Assembly (NCBI RefSeq): GCF_007858975.2
Contig: NZ_CP042220.2
Coordinates: forward strand, 1,550,001-1,614,000
Origin: Dickeya poaceiphila
GTDB taxonomy: Bacteria > Pseudomonadota > Gammaproteobacteria > Enterobacterales > Enterobacteriaceae
Direction of reading: 5' to 3'
DNA: 64,000 nt
The notes beneath the pieces are model-generated. The model was not told the DNA's origin. It did not search any database and worked only from the letters and a program-made list of their open reading frames with translations. The first letter of the stretch is position 1, and the number at the start of each line of letters is the position of its first letter. Of this stretch, positions 1 through 64,000 are shown piece after piece. The translations under genes and the position numbers were made by a program.

Positions 1-1126
1 ACGGGCAGGTGATAGTAAGGAAAACACCTTCATCACCCCGCGCGATTGCCACCATTTCAACGCCAGCCATACGGGTCATTAGTTCATGACGGCGGATAGC
101 CGGGTTACTGATACTGCCGTACACCATGTTTTCCAGAGATGTGATGTTGCCATCTTCATCAACCAGTTCATGTGTCTGGAAAAAAGCGCGATTCTTGCGG
201 CGCTGCTCTTGCCACTGGTTGAGGGCATCAAGGCTGACATACGGCATTCGTTTTTTGTGGATCACACCGATGGCGCGAAACTGATTTTCCCGCCATTCAC
301 AACGCAGTCGCCACAGTTTCCGCCCCCACCATTCAGGTGAAGTGATGCGTAAAATGGCGGAATAGATGCGGTGCCGGGCTTGTTCATCGCCGATAACCAA
401 CCCCCAGCATGGTGGCGTTACACGCAATGCCAGCAGTTCGTACCCCAAATGGCGATACAGCCACTGAATTTTATTGTCGGTCATGTCTTCCGGTGATGTG
501 TGGCCGCACTCTGTTTCAAACATTTCGGCGATGGCGGTCGCAAGGGTATGCGCGGCATTGATCACCTCATGCCTGGTAAACTCTGCCAGATGCACCCAGC
601 GCGGCCCCCAATAGGCCGCCAGTTCCGATGCAAAGCCATCACGCACACCTTGCTGTGCGCGCACAGCATCCAGACGCAGCAGGGCTTTTTTCACGGTTCC
701 CATGAAAAAGGCGCTGATGTGTCGCGGCTCGCGGTTTGCACGTAGCCATTCGATTTTTTGGCGGTAAACGTCACGGATAAAAAACGGTTGTTCGTGCAAG
801 CGGGCTTCTACGCCTTCCGGCGTTTTCATCCAACCGCTGACCGCTTCCTGATGATCCCGGCGCACTATTTCCGCCAGACCGCGCCGGATATGCAACTGAG
901 TGCCGTTCGGCTCCCAGTGCTCCAACTGTGCTACGGCTTGATTAAGATTCAGGTCATCACCTGGCGCAGCCAGAGCGCGTTTAACCATCCGGCTCAGATG
1001 CCGTGTGACAGTGGGATGCGGTTCAGCATCGGTAACGAGTAGAGAAGGGCGAAGATCAGCCACGCCCGACGGTGCGGAGATCGCCGGGCGTGGAGCGTTC
1101 CAAGGGTAGGCCCACTGTTCAGGCAT
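1..1126 (-). CDS. A: Phage replication protein A (P2 gpA family), N-terminal part
   Basis: Translating the reverse strand from the ATG at 1126 gives about 375 residues without a stop to the window edge, so the gene is cut. P2 gpA (about 760 residues) nicks the phage origin and starts rolling-circle replication through paired tyrosines in its C-terminal half, which lies outside the window. The visible part has the look of the family N-terminal region, including RGLAEIVRRDHQEAV, IYSAILRITSPEWWGRKLWR and, at the edge, the GVFLTITCP stretch. The start directly abuts the dam stop (TGAATG), the usual order in P2-like early operons. Known: family role. Inferred: that the gene is intact beyond the edge. 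Confidence 0.88.
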   Translation of the reverse strand, partial: MPEQWAYPWNAPRPAISAPSGVADLRPSLLVTDAEPHPTVTRHLSRMVKRALAAPGDDLNLNQAVAQLEHWEPNGTQLHIRRGLAEIVRRDHQEAVSGWMKTPEGVEARLHEQPFFIRDVYRQKIEWLRANREPRHISAFFMGTVKKALLRLDAVRAQQGVRDGFASELAAYWGPRWVHLAEFTRHEVINAAHTLATAIAEMFETECGHTSPEDMTDNKIQWLYRHLGYELLALRVTPPCWGLVIGDEQARHRIYSAILRITSPEWWGRKLWRLRCEWRENQFRAIGVIHKKRMPYVSLDALNQWQEQRRKNRAFFQTHELVDEDGNITSLENMVYGSISNPAIRRHELMTRMAGVEMVAIARGDEGVFLTITCP

Positions 1127-2083
1127 TCAGAACGGCTCCGCATCCAACGCGCCGGATGCCACCATTTCCTGATAGGTGGCATCACCCATAACTGGCCCAC
1201 AGTCAGGGCAGTGCCCACCACCTTCATAGCCGCACCCGTCGCAAACTTTCGACAGGCTTCGGGCGGCAGGAATCGGCAGACGCTTAGCAATGATTTCCCC
1301 GGCCTGCTTGCTCTCCCCAGCCGCAACACCGACGCTACGCGGCGCGGTGAAGCGGCAGATATCAAACCGGTGGTAAAGGCTGTGTGCATGGTGAGTGTCG
1401 CTGTTTGATGCGATGACAGGGATTCCGCGCTCGGACAGGCGCGATAACTCGCTGCACAGGTCATACTGATCATTGTGGGTAAAACCATCGGTGTGATAAC
1501 TGGTGAAGCTGGCTGTTGGTGTTTGCGGGATGTATGGCGGATCGCAATACACCACATCGCCGGGGCGGATCAGTTGCAATGTTTCGCCAAACGCAGCACA
1601 GATGAATTTTGCACGGCGGGCTTTTTCGGCAAATGCATGAATCTCGGCCAATGGAAAATAAGGCGATGCATAATGCCCGTAAGGAACGTTAAACCCACCG
1701 GCGCGGTTATAGCGACAAACGCCCCGGTAACCGTGCCGGTTCAGATAAAGAAACAGTGCCGCTGAGGTGGTGCGATTCTCTTTGCTGCGGTTAAATACCT
1801 GACGGAAGCGGTAATAGCTTTCTGCTGTATTCGCCGTGCGAAACAGACCTTCTGCAGTATCAATAAACTCCTTCAAATCCTCTTTGATGACCTGATACAG
1901 GTTAATCAGGTCAGGGTTGATGTCAGCAATCAGGTATTCCGGGTAATCGGTATTCATCATGACCGAGCACGACCCGGCGAACGGCTCAACCAGACGATCA
2001 CCAGCCGGTAAATGTTCGCGCAGGATATCCATCACGCGGGCCTTGCTGCCGACCCATTTCAGCGGTGTGGCAATAATGCTCAT
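1127..2083 (-). CDS. dam: Phage DNA adenine methyltransferase (Dam / D12 class) with C-terminal zinc ribbon
   Basis: A 318-residue protein that should transfer methyl from S-adenosylmethionine to N6 of adenine. The N-terminal PLKWVGSKARVMD and VEPFAGSCSV segments match the SAM-binding motif of the class, and DPPY (in VVYCDPPYIPQTP) is the catalytic motif. The last 60 residues carry two CxxC pairs (VCDGCG and CPDCGP), a zinc ribbon that host Dam lacks. Its ATG overlaps the stop of the zinc-finger gene upstream (ATGA), and the replication gene follows at once, so the three are translationally coupled. Phage Dam enzymes often protect phage DNA from restriction or match host GATC methylation; which applies here cannot be read from sequence. 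Confidence 0.9.
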   Translation of the reverse strand: MSIIATPLKWVGSKARVMDILREHLPAGDRLVEPFAGSCSVMMNTDYPEYLIADINPDLINLYQVIKEDLKEFIDTAEGLFRTANTAESYYRFRQVFNRSKENRTTSAALFLYLNRHGYRGVCRYNRAGGFNVPYGHYASPYFPLAEIHAFAEKARRAKFICAAFGETLQLIRPGDVVYCDPPYIPQTPTASFTSYHTDGFTHNDQYDLCSELSRLSERGIPVIASNSDTHHAHSLYHRFDICRFTAPRSVGVAAGESKQAGEIIAKRLPIPAARSLSKVCDGCGYEGGGHCPDCGPVMGDATYQEMVASGALDAEPF

Positions 2084-2304
2084 AAAGCACCCCGATAGTG
2101 TTTGTTTTTAAGTTCTGCATCGCCCTGGCAGTACACGCACAGACGCACACCCGGAACGGCCACGCGACGGGCTTCAGGGATAGGGGCGTCACAGCTTTCA
2201 CAGATGAATGCAGAAACGGCACAGCCCGACTGTTGCCGGGCCTGTTGGATTTGTGTTTCACGGATGAACGCTTCGCGTTCCTGAGCCATGTCCATGGAGT
2301 CCAT
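2080..2304 (-). CDS. TraR/DksA-type zinc-finger protein
   Basis: A 74-residue protein with an N-terminal helix (MDMAQEREAFIRETQ) and a four-cysteine zinc finger, CESC then 17 residues then CVYC. This is the layout of TraR, the short DksA relative that binds in the RNA polymerase secondary channel without needing ppGpp. P2-like phages usually carry one in this operon position. The start overlaps the stop of the upstream gene (TGATG) and its own stop overlaps the dam start. The fold assignment is firm; action on RNA polymerase is inferred from the family. Confidence 0.85.
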   Translation of the reverse strand: MDSMDMAQEREAFIRETQIQQARQQSGCAVSAFICESCDAPIPEARRVAVPGVRLCVYCQGDAELKNKHYRGAL

Positions 2305-2534
2305 CAGCTCAACCCCTGAACGGAGTGCTCAAAACGTTCTGATTCCTGGCGCATCAGCTCCACCACTTCGGCGGCAGACAGGCTTTTTTGCTGGGCATGG
2401 ATAGCCAGCGCGGCAAGGCGCACAGAGAAGGACAAATGCTGGTCTTTGCGTTCCTCCAGTCTGGCTTTTTTCAGCAGCTCAGCCAGTGCGCCATCAGCGG
2501 CGACAGTGATGTGGGTTACTTCGGCATTTTTCAT
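2304..2534 (-). CDS. Small phage early protein (DUF2732-like)
   Basis: A 76-residue, largely helical, charged protein (LLKKARLEERKDQHL, AAEVVELMRQESERFEHS). It resembles the DUF2732 proteins found next to the TraR-like gene in P2-like prophages; that family name is from memory. No catalytic motif is visible and the function is unknown. The ATG at 2534 is preceded by a purine-rich AAAGGAAACC ribosome-binding site. A gap of about 60 bases separates it from the next gene upstream; otherwise the operon is tight. Confidence 0.7.
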   Translation of the reverse strand: MKNAEVTHITVAADGALAELLKKARLEERKDQHLSFSVRLAALAIHAQQKSLSAAEVVELMRQESERFEHSVQGLS

Positions 2535-2598
2535 TGCGGTTTCCTTTTTTCAGGTAATAGAAAGCCCGGCGGGTTTACGCCTAAAAATGGGTTTTTTA

Positions 2599-2940
2599 TT
2601 ACAGTGGAAGAATTAAGTTTTTGGGGAATAAACTCACAACTGCGCGGAGCTTATTCATTGCTTTAATCAGCCTTTCTTTCTCGTCAGTGGTCAGTTCATT
2701 AAATTTCAGGTGATGCCGTTCCTTATCAATATCCGCTAATTCAAATATTGCCGACAGTACGCGCATATTCTTATGGTAATCGTCATCAATCTTGTCCCGC
2801 ATATCATCAATAAAGCGGCACATTTCTTTCTCACTGTTTGTCTTGAAGTGTTTCCCTCGCAGCATTGCTATGTGGTTTAGCCCGTCTGTTCTTTCCGCGA
2901 TACTCAGCGGAATGGCGCGAGCGGGTTCGGTATTAGCCAT
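2599..2940 (-). CDS. Phage early-region protein (DUF5347-like), function unknown
   Basis: About 113 residues starting at MANTEPARA. I chose the ATG at 2940 over a TTG 15 bases upstream because that TTG lies inside the end of the preceding gene. The protein is mostly helical and polar, with EKEMCRFIDDMRDKIDDD and LTTDEKERLIKAMNKL. It looks like the DUF5347 proteins of P2-like phages, recalled from family context rather than searched. No known activity. It starts four bases after the Fil-like stop, so the two are probably coupled. Confidence 0.62.
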   Translation of the reverse strand: MANTEPARAIPLSIAERTDGLNHIAMLRGKHFKTNSEKEMCRFIDDMRDKIDDDYHKNMRVLSAIFELADIDKERHHLKFNELTTDEKERLIKAMNKLRAVVSLFPKNLILPL

Positions 2941-2944
2941 GACG

Positions 2945-3154
2945 CTACGCCGCAATACCCATGAGGCGGGAAAACCAGCGGCGCTTTTGCTTAGGCGCTG
3001 GCATGTAGGGCTTTTGGCTCCAGGGTGCGAAATAGACCTGATTAACGGACGGCTTAACGCGTTGGCCGTTTGGCAGTTCCAGCCAGCCTTTACCCTGACT
3101 AGGTATTACTGGTGATGGTGACTGAGAAGTTAATAGACGAGCTATGGAAATCAT
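2945..3154 (-). CDS. fil: Fil-like phage filamentation protein (DUF2724-like)
   Basis: A 69-residue basic protein with the pattern SIARLLTSQSPSP, then KGWLELPNGQRVKP, then QVYFAPWSQKPY and a basic tail RRWFSRLMG. This pattern matches the small Fil proteins of 186/P2-like phages, whose expression blocks host cell division and makes cells filament. It lies in the expected early operon between Cox and the replication genes. The family is a pattern-recognition call; the toxic effect is known for 186 Fil and only inferred here. Confidence 0.6.
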   Translation of the reverse strand: MISIARLLTSQSPSPVIPSQGKGWLELPNGQRVKPSVNQVYFAPWSQKPYMPAPKQKRRWFSRLMGIAA

Positions 3155-3155
3155 A

Positions 3156-3371
3156 TTATCGCCTCACTGTGTAAAGGTTATCGATATAACCGGTGGCTAA
3201 TGCCAGCGCATCAAATAAACCGTAAGATTGCCCAGCCTGACTAACACGATATCGGGTAATCGGGTTTAATGTTGTTCGCGGGCATTTAATAATCGAGAAG
3301 CCCCGATATACATTTGTGTGTTTGCTTAATTGTGTTATTGCGTATTGGTGGCCTGATTTTTTATTCTCCAT
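3156..3371 (-). CDS. Small phage early protein, unknown
   Basis: A 71-residue basic protein (several Lys/Arg, no cysteine pairs, no membrane segment). It includes YRGFSIIKCPRTTLNPITRYRV, a strand-rich stretch, and LFDALALATGYIDNLY near the end. I do not recognise the family. It is kept because it fills the space between the Cox-like and Fil-like genes in frame and strand, ends two bases before the Fil-like start, and has AAAGGAG just upstream of its ATG. Confidence 0.5.
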   Translation of the reverse strand: MENKKSGHQYAITQLSKHTNVYRGFSIIKCPRTTLNPITRYRVSQAGQSYGLFDALALATGYIDNLYTVRR

Positions 3372-3380
3372 GTGGCTCCT

Positions 3381-3593
3381 TTATATTTCACTGCTGGCAA
3401 TGGCATCGCGCAGCATAGCAACGAGATTCACCTCTACTTTCTCGTTTGCTTTTTCTTTTGGCCGGATAATGATTTTTCCGCTTTTTACCATGCCCCGACA
3501 AGTTTCAAAGGGGATACCCGTTAATTCTGAGTATTTCCTGAGAGAAACATACGGCGTCGGGACATTGATATTGATGGTTAATCCTTTACTCAT
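3381..3593 (-). CDS. cox: Cox-like excisionase/transcription regulator
   Basis: A 70-residue protein with a winged-helix-like core: SLRKYSELTGIPFETCRGMVKSGKIIIRPK, then a basic strand and AMLRDAIASSEI. This is how P2-type Cox looks: a recognition helix after a TG(I/K) turn and a short wing. In P2-like phages Cox represses the lysogeny promoter and directs the integrase to excise. It is the second gene of the leftward early operon, close to the repressor, as expected. It could also act as a CII-like regulator. Confidence 0.7.
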   Translation of the reverse strand: MSKGLTININVPTPYVSLRKYSELTGIPFETCRGMVKSGKIIIRPKEKANEKVEVNLVAMLRDAIASSEI

Positions 3594-3598
3594 ATCGC

Positions 3599-3793
3599 CT
3601 ATCCTTCAGCGTTAAACGACTCCAGCCCCCGGAGAAAAACCAGTCTCGCCATGCTGGAGAGGGAACGGCTTTCTTTTTCAGCCAACGCGGCCAGCCTGGC
3701 GCGTTCATCTTCGGAAAGCCTCATGGGAGTAGGGTTGCGCGATGCAATCCCCCGCGGTAAACGCGACCGCTGATCATGATTTTCTTGTGTCAT
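3599..3793 (-). CDS. Ribbon-helix-helix-type small DNA-binding protein
   Basis: A 64-residue protein. After a polar N-terminus, PTPMRLSEDERARLAALAEKE followed by RSLSSMARLVFLRGLE matches the strand-helix-helix arrangement of Arc/MetJ-type (RHH) repressors. It is the first gene of the leftward early operon and stands divergent to the repressor, 60 bases away, so it could bind the shared operator region. The RHH fold is inferred from pattern; the target is unknown. Confidence 0.6.
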   Translation of the reverse strand: MTQENHDQRSRLPRGIASRNPTPMRLSEDERARLAALAEKESRSLSSMARLVFLRGLESFNAEG

Positions 3794-3853
3794 AATGGTA
3801 TGTTGTGATCCACTAAGTTCCTGTTCAACACAATCTAGTGAAGAAAACTTCCT
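3794..3853. promoter_or_regulatory. Divergent early/lysogeny control region
   Basis: Sixty bases separate the leftward early operon from the rightward repressor. The stretch repeats short TTGTG half-sites (also just inside the RHH start, near 3786 and 3803) and an oppositely oriented CACAA near 3830, plus CACTA and TAGTG, so it looks like an operator with several half-sites. In P2-like phages this is where the repressor and Cox act. No promoter box is assigned with confidence. Confidence 0.45.
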
Positions 3854-4270
3854 ATGTCAACATCGAAAGAGGAATTTTTATTCCTTATTGGAGAGCGTTT
3901 GCGCGAAGAGCGGGAAACGATTGGTAAAAGTCAAAGTGCGATTGCCGAAGAGCTAGGCACGACAACAAGGACTTGGGGCAAGTATGAGAGAGGGGAAACC
4001 GCTCCAGACGGAGTGACTCTAGCTCTTCTCAGTGCTCGGTATGGTATGGATGTTTCGTATATTCTTACCGGAAAGCGGACGCCTGATCTCGGTGACATAT
4101 CTAACGATGAATTAGAACTGATAAAAATTTATCGTGTTGCGCCGTTGGCGGTTAAAGCCGCTGCACTGGCCGCATTAACGGCAGGCAGTTCCGCATCAGC
4201 AGGATCAATAAACATAACCGGTAGCGGCCAGCGTGTTGCTGGCAGGGACTATCACGAAAACAAAAAATAA
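3854..4270 (+). CDS. Prophage repressor (HTH_3/Xre type) with VAGRD-motif tail
   Basis: A 138-residue protein. Residues about 11-66 form an Xre-type helix-turn-helix (GERLREERETIGKSQSAIAE, then ELGTTTRTWGKYERGETAPD), with YILTGKR closing the domain. There is no peptidase domain, so it is not a LexA/lambda-CI type that cleaves itself after DNA damage. An alanine-rich helix (VKAAALAALTAG) leads to a short tail, NITGSGQRVAGRDYHENKK, whose VAGRDYHE (residues 128-135) nearly repeats in the next protein. It heads the rightward operon running to the integrase, facing the early operon, as a lysogeny repressor should. Confidence 0.82.
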   Translation: MSTSKEEFLFLIGERLREERETIGKSQSAIAEELGTTTRTWGKYERGETAPDGVTLALLSARYGMDVSYILTGKRTPDLGDISNDELELIKIYRVAPLAVKAAALAALTAGSSASAGSINITGSGQRVAGRDYHENKK

Positions 4271-4285
4271 GGGAACGCTCCAGGA

Positions 4286-4897
4286 ATGAGTGTTGAATCT
4301 CATGGAAATGAAAACCGGGTAGCCGGGCGGGATTTTTACGAAAGCAGCATCACGGTCGATAAGATCAATATCGCCATTCCGGCGGCCAATGAAGAAAAAC
4401 GCCCACTGGTTCCCGCGCAGCGTAAGCAGTTAAACCAACTGGTAAAAGAAATTGCTGACGGCGGCTATGAAGAGGGGTTTTCAGTGTGGCAGCGCGTTCA
4501 CGCTGAAATTGGCGTCAAAAGCATTGAGGATATGACGGTCAACCAGTATCAAACGGCGGTCAGTTATCTTCAGGCGTTGCGCGACAGATATCGGGAAAAA
4601 GATGCCAGTAATGCGCTGGTGCATCTGCTGTTGAAGAACACTCAGCAGGTAGAACAGCGGCAGCAATTAATTCATTACTGCCATATTCATTTCGGTACTG
4701 GACGATTAACTGAACTGACCCGATCGCAGCTCCAGCAGGCGCTTTCATGGTTGGATGATCGTCAGTGTTCGGCCGTTCCCGGTCAAACCACGCCTAATAC
4801 TCGCCAGAGCTGGCAAGATGTACTTAAAGCAGAACCATTGATTTTCAGTGCAGTGTTTACTGCTGGAATAATTATGGGCGCTATTTTTTTTCGTTAG
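4286..4897 (+). CDS. Tail-anchored membrane protein with VAGRD motif, unknown
   Basis: A 203-residue protein, 15 bases after the repressor and on the same strand. Residues 7-19 (GNENRVAGRDFYE) echo the repressor's C-terminal tail. The middle (about 40-170) is helical and polar with no motif I recognise. The last 20 residues, PLIFSAVFTAGIIMGAIFFR, are one hydrophobic segment, so the protein is probably anchored by its C-terminus with the bulk in the cytoplasm. The shared motif suggests that repressor and membrane protein touch each other; that is inference. Function unknown. Confidence 0.72.
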   Translation: MSVESHGNENRVAGRDFYESSITVDKINIAIPAANEEKRPLVPAQRKQLNQLVKEIADGGYEEGFSVWQRVHAEIGVKSIEDMTVNQYQTAVSYLQALRDRYREKDASNALVHLLLKNTQQVEQRQQLIHYCHIHFGTGRLTELTRSQLQQALSWLDDRQCSAVPGQTTPNTRQSWQDVLKAEPLIFSAVFTAGIIMGAIFFR

Positions 4898-4976
4898 ACG
4901 TATCGATAAGTAACATAAAAAATATCTCAACTCTAAAGATAGATAAATCAAATAGCTATTTATAGAAGGGCTTTTT

Positions 4977-6155
4977 ATGACATTTGAAGAATGGATTTCA
5001 AAAAACGAGAAAGAAATATTCTTTACTTATATTAATGCTAATAATGAGGTGTCTAATAATTACGTTTCCGATGCAGTATATAAAGATAATTATCTTCAAG
5101 GGTATTGCATCAACAAGAAAGGTTTTAGAACCTTCAAACTTGAAAGAGTACTGGATGTTTACTCTTCAAATGAAGAAATGATTTCTGCCGCTAGTCCTTT
5201 AACTATCGCAGATCTCAAGATTGAAGATCGACGTGAGAAAAATACTCCTCGTGGTTTGGAGATTTGTTTTACAGGTTTTTCTAAAGAGATTAAAGATGAT
5301 CTAGAGTCACTCGCAGAAAAGAAAGGACTGTCAGTCAGAAAAGGGATTACAGCCAAATTATATTTCCTGTGTTGTGGCCCTAATGCTGGATGGAAGAAAA
5401 TAAAACAGGCAAATGAGAAAAACTGCTTTATTCTGTCCAAAGATCAATTCTTGTTATTTATTGACACAGGCGAGATTCCAATAGAATCGACAGAGGCTTA
5501 TGAATCTGACGAAAAAGATATACATGAAAAAATAGAAAATTTGCACAATGAAGTAACTTCAACATTTCGAACTATCAGAGAACCGCGCAGGAGCACAGCC
5601 CTTATTGCTCGTTTTGTTGATGGTTATGCCTCTGGTTGGCGCTTTGCAATAAGAGAATCCCACCGTGATGCACTAGATATAAAATTAACTAAATTTGTTT
5701 TTAATAAGCATCAATATGAGGATTGGACGCAAGGTAGTTCTTTTTCTTTCGGTAGAGGTGATGTCTTTTATAGTGATAAACTGGGTTATAGTGAGTGGAG
5801 TGAATTTTTAAAAATACCAGATGCTGTTGTACTACAAGTCAAATATGAGTGTTTTTCTGGTTATGATCCGGTTGCAACTATTGATGGTTTCTTTTCAGGT
5901 GATTTTATTCCATATCACCAACTAACGCCTAAAAAGTTAACCAACCTGCCAATCATGATAGAAAGTCAGAGTTATGATCCGGGCAAAATAACACTGGATA
6001 TATTCAAACCTAGTATTGATAGAAGTAAAATTGACCTGTTTGATACGATAAAAATAACTCAGGACGAACTTATCTCATTACTTCAGTCAGGCTACTACTG
6101 GAAGAAGGATGAAGGAAAAAAACCAGTGCGTGTAAATTTATTTGGTGGTAACTAG
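4977..6155 (+). CDS. WYL-like + BRCT domain protein, unknown (prophage accessory)
   Basis: A 392-residue protein, visibly AT-rich against its neighbours. Residues about 10-62 resemble a WYL domain (FFTYINANNEVSNNYV and GYCINKKGFRTFKLERVLDV). Residues 93-170 are BRCT-like: GLEICFTGFSKEIKDDLESL, a kinked middle, and NCFILSKDQFLLFIDTGEIP. The C-terminal 220 residues, starting near RRSTALIARFVDGYASGWRF, match nothing I know. WYL domains bind nucleic acids or ligands and BRCT domains bind DNA ends or phosphopeptides, so a DNA-related role is plausible but unproven. It sits between repressor and integrase, where P2-like prophages can carry lysogenic-conversion or defence genes. Confidence 0.78.
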   Translation: MTFEEWISKNEKEIFFTYINANNEVSNNYVSDAVYKDNYLQGYCINKKGFRTFKLERVLDVYSSNEEMISAASPLTIADLKIEDRREKNTPRGLEICFTGFSKEIKDDLESLAEKKGLSVRKGITAKLYFLCCGPNAGWKKIKQANEKNCFILSKDQFLLFIDTGEIPIESTEAYESDEKDIHEKIENLHNEVTSTFRTIREPRRSTALIARFVDGYASGWRFAIRESHRDALDIKLTKFVFNKHQYEDWTQGSSFSFGRGDVFYSDKLGYSEWSEFLKIPDAVVLQVKYECFSGYDPVATIDGFFSGDFIPYHQLTPKKLTNLPIMIESQSYDPGKITLDIFKPSIDRSKIDLFDTIKITQDELISLLQSGYYWKKDEGKKPVRVNLFGGN

Positions 6156-6253
6156 AAACATTTGCCAATATTGTTCTGAGTAAGTAATTTCCCGGTTGGG
6201 AATGTAGTTATAAGTTGACTTTGAAATTATAATTAATACCAAAGGAAAACCTC

Positions 6254-7138
6254 ATGGCAGATGAAAAACTAGATTTTTTTAACTATAAAAGGAATAAAGA
6301 TAAATTAATTATTAACCTTATCAATATCATTGAGGGCATAAACTGTGATGGTCATATAGATGAGAAAGAAGTTTTGTTTCTTGATACATGGATAAAAGAT
6401 GCTGATTTAATCAGCAAAAACTATTGTGTGCGGATGATTTCAAATAGACTTTCCGATATATTGTCTGATGGCGTTATTGAGCCGTATGAATTGAATTATT
6501 TGAAAGCTGATTTGATCAAGGTGCAAAAAGAGCTGTCTGATTTACCTGAGCTTGATTTGTACTCTGATGAAGCGGACAAGCATTTATTGGAAGGCCTATG
6601 TAAAGGAATGATGGCGAATCATGAGCTTAATGATTCAGAAATAAGATACTTAAATTGGTGGCTATCATCTAATGCTTCGCTCAAAGTTAATTACCCTGGA
6701 AAAGAGTTATACGCATTGGTTAACCGGATTCTTGCCGATGGGATCATTACATCAGAAGAACGTGATGAATTGAAAAAAGCGTTAATCGCTTTTACCGGAA
6801 GTGATGTCGATTCCGGTGTAGTGGATGGGCTGGCAACTCGCTTACCAGTGGATGATATAGAGAGCTTAGTTCTTTCCAATGCAACAGTTTGTCTGACAGG
6901 TGAATTCCTTTATGGAAAAAGATCAGTGTGTAAAAAACTGATTGAAGATGCAGGCGGGAAGGTGATTGATAATATAACAGCAAAACTTGATTTTCTTATT
7001 ATTGGTACATTGAGTTGTAAACATTGGAGATATCAGGCTCACGGTCGGAAAATCGAAAAAGCAATAGACTACCGGGATAATCGCGGCATTCCACTGAAAA
7101 TAATCAGTGAAGAACAATGGCAGAGCTTTACTGGATAA
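6254..7138 (+). CDS. Tandem TerB-like + BRCT domain protein, unknown (prophage accessory)
   Basis: A 294-residue acidic protein, AT-rich like the gene before it. Two similar helical units, about residues 15-95 (IIEGINCDGHIDEKEVLFLD) and 105-195 (MMANHELNDSEIRYLNWWLS, ILADGIITSEERDELKKAL), have the acidic look of TerB-type domains. Residues 208-290 are a clear BRCT: NATVCLTGEFLYGKRSVCKK, LIEDAGGKVIDNITAKLDFL, GRKIEKAIDYRD and SEEQW. Similar BRCTs occur in DNA ligase and exonuclease-like proteins. No nuclease motif is present. With the preceding gene it makes a two-gene BRCT module of unknown role, ending six bases before the integrase start. Confidence 0.8.
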   Translation: MADEKLDFFNYKRNKDKLIINLINIIEGINCDGHIDEKEVLFLDTWIKDADLISKNYCVRMISNRLSDILSDGVIEPYELNYLKADLIKVQKELSDLPELDLYSDEADKHLLEGLCKGMMANHELNDSEIRYLNWWLSSNASLKVNYPGKELYALVNRILADGIITSEERDELKKALIAFTGSDVDSGVVDGLATRLPVDDIESLVLSNATVCLTGEFLYGKRSVCKKLIEDAGGKVIDNITAKLDFLIIGTLSCKHWRYQAHGRKIEKAIDYRDNRGIPLKIISEEQWQSFTG

Positions 7139-7144
7139 TATTAT

Positions 7145-8152
7145 ATGGCTGTAAGCAAACTTCCGTCCGGCAAATGGCTTTGCCAATGCTTCCCCTATGG
7201 GCGCGATGGTCAGCGCGTTCGTAAACAATTTACTACCAGAGGTGAGGCACTCGCGTATGAGCGCCGCCTGATGGCGGATAAAAAAGGGATATCAACCGAA
7301 ACCAACAGCACAACGCTGCAAGACCTGATCCAGCGATGGTACGACATGCATGGCCAGACGCTGGAGTCAGGTGAAGACCGCTACGCTAAACTGATGGCAA
7401 TCTGTGTTCGGCTGGGTAATCCCTTTGCGGTAGACGTTGATAAAAATATGTTCGCTGTTTACCGCGAACGCCGGTTAAAAGGTGAATGGAACCCAAAAGG
7501 GAAGACGGCCATCAAAGAGGCCACAGTTAACCGCGAATATTCCTACCTGCGGGCGGTGTTCTCTGAGCTGAAGCGCATGGGGGAGTGGGAAAAAGAAAAC
7601 CCGCTGGATGGCATACGCCAGTTTAAGGAAGGCGATCAGGAACTGGCTTTTCTCTACCCGGATGAAATTAAGCGCCTGCTTGCTGCCTGCGATGAATCAG
7701 AGAATAAAGATCTCGGTATCATCGTTCGCTTGTGCCTGGCGACGGGGGCGCGTTGGGGCGAGGCCCAAACCCTGAAACAATCGCAAATCCTTCCCGGCAG
7801 GATTACATTCGTCAAAACCAAAGGAAAGAAAAACCGAACCATTCCTATTTCTGAAAGAATGCACGCCTTGTTGCCCAAGCGGCGCGGCCAACTCTTCAAA
7901 CCAGCGTATGAGGCATTTAAGCACGCCTTAAAGAAAGCGCACATTGAATTACCTGAGGGGCAGTTGACCCACGTTCTCAGGCACAGCTTTGCCAGCCACT
8001 TCATGATGCGCGGCGGCAATATTCTGGTGTTGCAGCAGATATTGGGCCATAGCTCTATCACTATGACCATGCGGTATGCGCATTTCGCGCCGGATCATCT
8101 GGATGCGGCGGTAACTCTCAACCCGTTTGATTCTTTAACCACAGATGAATAA
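7145..8152 (+). CDS. int: P2-type tyrosine-recombinase integrase
   Basis: A 335-residue integrase. The N-terminus (LPSGKWLCQCFPYGRDGQRV) is the arm-binding AP2-like part, followed by a SAM-like core-binding domain (about 60-165). Catalytic residues can be read directly: Arg203 in ATGARWGEA, the beta-hairpin lysine in VKTKGKKNRTIPI, His276 and Arg279 in THVLRHSF, His302 in LGHSSITM, and the nucleophile Tyr311 in MRYAHF. All are present, so it should be active. It closes the lysogeny operon and lies 127 bases from the tRNA-Leu att site, which it presumably uses. Confidence 0.93.
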   Translation: MAVSKLPSGKWLCQCFPYGRDGQRVRKQFTTRGEALAYERRLMADKKGISTETNSTTLQDLIQRWYDMHGQTLESGEDRYAKLMAICVRLGNPFAVDVDKNMFAVYRERRLKGEWNPKGKTAIKEATVNREYSYLRAVFSELKRMGEWEKENPLDGIRQFKEGDQELAFLYPDEIKRLLAACDESENKDLGIIVRLCLATGARWGEAQTLKQSQILPGRITFVKTKGKKNRTIPISERMHALLPKRRGQLFKPAYEAFKHALKKAHIELPEGQLTHVLRHSFASHFMMRGGNILVLQQILGHSSITMTMRYAHFAPDHLDAAVTLNPFDSLTTDE

Positions 8153-8279
8153 TCATGGGGCGCTGCCACGTTAAATCGATGGCAGCAGATTTCCGTATTA
8201 GCTCGCATTAACCTGAATTGAATACTGCTAACGTATTGAATTAACGTAACTCTATGATATAAAAAGCAGGCATTAACTT

Positions 8280-8334
8280 TTTAAAATCCCTCGGCGTTCG
8301 CGCTGTGCGGGTTCAAGTCCCGCTCTGGGCACCA
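8280..8334 (+). other. attR: Prophage att site: 3' half of tRNA-Leu(UAA)
   Basis: The 55 bases from the anticodon loop (TTTAAAA, with TAA at 8282-8284) to the terminal CCA match the 3' half of tRNA-Leu(UAA) as I know it from E. coli leuZ: anticodon stem TCCCT, the long variable arm CGGCGTTCGCGCTG, T-stem GCGGG/CCCGC and acceptor strand TCTGGGC. The bases before it do not form the 5' half, so this is not a whole tRNA. Tyrosine-integrase elements duplicate such a block at one end, so the intact gene should stand at the far end of the prophage, left of the window. Confidence 0.85.
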
Positions 8335-8379
8335 TGCGATAAGTGCTTGTGATATAAAGAAATAATTAAAATAACATGA

Positions 8380-8400
8380 CCGCCACGAGGCGGTTTTTTT
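8380..8400 (+). terminator. Rho-independent terminator after the tRNA-Leu fragment
   Basis: CCGCC, a four-base loop and GGCGG are followed by seven T. It is probably the original terminator of the host tRNA gene, left beside the att site after integration. Confidence 0.75.
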
Positions 8401-8733
8401 GTGTCTGGGCCATTCTTTAATAATGTTTTTTTCTGTATGAAATTTTTATAGTCAACGTTTATTTGTCATTTTGCATGATTACTGTGAAGCCAGTAAGGCG
8501 TTTCTACTGGTTCAGAAGATTGAGTGACGTCAGGGAAATCACGGTGTGTGATTGTATGAATATGGCAACGATCACTTCCATGAGTCCCTGAATAATAATG
8601 CCCACTGATGATGGAAATCCTGAAATCAAAAAATGTATTGAACTAAAGTAACGTGAGCGTGCTCCTCCTGCTTGATATTTTTGTCCAAAAACTGCTTGTC
8701 TTTATTCAGTAAGCTGGTCGAACAGATATCGTT
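8401..8733. other. Gap without a recognised gene
   Basis: About 330 AT-rich bases between the terminator and the end of Rz1. I see no credible coding frame with a ribosome-binding site, no tRNA and no strong hairpin. It may be host/prophage junction debris. Confidence 0.5.
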
Positions 8734-9084
8734 TTACTCAGGAATATCAGTCCATCTGCTCTCTCCAGGGATACTCCTTTTTTCGGTTGGAAGTGCAGGG
8801 GATGTGGCTTGTATACCTGCTACGGTGGTAATGTTTTTGGTCTGACAGGCAATAATAGTATCCACCTGGTCTGCGCATGTCGCCAACGCAGCTTCTGTTT
8901 CATCCAAAAGATTATTTAGTTCACCGTTGGTTTGTGGGTTGGCTACTGGAAATCTGCACGGAGTCAGTCTGGGACAGCCATTCACGGTAAGCACGGCCAC
9001 TTGTGAGGGCGGGGCGCTGGCGCAACCGGATAATATCAGCAGGAAGGGTAGTGCTAGCCCAGCGGTTAAGTTCTTCGTTTTCAT
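8734..9084 (-). CDS. Rz1: Rz1-like outer-membrane spanin lipoprotein (LysC-like)
   Basis: A 116-residue lipoprotein. A signal peptide ends in the lipobox LILSGC (Cys21), followed by a short proline-containing stretch and further cysteines. The gene begins inside Rz in another frame and runs past its end, the classic nested spanin arrangement (overlap 8921-9084). Together with Rz it should fuse inner and outer membranes in the last step of lysis. It is longer than lambda Rz1 (60 residues), closer to the partly embedded P2 lysB/lysC style. Confidence 0.8.
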   Translation of the reverse strand: MKTKNLTAGLALPFLLILSGCASAPPSQVAVLTVNGCPRLTPCRFPVANPQTNGELNNLLDETEAALATCADQVDTIIACQTKNITTVAGIQATSPALPTEKRSIPGESRWTDIPE

Positions 9085-9361
9085 GTTGTAATCTCATTAT
9101 CACTTTCTGCCGTTCAGAGAGCGCTGCTTGAGTATCTGCAGCCATGTTGCGTAATCGTGCCTGTTCAATGTTGTTACGTTCAGCTTGCTCAGACAGCGTT
9201 TTTAACTGACCAGACTTTTCATCCAGCTCGGTTTGCTGCAGTGACAACGTTTGTGCCTGTTGCTCAGTTAACTGGAGAGTGGTGTGCAGCCGCCAGGACT
9301 GCACACCCACGCCGGCGCTAAGCAGCATCATGATGACCGCGATGATCATGCTGCTTTTCAT
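8921..9361 (-). CDS. Rz: Rz-like inner-membrane spanin subunit (LysB-like)
   Basis: A 146-residue protein with an N-terminal membrane anchor (MIIAVIMMLLSAGVGVQSW) and a long periplasmic coiled coil rich in Gln, Glu and Leu (LQLTEQQAQTLSLQQTELDE). This is the shape of an i-spanin. Its ATG overlaps the endolysin stop (ATGA), and Rz1 is nested in its 3' part. It completes a holin-endolysin-Rz-Rz1 order. Confidence 0.82.
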   Translation of the reverse strand: MKSSMIIAVIMMLLSAGVGVQSWRLHTTLQLTEQQAQTLSLQQTELDEKSGQLKTLSEQAERNNIEQARLRNMAADTQAALSERQKVIMRLQHENEELNRWASTTLPADIIRLRQRPALTSGRAYREWLSQTDSVQISSSQPTNQR

Positions 9362-9849
9362 GCCACCTCCCCACCTGCTTGTTGGTATACCGTGAGCAGG
9401 TGTTCGATGTCATGCTCGTGTTGGCCATAGCCAGCCCCCGGCAAGGAAGCCCAGATGTTGTTGCATTGGGTGATGGCATGGGCAATTCGGCCTTGAATAA
9501 TGTCATCCAGTGCACGTTGCTCACGAATGAGTTGAATAGCTAGCGTATCTTGCGAATTAGGGCCGAAATCCGGTAGTTTCAACTGTGCCTTGTAAGTTGG
9601 CCAATAGAGGTAGAGTTGCTGATAGCGACCGGCTGCGGTGGATCGCTGTCCTTGTTTATTGAATACTTTACCTGGTCGACCATTAGCGAATGGATGATCT
9701 TGGTAGTCGGTGAATATTTCTGGTTTGCCATCGATGCCAGTGACAATGACGTCGTAACCGCGGTTTCGGGTGAGTAGATGCGTCGCTGTACCCTCAGAAA
9801 AAGCCAGCATATCCAAAAACGCAGTCAGGTTTGGGGAGTTACTGAGCAT
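9358..9849 (-). CDS. Endolysin, lambda R-type lytic transglycosylase (GH104-like)
   Basis: About 163 residues starting MLSNSPNLTAFLDMLAFSEG. It follows lambda R through nearly its whole length: FSEGT with the catalytic Glu, RNRGYDVIVTG, FTDYQDHP, STAAGRYQ and NIWASLPGAGYGQ. The enzyme should cut the glycan strands of peptidoglycan. No signal peptide is visible, so it needs the holin to reach the wall. I chose the ATG at 9849 because homology begins there; the frame stays open upstream only through the end of the holin gene, which it overlaps by 11 bases. Confidence 0.9.
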   Translation of the reverse strand: MLSNSPNLTAFLDMLAFSEGTATHLLTRNRGYDVIVTGIDGKPEIFTDYQDHPFANGRPGKVFNKQGQRSTAAGRYQQLYLYWPTYKAQLKLPDFGPNSQDTLAIQLIREQRALDDIIQGRIAHAITQCNNIWASLPGAGYGQHEHDIEHLLTVYQQAGGEVA

Positions 9850-10150
9850 TATCTTTTCTCTCCGGTGCAGCCTGTTCACCCAGTTGCCGAATACGACGTT
9901 GGATAAGCAGTTCAATAGCTTGGTAACCAGCGATGCCAAGAGCTGCGCCAATGCCATTGATGGCGACAGGCGACAGATCGGGGAATTGTACCAGTGCGAT
10001 ACCTGCCATCATTGAGACAAAGCCGCCCAGCATTACTCGGCCAATAAATAATCGGAGTGTGATGGGTTCACTACCCGACAATACTTTGCCGACGGCAATC
10101 AGTGTGCCAATAATAAATAAGGAGACGATACTTTTATCTGTTTCATTCAT
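9839..10150 (-). CDS. Phage holin
   Basis: About 103 residues from MNETDKSIVSLF. There are hydrophobic segments near residues 8-22 (IVSLFIIGTLIAVG), 35-55 (VMLGGFVSMMAGIALV) and a weaker one near 65-80 (INGIGAALGIAGYQAIELL), then a charged tail RRIRQLGEQAAPERKDN. Size, segments and charged C-terminus fit a holin. It is the first gene of the leftward lysis cassette and the endolysin start overlaps its end. The longer upstream frame is rejected because the ATG at 10150 gives the compact membrane protein. Confidence 0.8.
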   Translation of the reverse strand: MNETDKSIVSLFIIGTLIAVGKVLSGSEPITLRLFIGRVMLGGFVSMMAGIALVQFPDLSPVAINGIGAALGIAGYQAIELLIQRRIRQLGEQAAPERKDNAQ

Positions 10151-10861
10151 GTGTGAGTCCAGCCGTTGGTTTTTGAGGCAATGCAATAAAACAATAGAGA
10201 TAACAGGGTGTTTTACGTGTTGTCCCATGGTGTATGGTATGGCCTATATTAAACCAGTTGGTCCGTTGTGATGGCAGCGATGGCTGATGGGTCAGTCATC
10301 AGCAAACAGGATATTGCGAATGTTCGGAAAACGGAGAGAGTGGCTGATTTATAAATATGAATCATGTGAAAATTATTTATATGCTTTTTCTGATGAAGCT
10401 CAAGTCTTGTTTCGCTTTCAAGTGATTTATGAGCAAGCATTGAATCGCTGTTTGCTGGTAATTTATTTATCATTTTGAAAAGTAATATTTTTTGTAATGA
10501 CGACATATGGGGAAGATAATGCTTTTTTCTACATGGTAGACATTGTTGCCTTGCTGTGCTGAGAGAAATGAATAAATCGGAACGCATCTCCAGTGCGTGA
10601 AATTTTCTAACATGAACAGAGTAACTGGTATATGGTTTTTTTATGTTGATAGTAAATATGTTTGCATGAATCGAAATAATTGAATTTTGTATGTATTGCA
10701 AGGTTTTTTTAATGGGCTGTTTTTATTTTTTAGTATGATTTATATTGATTTTCTCTATTTATAGTATGTCTCTAATAGGTGTCAATTTGCGGAATTATTT
10801 GGCCAAATAATATCAATAAGGTGAAGATATATTGTGCAGTTTTAATTGATTATTGACAGGG
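10151..10861. other. AT-rich gap upstream of the lysis cassette
   Basis: About 700 bases without a gene I can support. Open frames here have poor starts and no recognisable protein. The one clear feature is a perfect palindrome at 10794-10811, listed separately. The promoter of the lysis cassette must lie in or near this stretch. Confidence 0.45.
10794..10811. promoter_or_regulatory. Perfect 18-bp palindrome, possible operator
   Basis: ATTATTTGGCCAAATAAT reads the same on both strands. It lies about 640 bases upstream of the holin start and about 50 bases beyond the cytochrome b562 terminator. It could be the site of a dimeric repressor; no regulator gene is adjacent. Confidence 0.4.
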
Positions 10862-10903
10862 AAATAAAAAAGCCGCAACAGTCATAAGGGGCTACTGCTG
10901 CGG
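10862..10903 (-). terminator. Rho-independent terminator of the cytochrome b562 gene
   Basis: On the minus strand CCGCAGCAGT, an 11-base loop and ACTGTTGCGG (one mismatch) are followed by a run of T (A-rich 10862-10871 on the plus strand). It lies 15 bases past the cybC stop. Confidence 0.8.
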
Positions 10904-10917
10904 TGTTAACATCAGAG

Positions 10918-11295
10918 TTATACGCCTAGTTTTTTGTGGTACTCGGCGCGGGTTTTTTTCAGTTCATCTGTTGCTGCTTTGGCTTCTTGCAATTTACCCG
11001 AATCAACCAGTGCGATAGCTGCATCGATTTGCTGGAGCAGTTTTCCCAGCCCTTCGTTAAAAACTTTGCTATTCGGACTATTGTTGAACTCTGGGTCTGC
11101 CTTGGCCTTGGTTGCATGGGCTTTCATGTTCAACAGCTCTGTTTTCAGCGTAGCTGCATCGGTGGCACTTGAGGCGCTTTTATAGCTCTTCGCCATAGCG
11201 CCCATTTCGTCTTTTACTGCGGCCAGACTAGCAAAAGGAAGCGCTACAGTAGACGCTGCGATTGCCAGACTGATGGCCATAATTGTTTTTTTCAT
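10918..11295 (-). CDS. cybC: Soluble cytochrome b562
   Basis: A 125-residue periplasmic haem protein. A Sec signal peptide (MKKTIMAISLAIAASTVALP, then FASLA) precedes a four-helix bundle of about 103 residues. The haem-iron ligands of the family can be placed: a methionine close to the mature N-terminus (AVKDEMGAM) and a histidine near the C-terminus (AEYHKKLGV). Haem is held non-covalently; there is no CxxCH. The physiological partner is unknown. It has its own terminator and an ACTCCTGTTGG-type stretch upstream, so it is probably monocistronic. Confidence 0.88.
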   Translation of the reverse strand: MKKTIMAISLAIAASTVALPFASLAAVKDEMGAMAKSYKSASSATDAATLKTELLNMKAHATKAKADPEFNNSPNSKVFNEGLGKLLQQIDAAIALVDSGKLQEAKAATDELKKTRAEYHKKLGV

Positions 11296-11335
11296 TGCTC
11301 ACTCCTGTTGGTTAGCCAGATAACGGGTTTATAAC

Positions 11336-11510
11336 CAAAATATTCGAGTTGCAGGACAACGCCATATATAAGCCTTTAAGGGCAAGGTTATTTATAGTTT
11401 TGTCACTCAGCAACTGAGGTGCTCCGGCAGCTTACATAAGTAAGTGACTAGGTTGCATGACAACGCTGCCAGAAGCCGCGTTGTCATGCAACTCGAATTA
11501 TTTCTTGTAT
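11336..11510. repeat. Dispersed enterobacterial repeat with strong inverted repeats
   Basis: The block opens with ATTCGAGTTGCAGGACAACG, contains CAGCTTACATAAGTAAGTGA and ends with GCGTTGTCATGCAACTCGAA. These are hallmarks of an intergenic repeat I know from Pectobacterium, Dickeya and relatives. Inside it GTTGCATGACAACGC and GCGTTGTCATGCAAC (11453-11493) form a perfect 15-base stem with an 11-base loop. The outer ends also pair. A related, more decayed copy lies near 54910-55025. Confidence 0.65.
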
Positions 11511-11584
11511 ATTATCCAAGGGTTGTCATCAATGTTTGTACATTGGTCAGCAGTTGTATGGTCGTGATGAATGGAGGTGGATGA

Positions 11585-11785
11585 GTGAATGTCGATGATA
11601 AAGTGACAGTAAAAACCGATGGTGACGTGCGCCGGGAAGGAATCATCCTGACGGTAGAACCATTTCAGGAAGGAACGATGTACCTCATTGCCCTGGAAGA
11701 CTATCCCGAAGGAGTCTGGTTTTTCAATGAGCTTAACAGCCCAGAGGGAATATTTGTCGAGCTATACCAGTCTGCCGCCCAATAA
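11585..11785 (+). CDS. Small acidic protein of unknown function
   Basis: A 66-residue protein read from a GTG start. The start is set by a strong GGAGG at 11573-11577, seven bases upstream; the ATG at 11581 stops after five codons. The sequence ([20 protein letters not shown], then [19 protein letters not shown]) suggests a small beta-rich domain, perhaps SH3/KOW-like, with no membrane part. I do not recognise the family. It stands alone between a repeat block and a convergent terminator. Confidence 0.6.
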
Positions 11786-11787
11786 AT

Positions 11788-11819
11788 GGGCCGATACAGG
11801 TGACTGACTGTATCGGCCC
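11788..11819. terminator. Hairpin between convergent genes
   Basis: GGGCCGATACAG and CTGTATCGGCCC form a perfect 12-base stem with an 8-base loop, between the stop of the small gene (11785) and the end of the chemoreceptor (11826). It can serve both strands. Neither side has a long T run, so strength is uncertain. Confidence 0.6.
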
Positions 11820-11825
11820 GCATGA

Positions 11826-13556
11826 TCAGAAGGTTTCCCAGTTATCATTACCGGGCTTTATACTCGAAGAAGCGCGTAAAGCAGTCGCTGTTGATGCAGC
11901 CAGCATAGGCTTGGGCATGATGGGAGCCGATGTGTAAGCTCTGTCCTGAATGTGGTTGGAGAGTTTAAAGGAGGACACTGTACGCGTTAGCACCATCGCT
12001 TGCTCTTCGAGTGAACTGGCTGCCGCAGATGCTTGTTGTACCAATGCTGCGTTTTGCTGTGTCACACTATCCATCTCGGAGATTGCCTGACCAACTTGAG
12101 TGATGCCACGGCTTTGTTCATCTGAAGCGGAAGCGATCTCATTCATAATGTCGGTTACACTACTGACGGCACGGACAATTTCATGCATGGTCTGACCCGC
12201 TTTGTCTACTAGTTCTGAACCATTATGAACCAGTGAGACGGATTCGGAGATCAACCCTTCAATCTCTTTGGCGGCCTGAGCGCTGCGCTGTGCCAGACTA
12301 CGAACTTCACCTGCTACAACCGCAAATCCTCTGCCTTGCTCGCCAGCGCGGGCTGCCTCTACAGCAGCGTTTAACGCCAGAATGTTCGTCTGGAAGGCAA
12401 TGCTGTTAATCATATTAGTGATTTCGGAAATTTTCTGTGAACTGTTAGAAATACTGTTCATTGTGGTGACTACATTTTCGACGATTTCACCTCCTTGTCT
12501 GGCTTTGCCAGATGCAGTAGAGGCTAGCTGGCTGGCATGGTGCGCATTATCGGAGTTCTGTTTGACGGTAGCAGTCAACTGCTCCATGCTGGCAGCAGTC
12601 TGTTCGATTGCCGCAGCTTGCTGTTCAGTTCGTGAAGATAGATCGCTATTGCCTGCAGTGATCTCGGTCGTTCCCTGATAAATGGAGTCCGCACTGTCAC
12701 GCACTGTAGAAACGGTATGTACCAACGATGCTTGCATTTGCTGGATGTTATGACCCAGTGTGCCGATTTCGTTTTTGCCGTAGATTTCGTTGGGTTGTGT
12801 CAGGTCACCTTGGGCAATACGTTGAATGCGTTGTACCAGCCGGTTCATCGGCTTAATAAGCGTACCGCGCAAGAACAAGAAGGTGAGCAGGGTCATCACA
12901 ATAGCAATGGTGAAGCTGATAGCCATCAGTGTATATCCCATCACAGCCTCATATTGAGCACTGCTATTAAGTGCTTTGGCTCGCTCAGTACGAAGCGCGA
13001 TCGCTTTTAACAAGGGCTTATTATAAGCTTCATCTAGCACGCGGACCTCTTCTGATTCGTGTGTCAGGATCTCTTCAAAATAACCATCTTTTGCTGCCTT
13101 CAGCATCGGCATGATGCCTTTTTCAATGTAATCGTTATAGGCTTTATTCAGTTCTGGTTCTAAGGCTAGGTCAGCATCTGTTTTGACGACTCGGTTCTCA
13201 TAAACTTTGAAGGAGTCTTTCGAGGAAGCAATGCGTTGCTCCGCTTGCTTCAGGTTGTTATTGAATACGTCTGTGTCTCCAACACGAACGGCAGCGCCAG
13301 CTTGAATAATGAGCAGGCGAGCGGTTCTGAGATGGTTGGAGCTGTTTGACAAACCGAGGCGGACATCAATTTCCTGAGTGACATAATCCAGATTTTGGTT
13401 GGCGCGTACCAGAAAATAGCTGGCAGTGCCTATAGCCAGGGCAAACAACAGCATGATGCCGCCCAGAATGATGACAAATAACGGTACGAGTCCAAGATTA
13501 CCTAGGATGCCGGCTTTACCCTGTTGTTCAGACTTTGACATCATTTTCATATCCAT
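11826..13556 (-). CDS. Methyl-accepting chemotaxis protein, ligand unknown
   Basis: A 576-residue chemoreceptor. A short cytoplasmic lead precedes TM1 (about 24-50, [20 protein letters not shown]). A periplasmic four-helix-bundle sensor follows to about 205, then TM2 ([20 protein letters not shown]), a HAMP domain and the cytoplasmic hairpin. The tip [20 protein letters not shown] and [15 protein letters not shown] are unmistakable. The C-terminus ends NWETF, the pentapeptide that tethers CheR and CheB. The sensor lacks the serine-binding Arg64 pattern of Tsr (it has [12 protein letters not shown]), so the ligand differs. It is transcribed away from flhDC; no clear sigma28 box is seen upstream. 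Confidence 0.92.
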
Positions 13557-13934
13557 TCGCTCATTTTCAGGAAAAACATATGTGCACTAACCGTACTATG
13601 TACAGGTGTGATTTGGGAATTTTTGTTTCTGGAAACAGTTGTGTTGCAGTCCTTATCCAAAATACCAACATAATCCAACATCGCTATATAATTTGAAACA
13701 CTCATGAATTTCAATGCGATGTCGATCACGAATCTAGTGGTGAAGGAGTGTCAGCTTCTAGCTTTATATACTCAGTTAGTCGGTAATTAATCGACATAAG
13801 TGATGCCTAACAATTAGAAAGGTGAGACGAGTTAACAAGCTGGTAACGCTCGACGCTGCTGGGGAAGTCTTACATCCCGAATTGACATAATAGTGGGAGT
13901 GACAATCGTATTTTGCCAATATTGATAGCAATAG
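13557..13934. other. Intergenic stretch upstream of the chemoreceptor
   Basis: About 380 AT-rich bases with no supported gene. It must hold the promoter of the leftward chemoreceptor, but I find no convincing sigma28 or sigma70 pair. An imperfect TAGTCGGTAATTAATCGACA near 13777 is weakly palindromic. Confidence 0.4.
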
Positions 13935-14186
13935 ATGAAAGAGATGATTGAAAAGGCTTTTCAGGCTACCACTTCTTTTGCTTTTTTATATTGTAACCTG
14001 CTTTTATTGATGGTTTTTTATGCACCTAACAAGAGCGGCTCAACACACTGTGCTCAAACAGTGCGTACTCTTATTGAACAGGAATATTCACAGTGCATCG
14101 TGAAGCTTGCTATTATTTTCTTTATGGTGACATTACTTCATTTGCATATAATAACTCATGTTATCGAATTAGGTGATCTAATGTAA
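13935..14186 (+). CDS. Possible small membrane protein
   Basis: An 83-residue frame with two hydrophobic segments, TSFAFLYCNLLLLMVFYA (about 13-30) and IVKLAIIFFMVTLLHLHIIT (about 56-75). No family is recognised and the ribosome-binding site is weak. In AT-rich intergenic DNA such frames can arise by chance. It lies upstream of the flhD control region and is listed only as a candidate. Confidence 0.28.
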   Translation: MKEMIEKAFQATTSFAFLYCNLLLLMVFYAPNKSGSTHCAQTVRTLIEQEYSQCIVKLAIIFFMVTLLHLHIITHVIELGDLM

Positions 14187-14381
14187 GTTGATGTGATTAT
14201 AGAATTGTGATTTGGAGTCTTGAGTATTTTTTTTGTTTTAAATCAATTTGTTGTATTTTTTATCGGCTTTGCGCATGATTGTGGGAAGTTTTTTTCTCGC
14301 ATCAAAATTGGCATTGTCTTCAGGAAAATTTCATTGCGAGGTAAAAATTAGTGAAATATTGTGTTTTGCTCCCTTCTGTTT

Positions 14382-14397
14382 TGTGATATATATCACA
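14382..14397. promoter_or_regulatory. Perfect CRP (cAMP receptor protein) site before flhD
   Basis: TGTGATATATATCACA is an exact TGTGA-N6-TCACA palindrome. cAMP-CRP activates flhDC in E. coli, where the site lies about 70 bases before the transcription start. The distance to the promoter proposed here (about 73 bases to the start) agrees. Confidence 0.85.
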
Positions 14398-14425
14398 TAA
14401 TTATCAAAATGCTGATGTGTCTGCG

Positions 14426-14455
14426 TTGTGTGAATCAGGCGGAAGGCGTTACAGT
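14426..14455 (+). promoter_or_regulatory. Candidate flhDC promoter (sigma70)
   Basis: TTGTGT (14426-14431) and TACAGT (14450-14455), 18 bases apart, would start RNA near 14462. This places the CRP site near -73 and the RcsB-like box just downstream of the start, the same order as in E. coli. It leaves a leader of about 250 bases before flhD. The boxes are imperfect. Confidence 0.42.
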
Positions 14456-14460
14456 TACTA

Positions 14461-14479
14461 AGGATTAGGACTAATCCTA
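14461..14479. promoter_or_regulatory. RcsAB-box-like palindrome in the flhDC leader
   Basis: AGGATTAG, GA, CTAATCCT is a perfect palindrome. The 14-mer TAGGACTAATCCTA (14466-14479) matches 11 of 14 bases of the RcsAB box consensus TAAGAATATTCCTA. RcsB represses flhDC in enterobacteria from a site just past the transcription start, which is where this lies. Confidence 0.65.
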
Positions 14480-14710
14480 CGTTCTATGTTGGACGCAATA
14501 CGGAAAAAGGATGAACCTAGAATTATGAACAGATGGAGTCTCAGACGCATCAGGGCAGATGCTGTATTTTTCGTCATTTTTAAAGATTATAAAGTAGTAG
14601 AATTATCTGGCACCGATAGTTTTCATGCCACCTATGGAGAGTGATTGTTTAGCGGGTGAGCAGTCTATCACCTAACTTATGTTTGAAACATAGTCTGTCG
14701 GGATGGGAAT

Positions 14711-15061
14711 ATGGGTACCTCTGAATTACTCAAACACATTTATGACATTAATTTGTCTTATTTGTTACTGGCTCAGCGATTAATAAACGACGAAAAAGCA
14801 TCAGCAATGTTCCGTTTGGGCATCAATGAGGAAATGGCAGATGCATTGATGCAACTGACCCTACCTCAAATGGTAAAACTCGCTGAAACCAATCAGTTGA
14901 TATGCCATTTTCGCTTCAGTGATCACAATACTATTAAATTGTTAACACAAGAATCCCGGGTTGATGATCTGCAACAGATTCATACCGGGATTTTGTTGTC
15001 AAGTCATTTGTTGCAAGAGCTGTCTTCAAAGGAAGAGAGCTTGCCTAAGAAAAGGGCATAA
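14711..15061 (+). CDS. flhD: Flagellar master regulator FlhD
   Basis: A 116-residue protein starting [20 protein letters not shown], nearly the E. coli sequence. FlhD4C2 activates the class II flagellar promoters with sigma70. The dimerising cysteine of E. coli FlhD has a counterpart in NQLICHFRF, and the C-terminal recognition region is complete. The GGGATGGG stretch serves as ribosome-binding site. The stop TAA shares its last base with the ATG at 15061, so flhC is translationally coupled. The long leader with CRP and Rcs sites makes this the main control point of the whole cluster. Confidence 0.97.
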
Positions 15062-15063
15062 TG

Positions 15064-15642
15064 ATGGCTGAGAAAAGTATTGTTCAGGAAGCTAAAGATA
15101 TTCAGCTTGCAATGGAGCTTATTTCACTGGGGGCTCGTTTGCAGATGTTGGAAAGCGAAACTCAGTTGAGCCGTGGCCGCTTAATCAAGCTTTATAAAGA
15201 GTTAAGAGGTAGTCCTCCACCTAAAGGTATGCTTCCTTTTTCTACCGACTGGTTCATGACATGGGAACAGAATATCCATTCTTCCATGTTCTATAATGCC
15301 TATCTTTTTTTGCTTAAAAATAGTCAATGCAGTGGCGTTGAAGCAGTCATAAAAGCCTATCGCCTTTATCTTGAGCAATGTGCCCCTCAAAGCGATGTGC
15401 CTTTACTGGCGTTGACCCGAGCCTGGACACTGGTACGGTTTGTCGATAGCGGCATGTTGCAGTTGTCCTCATGTAATTGTTGCAAGGGCATGTTTATCAC
15501 CCATGCGCATCAGCCAAAAAATAGTTTTGTCTGCAGTTTATGCCAGCCACCTTCTAGAGCAGTAAAAAGACGTAAACTTTCGCCGAGTGTTGCCGATATG
15601 ATACCTCAACTGCTGGACGAACAGGTTAAACATGCAGTCTGA
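15064..15642 (+). CDS. flhC: Flagellar master regulator FlhC
   Basis: About 192 residues beginning [20 protein letters not shown]. The zinc-binding cysteines of FlhC are present ([10 protein letters not shown] and FVCSLCQPP), as is the conserved core [20 protein letters not shown]. FlhC supplies most of the DNA contacts of FlhD4C2. The tandem ATGATG permits a start at 15061 or 15064; I prefer the second because E. coli FlhC begins at the equivalent residue. motA follows after 133 bases. Confidence 0.97.
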
Positions 15643-15775
15643 GCCTGATGGCGATTTTGTGGTTCTGTCATCGCGCGTTCATTGCTCGATGACAGTGTTC
15701 CCTCCAAATAAGTCGTTGGTAAAACTGCATTTATAACTCTCTAGGCCACCCTTTTACTATCTATAAGGAATTCTT

Positions 15776-16663
15776 GTGCTGGTTATATTGGGTTATCTTG
15801 TCACTATAGGCTCCATACTTGGCGGTTATCTTATCGTTGGTGGCGAGTTAGGTGCGTTGTATCAGCCTTCTGAACTGCTGATTATCGGTGGCGCAGCTGT
15901 TGGCGCATTTATTGTCGGTAACAACGCCAAGGCGATCAAAGCGACGCTAAAAGCGTTACCGGTTTTATTGCAAGGCCCCAAATATACGAAAGCCGTGTAC
16001 ATGGATCTGATGGCTGTATTATTCCGACTGATGGCCAAGTCTCGTCAGCAGGGTATGCTCTCGTTGGAATTTGATATCGATAACCCGAAGGAAAGTGAAA
16101 TTTTCTCCAATTATCCCCGCATCTTGGCTGATAACTATCTCGTAGAATTTGTCACGGATTATCTCAGATTGATGGTCAGTGGCAACATGAATGCGTTTGA
16201 GATTGAGACGCTCATGGATGAAGAAATTGAAACCGTCGAGCATGAAGTGGAAGTGCCTGCAACTAGTCTGAACCTGATGGGGGACGGTTTACCAGCGTTT
16301 GGTATCGTTGCAGCAGTAATGGGGGTGGTGCATTCACTGGCATTTGTTGATCGACCGGCTGCTGAATTGGGCATGATGATCGCTCATGCAATGGTGGGGA
16401 CGTTCCTTGGTATTTTGCTGGCTTATGGTTTTGTATCGCCTCTGGCATCGTTGTTACGCCAGAAAAATTCAGAGAAAATCAAGGTCCTTCAATGCATCAA
16501 AGTGACTCTTTTGTCCAGCCTGAATGGCTATGCGCCGCAGATTGCCGTTGAATTCGGACGCAAAACCCTTTATTCAACGGTTCGTCCTTCATTTACTGAG
16601 ATGGAAGAACATATTCGTAATGTGAAGGCTCCAGCACAGCAGGCATCGGAAAATGACGCATGA
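15776..16663 (+). CDS. motA: Flagellar motor stator protein MotA
   Basis: A 295-residue proton-channel subunit of the stator, read from GTG (as in E. coli) with AAGGA eight bases upstream. Four membrane segments are visible: about 1-20, 30-50, 170-190 and 200-220. The cytoplasmic loop holds the charged segment [15 protein letters not shown], which contacts FliG, and the conserved prolines are in [19 protein letters not shown] and YGFVSPLAS. motB overlaps by four bases. The 133-base gap after flhC may hold a promoter, but no confident sigma28 box is seen. Confidence 0.97.
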
Positions 16664-17790
16664 AACATCAGCATCCCATTATCCGCAAAAAACGTAAATC
16701 GGGACATGCTGCCCATCACGGTGGTTCATGGAAGATTGCCTATGCTGACTTCATGACTGCTATGATGGCTCTTTTTCTGGTCATGTGGTTAATAGCTATT
16801 TCCTCGCCTTCTCAATTGGCTCAGATTGCTGAATATTTCCGTACGCCACTGAAAATCGCTATCACATCTGGTCCAAAGATGAGCGATGCTTCTAATCCCA
16901 TCCCTGGTGGTGGTTCCGATCCAACACAGCAGGAAGGCGATGTGAAGCGGCAGATTGATACTATGGACGGACGTCTTGAAGAAATAAAGCTGAACAAACT
17001 GCGAGAGCGCCTCGATCAGTTGATCGAAGCTGATCCTCGCCTTAAGGCATTGCGACCGCATCTATTAATTGAAATGGTCGATGAAGGATTACGTATTCAG
17101 ATTATTGACAGTAACAACCGCCCAATGTTTAAGACTGGCAGTGCTCAGGTCGAACCTTACATGAGTGATATTTTGCGAGCTATCGCGCCTATTTTAAATG
17201 ATATCCCTAATAAAATTAGTTTATCGGGCCATACTGATGATGCACAGTATGCAATGGGTGAACGCGGTTATAGTAACTGGGAGTTATCTGCGGATCGTGC
17301 TAACGCGTCCAGGCGTGAACTGATTGCAGGCGGACTAGCCGATGGTAAAGTCTTGCGCGTCGTTGGCATGGCCGACACGATGAATCTTAAGCAGGCTAAA
17401 GGGGGCAGTGATGCTATTAACCGACGTATCAGTCTGGTTGTCCTGAATAAGCAGGCACAGGAGAACATCGAGCGTGAGAATGCTGAAAGTAGCGCAGTAA
17501 ATATTGATAAGATAGAAAATTTACAGAATATGGGTATGGATAAAGCCAAGCAAGTTACTGCGCCTGTCGATAACGGTAACAGCACAGCTATACCAAAGCC
17601 CGAAAACAATGGGACGCCTGCATCTGGCTCAACTGTGTCTCCTGCTCAGGCACCCGCAACAGCGGTGCCGGTATCTGGAGCGAATGGCGCATCGGCGACA
17701 AACCGTCGGCAGCCTACAACAGCATTGCCAGCAGCACCTGATAGTCAGGCGACACCTTCTTCAACAAGCCGCGATTCACAGCAGAGGTGA
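16660..17790 (+). CDS. motB: Flagellar motor stator protein MotB, with long C-terminal tail
   Basis: A 376-residue stator subunit. The single membrane helix (about 26-48) carries the proton-binding Asp30 in [17 protein letters not shown], equal to E. coli Asp32. The OmpA-like peptidoglycan-binding domain spans about 150-265 ([31 protein letters not shown]). After it comes a tail of about 105 residues rich in Ala, Pro, Thr and Ser, which makes the protein some 70 residues longer than E. coli MotB (308). The tail looks disordered and has no known job. The cheA ribosome-binding site overlaps the motB stop. Confidence 0.96.
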
Positions 17791-17795
17791 CCCAC

Positions 17796-19841
17796 GTGAG
17801 CATGGACATGAGTGCTTTTTATCAAACATTTTTTGATGAAGCAGATGAATTGTTGGCGGACATGGAGCAACATTTATTGCAACTTGATCCGTTGGCGCCC
17901 GATACGGAACAGATGAATGCCATATTCCGCGCTGCTCACTCGATTAAAGGGGGCGCAGGGACATTCGGTTTCACTGTATTACAGGAAACTACACATATAT
18001 TAGAAAACCTGTTGGATGGTGCTAGGCGCGGTGAAATGCGATTGAGCACTGATATTATCAACCTGTTTTTGGAAACCAAAGATATCATGCAGGATCAGTT
18101 GGATGCTTACAAAACCGCGCAGGAGCCCAACGCCGAGAGCTTTGAATATATCTGTCAGGCTCTGCGCCAGCTTGCTCTGGAGTCCAAAGAAAATGGCTCT
18201 GCTGGGGCTTCTCCGGTCAAAGCAGCGGCTGAACAGCCGGTTTCCTCTCCCTCTGCACCAGCTGCTGCTGGTGGCAATTCGGGATTACGAATTGCTCTTA
18301 CCAACCTGAAAGAGTCAGATATTCCTCAGTTGCTTGAGGAACTGGGAAATCTGGGAACGGTGAAAGATTCTATCCAAACCAGTAACAGCGTTGAACTTAC
18401 ACTGGACACCTCAGCCAGTGAAGATGACATCAGCGCCGTGTTGTGTTTCGTTCTGGAGCCGGACCAGGTTAGCTTCAAGTCTTCCCCTAGTGCTGAGCTT
18501 GTCGAGGATGCTCCTGCGGCATCTGCAACAACCGTTGCTGACGAGCCTGTTGCTCCTGCCGCGCCGGTATCACCTGTTGCTCCAGCCGTTGCTGCACCGA
18601 CGACTAAACCAGCAGGTGGCAATGGTGATGCAGCGAAAGGCAGACAGAAAACTGGTGATACCAGTATCCGTGTTGCGGTGGAAAAAGTTGACCAGCTCAT
18701 TAACCTGGTTGGAGAACTGGTTATTACCCAATCTATGTTAGCTCAGCGTTCCAGTGCCCTTGACCCAGTTGCCCATGGTGATCTGCTTAATAGCATGGGA
18801 CAACTGGAAAGAAATGCACGCGATCTGCAAGAGTCAGTAATGTCCATCCGTATGATGCCGATGGAATATGTATTCAGTCGTTTCCCACGTCTGGTGCGTG
18901 ATTTGGCTGCCAAATTGGGTAAAGAGGTTGAGTTGACTCTGCAAGGGAGTTCAACCGAGTTGGATAAGAGTCTGATTGAACGCATCATTGATCCGCTAAC
19001 ACATCTTGTGCGTAACAGTCTTGATCACGGCATTGAATCGCCAGAAAAACGTATTGAATCGGGCAAACCAGCCATTGGAAACCTGACTCTGTCTGCAGAA
19101 CATCAGGGGGGTAATATCTGCATCGAAGTAATTGACGACGGTGCAGGTTTGAATCGCGAGCGTATTCTGGCCAAAGCCTTGTCTCAAGGCATGGCGGTGA
19201 GTGATAGCATGACGGATGAGGAAGTCGGTATGCTAATATTCGCCCCAGGTTTTTCTACTGCAGAGAAAGTGACCGATGTATCAGGCCGTGGTGTTGGTAT
19301 GGACGTGGTGAAGCGGAATATTCAAGAAATGGGTGGTCATGTTGAAATCCATTTCGTGAAGGGCAAGGGAACTACCATCCGGATTCTTCTGCCGCTTACG
19401 CTGGCTATTCTGGATGGGATGTCGGTTAAGGTTAATGATGAAGTGTTCATCCTGCCGCTTAACGCTGTCATGGAGTCTCTGCAACCTCAGGCCGAGGATT
19501 TGTATCCTCTTGCAGGAGGCGAGCGAGTGTTGCAGGTTCGTGGCGAATATCTGCCACTGGTTGAGCTGTATCAGGTATTCGATGTTGCCGGAGCAAAGAC
19601 GGATGCCACTCAGGGCATCGTTGTTATTCTACAGAGTGCAGGCCGTCGTTATGCCTTGCTGGTTGACCAGTTAATTGGTCAGCATCAGGTTGTTGTGAAA
19701 AACCTGGAAAGCAACTACCGCAAGGTGCCAGGCGTTTCAGCCGCAACTATTTTGGGTGATGGTAGCGTAGCGCTAATTGTGGATGTTTCTGCGTTGCAGG
19801 CGCTTTATCGGGAAAAGCGTGTGGTTGAAACCGCAGCTTAA
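17796..19841 (+). CDS. cheA: Chemotaxis histidine kinase CheA
   Basis: About 681 residues from GTG at 17796 ([20 protein letters not shown]), the start used by E. coli; an earlier in-frame GTG at 17787 lies within the AGAGGTGA ribosome-binding site. P1 carries the phosphorylated histidine in [15 protein letters not shown]2 (about 165-230) binds CheY/CheB. A linker rich in Pro and Ala follows, then P3 (dimerisation, [20 protein letters not shown]), P4 kinase ([35 protein letters not shown]) and the CheW-like P5. It lies between motB and cheW as in enterobacteria. Confidence 0.97.
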
Positions 19842-19876
19842 CAGCAAATTACAGCTATAGATTAAAGGTGAGAAAC

Positions 19877-20374
19877 ATGACTGGACTTGCAAATGTCACA
19901 AAACTAGCAGGCGAGACAGTAGGTCAAGAATTTTTGATTTTCACGCTGGGTGATGAAGAGTACGGCGTGGATATTTTGAAGGTTCAAGAGATTCGCGGTT
20001 ATGATCAGGTTACTCGTATTGCAAATACCCCTGGTTTTATTAAAGGTGTAACTAACCTTCGCGGCGTCATTGTACCGATAGTCGATTTGCGCATTAAATT
20101 TATGCAGCAGGAAGTTGACTATGATGATAATACCGTCGTTATCGTATTAAATCTGGGACAACGTGTCGTGGGTATCGTAGTTGATGGCGTGTCTGATGTA
20201 CTGTCACTGACCGCTGATCAAATTCGCCCTGCACCGGAATTTGCGGTGACTCTGTCAACGGAATACCTCACTGGATTAGGTTCTCTGGGTGAGCGAATGC
20301 TTATTCTGGTCGATATTGAGAAACTACTCAGCAGTGAAGAAATGGCGCTGGTTGATAGTGTTATTAAAGCTTGA
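19877..20374 (+). CDS. cheW: Chemotaxis coupling protein CheW
   Basis: About 165 residues, [20 protein letters not shown] onwards, almost identical to E. coli CheW. It links receptors to CheA P5. Conserved [19 protein letters not shown] and [13 protein letters not shown] are present. AGGTGA lies a few bases before the ATG at 19877; the upstream GTG in frame is part of that site. A hairpin with a UUCG loop follows, which suggests that the mot-che unit may end here. Confidence 0.97.
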
Positions 20375-20387
20375 TACTCCAGCCATA

Positions 20388-20416
20388 ATGGGCCACTTCG
20401 GTGGCCCATATCATTT
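20388..20416 (+). terminator. Hairpin after cheW
   Basis: ATGGGCCAC, the tetraloop TTCG and GTGGCCCAT form a stable stem 14 bases after the cheW stop. The T run after it is weak (ATCATTTAA), so it may attenuate rather than stop transcription. Confidence 0.6.
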
Positions 20417-20493
20417 AATACCCTCAGTTTTTTGAAATTCAAAAAGTCATAGAGATGCCAAAGCATCAGTGAACGTTGCAATTAAGGCTTAAT

Positions 20494-22197
20494 ATGCTGA
20501 ATCGTGTAAGAGTTGTTACTGGGATTGTTACTATTCTTGGGTTGTTCATTGCTCTTCAAATTATTTCTGGTGGACTATTTTTTAATGCATTAAAGCTAGA
20601 TAGAGATATTTTCACGACAACAAGGATTATTAATCAGCAAAAGTCGGAACTTGAATCTACTTGGTCTTATTTATTGCAGACTCGCAATACCCTAAATCGT
20701 GCAGGAACCCGTTATGCAATGGACTTATCGGGCGGTGTTTCCGGCGGTGTGTCAGCGAATGAATTGATTGAACTGGCGAAAAAACAACTGGTTATCGCTA
20801 ATACTCATTTTGCTAATTATGAAAAAATTACTTATACCAATCAACAAGATCCAGCTATTGCTCAAGTGGTAAAGGATAATTATACGACACTGAACAGTGC
20901 ATTAAGTGAGTTGATTGTTTTTATCTCTAACGGCCGAATGAAGGAATTTTTCGATCAGCCGACCCAAGGTTTTCAGGACAGGTTCGAAAAGGCCTATTAC
21001 TCTTACAAAGAGTCTTATGACAAAGTGTATGCCAGTGCTGTAGAAGAGAATAATGCATCTTATTCGACGGCATTATGGTTGTTGATATCGGTGGCTATGC
21101 TCGTTATCACAATGGCGCTGATTGTCTGGCTGGGTATCAACCGCTCACTTATTCAGCCATTGAATAATCTTATCGGTCATATTCGTCATATGGCGAAGGG
21201 TGATTTGACAACACGGATTGATTTCCATGGCACAAACGAAATGGGGGTTTTGGCTGATAGCTTGCGGCATATGCAGACTGAGTTCTTTACGACGGTTAGT
21301 GCGGTTAGGCTGAGTGCAGATGCTATTTATTCTGGAGCATCGGAAATCAGCGCGGGCAACGGTGACTTGTCATCCAGAACTGAACAGCAAGCCGCTGCGA
21401 TTGAAGAAACTGCAGCGAGCATGGAGCAATTGACATCGACTGTGAAGCAGAATGCTGAAAACGCACGTCAGGCAAGCCAACTGGCCTTGAGTGCTTCTGA
21501 AACTGCGCAAAAAGGCGGTACGGTCGTTGATAATGTGGTTAAAACTATGCATAACATTGCAGGTAGTTCACAGAAAATTGCTGATATCATCAGTGTTATA
21601 GACGGTATTGCGTTTCAGACTAATATTCTGGCTCTTAATGCTGCCGTTGAGGCTGCCAGAGCTGGAGAGCAAGGAAGAGGTTTTGCTGTTGTAGCAGGAG
21701 AAGTGCGCAATCTGGCTCAGCGAAGTGCGCAAGCTGCGAAAGAAATTAAATCATTGATTGAGGATTCGGTAAATCGCGTTGAAGAGGGTTCTGTGCTGGT
21801 TGAAAGTGCGGGAGAAACCATGGGCGAGATTGTTGGTGCCGTTACACGTGTTACGGACATCATGGGAGAAATCGCTTCGGCATCCGAAGAACAAAGTCGT
21901 GGTATTGACCAGGTGGGTCAAGCCATAACAGAAATGGATCGAGTTACTCAGCAGAACTCTGCGCTGGTTGAAGAGTCGGCTTCTGCAGCAAATGCGTTGG
22001 AAGAACAAGTCCGGGTATTGAATCAGGCAGTAGCGGTATTCCGTGTATCGGAAAATTCAGCATCATTACTACATAGTGCAACCGCCAAGGTACCAGCACA
22101 TGTTGCCAAAACTGCTCTGTTGGCAACATCAGTTATGGCAGAAAAAGAGAAAAAGGTCAGGTCTGGTAACACTACAGATAACTGGGAGACTTTTTAA
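20494..22197 (+). CDS. tsr: Tsr-like serine chemoreceptor
   Basis: About 567 residues from [18 protein letters not shown]. The periplasmic domain keeps the serine pocket of E. coli Tsr at identical numbering: Arg64, Asn68, Arg69 and Arg73 in [15 protein letters not shown], and the FFDQPTQG segment with the paired phenylalanines. TM2 is near 190-212, then HAMP, and the signalling tip [20 protein letters not shown]. The C-terminus is NWETF. It takes the place that tar/tap hold in E. coli, between cheW and cheR. Serine as ligand is inferred from these residues. Confidence 0.9.
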
Positions 22198-22898
22198 TCG
22201 CTGAATGGGGTGGGGTGTTTATCACCCCATTGCATTGATAGTTAAGTAATAATGAAAATTTATCCTAAGCAAGGATGTTGAGTATAGGTTTTGTTTGGCT
22301 GATTTTTAGGCTGTTGATTTATCTTTGATAAGAATCTGTATCACGGAACAGAAAATATAGTGTGGAGGATCTATATTGAATACTGTTTACTTAAGATGTT
22401 TTTAAGGGTTATTGTGCGTTAATGGTTTCAGACAGTGTTGAAGAACAGGCATTTTTGAGACAAAAATTGCAATTTTGATTTTTGTTATCGTTATGACGTC
22501 TATTTAGTTAAAGAAAGGTTTAATGCTGCCGATTGATGTAACTAATGCCAATTGTATAGGCGTACTTTAAAGATGTCCTATAGGTGATTGCCAGTCAGTT
22601 AGTTTGGCTGATAATGATATTAGTGTTCAAGGTTATGGCGATGATGAGGGGCTGATTGTTTTTGTGAACGATCTTCATGATGAACAATGTAGGCAACGTT
22701 GTTCAAAACCATCGCATGATTACCATCATTAATTCGCCGCATACATGCTGATAAGAACATGTTCCCCGGTGGTATGTTGGCAGTTGCTGCCGATTGAGTG
22801 ACGGAGCCGGAGAGCAAAGCATGAGACCTGTAATAGTCATAATGGTAAGTCTGATTGGAAAACAATAAAATCATCTATCCATTTTCGGGCGGTCAGAT
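22198..22898. other. Intergenic gap between the tsr-like gene and cheR
   Basis: About 700 bases lie where E. coli-type clusters usually have little or another receptor gene. A hairpin (AATGGGGT/ACCCCATT, 22204-22231) follows the receptor. A good sigma28 promoter stands at 22509-22535. No open frame here looks like a receptor or any other protein. The stretch may be what is left after loss of a second receptor gene. Confidence 0.5.
22509..22535 (+). promoter_or_regulatory. Sigma28 (FliA) promoter before cheRBYZ
   Basis: TAAAGAAA, 11 bases, GCCGATTG fits the FliA consensus TAAAGTTT-N11-GCCGATAA well. RNA would start near 22542, leaving a leader of about 360 bases before cheR. It gives cheRBYZ a late promoter of their own. 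Confidence 0.7.
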
Positions 22899-23771
22899 AT
22901 GAAAAATACACCATCGCCAAATCGTTCAGGTTCTACATCTATTTTGAGTCAGATGGTTGAACGGTTGCCGCTGTCTGATGTTCATTTCCGGAGAATCAGC
23001 CAGCTTATATATCAACGCGCTGGCATCGTGTTGGCCGATCATAAGCGTGAAATGGTCTATAACCGTTTGGTCAGACGGTTGCGTTTGTTAAACATTAACG
23101 ATTTTGGACAGTACCTTGCTCTGCTGGAGTCAGATCCGAACAGTGCCGAATGGCAGGCATTTATCAATGCGTTAACGACTAATCTGACTGCATTTTTTCG
23201 TGAAGCGCACCACTTTCCTATTCTTGCTGAACATGCGCGTAAGCGGCAGGGAAGCTATAGTATCTGGTGCACTGCTGCTTCCACTGGCGAGGAGCCTTAT
23301 TCTCTGGCAATGACACTTGCTGAAGTCTGTGGGGATCGTGCTAGTAACTGTCAAATCATAGCTAGTGACATTGATACTCAGGTTTTAGAGAAAGCATCTG
23401 CTGGTATTTACCGGCAGGAAGATCTGCGCTCGCTTTCACCACAGCAGATGCAGCGCTTCTTTTTGCGGGGAACCGGTCCACACAGTGGTCTGGCTCGGGT
23501 TCGTCCAGATCTAGCAAACATGATTCATTTTCAACAAGTGAATTTGTTGGCTCCAGAATGGTCCTTACCTGCACCGTTTGATGCGATTTTTTGTCGTAAT
23601 GTAATGATTTATTTTGATAAAGAGACTCAGGAGCGCATCTTACGTCGTTTTGTTCCGTTGCTTAAACCGGGCGGATTATTGTTTGCCGGACATTCAGAGA
23701 ACTTCAGTCAGATCAGCCGGGAATTCTACCTGCGCGGGCAGACTGTTTATGGGCTGGCTAAGGAAAGATAA
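22899..23771 (+). CDS. cheR: Chemoreceptor methyltransferase CheR
   Basis: A 290-residue enzyme that methylates receptor glutamates with SAM. The helical N-domain ([20 protein letters not shown]) with basic RLVRRLRLL contacts the receptor. [13 protein letters not shown], the SAM-site [26 protein letters not shown] and [14 protein letters not shown] are all present. The beta subdomain that binds NWETF is intact. Its stop overlaps the cheB start (TAATG). Confidence 0.96.
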
Positions 23772-24823
23772 TGAGCAAAATAAAAGTATTATGTGTTGAT
23801 GATTCTGCGTTAATGCGGCAGATCATGACCGAAATCATTAATAGTCATCCCGATATGGAGGTGGTTGCCACTGCACCTGATCCATTAGTGGCTCGTGATT
23901 TAATCAAGAAGTTCAATCCTCAGGTGTTGACGCTCGACGTGGAAATGCCTCGAATGGATGGTCTTGATTTTCTTGAGAAATTAATGAGGCTTCGCCCAAT
24001 GCCAGTGGTAATGGTGTCTTCGTTGACAGGGAAAGGTTCGGAAATTACTTTGCGTGCGCTTGAGCTGGGGGCCATCGATTTTGTCACCAAACCTCAATTG
24101 GGTATTCGTGAAGGAATGTTGGCATACAGTGAGCTGATTGCGGAAAAAATTCGGATGGCTGCCAAAGCCCGTTTACCTCAGCGCAGCGCATCACCAGCAC
24201 CTACCGTATTACTCCCTAGCACGCCTTTGCTCAGTAGTGAAAAATTGATTGCGATTGGTGCGTCAACAGGTGGTACTGAGGCTATAAGGCATGTATTACA
24301 GCCATTGCCACCAACCAGCCCAGCGTTACTGATTACCCAGCATATGCCACCGGGGTTTACTAAGTCTTTTGCTGAGCGGTTGAATAAATTGTGTCAGATT
24401 ACAGTGAAAGAGGCTGAGGATGGTGAGCGTGTTCTGCCTGGACACGCGTATATTGCTCCTGGTGCTCGCCACCTTGAGCTGGCACGTAGTGGTGCGAATT
24501 ATCAGGTCAAATTACATGATGGTCCGCCGGTTAATCGTCATCGTCCTTCTGTTGACGTACTGTTCCACTCTGTTGCACAGTACGCCGGACGAAATGCAGT
24601 GGGAGTAATCCTAACCGGCATGGGCAATGATGGTGCTGCGGGAATGCTAGAGCTTCATAAGGCGGGGGCGTATACGATCGCGCAAAATGAGGCTAGCTGT
24701 GTGGTATTCGGTATGCCTCGAGAGGCTATTGCACTCGGTGGTGTCGATGAGGTGGTGGATTTGCACCAGGTGAGTCAGCGGATGCTGGCACAAGTTTCTG
24801 CCGGACAGGCATTACGTATATAG
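23771..24823 (+). CDS. cheB: Receptor methylesterase/deamidase CheB
   Basis: A 350-residue response regulator and enzyme. The receiver domain has the acidic pair VDDSA and the phospho-acceptor Asp in [12 protein letters not shown]. After a linker (about 137-155) the esterase domain has the Ser of [10 protein letters not shown], the His of [10 protein letters not shown] and the Asp of [11 protein letters not shown]. It removes receptor methyl groups opposite to CheR. It is coupled to cheR by a one-base overlap and followed by cheY after 36 bases. Confidence 0.96.
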
Positions 24824-24844
24824 CAGCTCCGGGGTGAGCAATAA

Positions 24845-25249
<405 letters not shown>

Positions 25250-25258
25250 GGAGATGCC

Positions 25259-25903
25259 ATGAATCCACATCCGATGCCCATTAACGATCAGGCGTCTGCG
25301 ACAGAGATTATTTCTCGTATCGGGCAGTTGACACGCATGTTGCGTGATAGCCTGAAAGAGCTTGGTTTAGATCAGGCTATCACTGAAGCGGCAGAAGCGA
25401 TTCCTGATGCTCGTGATCGTCTTGATTATGTTGTTCAGATGACTGCGCAGGCGGCAGAACGCGCATTGAGTTGTGTTGAAGCAGCCCAGCCTCGCCAGAA
25501 TCAAATGGAAGAAGAGTCTAAGTCTCTTAAAGCACGTTGGGATCAGTGGTTTGAGAATCCTATTGAGCTCTCTGAGGCGCGTGAATTAGTTACCGATACG
25601 CGTAACTATCTTGAATCTGTACCGGATCACACGGCGTTTACCAATGCCCAGTTACTGGAAATCATGATGGCCCAGGATTTTCAGGATCTAACCGGGCAGG
25701 TTATTAAACGCATGATGGATGTTGTTCAGGAAATCGAGAAACAGTTACTAATGGTCTTGCTGGAAAATATTCCAGAGAAACCCTCTGAAAATCGTCGTGC
25801 CAATGAAGGCTTGCTCAATGGGCCTCAGGTTGACAAAACCGCTGCAGGTATTGTTGCTAACCAGGATCAGGTTGACGATCTGTTGGACAGTCTGGGTTTT
25901 TGA
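25259..25903 (+). CDS. cheZ: CheY-P phosphatase CheZ
   Basis: A 214-residue helical protein. The catalytic segment [20 protein letters not shown] holds the Asp and Gln that dephosphorylate CheY-P, and the C-terminal [10 protein letters not shown] is the CheY-binding tail. The start is set by AAGGAGATGCC. It ends the cheRBYZ unit; a 12-base stem hairpin lies 66 bases after the stop. Confidence 0.96.
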
Positions 25904-25968
25904 TTTCACCTCGACACCCATCTCATCTTTTGTATGAGTGGGCATCGGTGGCGTAAAATATGTGGATT

Positions 25969-25997
25969 TTTACGATCGGGCGTGCCCCGATCGTAAA
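25969..25997 (+). terminator. Hairpin between cheZ and flhB
   Basis: TTTACGATCGGG, CGTGC, CCCGATCGTAAA is a perfect 12-base stem with a five-base loop. The following T run is short (TTCCTAGTT), so it is a probable, not certain, terminator. Confidence 0.65.
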
Positions 25998-26134
25998 TTC
26001 CTAGTTCCCGCCTTATTCAATAAAATAAATAGCTGCTTATTTTCTTCTTTGTTCTACCCATAACGATTTACCGGATTTTGTCATGCTAGCGTTCTATAAC
26101 GTTATGTCAGTGAGCATTAACAGGAGCGACTGTA

Positions 26135-27286
26135 GTGGCAGATGATAGTGATCTGGAGAAAACAGAAGCTCCCACCCCCCAACGAACAGAGAAAGCCCGA
26201 GAAGAAGGTCAGATACCTCGATCACGAGAATTGACATCAGTGCTTATGCTCATTGCCGGTTTGGCTATTCTGTGGGGAACTGGTTCCAGTATGGCCGGCA
26301 GGCTGGCTGATATGATGGCTAAAGGATTAAGCTTTGACCACAACTTTATCAGTGATGAGCGGCTGATCATTTCTCATGTCGGTATGTTAATTAATCAGAT
26401 GGCGCTGGCGCTTGTCCCTATCTTATGTGGGCTTGTTTTGGTTGCTCTGGCTGCACCGATATTACTAGGCGGTTTGATTTTTAGTACTAAGGCGATAAGC
26501 TTCGATTTTGGTAAAATGAATCCGCTATCTGGGCTAAAGCGGATATTTTCAACCCATGTATTGGCCGAACTATTTAAAGCTATTCTCAAGGCCGTTGTTG
26601 TAGGTTTGATTACTTACTGGTTCCTGCTGCATAACTGGAATGACATGCTGCATCTTGTCTCAGAACCCATGGGGACTGCGATAAAAGATGCGATGAATAT
26701 TGCCTTCCTGTGCTGTTTTTGGGTGATTCTTGGGCTGTTCCCTATGGTTGCTTTTGATGTGGCGTGGCAGATATGGAGCCATATTAAACGTTTACGTATG
26801 AGTAAGCAGGAAATCCGTGACGAATACAAAGAACACGAAGGGGATCCTCATATTAAAGGTCGTATTCGGCAACAGCAGCGAGCGATTGCTCAGCGGAGAA
26901 TGATGTCGGATGTTCCGAAAGCAGACGTGATTGTTACCAACCCCACTCATTATGCTGTTGCGCTGAAGTATGATGAGAAGAAGATGCATGCACCTAAAGT
27001 GCTGGCCAAAGGTGCTGATCGGATAGCTCAGCGTATTCGAGAACTGGGTTCAGAGAATCGTATTCCGATCCTAGAGGCACCGCCATTAGCTCGAGCTCTC
27101 TATCGCCACACTGAAGTCGGGCAACATATTCCTACCGGATTATACGCCGCCGTTGCTGAAGTACTTTCATGGGTTTACCAGCTTAAACGCTGGAAACGTG
27201 AAGGCGGTTTGATTCCGCGTAAACCTAAAAACTTACCTGTGCCGGATGCACTGGATTTTGCTAAAGAGAAAACAACCGATGGCTAA
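26135..27286 (+). CDS. flhB: Flagellar export gate protein FlhB
   Basis: A 383-residue inner-membrane protein from a GTG start with AGGAGCG before it. Four hydrophobic segments lie in residues about 30-220 (LTSVLMLIAGLAILWGTG onwards). The cytoplasmic part holds the self-cleavage motif NPTH in IVTNPTHYAVALKYDE, cut between Asn and Pro to change export from hook to filament substrates. EAPPLARALYRHTEVGQ is conserved. The flhA start lies inside its last codons (8-base overlap). Confidence 0.96.
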   Translation: MADDSDLEKTEAPTPQRTEKAREEGQIPRSRELTSVLMLIAGLAILWGTGSSMAGRLADMMAKGLSFDHNFISDERLIISHVGMLINQMALALVPILCGLVLVALAAPILLGGLIFSTKAISFDFGKMNPLSGLKRIFSTHVLAELFKAILKAVVVGLITYWFLLHNWNDMLHLVSEPMGTAIKDAMNIAFLCCFWVILGLFPMVAFDVAWQIWSHIKRLRMSKQEIRDEYKEHEGDPHIKGRIRQQQRAIAQRRMMSDVPKADVIVTNPTHYAVALKYDEKKMHAPKVLAKGADRIAQRIRELGSENRIPILEAPPLARALYRHTEVGQHIPTGLYAAVAEVLSWVYQLKRWKREGGLIPRKPKNLPVPDALDFAKEKTTDG

Positions 27287-29369
27287 CCTGGCCTCTTTGC
27301 TCCGCCTACCAGACAATATGAAGGGTTCACAATGGCAGGTTATGGCAGGACCTGTTCTAATATTGCTCATCTTGTCGATGATGGTTCTGCCGTTGCCACC
27401 GTTTGTTCTGGACTTGTTGTTTACGTTTAACATAGCGTTGTCCATCATGGTGCTGCTGGTTGCCATGTTCACTCAGCGTACACTCGATTTTGCCGCATTT
27501 CCCACTATTCTACTGTTTTCAACACTATTGCGTTTATCACTCAACGTCGCATCGACTCGTATCATTCTGATGGATGGACACACCGGAGCCGGTGCTGCAG
27601 GCCATGTAGTTGAAGCATTTGGTCATTTCCTAGTAGGCGGCAATTTTGCTATTGGTATTGTTGTGTTCATTATCCTTGTGCTGATTAACTTTATGGTTAT
27701 CACGAAGGGTGCTGGCCGTATTGCTGAAGTTGGTGCACGCTTTACGCTGGATGGTATGCCTGGTAAACAGATGGCCATTGATGCCGATCTAAATGCCGGC
27801 TTGATTGGTGAAGATGAGGCCAAGAAGCGGCGTTCTGAAGTAACTCAGGAGGCAGATTTTTATGGTTCCATGGATGGTGCCAGTAAGTTTGTGCGTGGTG
27901 ATGCCATCGCTGGGCTGATGATTATGGCTATCAACATTATCGGCGGCCTGCTGGTTGGGGTAGTCCAGCATAATATGGTGTTGGGACAGGCGGTTGAAAA
28001 CTATACGTTGCTGACTATCGGCGATGGCCTGGTCGCGCAAATACCTGCGCTGGTAATTTCAACCGCCGCTGGTGTTATCGTGACCCGAGTCAGTACCGAT
28101 CAGGATGTTGGGCAGCAGATGGTGACTCAGCTGTTCAGTAATCCGAGAGTTATGATCCTGAGTGCTGGGGTGCTGGGGCTGATCGGTTTGGTTCCAGGTA
28201 TGCCTAACTTTGTTTTCTTGCTTTTCACTGCCGCGTTGTTGGGTTTTGCCTGGTGGATTAAAAAAGCGGAAAATAAAACAGCTTTTGCAGCAACTGAAGC
28301 CGCTGCGGCGACACCAGTTGCACCGCAGGTGGTTGAAGCCAGTTGGTCTGATGTGCAGTTGGAAGATCCGCTTGGCATGGAAGTCGGGTATCGCCTGATT
28401 CCGATGGTTGATTTTCAGCAAAATGGCGAGTTGCTTGGTCGTATACGAAGTATCAGAAAGAAATTTGCTCAGGAGATGGGCTTTCTGCCGCCGGTTGTGC
28501 ATATTCGGGATAATTTGGATTTGCAGCCAGCCAGCTACCGTATTTTGATGAAAGGTGTTGAGATTGGCAGTGGCGAGGCTCATCCAGGGCGTTGGATGGC
28601 AATTAATCCGGGAAATGCAGTAGGTACGTTGCCAGGTGATTTGACCAAAGATCCTGCTTTTGGCTTGCCTGCCATCTGGATTGAAAGTGCGTTAAAAGAA
28701 CAAGCGCAAACGCAAGGATATACTGTAGTTGAAGCCAGCACAGTCGTTGCTACTCACCTGAATCATTTACTTAGCTTACATGCCAGTGAATTGTTTGGCC
28801 GACAGGAAGCGCAACAACTGATGGACCGTGTGTCTCAGGAAATGCCGAAGTTGACCGAGGATTTTATTCCTGGAGTAGTGACATTAACGACCTTGCATAA
28901 GGTGCTGCAAAATCTATTAAGCGAACAGGTTTCTATTCGGGATATGCGAACGGTTATTGAAACGTTGGCTGAACATGCACCGGTACAAACTGATCCTAAT
29001 GAACTGACGACAGCTGCGCGTATTGCTCTTGGGCGGGCGATAACACAGCAATGGTTCCCTGGAGATACTGAATTGCAGGTAATTGGTCTTGATGGTGCCT
29101 TGGAACGTCTGCTGTTACAGGCCCTTCAAGGAGGCGGTGGTTTGGAGCCGGGACTAAGCGATAGGTTGTTGGAGCAGGCTCGGCAGGCATTACAACGACA
29201 GGAAGTTTTGGGAGCGCCGCCGGTATTGTTGGTTAACCATGCATTGCGCGGATTGCTATCACGCTTCCTACGCCGTAGCCTGCCGCAGATTGCTGTATTG
29301 TCGAATCTTGAGATCAGTGACAGTCGGCAGATCAGAATGACATCGATGATCGGTGGCGAACTGTCCTAA
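27279..29369 (+). CDS. flhA: Flagellar export apparatus protein FlhA
   Basis: About 696 residues from MANLASLLRLPDNMKGSQWQ, the start that matches E. coli; the frame open upstream belongs to flhB. Eight membrane segments fill residues 20-325. The FHIPEP signature region GAGRIAEVGARFTLDGMPGK and the segment DADLNAGLIGEDEAKKRRSE are intact. The large cytoplasmic domain (about 350-696) forms the nine-membered ring that receives chaperone-substrate complexes. The stop overlaps the flhE start. Confidence 0.97.
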   Translation: MANLASLLRLPDNMKGSQWQVMAGPVLILLILSMMVLPLPPFVLDLLFTFNIALSIMVLLVAMFTQRTLDFAAFPTILLFSTLLRLSLNVASTRIILMDGHTGAGAAGHVVEAFGHFLVGGNFAIGIVVFIILVLINFMVITKGAGRIAEVGARFTLDGMPGKQMAIDADLNAGLIGEDEAKKRRSEVTQEADFYGSMDGASKFVRGDAIAGLMIMAINIIGGLLVGVVQHNMVLGQAVENYTLLTIGDGLVAQIPALVISTAAGVIVTRVSTDQDVGQQMVTQLFSNPRVMILSAGVLGLIGLVPGMPNFVFLLFTAALLGFAWWIKKAENKTAFAATEAAAATPVAPQVVEASWSDVQLEDPLGMEVGYRLIPMVDFQQNGELLGRIRSIRKKFAQEMGFLPPVVHIRDNLDLQPASYRILMKGVEIGSGEAHPGRWMAINPGNAVGTLPGDLTKDPAFGLPAIWIESALKEQAQTQGYTVVEASTVVATHLNHLLSLHASELFGRQEAQQLMDRVSQEMPKLTEDFIPGVVTLTTLHKVLQNLLSEQVSIRDMRTVIETLAEHAPVQTDPNELTTAARIALGRAITQQWFPGDTELQVIGLDGALERLLLQALQGGGGLEPGLSDRLLEQARQALQRQEVLGAPPVLLVNHALRGLLSRFLRRSLPQIAVLSNLEISDSRQIRMTSMIGGELS

Positions 29370-29791
29370 TGAAAAAAAGAATGATGGCCGCATTTTGGGG
29401 AATGGCGCCAGCAATGTTGTCGCTTAGTGCCCACGCCCAAGAAGGTGGATGGAATGCAAGTCTATCCGGGCCATCATTCCAATACAAAGGGATATTGGCA
29501 TCTTCTCCGGGTCTGCTTCCTCCCTCTGGATTGGGGGTAACAGCCACTCAGTCCGTGACTATAATCTACTGGCGCTATCAACTGAAATCTCCCGCACCGA
29601 TAGATCTTGCTGTTAAACTCTGTGCGATTAATCGCTGTGTCAATCTGGATGGCGCAAGTGGTCAGACTTATGGTTTGCAAGGGATACCTGCCGACAGTGA
29701 ATTCAGGATGCTATTTTATGTGCCAGGATCCGGGCGGATGGGCACATCAGTTGAGGTAGTATCTAATGAAATCTCGGTAAATTATAGGTGA
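29369..29791 (+). CDS. flhE: Flagellar protein FlhE (periplasmic)
   Basis: A 140-residue protein with a signal peptide (MKKRMMAAFWGMAPAMLSLS, cleaved after AHA). The mature part is beta-rich (ATQSVTIIYWRYQL) with two cysteines (LCAINRCVN) that can form a disulphide. FlhE is not needed for basic flagellum assembly; in Salmonella it has been linked to preventing proton leak through the export gate. It is coupled to flhA by TAATG and ends the flhBAE operon. Confidence 0.9.
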   Translation: MKKRMMAAFWGMAPAMLSLSAHAQEGGWNASLSGPSFQYKGILASSPGLLPPSGLGVTATQSVTIIYWRYQLKSPAPIDLAVKLCAINRCVNLDGASGQTYGLQGIPADSEFRMLFYVPGSGRMGTSVEVVSNEISVNYR

Positions 29792-29851
29792 TTCGTCAAG
29801 AATATTTACGCTGGGTTTTTATCGCATAATACGTTGGTGTTGTAGAGAGCG

Positions 29852-30289
29852 TTAGCTAATGATACGCCGACCAGAAAGAGAATTACTACGCGATTGACCA
29901 TCTGGTCCGTACAAAGGTTGGGCATTATGCGGTTTTAATACTGCCAGTGCTTTTTCATTATGATCGAGGTGATAACCAAGCAATAAACCATTATGCTGAT
30001 TTTTATCACGTAATGTTTCAGTCAATTCAGTAATCTGTTGCCAGATTTCGGATACAACAGGATGGGTAGTATAAGGGGCGGTCACCCGTAAAGCAGACTC
30101 TCCTTGCAGTCGGATTTTATCCAAATGCTGGATAGTCGTTAACAGCGAATTCTTCTTATCGGTAATCACTTGCAGAGCAGGTCCATTAACATGACCAGCA
30201 CAGAGCAACAATTGCTCATCCGATAGCACAACTCCAAGTTCACGCATATTGAGCAGCAGTTGTTCTAACAGCTTTACAAGTTTTTCCAT
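29852..30289 (-). CDS. flgN: Flagellar export chaperone FlgN
   Basis: About 145 residues starting MEKLVKLLEQLLLNMRELGV. A helical chaperone for the hook-filament junction proteins FlgK and FlgL, with leucine- and glutamine-rich heptads. The ATG at 30289 was chosen because upstream residues belong to flgM; the gap to the flgM stop is four bases. The end, GRRIIS, is complete. The flgMN order is as in E. coli. Confidence 0.9.
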   Translation of the reverse strand: MEKLVKLLEQLLLNMRELGVVLSDEQLLLCAGHVNGPALQVITDKKNSLLTTIQHLDKIRLQGESALRVTAPYTTHPVVSEIWQQITELTETLRDKNQHNGLLLGYHLDHNEKALAVLKPHNAQPLYGPDGQSRSNSLSGRRIIS

Positions 30290-30293
30290 AAAA

Positions 30294-30593
30294 TTAATCG
30301 CCTGAAACCAAGTCCTGTGCATCTTTAAGCAATGCATCAGCAATTTTACCAACGTTCATTTTCAATGAACCGTTACGAATAGCCTGCTTCAGCGTTTCTA
30401 CGCGTTGGATATCGATATCCTGAGATGACGGTTGCATCAGTTTGGACTGAGCATCACTCAGTTTAACCTGAGTGCCAGCCACACCGCTCTGTTGCCCGGT
30501 TTCTTCTTTGCGTTTTAATTTGCTCACATCGCCAGTATCCCAGGATTGAGCTGGGTTTACTGGATTGACTGATTGGGTCCGATCAATGCTCAT
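30294..30593 (-). CDS. flgM: Anti-sigma28 factor FlgM
   Basis: A 99-residue, mostly polar and probably disordered protein, MSIDRTQSVNPVNPAQSWDT on, with the C-terminal sigma28-binding helices VETLKQAIRNGSLKMNVGKI and ADALLKDAQDLV. It holds FliA inactive until the hook is complete and is then exported. A sigma28 promoter lies 107-141 bases upstream in addition to read-through from flgA. Confidence 0.95.
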   Translation of the reverse strand: MSIDRTQSVNPVNPAQSWDTGDVSKLKRKEETGQQSGVAGTQVKLSDAQSKLMQPSSQDIDIQRVETLKQAIRNGSLKMNVGKIADALLKDAQDLVSGD

Positions 30594-30707
30594 GGTAGTG
30601 TGCTCATGTCATAACAAGGTATGAAGATGATAATCTAGGAAATAGTATCTATTTCCTAAACTGGTGCTTCATTTTAACCAGTATTATCATCAGTGACTAT
30701 GTTCATC

Positions 30708-30734
30708 ATATCGGCAGCAATGAGCATTACTTTA
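30708..30734 (-). promoter_or_regulatory. Sigma28 promoter of flgMN
   Basis: On the minus strand TAAAGTAA, 11 bases, GCCGATAT. It fits the FliA consensus and lies between flgA and flgM, where Salmonella has its class III flgM promoter. Confidence 0.8.
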
Positions 30735-30739
30735 GCAAA

Positions 30740-31408
30740 TTATTGTGAGATCAGAATAATCCCATCGTTAGTAGCAATACCCGATACGAGCTGCCCTGAA
30801 GCCGTACGAGCCCTTACTGACTGACCTGATGCTGCATTGTTCATGGCTTTTCCTTCACTGCGCACGCTAAAGCCATTTCCCTGGGCCAGGATTTGTACGG
30901 TTTGCCCTGCATGGATCACCCAAGGTTTTCTAATCATAGCTTGCGTAATGGCTTGACCTGGTGCGATATCTCGCAATGCTACCGCACCCTGAGCTTCCTC
31001 CAGAGAGAACAGAGTATGCGAGGGAAGCTGATCAATTCTGCCTCGGATGGTTCGAATATCTCCCGATGCCAGCACTGCTCCCCGACTGACAGGAGCCGCC
31101 GCCGCCACATAATTGCCGGTAACTTGCACTTCGACCTGAATAAAGCGCCGATCCTGATTACAACGGACAGATACGGAAAGATTGCCCCATGCTCTTGCAT
31201 TTCCCGGCAGCGAAATTTGCGGATTTTCACAAGCAGGCCATTGGGCTTCAGGCGTTTTCACGAATACATTCACAGTATTCGATGAGCCTTTAAAATTATC
31301 TGAAAAGAAACGAGATAATTGTGATGCGAGATCGGCAGCATTCACCAGCACTGGAGCAATTAGCAGGCCTAAAATCGATAACTGTATGTATTTTCTGATA
31401 TCCTGCAT
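30740..31408 (-). CDS. flgA: P-ring assembly chaperone FlgA
   Basis: About 222 residues from MQDIRKYIQLSILGLLIAPV. The signal peptide ends at VNA. The SAF-like domain (about 100-160, APVSRGAVLASGDIRTIRG) and the C-terminal domain (GQTVQILAQGNGFSVRSEGK) are as in the family. FlgA is the periplasmic chaperone for FlgI. A TTG start 24 bases upstream is possible but places charged residues before the signal peptide. It is divergent from flgB with 164 bases between, where class II promoters for both should lie. Confidence 0.93.
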   Translation of the reverse strand: MQDIRKYIQLSILGLLIAPVLVNAADLASQLSRFFSDNFKGSSNTVNVFVKTPEAQWPACENPQISLPGNARAWGNLSVSVRCNQDRRFIQVEVQVTGNYVAAAAPVSRGAVLASGDIRTIRGRIDQLPSHTLFSLEEAQGAVALRDIAPGQAITQAMIRKPWVIHAGQTVQILAQGNGFSVRSEGKAMNNAASGQSVRARTASGQLVSGIATNDGIILISQ

Positions 31409-31572
31409 CAGTATTCTGCTCTCCAACCCCAATCATTCCACGTTACCAGTTTAGCGGTACTTGCTTACCGTTAAGGCAATAAATAGCACTTCATTCTATG
31501 TCTATTCAGACGATGATTTTGACAGGATGAGAATTATCCTACACGAACTAAAAATTAAATTGCGGAGGGAGT

Positions 31573-31992
31573 ATGCTCGATAAATTAGATGCCGCGCTAC
31601 GGTTTCAGCAAGAGGCGTTGAATCTCCGTGCCCAGCGTCAGGAAATTTTGGCTGCCAACATTGCTAATGCGGATACTCCTGGCTATCAGGCTCGTGACAT
31701 TGATTTTGCCAAGGAACTGAACAAAGTGATGGAACAGGGACGCGTTAGCGGTCAATCCGTGTCACTGAGCCTGACGTCCTCACGCCACATTCCCGCTCAG
31801 AAGTTACAGCAGCCTGAGCTCGATCTGCTCTACCGTGTCCCGACGCAGCCCGCTCTTGATGGAAACACCGTTGACATGGATCGCGAGCGTACCAACTTCG
31901 CGGATAACAGTTTCAAGTATCAGGGTAGTCTGACGCTTATCAGTGGGCAGATCAAAGGTATGATGTCGGTACTTCAGTCCGGATCGTCATAA
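31573..31992 (+). CDS. flgB: Proximal rod protein FlgB
   Basis: A 139-residue rod subunit, [20 protein letters not shown] on. The rod-type N-motif [20 protein letters not shown] and the C-terminal [20 protein letters not shown] coil are clear. GGAGGGAGT precedes the ATG. It heads the flgBCDEFGHIJ operon. Confidence 0.96.
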
Positions 31993-32025
31993 TAGCATTG
32001 ATGGCAGATATAAGGTTGATGTCTC

Positions 32026-32430
32026 ATGTCGTTACTTAATATTTTTGATATTTCCGGTTCGGCGCTCTCCGCCCAGTCTCAACGCCTCAACGTCAGTGCC
32101 AGTAATCTGGCTAACGCTGACAGCGTTACAGGCCCAGATGGACAGCCCTATCGCGCTAAGCAGGTAGTTTTTGAAGTCGACTCTGCTCCGGGGCAAGCGA
32201 CAGGTGGTGTGAAGGTTGCCAAGGTAATTGAAGATCCTTCTCCGGAAAAACTTGTCTATCAGCCGGGCAATCCGTTGGCTGACGCCAAAGGCTATGTCCG
32301 CATGCCAAATGTGAATCCCGTCAATGAAATGGTTAATACCATCTCAGCGTCCCGAAGCTATCAGGCGAATGTGGAAGTATTGAATACCACAAAAGCGATG
32401 ATGCTGAAGACATTAACTATTGGTCAGTAA
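32026..32430 (+). CDS. flgC: Proximal rod protein FlgC
   Basis: A 134-residue rod protein: [36 protein letters not shown] and the C-terminal [20 protein letters not shown] coil. It assembles with FlgB and FlgF in the proximal rod. It follows flgB by 33 bases. Confidence 0.96.
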
Positions 32431-32442
32431 TCTGGAGAATAC

Positions 32443-33114
32443 ATGGCTACCACATCTTCTGTCAGTAATGTCCAAAATACGACATCGACGACGTCCACAT
32501 CGACCGTCAGCGGGAATACCAGCGCTGACTTACAGAACAGCTTTCTAACCCTCTTGGTCGCTCAGCTAAAGAATCAGGACCCGACTAATCCGATGGATAA
32601 TAACCAACTGTTGTCTCAGTTGGCGCAGTTAAACACGGTGAGCGGTATTGAAAAGTTGAATACCACGCTGGGATCTATTTCTACTCAAATCAATAGTAAC
32701 CAATCTATTCAGGCATCGTCGTTGATTGGTCATGGCGTGCTGGTACCTGGAACCAAAGTGCTGGTGGGTAAAGAAACGGCTACGCCGTTCGGCGTTGAAC
32801 TGGAAAGTGCCGCTGAGAACGTCACCATCAATATCACTGATAGTTCTGGCAAAGTTGTTCACAGTATGGACCTGGGCGCGCTTAGTGCCGGGGTACATGC
32901 CTATTCTTGGGATGGCAAAGCATCTGATGGTACTACTGCACCAGATGGTGCTTATACGATCTCGGTTTCAGCTACATCCAATGGTGCTCAGCAGGTTGCA
33001 GAACCGCTGAACTATGCGTATGTGAATGGTGTAGTCAGCAGCAGCAACGGAGCGTTGTTGGATCTGGGCCTTAGTGGTCAGTCTACCTTGGATAACGTAC
33101 GCCAGATTTTGTAA
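32443..33114 (+). CDS. flgD: Hook-capping protein FlgD
   Basis: A 223-residue scaffold that caps the growing hook and is then discarded. The N-terminal motif LQNSFLTLLVAQLKNQDPTN and PMDNNQLLSQLAQLNTVSGI is typical; the C-terminal half has the FlgD Ig-like fold (AGVHAYSWDGKASDGT, APDGAYTISVSA). A TGGAGAATAC site precedes the ATG. The N-terminal Ser/Thr-rich stretch (about 1-25) is probably the disordered export signal. Confidence 0.95.
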   Translation: MATTSSVSNVQNTTSTTSTSTVSGNTSADLQNSFLTLLVAQLKNQDPTNPMDNNQLLSQLAQLNTVSGIEKLNTTLGSISTQINSNQSIQASSLIGHGVLVPGTKVLVGKETATPFGVELESAAENVTINITDSSGKVVHSMDLGALSAGVHAYSWDGKASDGTTAPDGAYTISVSATSNGAQQVAEPLNYAYVNGVVSSSNGALLDLGLSGQSTLDNVRQIL

Positions 33115-33181
33115 TAGTTACGGATTATAACGCGCGTCACTTTCTAGTGAATAACAGTTCATCAATATTCAGGAGAGCACT

Positions 33182-34381
33182 ATGAGCTTTTCTCAGGCGG
33201 TCAGTGGATTAAATGCTGCCTCTAACAATCTGGACGTAATTGGCAACAATATAGCCAACTCCGCTACTGTAGGTTTCAAAGCTAGTAATATTTCTTTTGC
33301 TGATATGTATGCTGGTTCCAACGTGGGTTTGGGAACACGAGTGGCATCCGTACTGCAGGATTTTAGCAATGGTTCTATTACTAGTACGTCTCGCTCGTTG
33401 GATGTAGCTATCAACGGTAATGGCTTTTATCGCCTGCTCAACACCAACGGCAGTGTGGCTTACAGCCGTAATGGTCAGTTCACGTTGGATAGCAATCGTA
33501 ATATTGTCAATGCACAGGGCCTGCAGTTGACTGGCTATCCCGCTACCGGGACGCCGCCAGCAATTCAGAAAGGGGCCGATCCGGTTGGTTTGAGCATTCC
33601 GGAAACCACTATGTCGGCCAAGGCTACCGGCACTGCGTCGATCATTGCCAGCCTGAACTCGTCAGACGGCACAAATACCTGGAACGCTACTAACCCGACC
33701 AACACCTCAAACTACAAAGGTTCTATCACTACCTACGACAGTTTGGGTAATGCGCATAACTTCGCACTCTATTTCGTGAAAACCGCAGCTAATAGCTGGG
33801 ATGTTTATGCACAAGACACCAGTATCACTGGTGCGGGCTTCCAGGGGCCAACCACACTGTCTTTCAATAGCAGCGGCGCACTGACTACAACGACACCAGC
33901 GACGATTAGTATGGCAACATTGAACGGTTCTGCAGCCAGCACGTTTACTCTGGCGTTTACCGGCTCTGTTCAGCAAAACAGCGGTTCCAACAGCACCAAA
34001 ACACCAACACAGGATGGCTATGAACCAGGCGAATTGACGGGTTATAGCATCAGTGAAGACGGTAGTGTCATTGGCTCTTATTCCAATAAGAAGACCCAAC
34101 TTCTAGGGCAGATTGCACTGGCTAACTTTGCCAACCCGGAAGGACTTGCTCCGCAGGGTGACAACGTATGGGGCGCGACTGACAAATCTGGTCAGGCCGT
34201 AGTGGACCTGGCAGGCACCGGTAACCTTGGAAAACTCGTGGGTAAAGCTACCGAAAGTTCTAACGTCGATATGAGTAAGGAATTGGTGAACATGATTGTT
34301 GCTCAACGTAACTATCAGTCCAATGCCCAGACCATTAAAACGCAGGATCAGATACTTAATACGCTGGTTAACCTGCGCTAA
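33182..34381 (+). CDS. flgE: Flagellar hook protein FlgE
   Basis: A 399-residue hook subunit, close to E. coli (402). The N-terminus has SGLNAASNNLDVIGNNIANS, with SATVGFKASNISFAD just after; the surface domain is rich in Thr, Ser and Gly; the C-terminus ends VDMSKELVNMIVAQRNYQSN, AQTIKTQDQILNTLVNLR. The coil-forming ends are complete. GGAGAGC lies before the ATG. Confidence 0.97.
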   Translation: MSFSQAVSGLNAASNNLDVIGNNIANSATVGFKASNISFADMYAGSNVGLGTRVASVLQDFSNGSITSTSRSLDVAINGNGFYRLLNTNGSVAYSRNGQFTLDSNRNIVNAQGLQLTGYPATGTPPAIQKGADPVGLSIPETTMSAKATGTASIIASLNSSDGTNTWNATNPTNTSNYKGSITTYDSLGNAHNFALYFVKTAANSWDVYAQDTSITGAGFQGPTTLSFNSSGALTTTTPATISMATLNGSAASTFTLAFTGSVQQNSGSNSTKTPTQDGYEPGELTGYSISEDGSVIGSYSNKKTQLLGQIALANFANPEGLAPQGDNVWGATDKSGQAVVDLAGTGNLGKLVGKATESSNVDMSKELVNMIVAQRNYQSNAQTIKTQDQILNTLVNLR

Positions 34382-34402
34382 TTATTGTAACGGGGATATT
34401 GC

Positions 34403-35158
34403 ATGGATCACGCTATCTATACAGCAATGGGCGCTGCAAGTCAGACGTTGGAACAGCAAGCCATTACGTCGAACAATATGGCTAACGCCTCGACGCCGGG
34501 TTTTCGTGCACAACTGGCTGCGATGCGTGCTGTGCCGATCCAGGGTGCCTCTAATGAGACGCGTACACTGGTGATATCATCGACACCTGGGGCTGATTCG
34601 ACCCCAGGATCCATGGATTATACCGGTCGTTCGATGGATGTTGCGTTATCACAAGATGGTTGGTTAGCGGTTCGCGTTGCGGATGGCAGTGAGGCTTATA
34701 CTCGCAACGGTAATATGGAAATTAACGCTAACGGGCAATTAGCTATTCAGGGAAACGTGGTGATGGGGGATGGCGGTCCAATCGACGTGCCGCCCCAGAC
34801 GCAGATCACTATAGGTCCCGATGGTACTATTAATGCGCTGAATCCCAGTGATGCGGCGAATACGGTTACTCCAATCGGTCGCCTTAAACTAGTTAAAGCG
34901 ACTGCTAGAGATGTGGTCCGTGGTGACGACGGTTTTTTCCGTGTTTCCCCTGCTGCGCAACAACAACGTGGCACGGTATTACAGAATGACGCAACAGTCA
35001 GGGTAATGCCTGGGGTGGTGGAAGGTAGTAACGTCAATACGGTTGAATCGATGGTGGAGATGATTTCCAACGCACGCCGTTTTGAGATGCAGATGAAAGT
35101 GATTAGCAACGTTGATGATAATACACAGCGTGCTAATCAGATACTTGCAATGAATTAA
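34403..35158 (+). CDS. flgF: Proximal rod protein FlgF
   Basis: A 251-residue rod protein beginning [20 protein letters not shown] with [20 protein letters not shown]. The body has the FlgF/FlgG beta domain ([20 protein letters not shown]), and the C-terminus [20 protein letters not shown]. It lies between flgE and flgG with short gaps. Confidence 0.96.
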
Positions 35159-35184
35159 GTGCCCTTGCGCACAGGAGTGACTCG

Positions 35185-35967
35185 ATGATCCGTTCTTTAT
35201 GGATTGCCAAAACCGGTCTGAACGCCCAGCAAACCAATATGGATGTTATATCCAACAACCTGGCGAACGTCAGCACTAATGGTTTTAAGCGTCAGCGTGC
35301 CGTATTTGAAGACCTTATGTATCAAACTGTACGCCAGCCGGGGGCCCAGTCTTCAGAACAGACTACTCTGCCGTCAGGTTTACAACTGGGGACAGGGGTG
35401 CGCCCGGTGGCAACCGAGCGAATTCACACGCAAGGTTCTTTTTCCGAAACTGGTAATGTCAAGGATATGGCTATCAAAGGCGCAGGCTTCTTTCAGGTGC
35501 TGATGCCGGATGGCACGACGGCATACACCCGTGACGGCTCCTTCCAGCAGGACTCTAATGGTCAGTTAGTGACATCTAGCGGTTTTCAGGTTCAGCCAGT
35601 TATTACTATTCCAGCGAACTCTAGCAACCTGACGGTAGGCCGCGATGGGGTAGTCACCGTAACCCAGCAGGGACAGACTGCTCCTATCCAAATCGGGCAG
35701 CTCAACCTGGCGATGTTTATCAATGAAGCAGGTCTGGAGAACCTTGGGGAAAACCTGTATGCGGAAACTGCCAGTTCCGGAGCACCAACCCAAAGTACGC
35801 CGGGTCTGAATGGCGCAGGCCTCATTTATCAGAAATTTGTTGAAACATCAAACGTGAATGTCGCTGAAGAGTTGGTCTCGATGATTCAGACTCAACGGGC
35901 GTATGAAATTAACAGTAAGGCAATCTCTTCCACGGACCAAATGTTGCAGAAACTGACCCAACTGTAA
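35185..35967 (+). CDS. flgG: Distal rod protein FlgG
   Basis: A 260-residue protein, the length of E. coli FlgG, starting [20 protein letters not shown] and [20 protein letters not shown]. It has the FlgG-specific stretch [20 protein letters not shown] and the C-terminus [20 protein letters not shown]. Together these make the distal rod inside the L and P rings. ACAGGAGTGACTCG is the ribosome-binding region. Confidence 0.97.
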
Positions 35968-36098
35968 TTCTTCATTGGGCATTTTTGTTTGCGTTTAAGG
36001 TGGCATTTTACTGATTTGCGATTGGTTGCAGATGGGTGAGGTGGCCACCTGATTCAATCTGTAGACAGATTACTGAAAGTAAGGCGATACCTGTAGTG

Positions 36099-36818
36099 AT
36101 GATGAATACAAAGTCGGTTGCTGCTCTGCAGCCATGTCGGCCACGTTTGCTGGCATATGTGATGATGTTAACGCTGTCAGGTTGCGCCTACGTTCCGCAC
36201 GACAAAGTTGTGACAGGGCCAACAACAGCGCAGCCTACACCGCCTTTGCAGGCTATCCCCAATGGGTCCATTTTTCAGGCTGGGCAAGCAATGAATTATG
36301 GCTATCAGCCGATGTTTGAGGACCGGCGCCCACGCAATGTAGGAGATACGCTGACTATTGTTCTGCAGGAAAACGTCAGCGCCAGTAAGAATTCGTCGGC
36401 GAATGCCAGTCGTAATGCATCCGGCTCCTTTGGTATGACCGTTACGCCACGCGCGTTGGAAGGGCCTTTGGGTAATAACCGGGCTGCGTTTAACGCTACT
36501 GGCAAAGATGATTTTACCGGTAAAGGTGGTGCCAACGCGAATAACACTTTCACCGGTACTATCACGGTTACTGTGGATCAGGTGCTGACCAACGGTAACT
36601 TGCATGTTGTGGGCGAAAAACAAATTGCAGTTAATCAGGGAACTGAATTTATCCGTTTCTCCGGGGTGGTAAACCCAAGGACTATCAGCGGCAGCAATAC
36701 TGTAGCATCAACACAGGTAGCGGATGCTCGTATGGAGTATGTGGGCAATGGCTACATTAATGAAACACAGACTATGGGCTGGCTGCAGCGGTTCTTCCTT
36801 AATGTTTCGCCGTTCTAA
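36099..36818 (+). CDS. flgH: L-ring lipoprotein FlgH
   Basis: About 239 residues. An N-terminal signal ends in the lipobox LTLSGC, the Cys being residue 29 from the ATG at 36099. The conserved core is [40 protein letters not shown] and [18 protein letters not shown]. It forms the outer-membrane ring. Starts at 36096 (GTG), 36099 and 36102 are all possible; a longer frame upstream lacks a signal-peptide-like beginning. flgI follows 16 bases later. Confidence 0.94.
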
Positions 36819-36834
36819 ATTGATGAGGCATATA

Positions 36835-37944
36835 ATGCGGATCTCTTCATTGTTTACCCTTATTCTTGCTGTGCTGATGATGGTAACTCCGCCAGTATCA
36901 GCTGAACGTATCCGCGATCTGGTGAGTATTCAGGGCGTACGTGATAACGCGCTTATTGGTTATGGTCTGGTGGTGGGATTGGATGGCACTGGTGACCAGA
37001 CTACGCAGACACCGTTCACCACACAGAGTTTGAACAATATGCTCTCCCAAATGGGGATCACTGTTCCTGCCGGCACCAACATGCAGTTGAAAAATGTGGC
37101 TGCGGTGATGGTTACCGCTAAATTGCCTCCGTTTGCTCGTGCAGGCCAGTCAGTTGATGTAGTGGTCTCTTCTATGGGGAATGCTAAGAGCTTGCGTGGC
37201 GGTACATTGCTGATGACGCCGCTAAAAGGTGTTGATAATCAGGTCTACGCCATTGCGCAAGGTAACTTGTTGATCGGCGGTGCTGGTGCTTCTGCAGGAG
37301 GTAGCAGTGTACAGGTCAATCAGCTTTCTGGCGGACGCATTACCAATGGTGCAGTTATTGAGCGTGAGCTGCCTAGTACATTTGGTACTGGAAATACTAT
37401 CATGCTGCAATTGAATCAGGATGATTTTACGATGGCGCAGAGTATCAGCGATGCCATCAACCGATTTAGCCGTGGGGGTACTGCGACCCCGCTAGATTCT
37501 CGCACCATCCGAGTTGTAGTGCCGTCAGGCAATAGTTCTCAGGTTCGTTTTCTGGCGGATATGCAAAATATTGAGGTCAATGTCGGTACACTGGATGCCA
37601 AGGTTATCATTAACTCCCGTACGGGTTCTGTAGTGATGAACCGCAATGTCCAACTGGAAAATTGCGCGGTAGCTCAGGGAAATCTGTCTGTCACCATTAA
37701 TCAGCAAAATACTGTCAGTCAGCCGAACACGCCACTGGCGGGAGGGCAGACAGTGGTGACGCCACAAACGGAAATTTCCATGCGTCAGGAGGGGGGGGCA
37801 CTGCAGCGGGTAAACTCAAGTGCTAATCTCAACAGTGTGGTCAGAGCACTGAACTCTCTGGGGGCAACACCAATGGATTTGATGTCGATTCTTCAGGCAA
37901 TGGAAAGCGCTGGCTGCCTGAGAGCTAAGTTGGAAATTATCTGA
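36835..37944 (+). CDS. flgI: P-ring protein FlgI
   Basis: About 369 residues. The signal peptide [20 protein letters not shown] ends at VSA, leaving [15 protein letters not shown] as mature start. The ATG at 36835 was chosen because GAGG lies seven bases upstream and homology begins there; the frame upstream runs through flgH. Family motifs [19 protein letters not shown] and [20 protein letters not shown] are present. It forms the periplasmic ring with help from FlgA. The stop overlaps the flgJ start. Confidence 0.95.
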
Positions 37945-38900
37945 TGAGTGATCTGAAGGCGTTTAACAATCCTGCTTATGAGACGCAGTCACTTAACTCG
38001 CTGAAACGGGATGTTTCAAGTCATCCTCAGAGTCGGGAAGGTATTCGTGCTGTCGCTAAACAGTTGGAAGGCGTCTTCGTGCAGATGATGATGAAAAGTA
38101 TGCGTGATGCCTTGCCACAGGATGGCCTGTTCAGTAGCGATCAGACTCGTATGCTTACATCAATGTATGATCAGCAGCTTGCTCAGCAGATGTCATCGGG
38201 TAAAGGGCTGGGATTAGCCTCAATGATCGAGAAGCAAATGACGGGAAAAGGGATTGTCGGTACTGAGCCAGAAGCGACTTCACCTGTGCCCTTTAAGCCG
38301 GATAGCCAGTTGGCTCGGACCATGCCGGCATTTGCTTTGGAGCAGATGGTTCGCAAAGCGATGCCAGCATTGCCGGAAAAAACAGCAGCATTACCGATGG
38401 GGAGTGCTGAGTTTATTTCCCGACTGTCGGTACCGGCGATGTTGGTTAGTCAGCAAAGCGGTATTCCACACCATTTAATTATGGCTCAGGCTGCGCTTGA
38501 ATCTGGGTGGGGACAGCGCGAAATTCCTACTGCTGATGGACGTTCAAGTCATAATATTTTTGGCATAAAGGCAGGCAGCAATTGGGATGGCCCGGTAACA
38601 GAAGTTACTACGACGGAATACGAGCAAGGTGTTGCCAAAAAGGTCAAAGCGGCGTTCCGTGTGTATAGTTCCTATTTGGAAGCGTTGAATGACTACGCCA
38701 AGTTGCTGACGCAAAACCCGCGCTATGCGGGTGTTTCTGCTGCTGCAACCGCGGAACAGGCTGCGGTTGCTTTACAACAAGCCGGGTATGCGACTGATCC
38801 GGCTTATGCGAAGAAACTGGTAAGTATGATTCAGCATATGAAAAATTCAGGTGAAAAGGCGGTTCAGGCGTATACACATGATCTGAGCGGTATTTTCTAA
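37944..38900 (+). CDS. flgJ: Rod cap and peptidoglycan hydrolase FlgJ
   Basis: A 318-residue two-domain protein. The N-terminal half (about 1-100) is the rod-capping part: AKQLEGVFVQMMMKSMRDAL, FSSDQTRMLTSMYDQQLAQ. The C-terminal half (about 155-310) is a glucosaminidase: IMAQAALESGWGQREIPTA with the catalytic Glu, SHNIFGIKAGSNW, AFRVYSSYLEALNDYAKLL. It opens the wall for the rod. It ends the flgB-J operon; flgK has its own sigma28 promoter seven bases later. Confidence 0.96.
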   Translation: MSDLKAFNNPAYETQSLNSLKRDVSSHPQSREGIRAVAKQLEGVFVQMMMKSMRDALPQDGLFSSDQTRMLTSMYDQQLAQQMSSGKGLGLASMIEKQMTGKGIVGTEPEATSPVPFKPDSQLARTMPAFALEQMVRKAMPALPEKTAALPMGSAEFISRLSVPAMLVSQQSGIPHHLIMAQAALESGWGQREIPTADGRSSHNIFGIKAGSNWDGPVTEVTTTEYEQGVAKKVKAAFRVYSSYLEALNDYAKLLTQNPRYAGVSAAATAEQAAVALQQAGYATDPAYAKKLVSMIQHMKNSGEKAVQAYTHDLSGIF

Positions 38901-38906
38901 TTTTAT

Positions 38907-38933
38907 TCAAGTTTTCAGCCTGCCTGCCGATAG
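38907..38933 (+). promoter_or_regulatory. Sigma28 promoter of flgKL
   Basis: TCAAGTTT, 11 bases, GCCGATAG fits the FliA consensus. It starts seven bases past the flgJ stop and about 95 bases before the flgK ATG. Confidence 0.8.
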
Positions 38934-39027
38934 ATATAAAAGTTAATTTATAACGACGATATATTTTTGTGCCTGGCAATAGGTTGTTCGCTGTCTGTGC
39001 ATAAGTAAGAGTAAAAAGGAACCCAGC

Positions 39028-40950
39028 ATGTCCAATTTGATTAACACCGGAATGAGTGGTTTGAGTGCTGCACAGGCGGCACTGAGCACTGTCAGTAACA
39101 ACATCAGTAATCAGGCTGTTACAGGATATAGTCGTCAAAATGCATTGTTGGCACAGAACAACGGTACCAACCTCTCCGCCGGTTACATTGGCAACGGGGT
39201 AACCGTTGTCAGCATCAATCGTGATTACAATGATTTTATTGCTAAACAGCTACGTGCAGCTCAGACGACAAGCAGCTCAACGACTTCTTATTACGAGCAA
39301 ATTTCAAAAATTGATAATCTGTTGTCGAGCAGTTCATCTAGTCTGTCTACCACGATTCAAGACTTCTTCAAAAACCTGCAGAACTTGACCAGTAATTCTA
39401 GCGACTCTTCTGTACGTCAAACTGTGCTGGGTAAAGCAAATGCTTTGGTCAACCAGTTCAAAATCACTGACCAATATCTGCGTGATATGGATAGCAACAT
39501 CAATGGAGAAATTTCCGTTACTGTCTCACAGATTAATACGTTCGCTCAGCAGATAGCTAATATCAACGACCAGATTGTGCGTCTGAAAGGCGCTAATAAT
39601 GGCGCAGCGCCAAATGATTTGCTGGATCAGCGTGACGTACTGGTTGATGGGCTTAACAAATTGGTCGGCATAGATGTGGCAGTTCAAGATGGTGATGTTT
39701 ACAACATCTCACTGAAGAATGGCCTGACTCTTGTTCAGGGGAAAAGCTTCAATACGTTTGCTGCTACGCCATCCAGTACAGACCCAACTCGTACGACCGT
39801 TTCTTACAACGATGCGATTGCTGGTTTGAGTGAAGTAAAAGAGAGCACTATTACTGGCGGCTCTCTTGGCGGGTTGCTGAATTTCCGTACCAGTACACTG
39901 GATAGCGCCCGTAACCAGTTAGGTCAGATGGCGTTGGCATTTACTGATGCTTTCAATAATCAGCACAAAGCAGGGTTCGACTTGAATAATGCTCAAGGTG
40001 GTGATTTCTTTGGTGTTGGTTCGTCTGTCACGTTGAAAAGCGCCAAAAATACCTCTGCTGCCGAGTTGACCTCTTCCTATCTGAGTGATACTTACTCGCT
40101 GCAGTACAATGGTACGTCCTGGAGCGTTACTCGGTCTGATGGTACAACGGCAAGTTCAACTCTGTCTGGTTCTGGCCTAACCTTTGATGGTTTCACTATC
40201 GGTATATCCGGTGCGGCTGCTTCAGGTGATACTTTTAGCCTCAAAGTATCACCTGGACAGTCATCAATTTCACAAACCGCACCGACAGGCACAACATCTG
40301 CAGCATCGCTCTCACGAAATGATAACAACTACATTAAGGCTAGTGATTATAGCGTTACATTTGTTGGCCCATCTGCCAATAACTGGTCAGTAAAACGCTT
40401 GTCGGATGGGGCTGACTTGTCCTCCTCGGCAACGTATACCGCAGCAAGCGGTTCGACGCCTGCCAGTTTGATTTTTGATGGCATGAAACTTGATATCACA
40501 GGGACACCATTAGCTGACGAGCAGTTTACTGTCAAAGGCGTTCGTGATGTTGTGGTAAATATGTCAGTGAAAATCACAGATTCATCGAAGATTGCCGCTG
40601 CAGGTGCTTCGCTGACATCAGCTGGCGGTGGGGTTAGTGATAACACAAATGCTAAAGCATTGTTAAACTTACAGACTGCTAAAGTGGTCGAAAACAAATC
40701 CAGTATCAGTCAGGCGTATGCCAGTCTGGTCGGTGATATTGGTAACAAAACCAGTACCGCTAAGGTTACTGATACTTCGCAGAAGAACGTGGTATCACAA
40801 TTGACCACAGAGCAGCAATCTGTATCCGGCGTCAACCTAAACGAAGAGTACGGCGATTTGATTCGTTTTCAGCAATATTACATGGCAAATGCCAAGGTAA
40901 TCCAGACTGCTTCGACGATCTTTGATGCTTTGTTGGCAATCCGTAGTTAA
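39028..40950 (+). CDS. flgK: Hook-filament junction protein FlgK, enlarged by a duplicated domain
   Basis: A 640-residue protein, about 90 longer than E. coli FlgK (547). The ends are conserved: MSNLINTGMSGLSAAQAALS, NNISNQAVTGYSRQ, and at the C-terminus VSGVNLNEEYGDLIRFQQYY. The extra length is in the middle: residues about 350-412 (YSLQYNGTSWSVTRSDGTTA ... LTFDGFTIGISG) and 438-512 (YSVTFVGPSANNWSVKRLSD ... LIFDGMKLDITG) look like two copies of one surface domain that E. coli has once. It joins hook and filament with FlgL, with FlgN as chaperone. Confidence 0.95.
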   Translation: MSNLINTGMSGLSAAQAALSTVSNNISNQAVTGYSRQNALLAQNNGTNLSAGYIGNGVTVVSINRDYNDFIAKQLRAAQTTSSSTTSYYEQISKIDNLLSSSSSSLSTTIQDFFKNLQNLTSNSSDSSVRQTVLGKANALVNQFKITDQYLRDMDSNINGEISVTVSQINTFAQQIANINDQIVRLKGANNGAAPNDLLDQRDVLVDGLNKLVGIDVAVQDGDVYNISLKNGLTLVQGKSFNTFAATPSSTDPTRTTVSYNDAIAGLSEVKESTITGGSLGGLLNFRTSTLDSARNQLGQMALAFTDAFNNQHKAGFDLNNAQGGDFFGVGSSVTLKSAKNTSAAELTSSYLSDTYSLQYNGTSWSVTRSDGTTASSTLSGSGLTFDGFTIGISGAAASGDTFSLKVSPGQSSISQTAPTGTTSAASLSRNDNNYIKASDYSVTFVGPSANNWSVKRLSDGADLSSSATYTAASGSTPASLIFDGMKLDITGTPLADEQFTVKGVRDVVVNMSVKITDSSKIAAAGASLTSAGGGVSDNTNAKALLNLQTAKVVENKSSISQAYASLVGDIGNKTSTAKVTDTSQKNVVSQLTTEQQSVSGVNLNEEYGDLIRFQQYYMANAKVIQTASTIFDALLAIRS

Positions 40951-40983
40951 GTTTGTGACGGTAAAAATAGTAAGGAATAAGTT

Positions 40984-41913
40984 ATGCGACTGAGTACCAG
41001 TATTATTTTTCAGCAGGGTATGCAAGGCGTCACAGACGGGTTATCAAATTTTAGCAAGACGGGCCAGCAGCTAGCGAGTAATACACGGGTGCTAAACCCG
41101 TCTGATGACCCGATCGCGGCCTCCAAGGCTGTGATGGTGAACCAGGCTCAGGCTCAGAACGATCAATATACCTTGGCTCGTACTTTTGCCCAGAACGGTA
41201 TGAATAGTGAGTTATCCGTTTTGACCAACGTAGTCACTGCATTGACGAGTGCTAGTACGACGTTGTTGAGCGCTGATGGTACTAAGAATGATAATGATCG
41301 CCAGCTTATCGCAACATCTCTGCGCGGCCTTAAATCTCAGTTACTCAATCTGGCGAACAGTACAGACGGTAATGGTAGTTATATTTTCGGTGGCTATAAG
41401 ACTGATTCCCAGCCATTCGTTACTAATGCTGCTGGCACCGTTAGTTATGTTGGGGGCACTCAGGCCATTTCTCAACAGGTGGATGCAGACCGTGTCATGG
41501 CGGTTGGACATGTCGGTACTGATGTATTCAATAATGCAAGTGGTACGGCAGACATTTTCAGTGCTTTGGATACAGCTATCACTGCATTGGAGACTCCATT
41601 AGATGGTGCTAGCGATGCAGTTAAGAGCGCTAACACAGCATCAGTGAATGCTGCTAGCCTGGGCCTGAAAAGTTCGCTGACCAATGTATCCTCCGCACAG
41701 GCAACACTTGGTGTTCAATTGCAGGAAATTGATACGTTGGATAGTATCGGTACTGATCGTAGTGCCGCTAACAAGCAAACGCTAAGCGATCTGGTTGATA
41801 TTGATATGGTTGCGACTATCTCGACTTACTTGATGCAACAGCAGTCTCTGCAGGCATCATACAAAGCGTTTATTGATATGCAAAACATTTCGTTATTCCA
41901 ACTGAATAAATAA
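40984..41913 (+). CDS. flgL: Hook-filament junction protein FlgL
   Basis: A 309-residue protein: MRLSTSIIFQQGMQGVTDGL, then NTRVLNPSDDPIAASKAVMV with its flagellin-like DDP(I)A motif, a surface domain, and a C-terminal coil ending QASYKAFIDMQNISLFQLNK. It follows flgK by 33 bases and ends before a strong terminator. IS copy 1 begins 132 bases downstream. Confidence 0.96.
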   Translation: MRLSTSIIFQQGMQGVTDGLSNFSKTGQQLASNTRVLNPSDDPIAASKAVMVNQAQAQNDQYTLARTFAQNGMNSELSVLTNVVTALTSASTTLLSADGTKNDNDRQLIATSLRGLKSQLLNLANSTDGNGSYIFGGYKTDSQPFVTNAAGTVSYVGGTQAISQQVDADRVMAVGHVGTDVFNNASGTADIFSALDTAITALETPLDGASDAVKSANTASVNAASLGLKSSLTNVSSAQATLGVQLQEIDTLDSIGTDRSAANKQTLSDLVDIDMVATISTYLMQQQSLQASYKAFIDMQNISLFQLNK

Positions 41914-41966
41914 GGTGGAGTAACGTACCAGTATTTGGATGCGCTTAAACCGGGCGTATTCTTTTT

Positions 41967-42006
41967 AGCATGTCATCCTTTATAAGATGACATGCTTTTT
42001 TTTTTT
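41967..42006 (+). terminator. Strong terminator after flgL
   Basis: AGCATGTCATC, an 8-base loop and GATGACATGCT form a perfect 11-base stem followed by eleven T. It ends flgKL and may once have been shared with the convergent fliR operon, from which the IS now separates it. Confidence 0.9.
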
Positions 42007-42074
42007 GAGGGAGGTTGTGCATTTTTGAGCGCGTGTGACCTGCTCTGACCTGCCCCCAGTATTAAACACAATAA

Positions 42075-42908
42075 TCAGTTAGTAATGTCGGTTGATTTAC
42101 TCCCGTATTCTCCGTTTCGCCATCCCGCTGCAAACTCTGAAGGGGTCTGATAATTCAACGAAGAATGAGGCCGACATTCGCTATAGTCCTGCCGCCATGC
42201 GCTTATAATTTCTTTTGCATGAACAACATCGTGGAACCAGTGCTCATTCAGGCATTCATCGCGAAAACGACCATTAAAACTCTCAATAAAGCCATTCTGT
42301 GTCGGCTTGCCCGGCTGAATAAGCCGCAACTCAACATTATGTTCAAAGGCCCACTGATCCAGCGCACGGCAGGTAAACTCAGGCCCCTGATCTGTTCTTA
42401 TCGTCGCCGGATAGCCACGAAACAGCGCAACGCTGTCCAGAATGCGTGATACCTGAACGCCTGTAATCCCGAAAGCAACGCTGATCGTCAGATACTCCTT
42501 CGTGAAATCATCAACGCAGGTCAGGCATTTAATCCGGCGACCACTGGCCAGCGCATCCATGACAAAATCTATTGACCACGTCAGGTTGGGACCTGCCGGA
42601 CGCAACAGCGGAAGCCGCTCAGTTGCCAGCCCCTTACGGCGCCGTCTGCGTTTTACGCCCAGGCCATTGAGATGATAAATGCGGTAGACCCGTTTGTGGT
42701 TAACGCAAAGGCTTTCACGACGCAGAAGCTGCCAGATACGCCGGTAACCGAAACGTCGGCGTTCCATTGCTAGTTCGGTGATACGTGCAGACAGATACGC
42801 ATCAGTAGCCGGGCGGTGCGCATCATATCGGCAGGTCGACAGGGACAAACCTGTCAGCCTGCAGGCACGCCGTTGCGACAGACCTGTCGCTTTGCACATC
42901 ACTGTCAC
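42075..42908 (-). CDS. IS3-family transposase OrfB (DDE integrase), copy 1
   Basis: A 277-residue frame. It has the HTH_21-like N-terminal part ([19 protein letters not shown]) and an rve catalytic core with Asp in [15 protein letters not shown], Asp in IRTDQGPEF and Glu in [20 protein letters not shown]. The listed start is a GTG; the frame is open further upstream ([13 protein letters not shown]) past the end of orfA, so the active form is probably an OrfAB fusion made by -1 frameshifting near CCGAAAG. All three acidic residues are intact. Confidence 0.9.
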
Positions 42909-42931
42909 GGCTTCCCGCTTCTGGTCTGTCG

Positions 42932-43195
42932 TCAGTACTTTCGGCCCAGAGCCACCTGTAGTGCCTCTTTATCCAGCATGGCTTCGACGAGCAGCTTCTT
43001 GAGGCGGGCGTTCTCTTCTTCAAGTGACTTAAGCCTTTTTACTTCAGGTAATTCCATGCCACCAAACTTCTTACGCCACGTATAAAAGGTGGCGTCGGAG
43101 ATGGCGTACTTACGGCAAAGTTCGCGGGCGGAAACACCCGCCTCGGCTTCGCGAAGAATATTGATGATCTGTTCGTCGGAAAAACGCTTCTTCAT
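42932..43195 (-). CDS. IS3-family OrfA (helix-turn-helix), copy 1
   Basis: An 87-residue protein: [20 protein letters not shown], then a helix-turn-helix ([20 protein letters not shown]) and a leucine zipper ([20 protein letters not shown]). It binds the IS ends and joins OrfB by frameshifting. Copy 1 is full length. Confidence 0.9.
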
Positions 43196-43309
43196 GGTGA
43201 TGTCCTCGTGTGACTAATGAAGACATTACTAACATCGGTGTGTGTTAATCAACGGGGAGCAGGTCAGCGATGCATACATTATGAGCAGAATAAGTTCAGA
43301 GAATAGTTA

Positions 43310-44092
43310 TTATCCTAAAAAGCGACTTAGTAAATCAGCCAGCAGGTCATAGGTTTCGCCAAACAGTTTTTCGGTGTAAGGCGAGATGAGGAAGATCAGG
43401 AAACCTACGGTAATGATCCCAGCAAAAAGAGTAATGGGAAAACCGATAGCAAAGATGGTCAACTGCGGTGCGAGCCGGCTTAATAATCCGAGCGCCATAT
43501 TAATGGCCAACAATAATGTGATAAGCGGCATAGCAAGCATTAGCCCATTAGAAAAGATTTTGCCTCCTGCTCCAGCCAGAGCCACAAACATGTTGCTGCT
43601 GACAGGTTCTGCGCCGATAGGGATCGTATGAAAACTGTCAACCAGCAGTGAAATTAGCCAGAGATGCCCGTTCATAGTCAGAAAAAGTAATAGTGCCAGG
43701 AGATTCATGAATCTGGCAATAACCGGCATATTAGGACCACCACTAGGATCAAAGAACGTAGCGAACGAAAGGCCCATTTGCAGGCCGATAACTTCGCCAG
43801 CCAGTCGAACTGCAGCAAATGCCAGCTGCATGGTGAAACCCAGCATTACTCCTATCAATATTTGCTGAAACAGCATCCAGATACCGGCCGCAGAAAAAAT
43901 GGGAATTGAGGTAGGCGGGATGCCTGGGGTAATGACGATGGTAATCAGTATTCCCAAGCCAATCTTTACTCTGCGCGTAATAGCGCGTTCGCTAAAGATT
44001 GGCGCAGTGCTAATCAGTGCCAGTATTCTGACCAGTGGCCAGAAAAACTGGCTGAACCAACCAATCATGTCGATACTGTTGAGGGTGACCAT
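43310..44092 (-). CDS. fliR: Flagellar export gate protein FliR
   Basis: A 260-residue inner-membrane protein with about six hydrophobic segments ([53 protein letters not shown]). With FliP and FliQ it forms the helical core of the export gate. Three bases separate it from fliQ. It is the last gene of the fliF..fliR direction, and transcripts that pass its end run straight into IS copy 1, which has the same orientation. Confidence 0.95.
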
Positions 44093-44094
44093 AT

Positions 44095-44364
44095 CTATCC
44101 AATCATATTGGGAAATTGGCTGAACATCGTACGCATATAGTCAAGAATGACACCAAGCATCCAAGGGCCGGCAACTACCAGTGTGAAGAATACCGTTAGC
44201 ACCTTGGGAATGAATGACAGGGTCATTTCGTTAATTTGTGTGGCTGCTTGAAGCAGGCTGATAATCAAACCACTGACCAGTGCGGCGACAAGGGGAGGGC
44301 CTGCCAGCATCAGCGCTATTTTCATTGCTTCATAGCCTAAAGCCATGACAGATTCAGGAGTCAT
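44095..44364 (-). CDS. fliQ: Flagellar export gate protein FliQ
   Basis: An 89-residue protein, [20 protein letters not shown], with two membrane helices that form the second from [20 protein letters not shown]. Length and sequence equal E. coli FliQ. It packs around FliP in the export gate. Confidence 0.96.
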
Positions 44365-44403
44365 AGAGGCGTTCCTCTGATGTGGTGACGATATTCGTAC
44401 CGA

Positions 44404-45180
44404 CTAAGTATAGAAACTCTGGGCTAACGACCCTAGCAACAATTGCCATCCGTCGACCAGCACGAAAAGCATCAACTTGAATGGTAGCGAGATAGTTGCT
44501 GGGGGAACCATCATCATACCCAGCGCCATCAGCACGCTTGCTACAACCAGATCGATCAACAGGAAAGGAATAAAAATCGTAAAACCAATCTGAAAGGCGG
44601 TTTTCAGTTCGCTGGTAACATAAGCTGGTACCAGCACCCTCATTGGCACAGCTTCAGGACCTTGCAGTGAAGGAATTTTCGCCAACCGGGTAAACAGAGC
44701 CAAGTCTGCTTCCCGAGTTTGTCGTAGCATAAATTCACGCAGTGGCTGAGCTCCTTTATCAACAGCCACTTCCATACTAATTTTATCCTCACTGAATGGG
44801 CGATAAGCCTCATCATAAATGCGGTTAAGTACAGGAGACATTATGAAAAAAGTCAGGAACAGGCTTAATCCCAGCAGTACCTGATTAGGTGGAGCCGTGG
44901 GCGTACCCAAAGCGTTACGCAGCAGACTCAGCACAATGATTATGCGGGTAAAACAGGTCATCATCAGTAATACTGCTGGAATAAAACTCAGCGAAGTGAT
45001 GAAGACTAGTGTCTGAATGGGTAACGACCAGCTCTGCCCACCGTTGGCCAACGGTTGACTGACAATACTTGGCAATTGCGCCAGTGCGTGAGGCGTAATC
45101 AATAATAGAACGAGAACTACAGGGTAGCGAAGCAGACGGAACCATGCAGATAAAGAGGTTGAACGCAGAGGGGTACTCAT
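44404..45180 (-). CDS. fliP: Flagellar export gate protein FliP
   Basis: A 258-residue protein with a cleavable signal ([13 protein letters not shown]), unusual for an inner-membrane protein but typical of FliP. Family motifs are [40 protein letters not shown] and the C-terminal [20 protein letters not shown]. Five copies make the gate core. Its start overlaps the fliO stop. Confidence 0.96.
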
Positions 45181-45593
45181 TCGGTTTTTTCCGGACGTTT
45201 GGTCGCTTTCTTTAGAAACTGAAGAAAATCGGCTGGCGCAAGTTTTTCTGCCGATTCAGCATTGCCAACAGGGCGCGCGGGGAGAGTGTGCAGATGGGTT
45301 ATCTGTTGTGCCGTCACCCCTAATACGAGCCAGGTATCATCAATTTCCACGATCACAATACGCTCGCGCTGCCCGACCGGACACGCTGATACCGTTTTAA
45401 TGACATTACTACTTTTTATTTGTGGGGCAATACCCAGTTTTCGTAATAGCCAGGCTACTAGCAATATCAGCAGCAAGACGCCACACAAGGCGGTACCAAT
45501 TTGTGACAATAGAACACCACCAGAAATAACGGATTCAGCAGCCATAGGCGGCTGCTGAATCGTGGAGACGGCTTGCTGTGTGGCTTGTGCCAT
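45177..45593 (-). CDS. fliO: Flagellar assembly protein FliO
   Basis: A 138-residue protein with one membrane helix ([20 protein letters not shown]) followed by a small beta domain ([20 protein letters not shown]) and a charged tail. FliO helps assemble the FliP ring. It is coupled to fliN by TAATG and to fliP by a 4-base overlap. Confidence 0.93.
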
Positions 45594-46009
45594 TACCGGC
45601 CTAACCTGCGCATACGTTCTGATGGTGTAATAATATCGGTAATGCGCACACCATACTTGTCGGAGACAACAACCACTTCACCCTGAGCAATCAGATATCC
45701 GTTAATCATTATATCCAGAGGTTCACCTGCAAGGCCATCCAATGCTACTACGGAACCCTGCGACAAACGTAGCAGTTCTTTAATAGTCATTTTAGTACGG
45801 CCTAGCTCCACAGTTAGCTTAACCGGGATATCTAGAATAAGATCAATATCTTGCATTGAACCTTGAGTGTCTTGTACATCAAAGTTTTTGAAGATACCTT
45901 CGGTACTGCTTTGCGTGCTTTTTTCTGCCGACTGCTGCTCGTTAAATGCATCAGCCCACAGATCGTCCACGGAATCCGTTTCTTCGGACGGTTTCTTGAT
46001 GTCACTCAT
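45593..46009 (-). CDS. fliN: Motor switch protein FliN
   Basis: A 138-residue switch protein. An acidic, flexible N-terminus precedes the SPOA domain (about 55-138: LILDIPVKLTVELGRTKMTI, GEPLDIMINGYLIAQGEVVV, IITPSERMRRLGR). It makes the bottom of the C-ring and docks FliH. Eight bases overlap fliM. Confidence 0.96.
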   Translation of the reverse strand: MSDIKKPSEETDSVDDLWADAFNEQQSAEKSTQSSTEGIFKNFDVQDTQGSMQDIDLILDIPVKLTVELGRTKMTIKELLRLSQGSVVALDGLAGEPLDIMINGYLIAQGEVVVVSDKYGVRITDIITPSERMRRLGR

Positions 46010-47018
46010 TGAGCGGTTCCTCGTTATTCAGAGAATTTAAAATGGGGTTAATCAAGTGTTCAACACGCAAGGCATACTGACCATCTAGAGTACCGTATTG
46101 ACATGTCAACACAGGTACGCCGTCAACATGGGCCACCAGGCGTTCAGGTTTATCAATCGGCAAAATATCTCCGGGTTTGAGTTTCAAAACCTTTGACAGT
46201 CGAACCGGAATATCAACAAAGTTGGCAACTAGCTCCAGCTCTGAATGCTGCACTTGTTTTGCCAATGTTTCACGCCAATGCTGGTCTTCCTGCTGTGAAT
46301 TTTCAAGTGGCGGGTTGGCCAGTAATTCGCGTAAAGGTTCAATCATGGAGAATGGGATGCAAATGCTGAACTCACCAGTCAATGTCCCGATTTCCAAATG
46401 GAAAGGTGTTGTCACCACGATATCATTCGGTGATGTAGTGATGTTGGTGAATTTCACCTGCATTTCTGAACGCACGTATTCCACATCAAGCTTGTAAATT
46501 GCGTTCCAAGCGTCGCTGTAGGCTTCAAGTGCCAGTTTTAGCATTCGACGCACAACACGTTGCTCGGTGTGCGTAAATTCGCGGCCTTCAACCTTGGTAG
46601 GAAAGCGACCATCACCGCCGAACAGGTTGTCCACGGCAATAAAAACCAGACTGGGTGAAAACACGAACAGTGCGGTACCGCGCAATGGTTTCAGATGTAT
46701 CAAATTGAGGTTAGTTGGAACCGGCAGGTTACGCGCAAACTCATGATACGGCTGAATCTTGATTGCACCAACAGTGATATCCGGACTACGGCGAAGCAGG
46801 TTGAACAGCCCCATACGAAACTGACGTGCAAAACGCTCGTTGATGATCTCCAGTGCCTGCAACCGCTCACGAATGACACGTCGCTGTGTATTGGGATCGT
46901 AGGGTTTAACATCCCCGTCTTTCTGCGAAGCAGCGTTGCTGGCATCAGCGCTACTATCGCCACTGTCACCGTTTAGCAGAGCATCAATCTCTGCCTGTGA
47001 AAGAATGCTGTCACCCAT
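46002..47018 (-). CDS. fliM: Motor switch protein FliM
   Basis: A 338-residue protein. The N-terminal LSQAEIDALLNGDS is the CheY-P binding helix. The middle domain (about 50-230) binds FliG, with RFARQFRMGLFNLLRRSPDI and the GGDGRFPTKVEGREFT loop. The C-terminal SPOA domain pairs with FliN. The order fliM-fliN-fliO is standard. Confidence 0.96.
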   Translation of the reverse strand: MGDSILSQAEIDALLNGDSGDSSADASNAASQKDGDVKPYDPNTQRRVIRERLQALEIINERFARQFRMGLFNLLRRSPDITVGAIKIQPYHEFARNLPVPTNLNLIHLKPLRGTALFVFSPSLVFIAVDNLFGGDGRFPTKVEGREFTHTEQRVVRRMLKLALEAYSDAWNAIYKLDVEYVRSEMQVKFTNITTSPNDIVVTTPFHLEIGTLTGEFSICIPFSMIEPLRELLANPPLENSQQEDQHWRETLAKQVQHSELELVANFVDIPVRLSKVLKLKPGDILPIDKPERLVAHVDGVPVLTCQYGTLDGQYALRVEHLINPILNSLNNEEPLNE

Positions 47019-47023
47019 AGTGA

Positions 47024-47512
47024 TTACCGCAAAATGAAAGCAGTGAACAGGACATCGCTGACTACCTGATTAGGTTGTCCGGGAACCAGCGGTGGGCTTA
47101 ATACCTGCTTGATTTCTTCAACCAGCTTTTGCTTGCCTTGTTCCGTTGCCAGAACAGACGAACTCTGACGAGAAAACAACATAATCAAACGACTTCGAAT
47201 TTCTGGCAGATAGTTGGTCAGGCGCGTACGGGTCGCTTCATCCGGCAGTCGTAGGGTAATACCCACATACAACACCCTATCCGGATTATTATCTGCAGAC
47301 AACAGGTTAACGGTGAATGTATCCAAAGGCATGAATACCGGCGCAGGCGGCGGAGGTGGCTCGCTGGACACCGTTTCGGCTTTCTTATGATTCAAGAACC
47401 ACCAGCCAGCACCTGCAGCAGCAGTGGCTGCCAGGGCTATAACAATCAAGAGTATCAGCCAGAGGGAGCGCTTCTTACCGCCTGACTGGGCTTTCTTATT
47501 AGACGTAGCCAA
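47024..47512 (-). CDS. fliL: Flagellar basal-body protein FliL
   Basis: A 162-residue protein with one N-terminal membrane helix ([20 protein letters not shown]) after a lysine-rich cytoplasmic tip, a proline-rich linker ([13 protein letters not shown]) and a periplasmic stomatin-like domain. It surrounds and stabilises stators near the motor. fliM follows after five bases. The 133 bases up to fliK hold no gene. Confidence 0.94.
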
Positions 47513-47645
47513 TGATATATCCTGTTATTTATCAGTATCTAATGACAAAGTTAGCCATGAGATAAATGCGTGATATCATGATTATCCCGCCTATTCATCG
47601 CTTCAATACAATGAATAAACAATAAAAAAAGCGTTAACTTCTTTA

Positions 47646-48986
47646 TTAGGCAAAGATATCGACGCCATTAAGCCCTGTTACCATGGATTGCAGTTGCGTG
47701 GGTACTGCCAGTACTTCAGTTTCAGTGGCAATACGTTCGGACTGACCAAATTGCTGCTGGTAAGATGAAGCGTTGCCGCTGCCATTACCATTTGCATTGC
47801 TTGCCACTTGCTGCTGTGATTGCTGCCAACTGCCGGCGTCTGAGCCTACGCTGCTCTGTCCCAGATTGATGCCATTATCGGCCATCGCACTACGCAGGTG
47901 GGGTAGTGCAGACTCCAGTGCAGAACGTACCTGACTGTTACCCGAAATCATGTGAATCTGCGCCTGATTATCTTCGATTTTTAGCATGATATGCAGCGAA
48001 CCCAGTTCTTCAGGGTGAAGCTTAAGTTCAGCTGTTTGCTGTCCATTACGGGCAAACATGACGACTTGTTGACCTAATGCATCATTCCATTGCTGGGTAC
48101 CCATAGGTGCATTGAGCTGACTGGTTACGTGCTGTGCCGCTGGCTGAGCTGGCGTCGCGTTACTGGAAAACAGTGACGACAATGCCTGTAATGATGAATT
48201 AGTGCTTGCATCAGTTGGAGCGGATGCCGCTGTTGGATTGCTGGCACTGTCTTCTTTGCGCGACGCCAGCAGAGCGTTATCTCTGAATTGATCATAACCC
48301 GTTTCAGCTGCGTGCAAATCGGTATTTTTGGCTGCTGCAGTTTCTACACCCATTGAAGTCAGCGAGGATGCTAAAGTGCTATGCGTCGTTGTGGACGAAT
48401 TCAGTGTAAAGTTGCCTTGTGATGAATCACCAGTTTTTGCTGAATTCAGTAACGAACTTAACACATTGTTGCCGATTTTATCGCTTTTCAATCCGTCCAG
48501 TGCACCAGGCAAGTTTTGGGGAAGATGACTACCTTCAGAGGCTAATTTTGTTTGAGTGGTAGTCTGTACCGGAATCATTGCAAACAATGCTTGTATAGCC
48601 AGCGCATCGGCATCAGATGTTTTTTCGTCTTTTACACTTGCACTGTCTTTTTGTTGAGCCTTTTCCAGCAATGATTCAAGAGAATTGCCGGATTGTAGAT
48701 CGGTTAGTGTAAGCGTTCCTTTGGTCAAGGCACTTAGGATAGCATTCAGTTCATCACTATTGGCTTCAATACCGCCTTTGGCCAGTGCATCTTTGAATTC
48801 AGCACGTTCCTGATCGCTAAGAACTGCTTTCTTGGTAGCTTGCGTTGTGGATAGTTTCTGAGTGAGCAACTGCACAAAATTTTCCGGCAGTTGGTCTTTG
48901 CCCAATTGTGCAAGTAAGGAATTAGCCTGCGGCGCAATTGTGCTTGCATCAGTCGTAGTAGTGATAGTCATTGCCGGCAAGTTCAT
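47646..48986 (-). CDS. fliK: Hook-length control protein FliK
   Basis: A 446-residue ruler protein, longer than E. coli (375). The long N-terminal and middle part is rich in Ser, Thr, Ala and Gln and is probably unfolded, as a molecular ruler should be. The conserved C-terminal domain (about 310-390) has QQTAELKLHPEELGSLHIML, EDNQAQIHMISGNSQVRSAL and LPHLRSAMADNGI, which binds FlhB to switch substrates. Extra length in the middle would favour a longer hook. Confidence 0.94.
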   Translation of the reverse strand: MNLPAMTITTTTDASTIAPQANSLLAQLGKDQLPENFVQLLTQKLSTTQATKKAVLSDQERAEFKDALAKGGIEANSDELNAILSALTKGTLTLTDLQSGNSLESLLEKAQQKDSASVKDEKTSDADALAIQALFAMIPVQTTTQTKLASEGSHLPQNLPGALDGLKSDKIGNNVLSSLLNSAKTGDSSQGNFTLNSSTTTHSTLASSLTSMGVETAAAKNTDLHAAETGYDQFRDNALLASRKEDSASNPTAASAPTDASTNSSLQALSSLFSSNATPAQPAAQHVTSQLNAPMGTQQWNDALGQQVVMFARNGQQTAELKLHPEELGSLHIMLKIEDNQAQIHMISGNSQVRSALESALPHLRSAMADNGINLGQSSVGSDAGSWQQSQQQVASNANGNGSGNASSYQQQFGQSERIATETEVLAVPTQLQSMVTGLNGVDIFA

Positions 48987-48988
48987 AA

Positions 48989-49429
48989 TTATGTTTTCCT
49001 CATTGATGCACGTTGGGCGAACTCATCCATCCGCTTCTGTTCCTGACGATTTTCGTGTGCCAGCATCTTGGTCTGCTCACGTTGCTGTAACGTACTAAAT
49101 GCATTTAATCTCTGCTGCTTTTCTTGCCAGGCTTTGATTGCCTGATTTAAGCGTGAGGACCAATTCAATAACTGATGCTGATGCTGCTCAATCGCCTTTT
49201 CCAGAGTCAAAATAAATTGCTGATAATTCTGCCAGGAAGTATTTGCCATGCCTTCGGTCATGGAGTCATTGAGTCGCTGACGATAATCATCGTGATAACC
49301 TAACAACATATTCAGTTGCTGTTCAGCATGTAAATAGGCCTTTTGTATATGTCCCAGATGCGTTGTCGCAGCATCGGCCTCTTTTTGGGCTAAATCACGC
49401 AGCATAACGAAGGTTGACTGAGTTTTCAT
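48989..49429 (-). CDS. fliJ: Flagellar export chaperone FliJ
   Basis: A 146-residue antiparallel coiled coil, rich in Gln, Glu and Leu (AEQQLNMLLGYHDDYRQRLN, EKAIEQHQHQLLNWSSRLNQ). It sits in the FliI ring like the gamma stalk of ATP synthase. It lies between fliI (8-base gap) and fliK (2-base gap). Confidence 0.94.
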   Translation of the reverse strand: MKTQSTFVMLRDLAQKEADAATTHLGHIQKAYLHAEQQLNMLLGYHDDYRQRLNDSMTEGMANTSWQNYQQFILTLEKAIEQHQHQLLNWSSRLNQAIKAWQEKQQRLNAFSTLQQREQTKMLAHENRQEQKRMDEFAQRASMRKT

Positions 49430-49437
49430 CTGCCCTC

Positions 49438-50811
49438 CTATCGATTATACGGGAAAATGTTATTCAGTGCCTGACAGGCTTCTTCAAATGAGCTTCGCTC
49501 AAACATTCCCTGCTGCAAAAAGTGCTGCATATGCGGATACAGTTGTATAGCCCTATCAAGCAGCGGATCGCTGCCGGCGGCATAGGCACCAACATTAATC
49601 AAGTCGCGATTACGTTGGTAGCTGGATAGCGACTGTTTGAATTGTCTTACCGCAGAATAATGGTCTTCATTTATCAACGCTGTCATTGCACGACTGATCG
49701 AAGCTTCAATATCAATAGCCGGATAGTGCCCAGACTCTGCTAACTGACGTGATAACACAATATGACCGTCCAGAATAGCGCGGGCTGCATCAGCAATTGG
49801 ATCTTGCTGGTCGTCGCCTTCAGTCAACACTGTATAAAATGCCGTTATTGAACCACCACCAGAAATACCATTGCCTGCGCGCTCTACCAGTGCAGGCAGT
49901 TTAGCGAAAACTGAAGGTGGATAACCTTTGGTTGCTGGCGGTTCGCCAATAGCCAGTGCTATTTCACGCTGGGCCATCGCGTAACGCGTCAGCGAATCCA
50001 TAATTAACAATACATGATGCCCTCGGTCACGGAAATCTTCTGCGATGCGTGTAGCATAAGCTGCGCCCTGCATACGTAACAGGGGAGAAACATCTGCCGG
50101 GGCAGCGATTACCACTGAGCGGGCGAGTCCCTCAGTGCCGAGAATGTTTTCAATGAAGTCTTTGACTTCACGGCCACGTTCCCCGATCAGACCGACTACG
50201 ATCACATCGGCTTGAGTATAGCGGGCCATCATTCCAAGCAACACACTTTTACCTACACCGGAGCCGGCGAAAAGACCCATACGCTGGCCTCGGCCAACAG
50301 TCATTAATGCATTGATAGCACGAACGCCAACATCCAACACGTACTCAATCGGTGTACGCTGTAGAGGATTAAAAGGTGCTGTTACTAAGGGGGCGCTGTA
50401 GCCGGTATCAGGTGCTGGCAAACCATCCAGTGGTTTTGCACTGCCATCCAATACGCGGCCCAACAATGCGGGGCCTAACGGTAGCTGCTTACCTTGACTG
50501 CTGCCGGAAAGGCCGACGCGCTCATAAACGCGAGCTCCTGGTATGATGCCTTCAACTTCTTCAAGTGGCATCAGGAAGAGTTTTTGACCGTTAAAGCCGA
50601 CAACTTCGCTTTCTACTTCGTCAAACTGATTGTTACCACTCTGTCGTTCAATCAAACAGGTTGAACCTAATGGCATATGCAGGCCTGTTGCTTCAAGCAC
50701 CAATCCCGTTGCCCGCGTCAGTCGTCCATAGCGACGTATCGAGGGTGTATTAGCGATACGTTTTTCAAACGCATCAATGGAGTTGAGCCAACGGGATAGA
50801 CGCACAGTCAT
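49438..50811 (-). CDS. fliI: Flagellum-specific ATPase FliI
   Basis: About 457 residues from [23 protein letters not shown] at 50811 overlaps the fliH stop (TGATG), so the open frame upstream is not used. Walker A is [16 protein letters not shown], the Walker B strand is [18 protein letters not shown], and [19 protein letters not shown] is the ATPase-family loop. It powers unfolding or release of export substrates at the gate. Confidence 0.97.
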
Positions 50812-51560
50812 CACAGCTCTCCTGGTGCGGCCAGTCGGCAAAGTTCATGCCAGCGTGTGGCTATGCTAGCATCAAGATCTCCTTCTTCGGCACTCACTTT
50901 GCAACCGCCTGGATGCAGCTGATTATCGGCCAGTAATCGCCAGCCGTGCAGACTGAGAGTAGGGCCAAGATGCTGTTCTACCAACGCCAGATCTGCTGGA
51001 TGTACTCGCAACTGTGGTTTGCCACTGAACATCGGTTCTTGTTGAATTAACTGCTGTATTTGCCCCATCAAAGCAGTACCATCACAAACGGGTGCCTGAC
51101 CAATAACCTGTCTGGCAGCCGTTAAGGCCAGTTGCATCATCCGAGAAACAATCACGCTGTCGAGTGCATCCAGTGTTTGCTGAAACTCATTGACCATTTG
51201 CTGCATCTGGGCAATAACGGGTTGCTGCTGTTGCGCTGCATCTTGTAAACCTTGTTGTGTCCCAGCCTGAAGCCCATCCTGATAGCCAGCGGCATACCCC
51301 TGCTGTTTACCTTCAGCAAATCCGGTTTCGCGCGCCTGTTGCAGCACCTGTTCACGTAGCGTAGCCAGGTCATCTTGTGGTTGCTGAAAATCAGACATGG
51401 CAAAGAAACCGTTGTCGTCTTGTGGCTGTAGCGGCGCGGCGACAGTGGAAGATGAGACCGGAACCACTACGTCCTTAACCGCGGACGTAGGAGAGGACAG
51501 GTCATCCAACTTCCAAGGCTGCCAGTCAAGATCGCTGGAAGAATTAGACAAACGCGTCAT
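50811..51560 (-). CDS. fliH: FliI regulator and linker protein FliH
   Basis: About 249 residues from [20 protein letters not shown]. The tryptophan-bearing N-terminus docks FliN. Residues about 75-110 hold GxxxG-type repeats ([20 protein letters not shown]), typical of FliH helices. The C-terminal domain ([20 protein letters not shown]) binds FliI. The ATG at 51560 is preferred over a GTG nine bases upstream. It overlaps fliG by 17 bases. Confidence 0.95.
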
Positions 51561-52536
51561 CGCCACCACCGATAATCATTTCGCCGCTGTCTGCCAAACG
51601 ACGTACAATGAGCAAAATGGCTTTCTGTTCGTTTTCCACCTGAGACATACGTACCGGGCCACGAGTTGCCAGATCGTCGCGCAGAATTTCTGCCGCACGT
51701 TGCGACATGTTGCGCAGGAATTTCTCGCGTAGCGGCTGATCTGCCCCTTTCAGTGCGATCAGCAGAGACTCGGATTCCACTTCCTGCAGCAAGCGCTGGA
51801 TACTGCGGTCGTCCACTTCCACCAAGTTTTCGAACAGGAACATTTCATCGATAATTTTCTGTGCCAGTTCGCCATCGAACTCGCGTACTGCATCGATAAC
51901 CGCTTCTTCGTGCTGCGTTTTCATCAAGTTGATGATCTCTGCCGCAGTACGAACACCTCCCATCTTGCTGCGTTTGAGATTTTGACCATCCAACAGTCCG
52001 TTAAGGACTTCAGTCAGTTCCGCCAATGCGGATGGCTGTACCCCACCGAAGGTAGCAATACGCAGCATGACGTCATTGCGCATACGTTCATCGAAATAGG
52101 CCAGAATATCCGCTGCCTGCGCACGTTTAAGGTGCACCAGAATGGTGGCGATAATCTGCGGGTGTTCATCACGGATAAGATCGGCAGCACTTTGTGGCTC
52201 CATGAAGTTGAGCGTTTCCATGCCAGAAGAGGTTTCCTTGCTTTCAAGGATATCTTCCAGCAGGCTGGAGGCACGTTCTTCACCCAATGCTTTGACCAGC
52301 ACAGAGCGGAGGTAGTCACCGGCGTTTACACCCAGTGCTGCATACTGCTCAGCTTCAACATCAAATTCACGTAAAACTTCCAACAACTCCGACTGAGAGA
52401 CCTGCTTCATATTGGCCATCGCAGTACTGAGATGCTGAACCTCACGCGTTGAAAGGTGCGTAAAAACTTCTGCCGCACGGTCTTCGCCAATAGTCATCAA
52501 TAAGACGGCGCTTTTTTCTGTACCTGTCAGACTCAT
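51544..52536 (-). CDS. fliG: Motor switch/rotor protein FliG
   Basis: A 330-residue protein. The N-domain ([20 protein letters not shown]) binds FliF. The middle domain has the EHPQ motif ([15 protein letters not shown]) for FliM. The C-terminal torque domain has the charged helix [20 protein letters not shown] and [20 protein letters not shown], which faces MotA. The start overlaps the fliF stop by four bases. Confidence 0.97.
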
Positions 52537-54230
52537 AGTTCGTTACTCATCCAGTGACGGATTACCAGTGCGAAAACACGAGGATCGTTGTCGGCCAGTT
52601 CACGGATACGCTGGCTGTGCATTTCTGCATGGGCGCGCTGTTCGGATTTCCTGTGCATTTCTTCTTCCATCGCACTAATCGAGACAGATACATCCGAATC
52701 CTGACCACGCAGAGCTGCAGCAGCCTCGGCGGCTTCTTGTATCTGAATGCGTTTCTGCAACTGCGGACGTACCAGCTTACGATATAGAATCCAGCCAACA
52801 ATTAGCACCAGCAACCAGCGGCCCATTTCAACCAGCAGATCAAAGAATGCCTGTTTCTTCCAGAAGGGCAGTTCACCAGAAGTGGTCTCTGTAACGGTAA
52901 ATGGTGTATTGACCACATTCAGCGAGTCGCCGCGATCACCGGAGAAGCCCATCGCTTCACGCACCAATGCTTCTATCTTTTTCAACTGTTCGTCGCTGAG
53001 CGCAGCCGGTTTACCATCTTCGCCCTGTGTGTAATTAACTACCACGGCGACAGACAGGCGCTGAACATTTCCAGTGCTTTGTTTGGTATGACGGATTGTG
53101 CGATCAACTTCATAGTTAATCGTTTGATCATGCCGACTGTTGTAAGTCTGATTGGCTGAGCTGTTGCCCGATGTTTGAGTATTGGCTCCTGCCGTAGTTG
53201 CATTATTTTGATTATTAGTATTATTTGCCGGCGGAGTTGAAATAGGTGCGGTGGGCGCCGGCGTCGGTGTATTAGAAAGTGCACCGGGCACACCACCTAC
53301 GTTAGCCCCACCACGTTGATCGCTCTGGCTGGTTTGCTGAGATCGCACAGCAGATTGATTGGGAGCTTGATTCGGTTGGTATTGTTCATCAGTCTGTTCT
53401 CGATTAGCGAAATCGATTTGGGCAGTGACCTGTGCATGTACATTACCAGAACCGACTACCGGTACCAGAATCGCTTCAATACGGCGCTGGTAATTGTTTT
53501 CGACCTCATTAGCATACTTCAATTGAGCGGCATTGAGATCGCGTCCAGAGCTATCATTCTGGGTCAACAGTTTGCCGGTCTGATCAACCACGGTTACTTT
53601 GTCGGCAGGAAGACCTGCTACGCTGCTGGAAACCAGATAAGTAATGGCACTAATCTGTCCGTCATCCAACGCTCTGCCGGGCTGCAGAGTAACAGTGACT
53701 GCTGCAGATGGGGATTTCTGCTCACGCACAAATAACGATGGTTTGGGAATGGCAAGATGAACACGTGCATTCTGGATAGGACCCAGCGTTTCCATTGTTC
53801 TCGCCAGTTCGCCTTCCAGCGCGCGTTGGTAGTTAATTTGCTCGCTAAACTGGCTGATACCGAATTTTTCCTGGTCTAGCAGCTCAAAGCCTACTGCGCC
53901 ACCTTTTGGTAAACCTTGCTGCGCCAGTTTTAATCGGGTTTCATAGACTTTGTCTGACGGGATCATGATAGCCGCGCCGCTTTCCGTAAAGCGGTAGGGG
54001 ATATTCATTTTGCCCAGTTCGGAGACAATGCTACCACCATCGCGTTCGTTCAGATTAGTGTAAAGTACCCGATAGTCAGGACCACGTGCCCACAATGACA
54101 ATGCAACAATAATCGCAATAGTCGCTGCGGCAGCAATCAATAAAGGGATTTTAGGGTTGGCACGCAAACGGTTGAGTATTTCACCAAAGCTTTTCCCGCC
54201 GGTAGCGGCTCCGGATGTTAAGGCGTTCAT
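52533..54230 (-). CDS. fliF: MS-ring protein FliF
   Basis: A 565-residue protein. TM1 ([20 protein letters not shown]) and TM2 ([16 protein letters not shown]) bracket the periplasmic ring-building motifs ([40 protein letters not shown]). A stretch rich in Asn, Gln, Ser, Thr and Pro (about 300-370) is the flexible linker. The C-terminal tail [20 protein letters not shown] binds FliG. It heads the leftward fliFGHIJKLMNOPQR run. Confidence 0.97.
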
Positions 54231-54554
54231 ACTCTATCTCTGCCTGGTTGCTGAACGATATTGATAACGTTGTAACGTAACAAAACAGAACTCCCTGATT
54301 GCGCAATCATAAAAACTCATCACCTACATTTACCGGCATGTCATTATTTTCCGTTACGCAAAAATTGATGGGTCGATAAGCTAGCATTTTTAATGTCATT
54401 TATACGATTTATTGCCTTATGGATATGGTAGCTTATTAAGCCTATAAAGATATGTATGTAAAATAACCTGTGTAAATTCTGCGTCTTTTTATATATATAT
54501 CTGATTATTATTGGTTTTTATCTCGTTAGCATATCTTTAGTTGAGGAATCAGGC
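54231..54554. promoter_or_regulatory. Divergent fliF/fliE control region
   Basis: About 320 AT-rich bases between the divergent fliF and fliE starts. In enterobacteria both are class II genes driven by FlhDC and sigma70, so the activator site should lie here. I cannot place a degenerate FlhDC box by eye. No gene is visible. Confidence 0.5.
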
Positions 54555-54872
54555 ATGTCTATTCAGGGTATCGATGCAGTGTTGCAGCAGATGCACGTTA
54601 CTGCAACCAAAGCAGCCGCCGGTGGGTTCGATTCCAATGTGGCGTCGCAGTCTGGTTTTGCCAATGAATTAAAGCTCGCGCTTGATAAAATCAACGAAAC
54701 ACGGACGAAGGCTCAAACACAGGCTGAGGCGTTTACGTTAGGTACACCAGGCGTCGCCCTAAATGATGTCATGGTCGACAACCAAAAAGCATCCATTGCT
54801 TTGCAAATGGGTGTTCAGGTTCGGAATAAACTGGTGTCAGCCTATCAAGAAGTAATGAATATGACCATATAA
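54555..54872 (+). CDS. fliE: MS-ring/rod adaptor FliE
   Basis: A 105-residue protein: MSIQGIDAVLQQMHVTATKA at the start and SIALQMGVQVRNKLVSAYQE, VMNMTI at the end, close to E. coli FliE (104). It joins the MS ring to the rod and is the first substrate exported. TTGAGGAATCAGGC precedes the ATG. It stands alone on its strand among leftward genes. Confidence 0.95.
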   Translation: MSIQGIDAVLQQMHVTATKAAAGGFDSNVASQSGFANELKLALDKINETRTKAQTQAEAFTLGTPGVALNDVMVDNQKASIALQMGVQVRNKLVSAYQEVMNMTI

Positions 54873-54904
54873 TCGTAGATAGAGCACAGTGCGATTATCT
54901 TTGT

Positions 54905-55030
54905 AAGTCGTATATACCCGTTATACTTCACATACTGGATCGTTGGCCGCTTTGTTTGATCTCGGTTACTGACTTGAGCAAGCTCCCAAGGAGCCGTTCG
55001 GTTGCCGCGGCACAAGGCTCATAATTATTA
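54905..55030. repeat. Decayed copy of the dispersed intergenic repeat
   Basis: TATACCCGTTATACTTCA, then GGATCGTTGGCCGCTTTG and GAGCAAGCTCCCAAGGAGCC follow the order of an intergenic repeat common in Pectobacterium and Dickeya (TATACCCGTCAT..TTCAAG.., GTTGGC.., AAGCTCC..). The copy near 11336-11510 belongs to the same kind but in the other orientation. Boundaries are approximate. It lies in the fliE-fliT gap (54873-55239), which has no gene. Confidence 0.5.
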
Positions 55031-55239
55031 ACCTTACCCTGAGAACCAACGCTTTTTATTTATGCTGAGGTTTGAACTGTTTTCTTGGGTAAACTAATGT
55101 TATTTATAGTTATTGTTGTTTTTAGGGTGAATTGCTAATAGTTATTCACCCTGATTTTAAGGTAAGCAGAACTCACACGTAGTATCAATGAGCCAGCTCT
55201 TCTGAAAGGTTCATGGAGTCGGAGTCAACACATTGCCAA

Positions 55240-55602
55240 TCAAGGCTGTGGCTTTCCTGGAAGTATATCGTTGGAAAACTCGGCGTATACGTTATTAACT
55301 GATTTCTGGTTTTGGGACTGCTGCATTAATATTGTCAGTTCTTCCATTCTGTTTTGTAAAAGTTTTTTCACCTGAGCTTCCGTATCCAGTATATCCTGAA
55401 GAAGTTGACGAAACTGCAACTGCACAGTGCTGGGAATATTGGCTGGAACCGTAATCTGGCTGATTCTCTCTATCGATTGAATATAAATGATTTCTTGCTC
55501 AACAACATCATCCCATAATCCATTGAGGGCCATGGTTTTGATGTTTCGGATGAGTGAGAGCAGCCCCTGATACTCAGTTAGTAATGGAGAGAGATTTTCC
55601 AT
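55240..55602 (-). CDS. fliT: Flagellar export chaperone FliT
   Basis: About 120 residues from MENLSPLLTEYQGLLSLIRN; the ATG overlaps the fliS stop (TAATG), and residues upstream in frame are inside fliS. A helical bundle with ALNGLWDDVVEQEIIYIQSI in the middle. FliT is the chaperone for FliD and in Salmonella also binds FlhC to lower class II transcription. Sequence is divergent, as is normal for FliT. Confidence 0.88.
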   Translation of the reverse strand: MENLSPLLTEYQGLLSLIRNIKTMALNGLWDDVVEQEIIYIQSIERISQITVPANIPSTVQLQFRQLLQDILDTEAQVKKLLQNRMEELTILMQQSQNQKSVNNVYAEFSNDILPGKPQP

Positions 55603-56012
55603 TAGCGCGCTTCCGTCGTTGGTTGATGACCAGGCCCAATTTGTTTCCAAGCATCCGCAATGTTATCAAGGAGAGATTCAACTTCTATAATTGCCTGCAA
55701 ATCGTTGTTAATGTTTGCGTGCAATAACCGACGCACCATGTAATCGTAAAGATCAGCCAGATTCTCTGCCAGCTCGCCGCCTTTTTCCATATCTAATCCA
55801 AGCTTTAGGCCATTGCTGATAAGATCAATCGCTTTGGATAAGGCATTCCCTTTGCCGACAACGTCATTCTGTTCAAGAAGAATTCTTGCCCGGATAAGCG
55901 CACTCTTGGCACCGTCAAACAGCATGACGATCAACTGATGAGGGCTAGCGCTCATAACGGCACTTTCCACACTTACCTGAGCATATGCCTGACTGACATT
56001 CTTTCTATACAT
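55602..56012 (-). CDS. fliS: Flagellin export chaperone FliS
   Basis: About 136 residues, MYRKNVSQAYAQVSVESAVM, SASPHQLIVMLFDGAKSALI, with the conserved ALSKAIDLISNGLKLGLD and LYDYMVRRLLHANINND. It binds flagellin's C-terminal coil. Starts at 56018 or 56012 (MVMYRK) are both possible; E. coli begins MY, so I use 56012. It lies 98 bases past fliD in the same direction. Confidence 0.94.
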   Translation of the reverse strand: MYRKNVSQAYAQVSVESAVMSASPHQLIVMLFDGAKSALIRARILLEQNDVVGKGNALSKAIDLISNGLKLGLDMEKGGELAENLADLYDYMVRRLLHANINNDLQAIIEVESLLDNIADAWKQIGPGHQPTTEAR

Positions 56013-56116
56013 GACCATGCGTTGGATAACCGATTAACAATAAATAATAAAGGCTGTAATATTCGGAGGTATATGATGGCCTTAACGCATAGCATGTCAT
56101 ATACCTCTTAATTTAA

Positions 56117-57553
56117 TTAGCTGGAGCTATTGTTTTTATTAAACTGCTGCGTCAGGTAAGTACTGGTTGACGACATTTTAGATAACATGGTGTTAAGCTG
56201 GGTAAATTGAGTCTTATAACGTGCCATGGTGGAGTCAATACTGGCTTGAATACTGGTAAGCCGTTTGTCAATGTTTTGCTGACTTGTCTCGATACTTGCC
56301 TGAGCTGATTTGAGCAAGCCATCTTTTGAGTCTAATGTTTTACTCAGGTAAGTTCCTGCTTGAGTAGCGAATCCGGTAGTAGAACCGTCACCAGTGAAAA
56401 AGGCCGCTACACCACTGGCGTTGGTTTTTAGTGCCTTTTCAAGAGTTGCATTACCACGATCACTTATAACCAGTTTACCGGTGGATGGGTCTTGAGTAAT
56501 TCCCAGATCAGGCATAATGTGCAAAGCACCACTCCCGCTCTGAAAATTGGTCATCAGGCTTTGTAATTGTCGCTGAACGGTACGAATGGTGCCATCATTG
56601 GCCAGCGCACCATTTTTCGTTGACTGCGCATCGAATTTAGTTTGTGTTTGTATGACATCCAGAACGTTATTATAGGATGTCACCCAGTCCTGAACCGCTT
56701 TTTTGGTTTTAGAGATATCCGTGTCTATTGTCAAGGTTTCAGGTGTAGAACCTACGGCGGATGCGGACTTAAGGTTTAGCGTTACACCATTGATAGCGGT
56801 CGTTACGGTATTGCTCTGACTGGTTATTGGCATATTGTTGAACGTGAATGATGCATCCTTGGCTGCAACCTGCTCGGTTAAGCTGCCCAATGAGCTGGAA
56901 AGTGAGCCACTCACTGAAATGGTCATCGCGGACTGTGTGCCTGTATCTTTTGCCGTCAGCATCAGATAGTTGCTGGTACCATTATTAACAATGCTAGCGT
57001 TGACGCTACCGCCTGCATTGTTAATCGCATCGCGGATATCATTTAAGGATGTTTTGTCATCAGTCAATGTAATAGTCAGCGGTTTCGATTGGCTAGGCTG
57101 TGAAATCGTGATCGTGCTGCTAGTGCTTGAGGTGCCACCTGATACTAGCGCTGTTGACACACTGCTAAACGGGCCTGATATTTGCGACTGCGCCTGAGCG
57201 AGGTTGTTGACAAAAATACTGTACGAACCGGCAACGGCTGTACTATCTGTTGGGGTTGCGCTGAATGCTGTGTTAGTGCTGGTCACGGCAGTTGATGAAA
57301 TGCTTTGCATATTCTGCAAGGTACTGGTGGCACTTTGCAAGCTTTTCATTGCAGCCTCGACAGTGCTATAGGCTGTGGCCTGTGCACTTAGCGAAGTTTG
57401 TTTATCTTTATAAGGTGTCAAGCGCTGCTCTTCGACGGTTTCCAGTTTAGTGAGCAGACTACTCAAATCTAACGATTGCCCACTAACAGTTGACCCGAGG
57501 TTCATACCTATCGATGAGATAATGTCTGAATTACTGCTAACCGTCGTCGCCAT
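56117..57553 (-). CDS. fliD: Filament cap protein FliD
   Basis: About 478 residues. MATTVSSNSDIISSIGMNLG opens the D0 part; LDLSSLLTKLETVEEQRLTP follows; the Ser/Thr-rich surface domains occupy about 90-390; the C-terminal coil is STMARYKTQFTQLNTMLSKM. AAGG stands 10 bases before the ATG at 57553; a GTG six bases upstream is less likely. A consensus sigma28 promoter lies just upstream, between fliD and IS copy 2. Confidence 0.95.
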   Translation of the reverse strand: MATTVSSNSDIISSIGMNLGSTVSGQSLDLSSLLTKLETVEEQRLTPYKDKQTSLSAQATAYSTVEAAMKSLQSATSTLQNMQSISSTAVTSTNTAFSATPTDSTAVAGSYSIFVNNLAQAQSQISGPFSSVSTALVSGGTSSTSSTITISQPSQSKPLTITLTDDKTSLNDIRDAINNAGGSVNASIVNNGTSNYLMLTAKDTGTQSAMTISVSGSLSSSLGSLTEQVAAKDASFTFNNMPITSQSNTVTTAINGVTLNLKSASAVGSTPETLTIDTDISKTKKAVQDWVTSYNNVLDVIQTQTKFDAQSTKNGALANDGTIRTVQRQLQSLMTNFQSGSGALHIMPDLGITQDPSTGKLVISDRGNATLEKALKTNASGVAAFFTGDGSTTGFATQAGTYLSKTLDSKDGLLKSAQASIETSQQNIDKRLTSIQASIDSTMARYKTQFTQLNTMLSKMSSTSTYLTQQFNKNNSSS

Positions 57554-57593
57554 GATCACATACCTTCAGTGGTTTAAGTTATTAACAATAAGC

Positions 57594-57620
57594 TTATCGG
57601 CACTGTAACCGAAAAGTTTA
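57594..57620 (-). promoter_or_regulatory. Sigma28 promoter of fliDST
   Basis: On the minus strand TAAACTTT, 11 bases, GCCGATAA: a perfect -10 and a near-perfect -35. It is about 40 bases upstream of fliD and lies 191 bases from the edge of IS copy 2, so the insertion left it whole. Confidence 0.9.
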
Positions 57621-57840
57621 TATGCGTAATGTAAATTTCAGCGTAATCGTTATTGGTCCTGATTTCCATCATTCAAATGTAGAGTGACCTGATTCTCCAC
57701 CACGCCAGGTAGTGGGCAAGCGGCTAAGTGAATAAACTCTCCACTCAGAGGCGGCTCGCCCTACTCAGTCAATGTTGTGGCAACTCTGCGAGTGATTTCT
57801 CCACATGGGAATGACCTGCCCCCAGTATTAGATACAACGA

Positions 57841-58674
57841 TCAGTTAGTAATGTCGGTTTGTTTACCTTCTAATTTTCCATTTCTCCAGCTTGCTGCAAA
57901 TTCAGACGGCGTCTGGTAATTCAGCGAAGAATGAGGCCGACATTCGCTATAGTCCTGCCGCCAGTCATTAATGATTTTCCGGGCATGAAGAATATCGCTG
58001 AACCAGTGTTCATTCAGGCATTCATCCCGAAAGCGACCGTTGAAACTCTCAATAAATCCGTTCTGCGTTGGCTTACCTGGCTGGATAAGTCGCAACTCCA
58101 CACCATGCTCAAAGGCCCATTGATCGAGCGCGCGGCAGGTAAATTCCGGGCCCTGATCGGTTCTTATTGTCGCCGGATAGCCACGAAAGAGCGCGATGCT
58201 GTCCAGAATACGCGTGACCTGAACGCCTGAAATACCGAAAGCAGCAGTGATCGTCAGACATTCTTTCGTGAAATCATCCACACAAGTCAGGCACTTAATC
58301 CGGCGGCCGCTGGCAAGTGCATCCATGACAAAATCCATCGACCATGTCAGGTTCGGCGAATCCGGACGAAGAAGCGGAAGCCGCTCAGTCGCCAGACCCT
58401 TACGGCGCTGTCTGCGTTTTACGCCCAGGCCATTGAGATGATAGATGCGGTAGACCCGTTTGTGGTTAACGCAAAGGCCTTCACGACGCAGAAGCTGCCA
58501 GATACGCCGGTAACCGAAACGTCGGCGTTCCATTGCCAGTTCGGTGATACGTGCAGACAGATACGCATCAGTAGCCGGGCGGTGCGCATCATAACGGCAG
58601 GACGACAGGGACAAACCTGTCAGCCTGCAGGCACGCCGTTGCGACAGACCTGTCGCTTTGCACATCACTGTCAC
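57841..58674 (-). CDS. IS3-family transposase OrfB, copy 2
   Basis: A 277-residue frame like copy 1 OrfB, with a small number of substitutions (for example [13 protein letters not shown] where copy 1 has IDFVMD). The Asp, Asp and Glu of the catalytic core are kept ([26 protein letters not shown]). It can be made only if translated apart from the broken orfA, so the element may be unable to move by itself. Its reading direction is towards fliD. Confidence 0.88.
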
Positions 58675-58697
58675 GGCTTCCCGCTTCTGGTCTGTCG

Positions 58698-58960
58698 TCA
58701 GTACTTTCGGCCCAGAGCCACCTGTAGTGCCTCTTTATCCAGCATGGCTTCGGCGAGCAGCTTCTTGAGGCGGGCGTTCTCTTCTTCAAGTGACTTAAGC
58801 CTTTTTATTCAGGTAATTCCATGCCACCAAACTTCTTACGCCACGTATAAAACGTGGCGTCGGAGATGGCGTACTTACGGCAAAGTTCGCGGGCGGAAAC
58901 ACCCGCCTCGGCTTCGCGAAGAATATTGATGATCTGTTCGTCGGAAAAACGCTTCTTCAT
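58698..58960 (-). pseudogene. IS3-family orfA, copy 2, disrupted by a one-base deletion
   Basis: Against copy 1, one base is missing next to 58807 (TTTTTATTC for TTTTTACTTC). The frame then reads MELPE and a stop (TAA, 58807-58805), leaving 51 of 87 residues: the helix-turn-helix but no leucine zipper and no frameshift site. The sequence beyond the stop still matches copy 1. Confidence 0.85.
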
Positions 58961-59031
58961 GGGGTTGTCCTCATGTTGCTGATGAAGACATTACTAACAT
59001 CGTCGTGTGTTAATCAATGGGGAGCAGGTCA

Positions 59032-59110
59032 CGTCCGGCTTCAACGGACTTCAGAACGGCTATGATCTGGTGTTCAGTGAATCGGGCTTTACGCATGGCG
59101 ATCTCCTCAA
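59032..59110 (-). mobile_element. Fragment of a different IS3-family element (orfA start)
   Basis: On the minus strand an ATG at 59096, preceded by TTGAGGAGATCGCC, opens MRKARFTEHQIIAVLKSVEA and then GR, the typical OrfA start of another IS3-group element. It is cut after 22 codons exactly at the edge of IS copy 2. Its outer end towards fliC cannot be fixed by eye. Confidence 0.72.
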
Positions 59111-59267
59111 GGGACATAATCAGTATGTCGGAAGATCTCTAAAAGTGAATGGTTCGGTTTGCTGGGATACTTACAAGACCAGTAGTTTGCCTTTAATCAT
59201 GGACTAGAATTGTGCAGCGGCTGCCAGGCTTGGTTTGCCGGAGTCTGCGAAAATTTCAAAAAAAAGC

Positions 59268-59294
59268 TAAAGATTGTTTTGCTCAGGTCGATAC
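59268..59294 (+). promoter_or_regulatory. Sigma28 promoter of fliC
   Basis: TAAAGATT, 11 bases, GTCGATAC resembles the FliA consensus. RNA would start near 59301, about 63 bases before the ATG. It is 237 bases from IS copy 2 and intact. Confidence 0.8.
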
Positions 59295-59363
59295 AGTTAG
59301 TGACGGTGATGACACCGGGGGCAACAGCCCATCCCCATTAATAGAGATGAAAGGAATATAATT

Positions 59364-60206
59364 ATGGCAGTCATTAATACTAACAGTATGTCGCTGTTGG
59401 CCCAGTCCAACCTGAACAAATCTCAATCTGCCCTGCAGACTGCTATTGAGCGTCTGTCCTCTGGTCTGGCTATCAACAGCGCCAAAGATAACGCTGCTGG
59501 TTCTGGTATCGTCAACGGTATGACCTCTCAGATTCGTGGTCTGACTCAGGCATCTAAAAATGCTAACGACGGCGTATCTCTGCTGCAGACTGCTGAAGGT
59601 AACCTGGACGAAATCAACAACAACTTGCAGCGTATCCGTGAACTGGCAGTTCAGGCTGCTAACGATACCAACGGTTCTGTTGACCGTACATCCATCCAGA
59701 CTGAAATTGACCGTCGTGTTAATGAAATCGACCGTATCGCAAACACCGCTAACTTCAACAACATCAAACTGCTTGATGGTAGTGTGAATGCTACTGGCCT
59801 GAACATTCAGATCGGTGCTGGTACCAGTACTAACGACTCTATCGCTATCAGCAGCGTAGCGTTGATTAACGCAACTACAGGTGCAAGTGGTCTGTCTGTA
59901 ACTGGCCTGAGCGTAGCTAGCGCCAGCTCTGCTGCTTCTGTGATCACTTCTGTTGATGCTGCACTGCAGAAAATCAACACCGCTAAAGCGAATATCGGTG
60001 CTACTCTGAACCGCTTTGAATCTACAATCAATAACCTGAGTAACACGATTAATAACCTGAGTACTGCACGTAGCCGTATCCAGGATGCTGACTATGCGAC
60101 CGAAGTTTCTAATATGAGCCGTGCTCAGATTCTGCAGCAGGCTGGTACATCTGTGTTGGCACAGGCTAACCAGGTTCCGCAGACTGTTCTGAAACTGTTG
60201 CAGTAA
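59364..60206 (+). CDS. fliC: Flagellin FliC, short form
   Basis: A 280-residue flagellin. Conserved D0/D1 ends (MAVINTNSMSLLAQSNLNKS; DADYATEVSNMSRAQILQQA) flank a very short middle (about 140-200), so the outer D2/D3 domains of Salmonella FliC are missing. The segment LQRIRELAVQAANDTN, recognised by TLR5 in animals, is normal. The flg22 region is altered: ERLSSGLAINSAKDNAAGSG then IV, with Ala for Arg, Asn for Asp and SGIV for QAIA. Many Ser/Thr lie in the middle (SVTGLSVASASSAASVITSV), possible glycosylation sites. AAAGGAATATAATT precedes the ATG. Confidence 0.96.
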   Translation: MAVINTNSMSLLAQSNLNKSQSALQTAIERLSSGLAINSAKDNAAGSGIVNGMTSQIRGLTQASKNANDGVSLLQTAEGNLDEINNNLQRIRELAVQAANDTNGSVDRTSIQTEIDRRVNEIDRIANTANFNNIKLLDGSVNATGLNIQIGAGTSTNDSIAISSVALINATTGASGLSVTGLSVASASSAASVITSVDAALQKINTAKANIGATLNRFESTINNLSNTINNLSTARSRIQDADYATEVSNMSRAQILQQAGTSVLAQANQVPQTVLKLLQ

Positions 60207-60237
60207 TTGCAGAGTTTATACGTACATTAATCAGTTT

Positions 60238-60270
60238 AAAGCCAACCCAGAGGGTTGGCTTTTCTTTTTT
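60238..60270 (+). terminator. Rho-independent terminator after fliC
   Basis: GCCAACCC, loop AGA, GGGTTGGC with AAA/TTT at the base, followed by TTTTCTTTTTT. Confidence 0.92.
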
Positions 60271-60422
60271 ATGCGGGAAAATCGGATCTGGCATTTTGGT
60301 TATGGTTTCTTAAGCGATGAAATAAGTGACTTATAATTTGATGCTCTAGGGATTGGTAAAAGTGTTTTCTTATATACTGGATGTAATTTTATATTTACAT
60401 AAAGTATGGAAGGAATGCTCTT

Positions 60423-63400
60423 GTGATCATCTCAGATACATCATTTTTAGTAGAAAATAATTCCAACGCGAGTGATGATACTGACAAGTCACTATCGCAC
60501 ACTATCACTTCCCCCATTCCTTACACTGCTCCTTTCCATCTGCAAGCAACGTCTCATCTATATGGTATTCGTACCACTGCCCCAGAAAATGCCAGAGTAC
60601 TGGAGATTGGATGCCGGGATGGTGGTAATTTATTACCTTTCGCGTTGGCCAATCCTAAATCACAAGCTATCGGTGTTGATTTAGATGCTGAATCTATTGA
60701 AAAAGGTAATTCGTTAATAAAGCAGCTTGATTTAAATAATATCATGCTGTTTTCGGTTGATTTGCAATCTTTAATGACTTGCGAGCTTGAACCGTTTGAT
60801 TACATTATCGTCCATGGCCTTTTCAGTCTGATTGGTGGTGAAACGCGCGAGGCATTGCTGAAGTTTTGTTGTAAGCATTTAACGCCTCAAGGGATTATCT
60901 GCTATAGCTATAATACTTATCCTGGTTGGAAAACAGGGGAAATACTGCGTGATGCAGTTCAATTGCATAGCAGTCTTGCAACTGACGATAACATGGCGCA
61001 GTCAAGCGCAAGAGCTATGTTGACTTACCTGTCACTAGGGACCTCTCCTGATAACCCTCAGAATCAAGCATTGAAATCCTTCATTGAACAGGCTGAAAAA
61101 CAATCTGATGTAGATTTTGGGCTACATTACTTGCAAGGATTGAATCAGCCTTGCTATTTTGTTGATTTTTATTCTCAAATACAGGGTATTGGATTAGCGT
61201 ACGTTGGTGATGCGCAAGCTTTTACCGAGTTGGCAGCTCATTATGGGGAACGTGTAGCTGAATTACACCAAACAATTTGCCCTAAGAATATTACGTATTT
61301 GCGTCAGCAATATCTTGACTTTGCCGTTAATCGTTCCCAACGATTTAGTATTCTTGTGCCACAGGCGAGAATGGGGGAGGTGCTAGCTGAACCTGATCTA
61401 ACGAAATTGGTGGATTATAGCTGGGCGGGTAATTTCCAGCGAATGATGTTTGATGGTGATACTGCAAGGAATGCGCATATATCTGGTAATGGTGAAACGA
61501 TCAGTACTGATAATTTAATCGTATTGAGTATATTGGATTCTCTTGGAGAGGCATGGCCAAATAGCCTTAGCACGGAACAATTGATTTTCAATACTCAGCA
61601 GCCTGAAAAAGAAGTGGAAGATCACCGTGAAAAGGTTTTGGAGGCATTAAAGCATCTTTTTTTAAAGGGTATTAATGGCCTTTATTATCATCTGGGAAAT
61701 AATGCTTACTCGCTTTGCAGTAGTAAAGTATTAACTGCATTGCCTAAACTCATATCATCTCAATTATCGTTTAATTTTTGGCATGAAGCAGTTTCACTCG
61801 ATGAGTCTGATAGGCTGTTTTTGCAACAACTCTCTTCACTCGATGAGAATCTGGATGATGAAACATGTCGTCAGATCTGGAGTCTACGGAATAAAGGTGT
61901 CATCTGGGGAAAAACACAGGCATGGCGAGAATTTCTGCAAAAAGCTATTTTGGTGACAGATATCTCCCAGGTAGGGAATTATGCACCATCATTAGTAATG
62001 TATTCTACAGCAGTTCATGTCGGTGGTTTAATTGAAACAGAGACATCAGTAGTTAATAAAAGGAATAAACTACAAAATAAAAACCAATTAAATCGAAAAT
62101 TCTATGATGAAATCGAGCGTACGATATCAATTGGACTTTTTTCTGAAACACGCACCAAAATAGAAGATATGATATCTTCTAGCCCGACGGCTATTTCATC
62201 TTGGTATCCGTTCGTGAATCTTTGCTTTAAAATGGGCGATATAGATAGTGCATTCAAGATTGTTGCCAAAGCAATTTCGATTAACTCCTATAGTTGGGAG
62301 TTTTATGTACATTTGGTTATGTGTTTTTGGAAGAAAAATAAATTGCATCATGGTATTACCCTAGTAAAAAAAATACTTCGATGTGATAAGAAAAATGGTT
62401 TGGCATGGGATTCAATGGGGTTGTTGCTTAGTGTTCTACAAAATTTTGATTCAGCTTTGCTATGTATGGAAAAAGCTCTTTCATTAGAGCCTGAAAATTC
62501 TGCTTTTGTCAGTCACATGGGGATGGTTTGTCATAATCTAGGTCATAAGGACGCTATTAATTATCATCGTAAAGCGATTTCGCTCATGCATGATACGGAT
62601 ATGACTTTATTTCCTCAATATAGTAATTTCCTGTTTGGGCTATCCCATGACATAAATATAACTGCCTCTGAATTGCTCGAAGAACACATAAAATATGGTA
62701 AGAGAGTCGAGGCATTTGCTTCTCGTCATAATAGTAAATTTAGTTTTCAATTAAATAAAGATCCTGAAAGGCCGCTTCGAATTGGTCTTGTTTCTGGTGA
62801 TTTAGGTAATCATCCAGTAACAAATTTTTTGGAGCCAATCTGGAATGCGGTTGATCGAAATAAATTTTCTCTTTATGCCTATTCAAGTTTTAAGCGTAAA
62901 GATGAGAAAGCAGAGGCTTTAAAACGTACTGCTGCTGGCTGGCGTGACGTTGATCAAATGGGCGATCTGGAAATGGCAACGCTCATTAATAAAGATGAAA
63001 TTGATATTATTATCGATCTTTCAGGTCATACGGCTTACAACAGGTTACCGGCGTTAGCATTGAAACCTGCACCAATTCAAATGACTTGGATAGGCTATCC
63101 TGGTACGACAGGGATGAGCACTATGGATTATATCTTGCTTTATAAGCATTTTATTGGCAGAGGTAATTTGGAAAGTACGATTATAGAAAAACCCATTTAT
63201 ATACCATCAGTGAAGTTTTTTGAACCTAACAAGAATAGTCCTGATGTCAATATATTACCTGCATTGAAGAATGGTTACTTAACTTTTGCAAGCTTCAATC
63301 GACCACAAAAAATTTCCGATGAAACACTGGCTTTTTGGGCGAAAATACTTGTTGCCTTACCTACCTCCCGTCTGATTATGGGGTATATGACGGGTCAGGA

Positions 63401-63875
63401 GACGATCAATTATTTACGCGGCAAGTTAGTTGAGTTTGGTGCTAAAGATGAGCAACTCATATTTCGCATGAGAACAAGTCTTGATGAGTATTTGTACATG
63501 CATCATGAAGTGGATATTTTATTAGACACTTACCCTTATACTGGTGGAACGACAATCGGTCATGCATCGTGGATGGGGGTTCCTGTTTTAACACGTGAAG
63601 GTGATTCTTTGGCATCAAAACAGAGTGCTGTAATTATGAGAATATTAGGATTAGATGAGTTTATTGCTCAAAGTGATGAAGAGCTAATATCAAAAGCACA
63701 ATACTGGAATAATTCTCTAGATGATTTGAGTAAAATTCGTTCCAGTATGCGTAGTATTATGGCTGCTAAAATTAATTCTATGGATTCACCATCCATGTAT
63801 TTTGAAAAAGCGATGCGTAAAGCATGGCAAATTTACTGCTCAGGTGATCAGCCTCGATCATTCTCTATTGAGTGA
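60423..63875 (+). CDS. Methyltransferase-TPR-OGT-like glycosyltransferase fusion, probably flagellin-modifying
   Basis: An 1150-residue protein from GTG, with AAGGA eight bases upstream. Residues about 35-200 are a class I SAM methyltransferase (motif I VLEIGCRDGGN at 59-69). About 215-310 looks like the methyltransferase regulatory domain (DVDFGLHYLQGLNQPCYFVD). Residues about 560-760 are TPR repeats (SALLCMEKALSLEPENSAF). Residues 783-1140 match the OGT/SPINDLY family (GT41): RPLRIGLVSGDLGNHPV, IIIDLSGHTAYNRL, PAPIQMTWIGYPGTTG, LDTYPYTGGTTIGHASWMGV. Such enzymes O-glycosylate Ser/Thr on proteins. Its place right after fliC suggests flagellin as substrate; the methyltransferase could methylate the sugar. 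Substrate and sugar are inferred. Confidence 0.88.
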   Translation: MIISDTSFLVENNSNASDDTDKSLSHTITSPIPYTAPFHLQATSHLYGIRTTAPENARVLEIGCRDGGNLLPFALANPKSQAIGVDLDAESIEKGNSLIKQLDLNNIMLFSVDLQSLMTCELEPFDYIIVHGLFSLIGGETREALLKFCCKHLTPQGIICYSYNTYPGWKTGEILRDAVQLHSSLATDDNMAQSSARAMLTYLSLGTSPDNPQNQALKSFIEQAEKQSDVDFGLHYLQGLNQPCYFVDFYSQIQGIGLAYVGDAQAFTELAAHYGERVAELHQTICPKNITYLRQQYLDFAVNRSQRFSILVPQARMGEVLAEPDLTKLVDYSWAGNFQRMMFDGDTARNAHISGNGETISTDNLIVLSILDSLGEAWPNSLSTEQLIFNTQQPEKEVEDHREKVLEALKHLFLKGINGLYYHLGNNAYSLCSSKVLTALPKLISSQLSFNFWHEAVSLDESDRLFLQQLSSLDENLDDETCRQIWSLRNKGVIWGKTQAWREFLQKAILVTDISQVGNYAPSLVMYSTAVHVGGLIETETSVVNKRNKLQNKNQLNRKFYDEIERTISIGLFSETRTKIEDMISSSPTAISSWYPFVNLCFKMGDIDSAFKIVAKAISINSYSWEFYVHLVMCFWKKNKLHHGITLVKKILRCDKKNGLAWDSMGLLLSVLQNFDSALLCMEKALSLEPENSAFVSHMGMVCHNLGHKDAINYHRKAISLMHDTDMTLFPQYSNFLFGLSHDINITASELLEEHIKYGKRVEAFASRHNSKFSFQLNKDPERPLRIGLVSGDLGNHPVTNFLEPIWNAVDRNKFSLYAYSSFKRKDEKAEALKRTAAGWRDVDQMGDLEMATLINKDEIDIIIDLSGHTAYNRLPALALKPAPIQMTWIGYPGTTGMSTMDYILLYKHFIGRGNLESTIIEKPIYIPSVKFFEPNKNSPDVNILPALKNGYLTFASFNRPQKISDETLAFWAKILVALPTSRLIMGYMTGQETINYLRGKLVEFGAKDEQLIFRMRTSLDEYLYMHHEVDILLDTYPYTGGTTIGHASWMGVPVLTREGDSLASKQSAVIMRILGLDEFIAQSDEELISKAQYWNNSLDDLSKIRSSMRSIMAAKINSMDSPSMYFEKAMRKAWQIYCSGDQPRSFSIE

Positions 63876-64000
63876 TGAGTGAGGAAAGCAAGTAATAGAC
63901 GCTGATAATAAAAAATGATGGTTGTGTCACATAGCGGAGCTGGTATTGATAATGTTCCGTTATATGGTGGCAAACGAAAATGACGCAATAATGTCGCGGT
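63876..64000. other. Window end, no gene seen
   Basis: The last 125 bases hold no gene, hairpin or promoter I can support. Confidence 0.4.

Follow-up and report, generated by a model that had tools for sequence, protein, structure and literature searches.

What would two adjacent genes, each encoding a BRCT domain, do between the repressor and the integrase of a prophage? The question is raised by a locus in Dickeya poaceiphila, analysed here within a window of 64,000 nucleotides (contig NZ_CP042220.2, positions 1,550,001 to 1,614,000). The first of the two products, P0001, joins a WYL-like domain and a BRCT domain to a C-terminal domain without a Pfam family, termed WTQG here after its best-kept motif. 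The second, P0002, consists of two helical TerB-like units followed by a BRCT domain (Table 1). The preferred reading, to which even chances are given, is that P0001 and P0002 are accessory exclusion cargo in the repressor–integrase slot, with BRCTs that would dock on DNA ends. This reading is built on three features of the sequences, namely BRCTs of the RFC1/DNA-ligase type with their pocket, the position in the slot, and a linkage between TerB-BRCT proteins and WTQG.

Table 1. Features of the lysogeny region, in window positions.
Feature	Positions	Strand	Evidence
Phage repressor P0004, 138 aa, HTH	3854..4270	+	HTH_31 E 9.5e-10; first lysogeny-strand gene
P0003, 203 aa, phrog_5825	4286..4897	+	phrog_5825 E 4e-81; hydrophobic C-terminus (by eye)
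P0001, 392 aa: WYL-like + BRCT + WTQG domain	4977..6155	+	35% GC
WYL-like domain of P0001, residues 12-66	5010..5174	+	Pfam WYL 18.1 bits; PADLOC WYL E 1.2e-4; five strands in model
BRCT of P0001, residues 93-158	5253..5450	+	PF00533 23.2 bits; RFC1 BRCT E 4.3e-5 (Foldseek)
WTQG domain of P0001, residues 190-392	5544..6152	+	Alignments of relatives; without Pfam family
P0002, 294 aa: two helical TerB-like units + BRCT	6254..7138	+	36.5% GC; phrog_3989 E 5.5e-99
First TerB-like helical unit of P0002, residues 15-95	6296..6538	+	Model; weak DUF533 match at 25-52
Second TerB-like helical unit of P0002, residues 105-181	6566..6796	+	Model; conserved alignment columns
BRCT of P0002, residues 204-291 by model (Pfam 204-261)	6863..7126	+	PF00533 22.6 bits; pocket T215, R223, K266
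Tyrosine integrase P0005	7145..8152	+	phrog_1 E 4e-78; Pfam Phage_integrase
Right attachment site	8292..8333	+	tRNA-Leu 3ʹ end repeat, at least 42 bp; identical copy 34.1 kb upstream (genome 1524233-1524274), where tRNA-Leu ends

The prophage and its lysogeny strand

The window covers the right-hand part of a P2-like prophage, as the first-pass annotation had recognized. The upstream DNA is 75% identical to phage phiT5282H over 45% of the stretch, the match taking in its capsid, portal and terminase genes of the P2 family. An intact-sized element of 34.1 kb is bounded, at genome positions 1524233-1524274 and 1558292-1558333, by two direct copies of a tRNA-Leu 3ʹ end, each at least 42 bp long. 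Coordinates, lengths and strand of the two genes between repressor and integrase are exactly as first claimed, and both are co-oriented with these neighbors, the order along the lysogeny strand being repressor, P0003, P0001, P0002 and integrase. Between positions 3550 and 8500, the only + strand terminator lies at 8378, past the integrase, which makes a single transcript of the lysogeny-strand genes plausible. The repressor ends in a RVAGRDYHENKK motif that is kept in relatives and repeated at the N-terminus of P0003, the middle of which is Flk-like (E 9e-15) with a score that falls far short of that model's cut-off.

The low GC content of the P0001 and P0002 genes, compared with 48-52% in their flanking neighbors, suggests acquired cargo. 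Neither is a chance reading frame, because both match phage protein families over nearly their full length (phrog_36782, E 6e-75, for P0001 and phrog_3989, E 5e-99, for P0002); PHROGs holds the two as families of unknown function.

Domains of P0001 and P0002

The BRCT domains claimed for both products are borne out by Pfam scores above the PF00533 gathering score of 21.3 bits and by Foldseek searches of the models, which find the BRCTs of RFC1 and DNA ligases. For both proteins, RFC1 and NAD-dependent ligase BRCTs are among the nearest solved structures and sequences, and in the profile search with P0002 fission-yeast Rad4 outscores them. The likeness to RFC1 and NAD-dependent ligases lies in these matches and in the pocket residues kept in the phage proteins, which differ in having neither AAA+ nor ligase domains and in being fused instead to TerB-like, WYL-like and WTQG parts. 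An identity as NAD-dependent DNA ligase was rejected, since LigA models match solely through their BRCT end, with the adenylation and OB domains unmatched. The proteins might instead guide the host's ligase or repair enzymes to the phage's own cohesive ends or excision product, which would suit BRCTs nearest to those of NAD-ligase and RFC1, and some homologues do carry a DNA ligase annotation. However, P0001 and P0002 match no adenylation or other ligase domain, their genes lie on the lysogeny strand, and most integrase loci in the survey (the best 80 of at least 595 relatives) lack them, so that such a helper role appears quite improbable.

The predicted phosphate pocket of P0002 is formed by T215, R223 and K266, a trio that we take to correspond to T415, R423 and K458 of human RFC1. 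Among 69 P0002-type proteins, the most distant of which are about 30% identical, T215, G216 and R223 are found in all 69 and K266 in 68, with one row gapped; these rows include K139 orf2, L148, L204, L226, L245 and a short protein of Pseudomonas phage PG1, and L207 is absent from them. In the 94 P0001-type rows, T99 is kept in 91, Lys or Arg at position 106 in 88 and K141 in 91, and these counts, like those for P0002, include close relatives and have no control set of unrelated BRCTs beside them. Both types therefore keep the Thr/Arg/Lys residues of 5ʹ-phosphate-DNA-binding BRCTs of the RFC1/LigA type, the lysine of P0002 being assigned by the model helix at 262-277, from which the HMMER local alignment of the tail differs.

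A BRCT pocket is able to bind phosphopeptides instead of DNA, which weighs against end docking. The lysines of the phage AGPKK/AGWKK motif align with the same stretch of yeast Rfc1 and, by alignment count, equal its Lys-208 and K209. In the available text of PMC9293009 and PMC9293004, Lys-208 and K209 face DNA, R174 is a further basic contact, and the isolated RFC1 BRCT favors 5ʹ-phosphate ends; within intact RFC, the BRCT holds DNA via another face and the 5ʹ-phosphate has no major role, a second point against docking. The earlier proposal of DNA-end sensing draws support from the conserved pocket residues, and binding to DNA would be predicted for the phage proteins.

Likeness to two defense models was confined to the BRCT region and to partial coverage, and the phage proteins are members of neither. 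P0002 reaches 16.3 bits against a cut-off of 330 for GAPS2 (NCBIfam NF047932), and of the 411 positions of the PADLOC model PDC-S48 only 322-405 are covered by P0001 and 274-384 by P0002. Generally, the PADLOC matches of P0001 and P0002 themselves are weak and partial.

The other domains were first labeled WYL-like and TerB-like. For P0001, the PADLOC match and five model strands within residues 13-62 suggest that the first label may be apt, whereas the Pfam score falls short of the PF13280 cut-off of 21.8 bits and residues 38-40 read Asn-Tyr-Leu, not Trp-Tyr-Leu. For P0002, a model with a mean pLDDT of 87 and a pTM of 0.83 places two helical units before the BRCT, residues 15-181 being all-helical at high confidence. 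The second label is plausible given these units and a Pfam match (E 0.02) to DUF533, presumably a TerB-clan family; against it, Pfam TerB itself has no match in P0002, and no TerB protein is named in the PDB-sequence profile search or among the Foldseek PDB matches listed (50 of 232). The P0001 model has a mean pLDDT of 54 and is usable in the WYL-like and BRCT parts only, most of the C-terminal domain being below 50. Fusions of WYL to BRCT and to TerB domains are named in one sentence by Makarova et al. (2014, PMC4012209), a paper that in its available text does not mention a prophage location, gene pairing or WTQG.

A variable slot that holds defense genes

The space between repressor and integrase varies, as had been suggested for P2-like prophages. 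Of 69 distinct integrases, 16 have a member of this family in the slot, 22 have other cargo and 27 lack any ORF of 80 aa there; for the remaining four, no repressor was recognized. The 69 derive from the best 80 of at least 595 relatives, a choice that makes the survey lean toward relatives of the window's integrase, and a slot is scored as lacking an ORF if nothing of 80 aa or longer follows the repressor on that strand, a P0003-type gene being uncounted. Two of the 16 family holders (L318 and L320) match the WYL-like part only and lack a BRCT. Since the slot is so often without such an ORF or filled with unrelated cargo, the P0001 and P0002 genes are dispensable, and a core lysogeny gene was rejected on this survey.

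Much of the other cargo resembles known defense systems. PADLOC matched 8 of 10 proteins drawn from the integrase survey, with matches at 6 of the 7 loci, these 7 being chosen among the larger of the 22 other-cargo loci, and 5 of 10 proteins from the BRCT surveys, where 10 of 48 ORFs (23 groups) were scanned and one group, around 100 aa in length, may consist of unrecognized repressors. The matches comprise PD-Lambda-1, bSEFIR, an AriA-AriB pair as in PARIS, Helicase-DUF2290, DzbA and an Abi_alpha-type protein; additionally, there are KAP and HipA-like candidates, weak TIR matches and, by Pfam, a NACHT protein. The repressor–integrase slot is therefore a defense hotspot, its turnover being shared by P0001 and P0002 with known defense systems, although such neighbors are no proof of a defense role. 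At the 15 further cargo loci, several proteins have, by eye, the look of small secreted ones.

The slot itself was already known. In the available text of Rousset et al. (2022, PMC9122126), the cI-int slot of K139-like P2-related phages is described as a defense hotspot of Vibrionaceae with PARIS, Helicase-DUF2290 and others, and the main text as available has no mention of BRCT. It is the same slot between repressor and integrase as in the window, whereas the phage of the window matches enterobacterial ones. New here are the use of the slot in relatives of this enterobacterial phage and the BRCT family as a frequent occupant.

The closest parallel is orf2 (kp3) of Vibrio phage K139/kappa, annotated as a BRCT domain-containing protein, which is homologous to P0002 (34.6% identity over 286 aa), keeps the pocket and likewise lies between cI and int. 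The operon cI-orf2-glo-int is annotated with a lysogenic promoter, PL, and its glo gene with phage exclusion; unlike the window, it has glo alongside and no WYL-BRCT-WTQG gene. In the available text of papers on the K139 family, glo is treated as immunity or virulence-associated, no function was found for orf2, and BRCT is unmentioned in PMC3986222. The earlier statement that no system of this composition has been described agrees with the open-licence literature on prophage and anti-phage BRCT proteins, in the text available, where none was found.

BRCT genes of either type share one position in many phages, as is evident from gene neighborhoods. The 87 loci of the P0002 family (best 80 of 158 confirmed viral loci plus 7 genome loci) give 60 distinct proteins, of which 40 are downstream of a co-oriented repressor, 17, in other phages, are convergent with the repressor, and 3 are neither. 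The 91 WYL-BRCT loci (best 80 of 93 plus 11 others) give 87 distinct proteins: 58 follow a repressor, 9 have only an integrase downstream, 16 lie at the ogr/D end and 4 are elsewhere. Gene orders were built on ORFs of 60 aa or more and on resemblance to a seed set, so that a number of repressors and small genes will have been missed.

Adjacency to the repressor, together with the isolated WTQG gene next to CI in L251, makes lysogeny control the strongest rival explanation: the proteins would tune the repressor, the integrase or induction, for instance in response to DNA damage that they sense, and other phages would not be their target. The dispensability evident in the integrase survey, the low GC content and the 16 of 87 P0001-type genes at the ogr/D end speak against lysogeny control, which is considered possible at about half the weight given to exclusion. 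The neighborhoods also count against exclusion from within the slot, since the 17 convergent P0002 types lie outside it.

Pairing of the two genes

The first-pass annotation had treated P0001 and P0002 as a pair. This does not hold in an obligate sense, as a WYL-BRCT neighbor accompanies only 4 of the 60 distinct P0002-family proteins, all in the clade of the window; its absence from the remaining 56 also counts against exclusion by the two together. In L005-L008, a P0002 protein 79% identical is encoded without P0001, and the DNA flanking P0001 aligns with that of the window. P0002-type genes without P0001 are likewise found in L274 and L287, and a P0001-type gene without P0002 in L264. These separations, and the 98 bp between the two genes in the window, would be expected of independent cargo genes with separate functions that are neighbors by chance.

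However, components of the pair do meet in other prophages, as the first claim requires. TerB-BRCT and WTQG are combined in four arrangements: as in the clade of the window; in reversed order in L148, where P0002 is only 33% identical; adjacent in L226, where a P0002-type protein lies beside a lone WTQG domain; and fused in L245. Moreover, a P0002-type neighbor is found for 5 of 11 WTQG-bearing P0001-type proteins and for 0 of 76 lacking WTQG (Fisher p 1.3e-5, a value that is too small because four of the five positives belong to one clade). Counting copies, however, WTQG is at most two genes away in only 9 of 94 P0002-bearing loci, which weighs against the exclusion reading. The two BRCT types are joined as well, a P0001-type BRCT being fused to TerB-TerB-BRCT in L204 and to a P0002-type BRCT in L207; in L269 and L288, a BRCT is fused to a WYL-like domain and to one more domain, this last assigned by eye. 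Independence of the two genes is accordingly judged unlikely. The four arrangements, one of them a fusion, are real but moderate evidence that TerB-BRCT proteins and WTQG work together.

The WTQG domain

The C-terminus of P0001 had been described as unmatched. It has no Pfam family, and no significant Pfam or PDB match was obtained for WTQG; nevertheless, it is not unique to P0001. A profile search identifies it as an independent domain that recurs alone or is fused or adjacent to BRCT, SWIM and WYL-like proteins. At 17 WTQG loci beyond the WYL-BRCT fusions, the partner is a BRCT in 4 (adjacent in L226, L242 and L257; fused in L245), a SWIM zinc finger in 7 (adjacent in L239, L240, L243, L244, L258 and L259; fused in L248) and, by eye, a WYL-like protein in 2 (fused in L250, Pfam E 0.09; adjacent in L256, no match). 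L249 and L251 have no partner, and L236 and L241 are cut by contig ends. The SWIM partners exceed the Pfam cut-off save in L259. A repressor, recognized through the seed set, lies within one gene of WTQG in 7 of the 17 (L241, L242, L243, L245, L250, L251 and L256).

No catalytic motif was recognized in the WTQG domain, whose model is mostly unreliable. A PD-(D/E)xK-type nuclease, suggested by an LDIK motif, was set aside, given the loss of the Asp in L248 and of the Lys in L251.

Possible function

Under the exclusion reading, P0001 and P0002 would be expressed together with the prophage repressor and would most likely keep out or hold back competing phages or plasmids. Their BRCTs would dock on 5ʹ-phosphorylated or recessed DNA ends or junctions, such as those of an invading genome that is linear or being replicated. 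A scaffold role is proposed for the TerB-like units, and the WYL-like domain may read a nucleotide or nucleic-acid ligand, while WTQG, brought to the DNA end by whichever adaptor is available (BRCT, WYL-like or SWIM), would execute or relay the block. Contact between the partners is predicted by the same scheme. It is the position among defense genes that points to an anti-phage function; a BRCT module in a slot where related viruses keep anti-virus genes suggests that the two genes may help the host to repel other viruses.

A broader proposal is more tentative, and we hold it less likely than not: interchangeable binders of DNA ends or nucleic acids (an RFC1-type BRCT with TerB-like or WYL-like parts, a WYL-like domain alone, or a SWIM zinc finger) might recruit WTQG as a new effector or relay to invading DNA at its ends or junctions, a combinatorial form of prophage surveillance. 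If true, BRCT sensing of DNA ends would be used for bacterial immunity and not for repair. By coupling BRCTs, within a slot shared with known defense systems, to a domain that Pfam does not cover, the family becomes a concrete candidate for DNA-end-based immunity with named partners and residues. It likewise provides a starting point for K139 orf2.

Distribution among genomes

P0002 is part of a large phage family, of which K139 orf2 is also a member. Among 246 genomes of the bacterial family, P0002 was matched in 10, one of them via two broken fragments only, and P0001 in 9, at full length only in its own genome and G162 and elsewhere over the N-terminal 170 residues. A homologue with an internal stop (L022) and two fragments (L025 and L026) were excluded from the P0002 alignments, and L013 entered those of P0001 as its open stretch only. 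WTQG is rare: it was matched in 4 of 369 genomes at the level of the class and in 4 of 398 at that of the phylum, with the genome of the window counted both times. Scans of genome contigs returned 0 loci with a single-protein query and 10 loci in a second scan.

Matched motifs in the repressor and its neighbor

The prophage repressor ends in GSGQRVAGRDYHENKK, which is matched by MSVESHGNENRVAGRDFYE at the start of P0003, the product of the next gene, whose C-terminus appears hydrophobic by eye. These matched motifs are retained among relatives although the rest of their repressors diverges. The pair resembles the motifs that receptor and effector have in common in amyloid-type signalling, a likeness that would tie the repressor of a phage to a membrane protein.

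Related genes and other cargo

Between repressor and integrase, P2-like phages also carry PD-Lambda-1, Helicase-DUF2290, an AriA-AriB pair, bSEFIR and Abi_alpha-type genes. Several occupants of this slot are without a match (e.g., L188, L196 and L300) and may be undescribed defence genes. This slot, or a bacterial genome, can also hold proteins with a WYL-like domain only, plus N-terminal stretches judged hydrophobic by eye. At seven loci, the WTQG domain, a recurring domain lacking a Pfam family, is partnered by a small SWIM zinc-finger protein, with some pairs lying on contigs where no repressor was recognised. In other phages, which appear to be lambda-like, genes of the P0002 family (two TerB-like units and a BRCT domain) converge on that of an S24-type repressor, in roughly the position of rex in lambda.

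Locations of the motif pair and of related loci (L, surveyed homologue loci)
Feature	Location
Repressor C-terminus and P0003 start	window 4220-4342
Slot examples, P2-like phages	L292, L293, L298, L183, L194, L005
WYL-like-only proteins	L318:4459-4998, L320:4459-4998, L041, L042, L044
SWIM and WTQG, adjacent	L239, L240, L243, L244, L258, L259
SWIM and WTQG, fused	L248
P0002 family convergent with S24-type repressor	L049-L052, many of L101-L135
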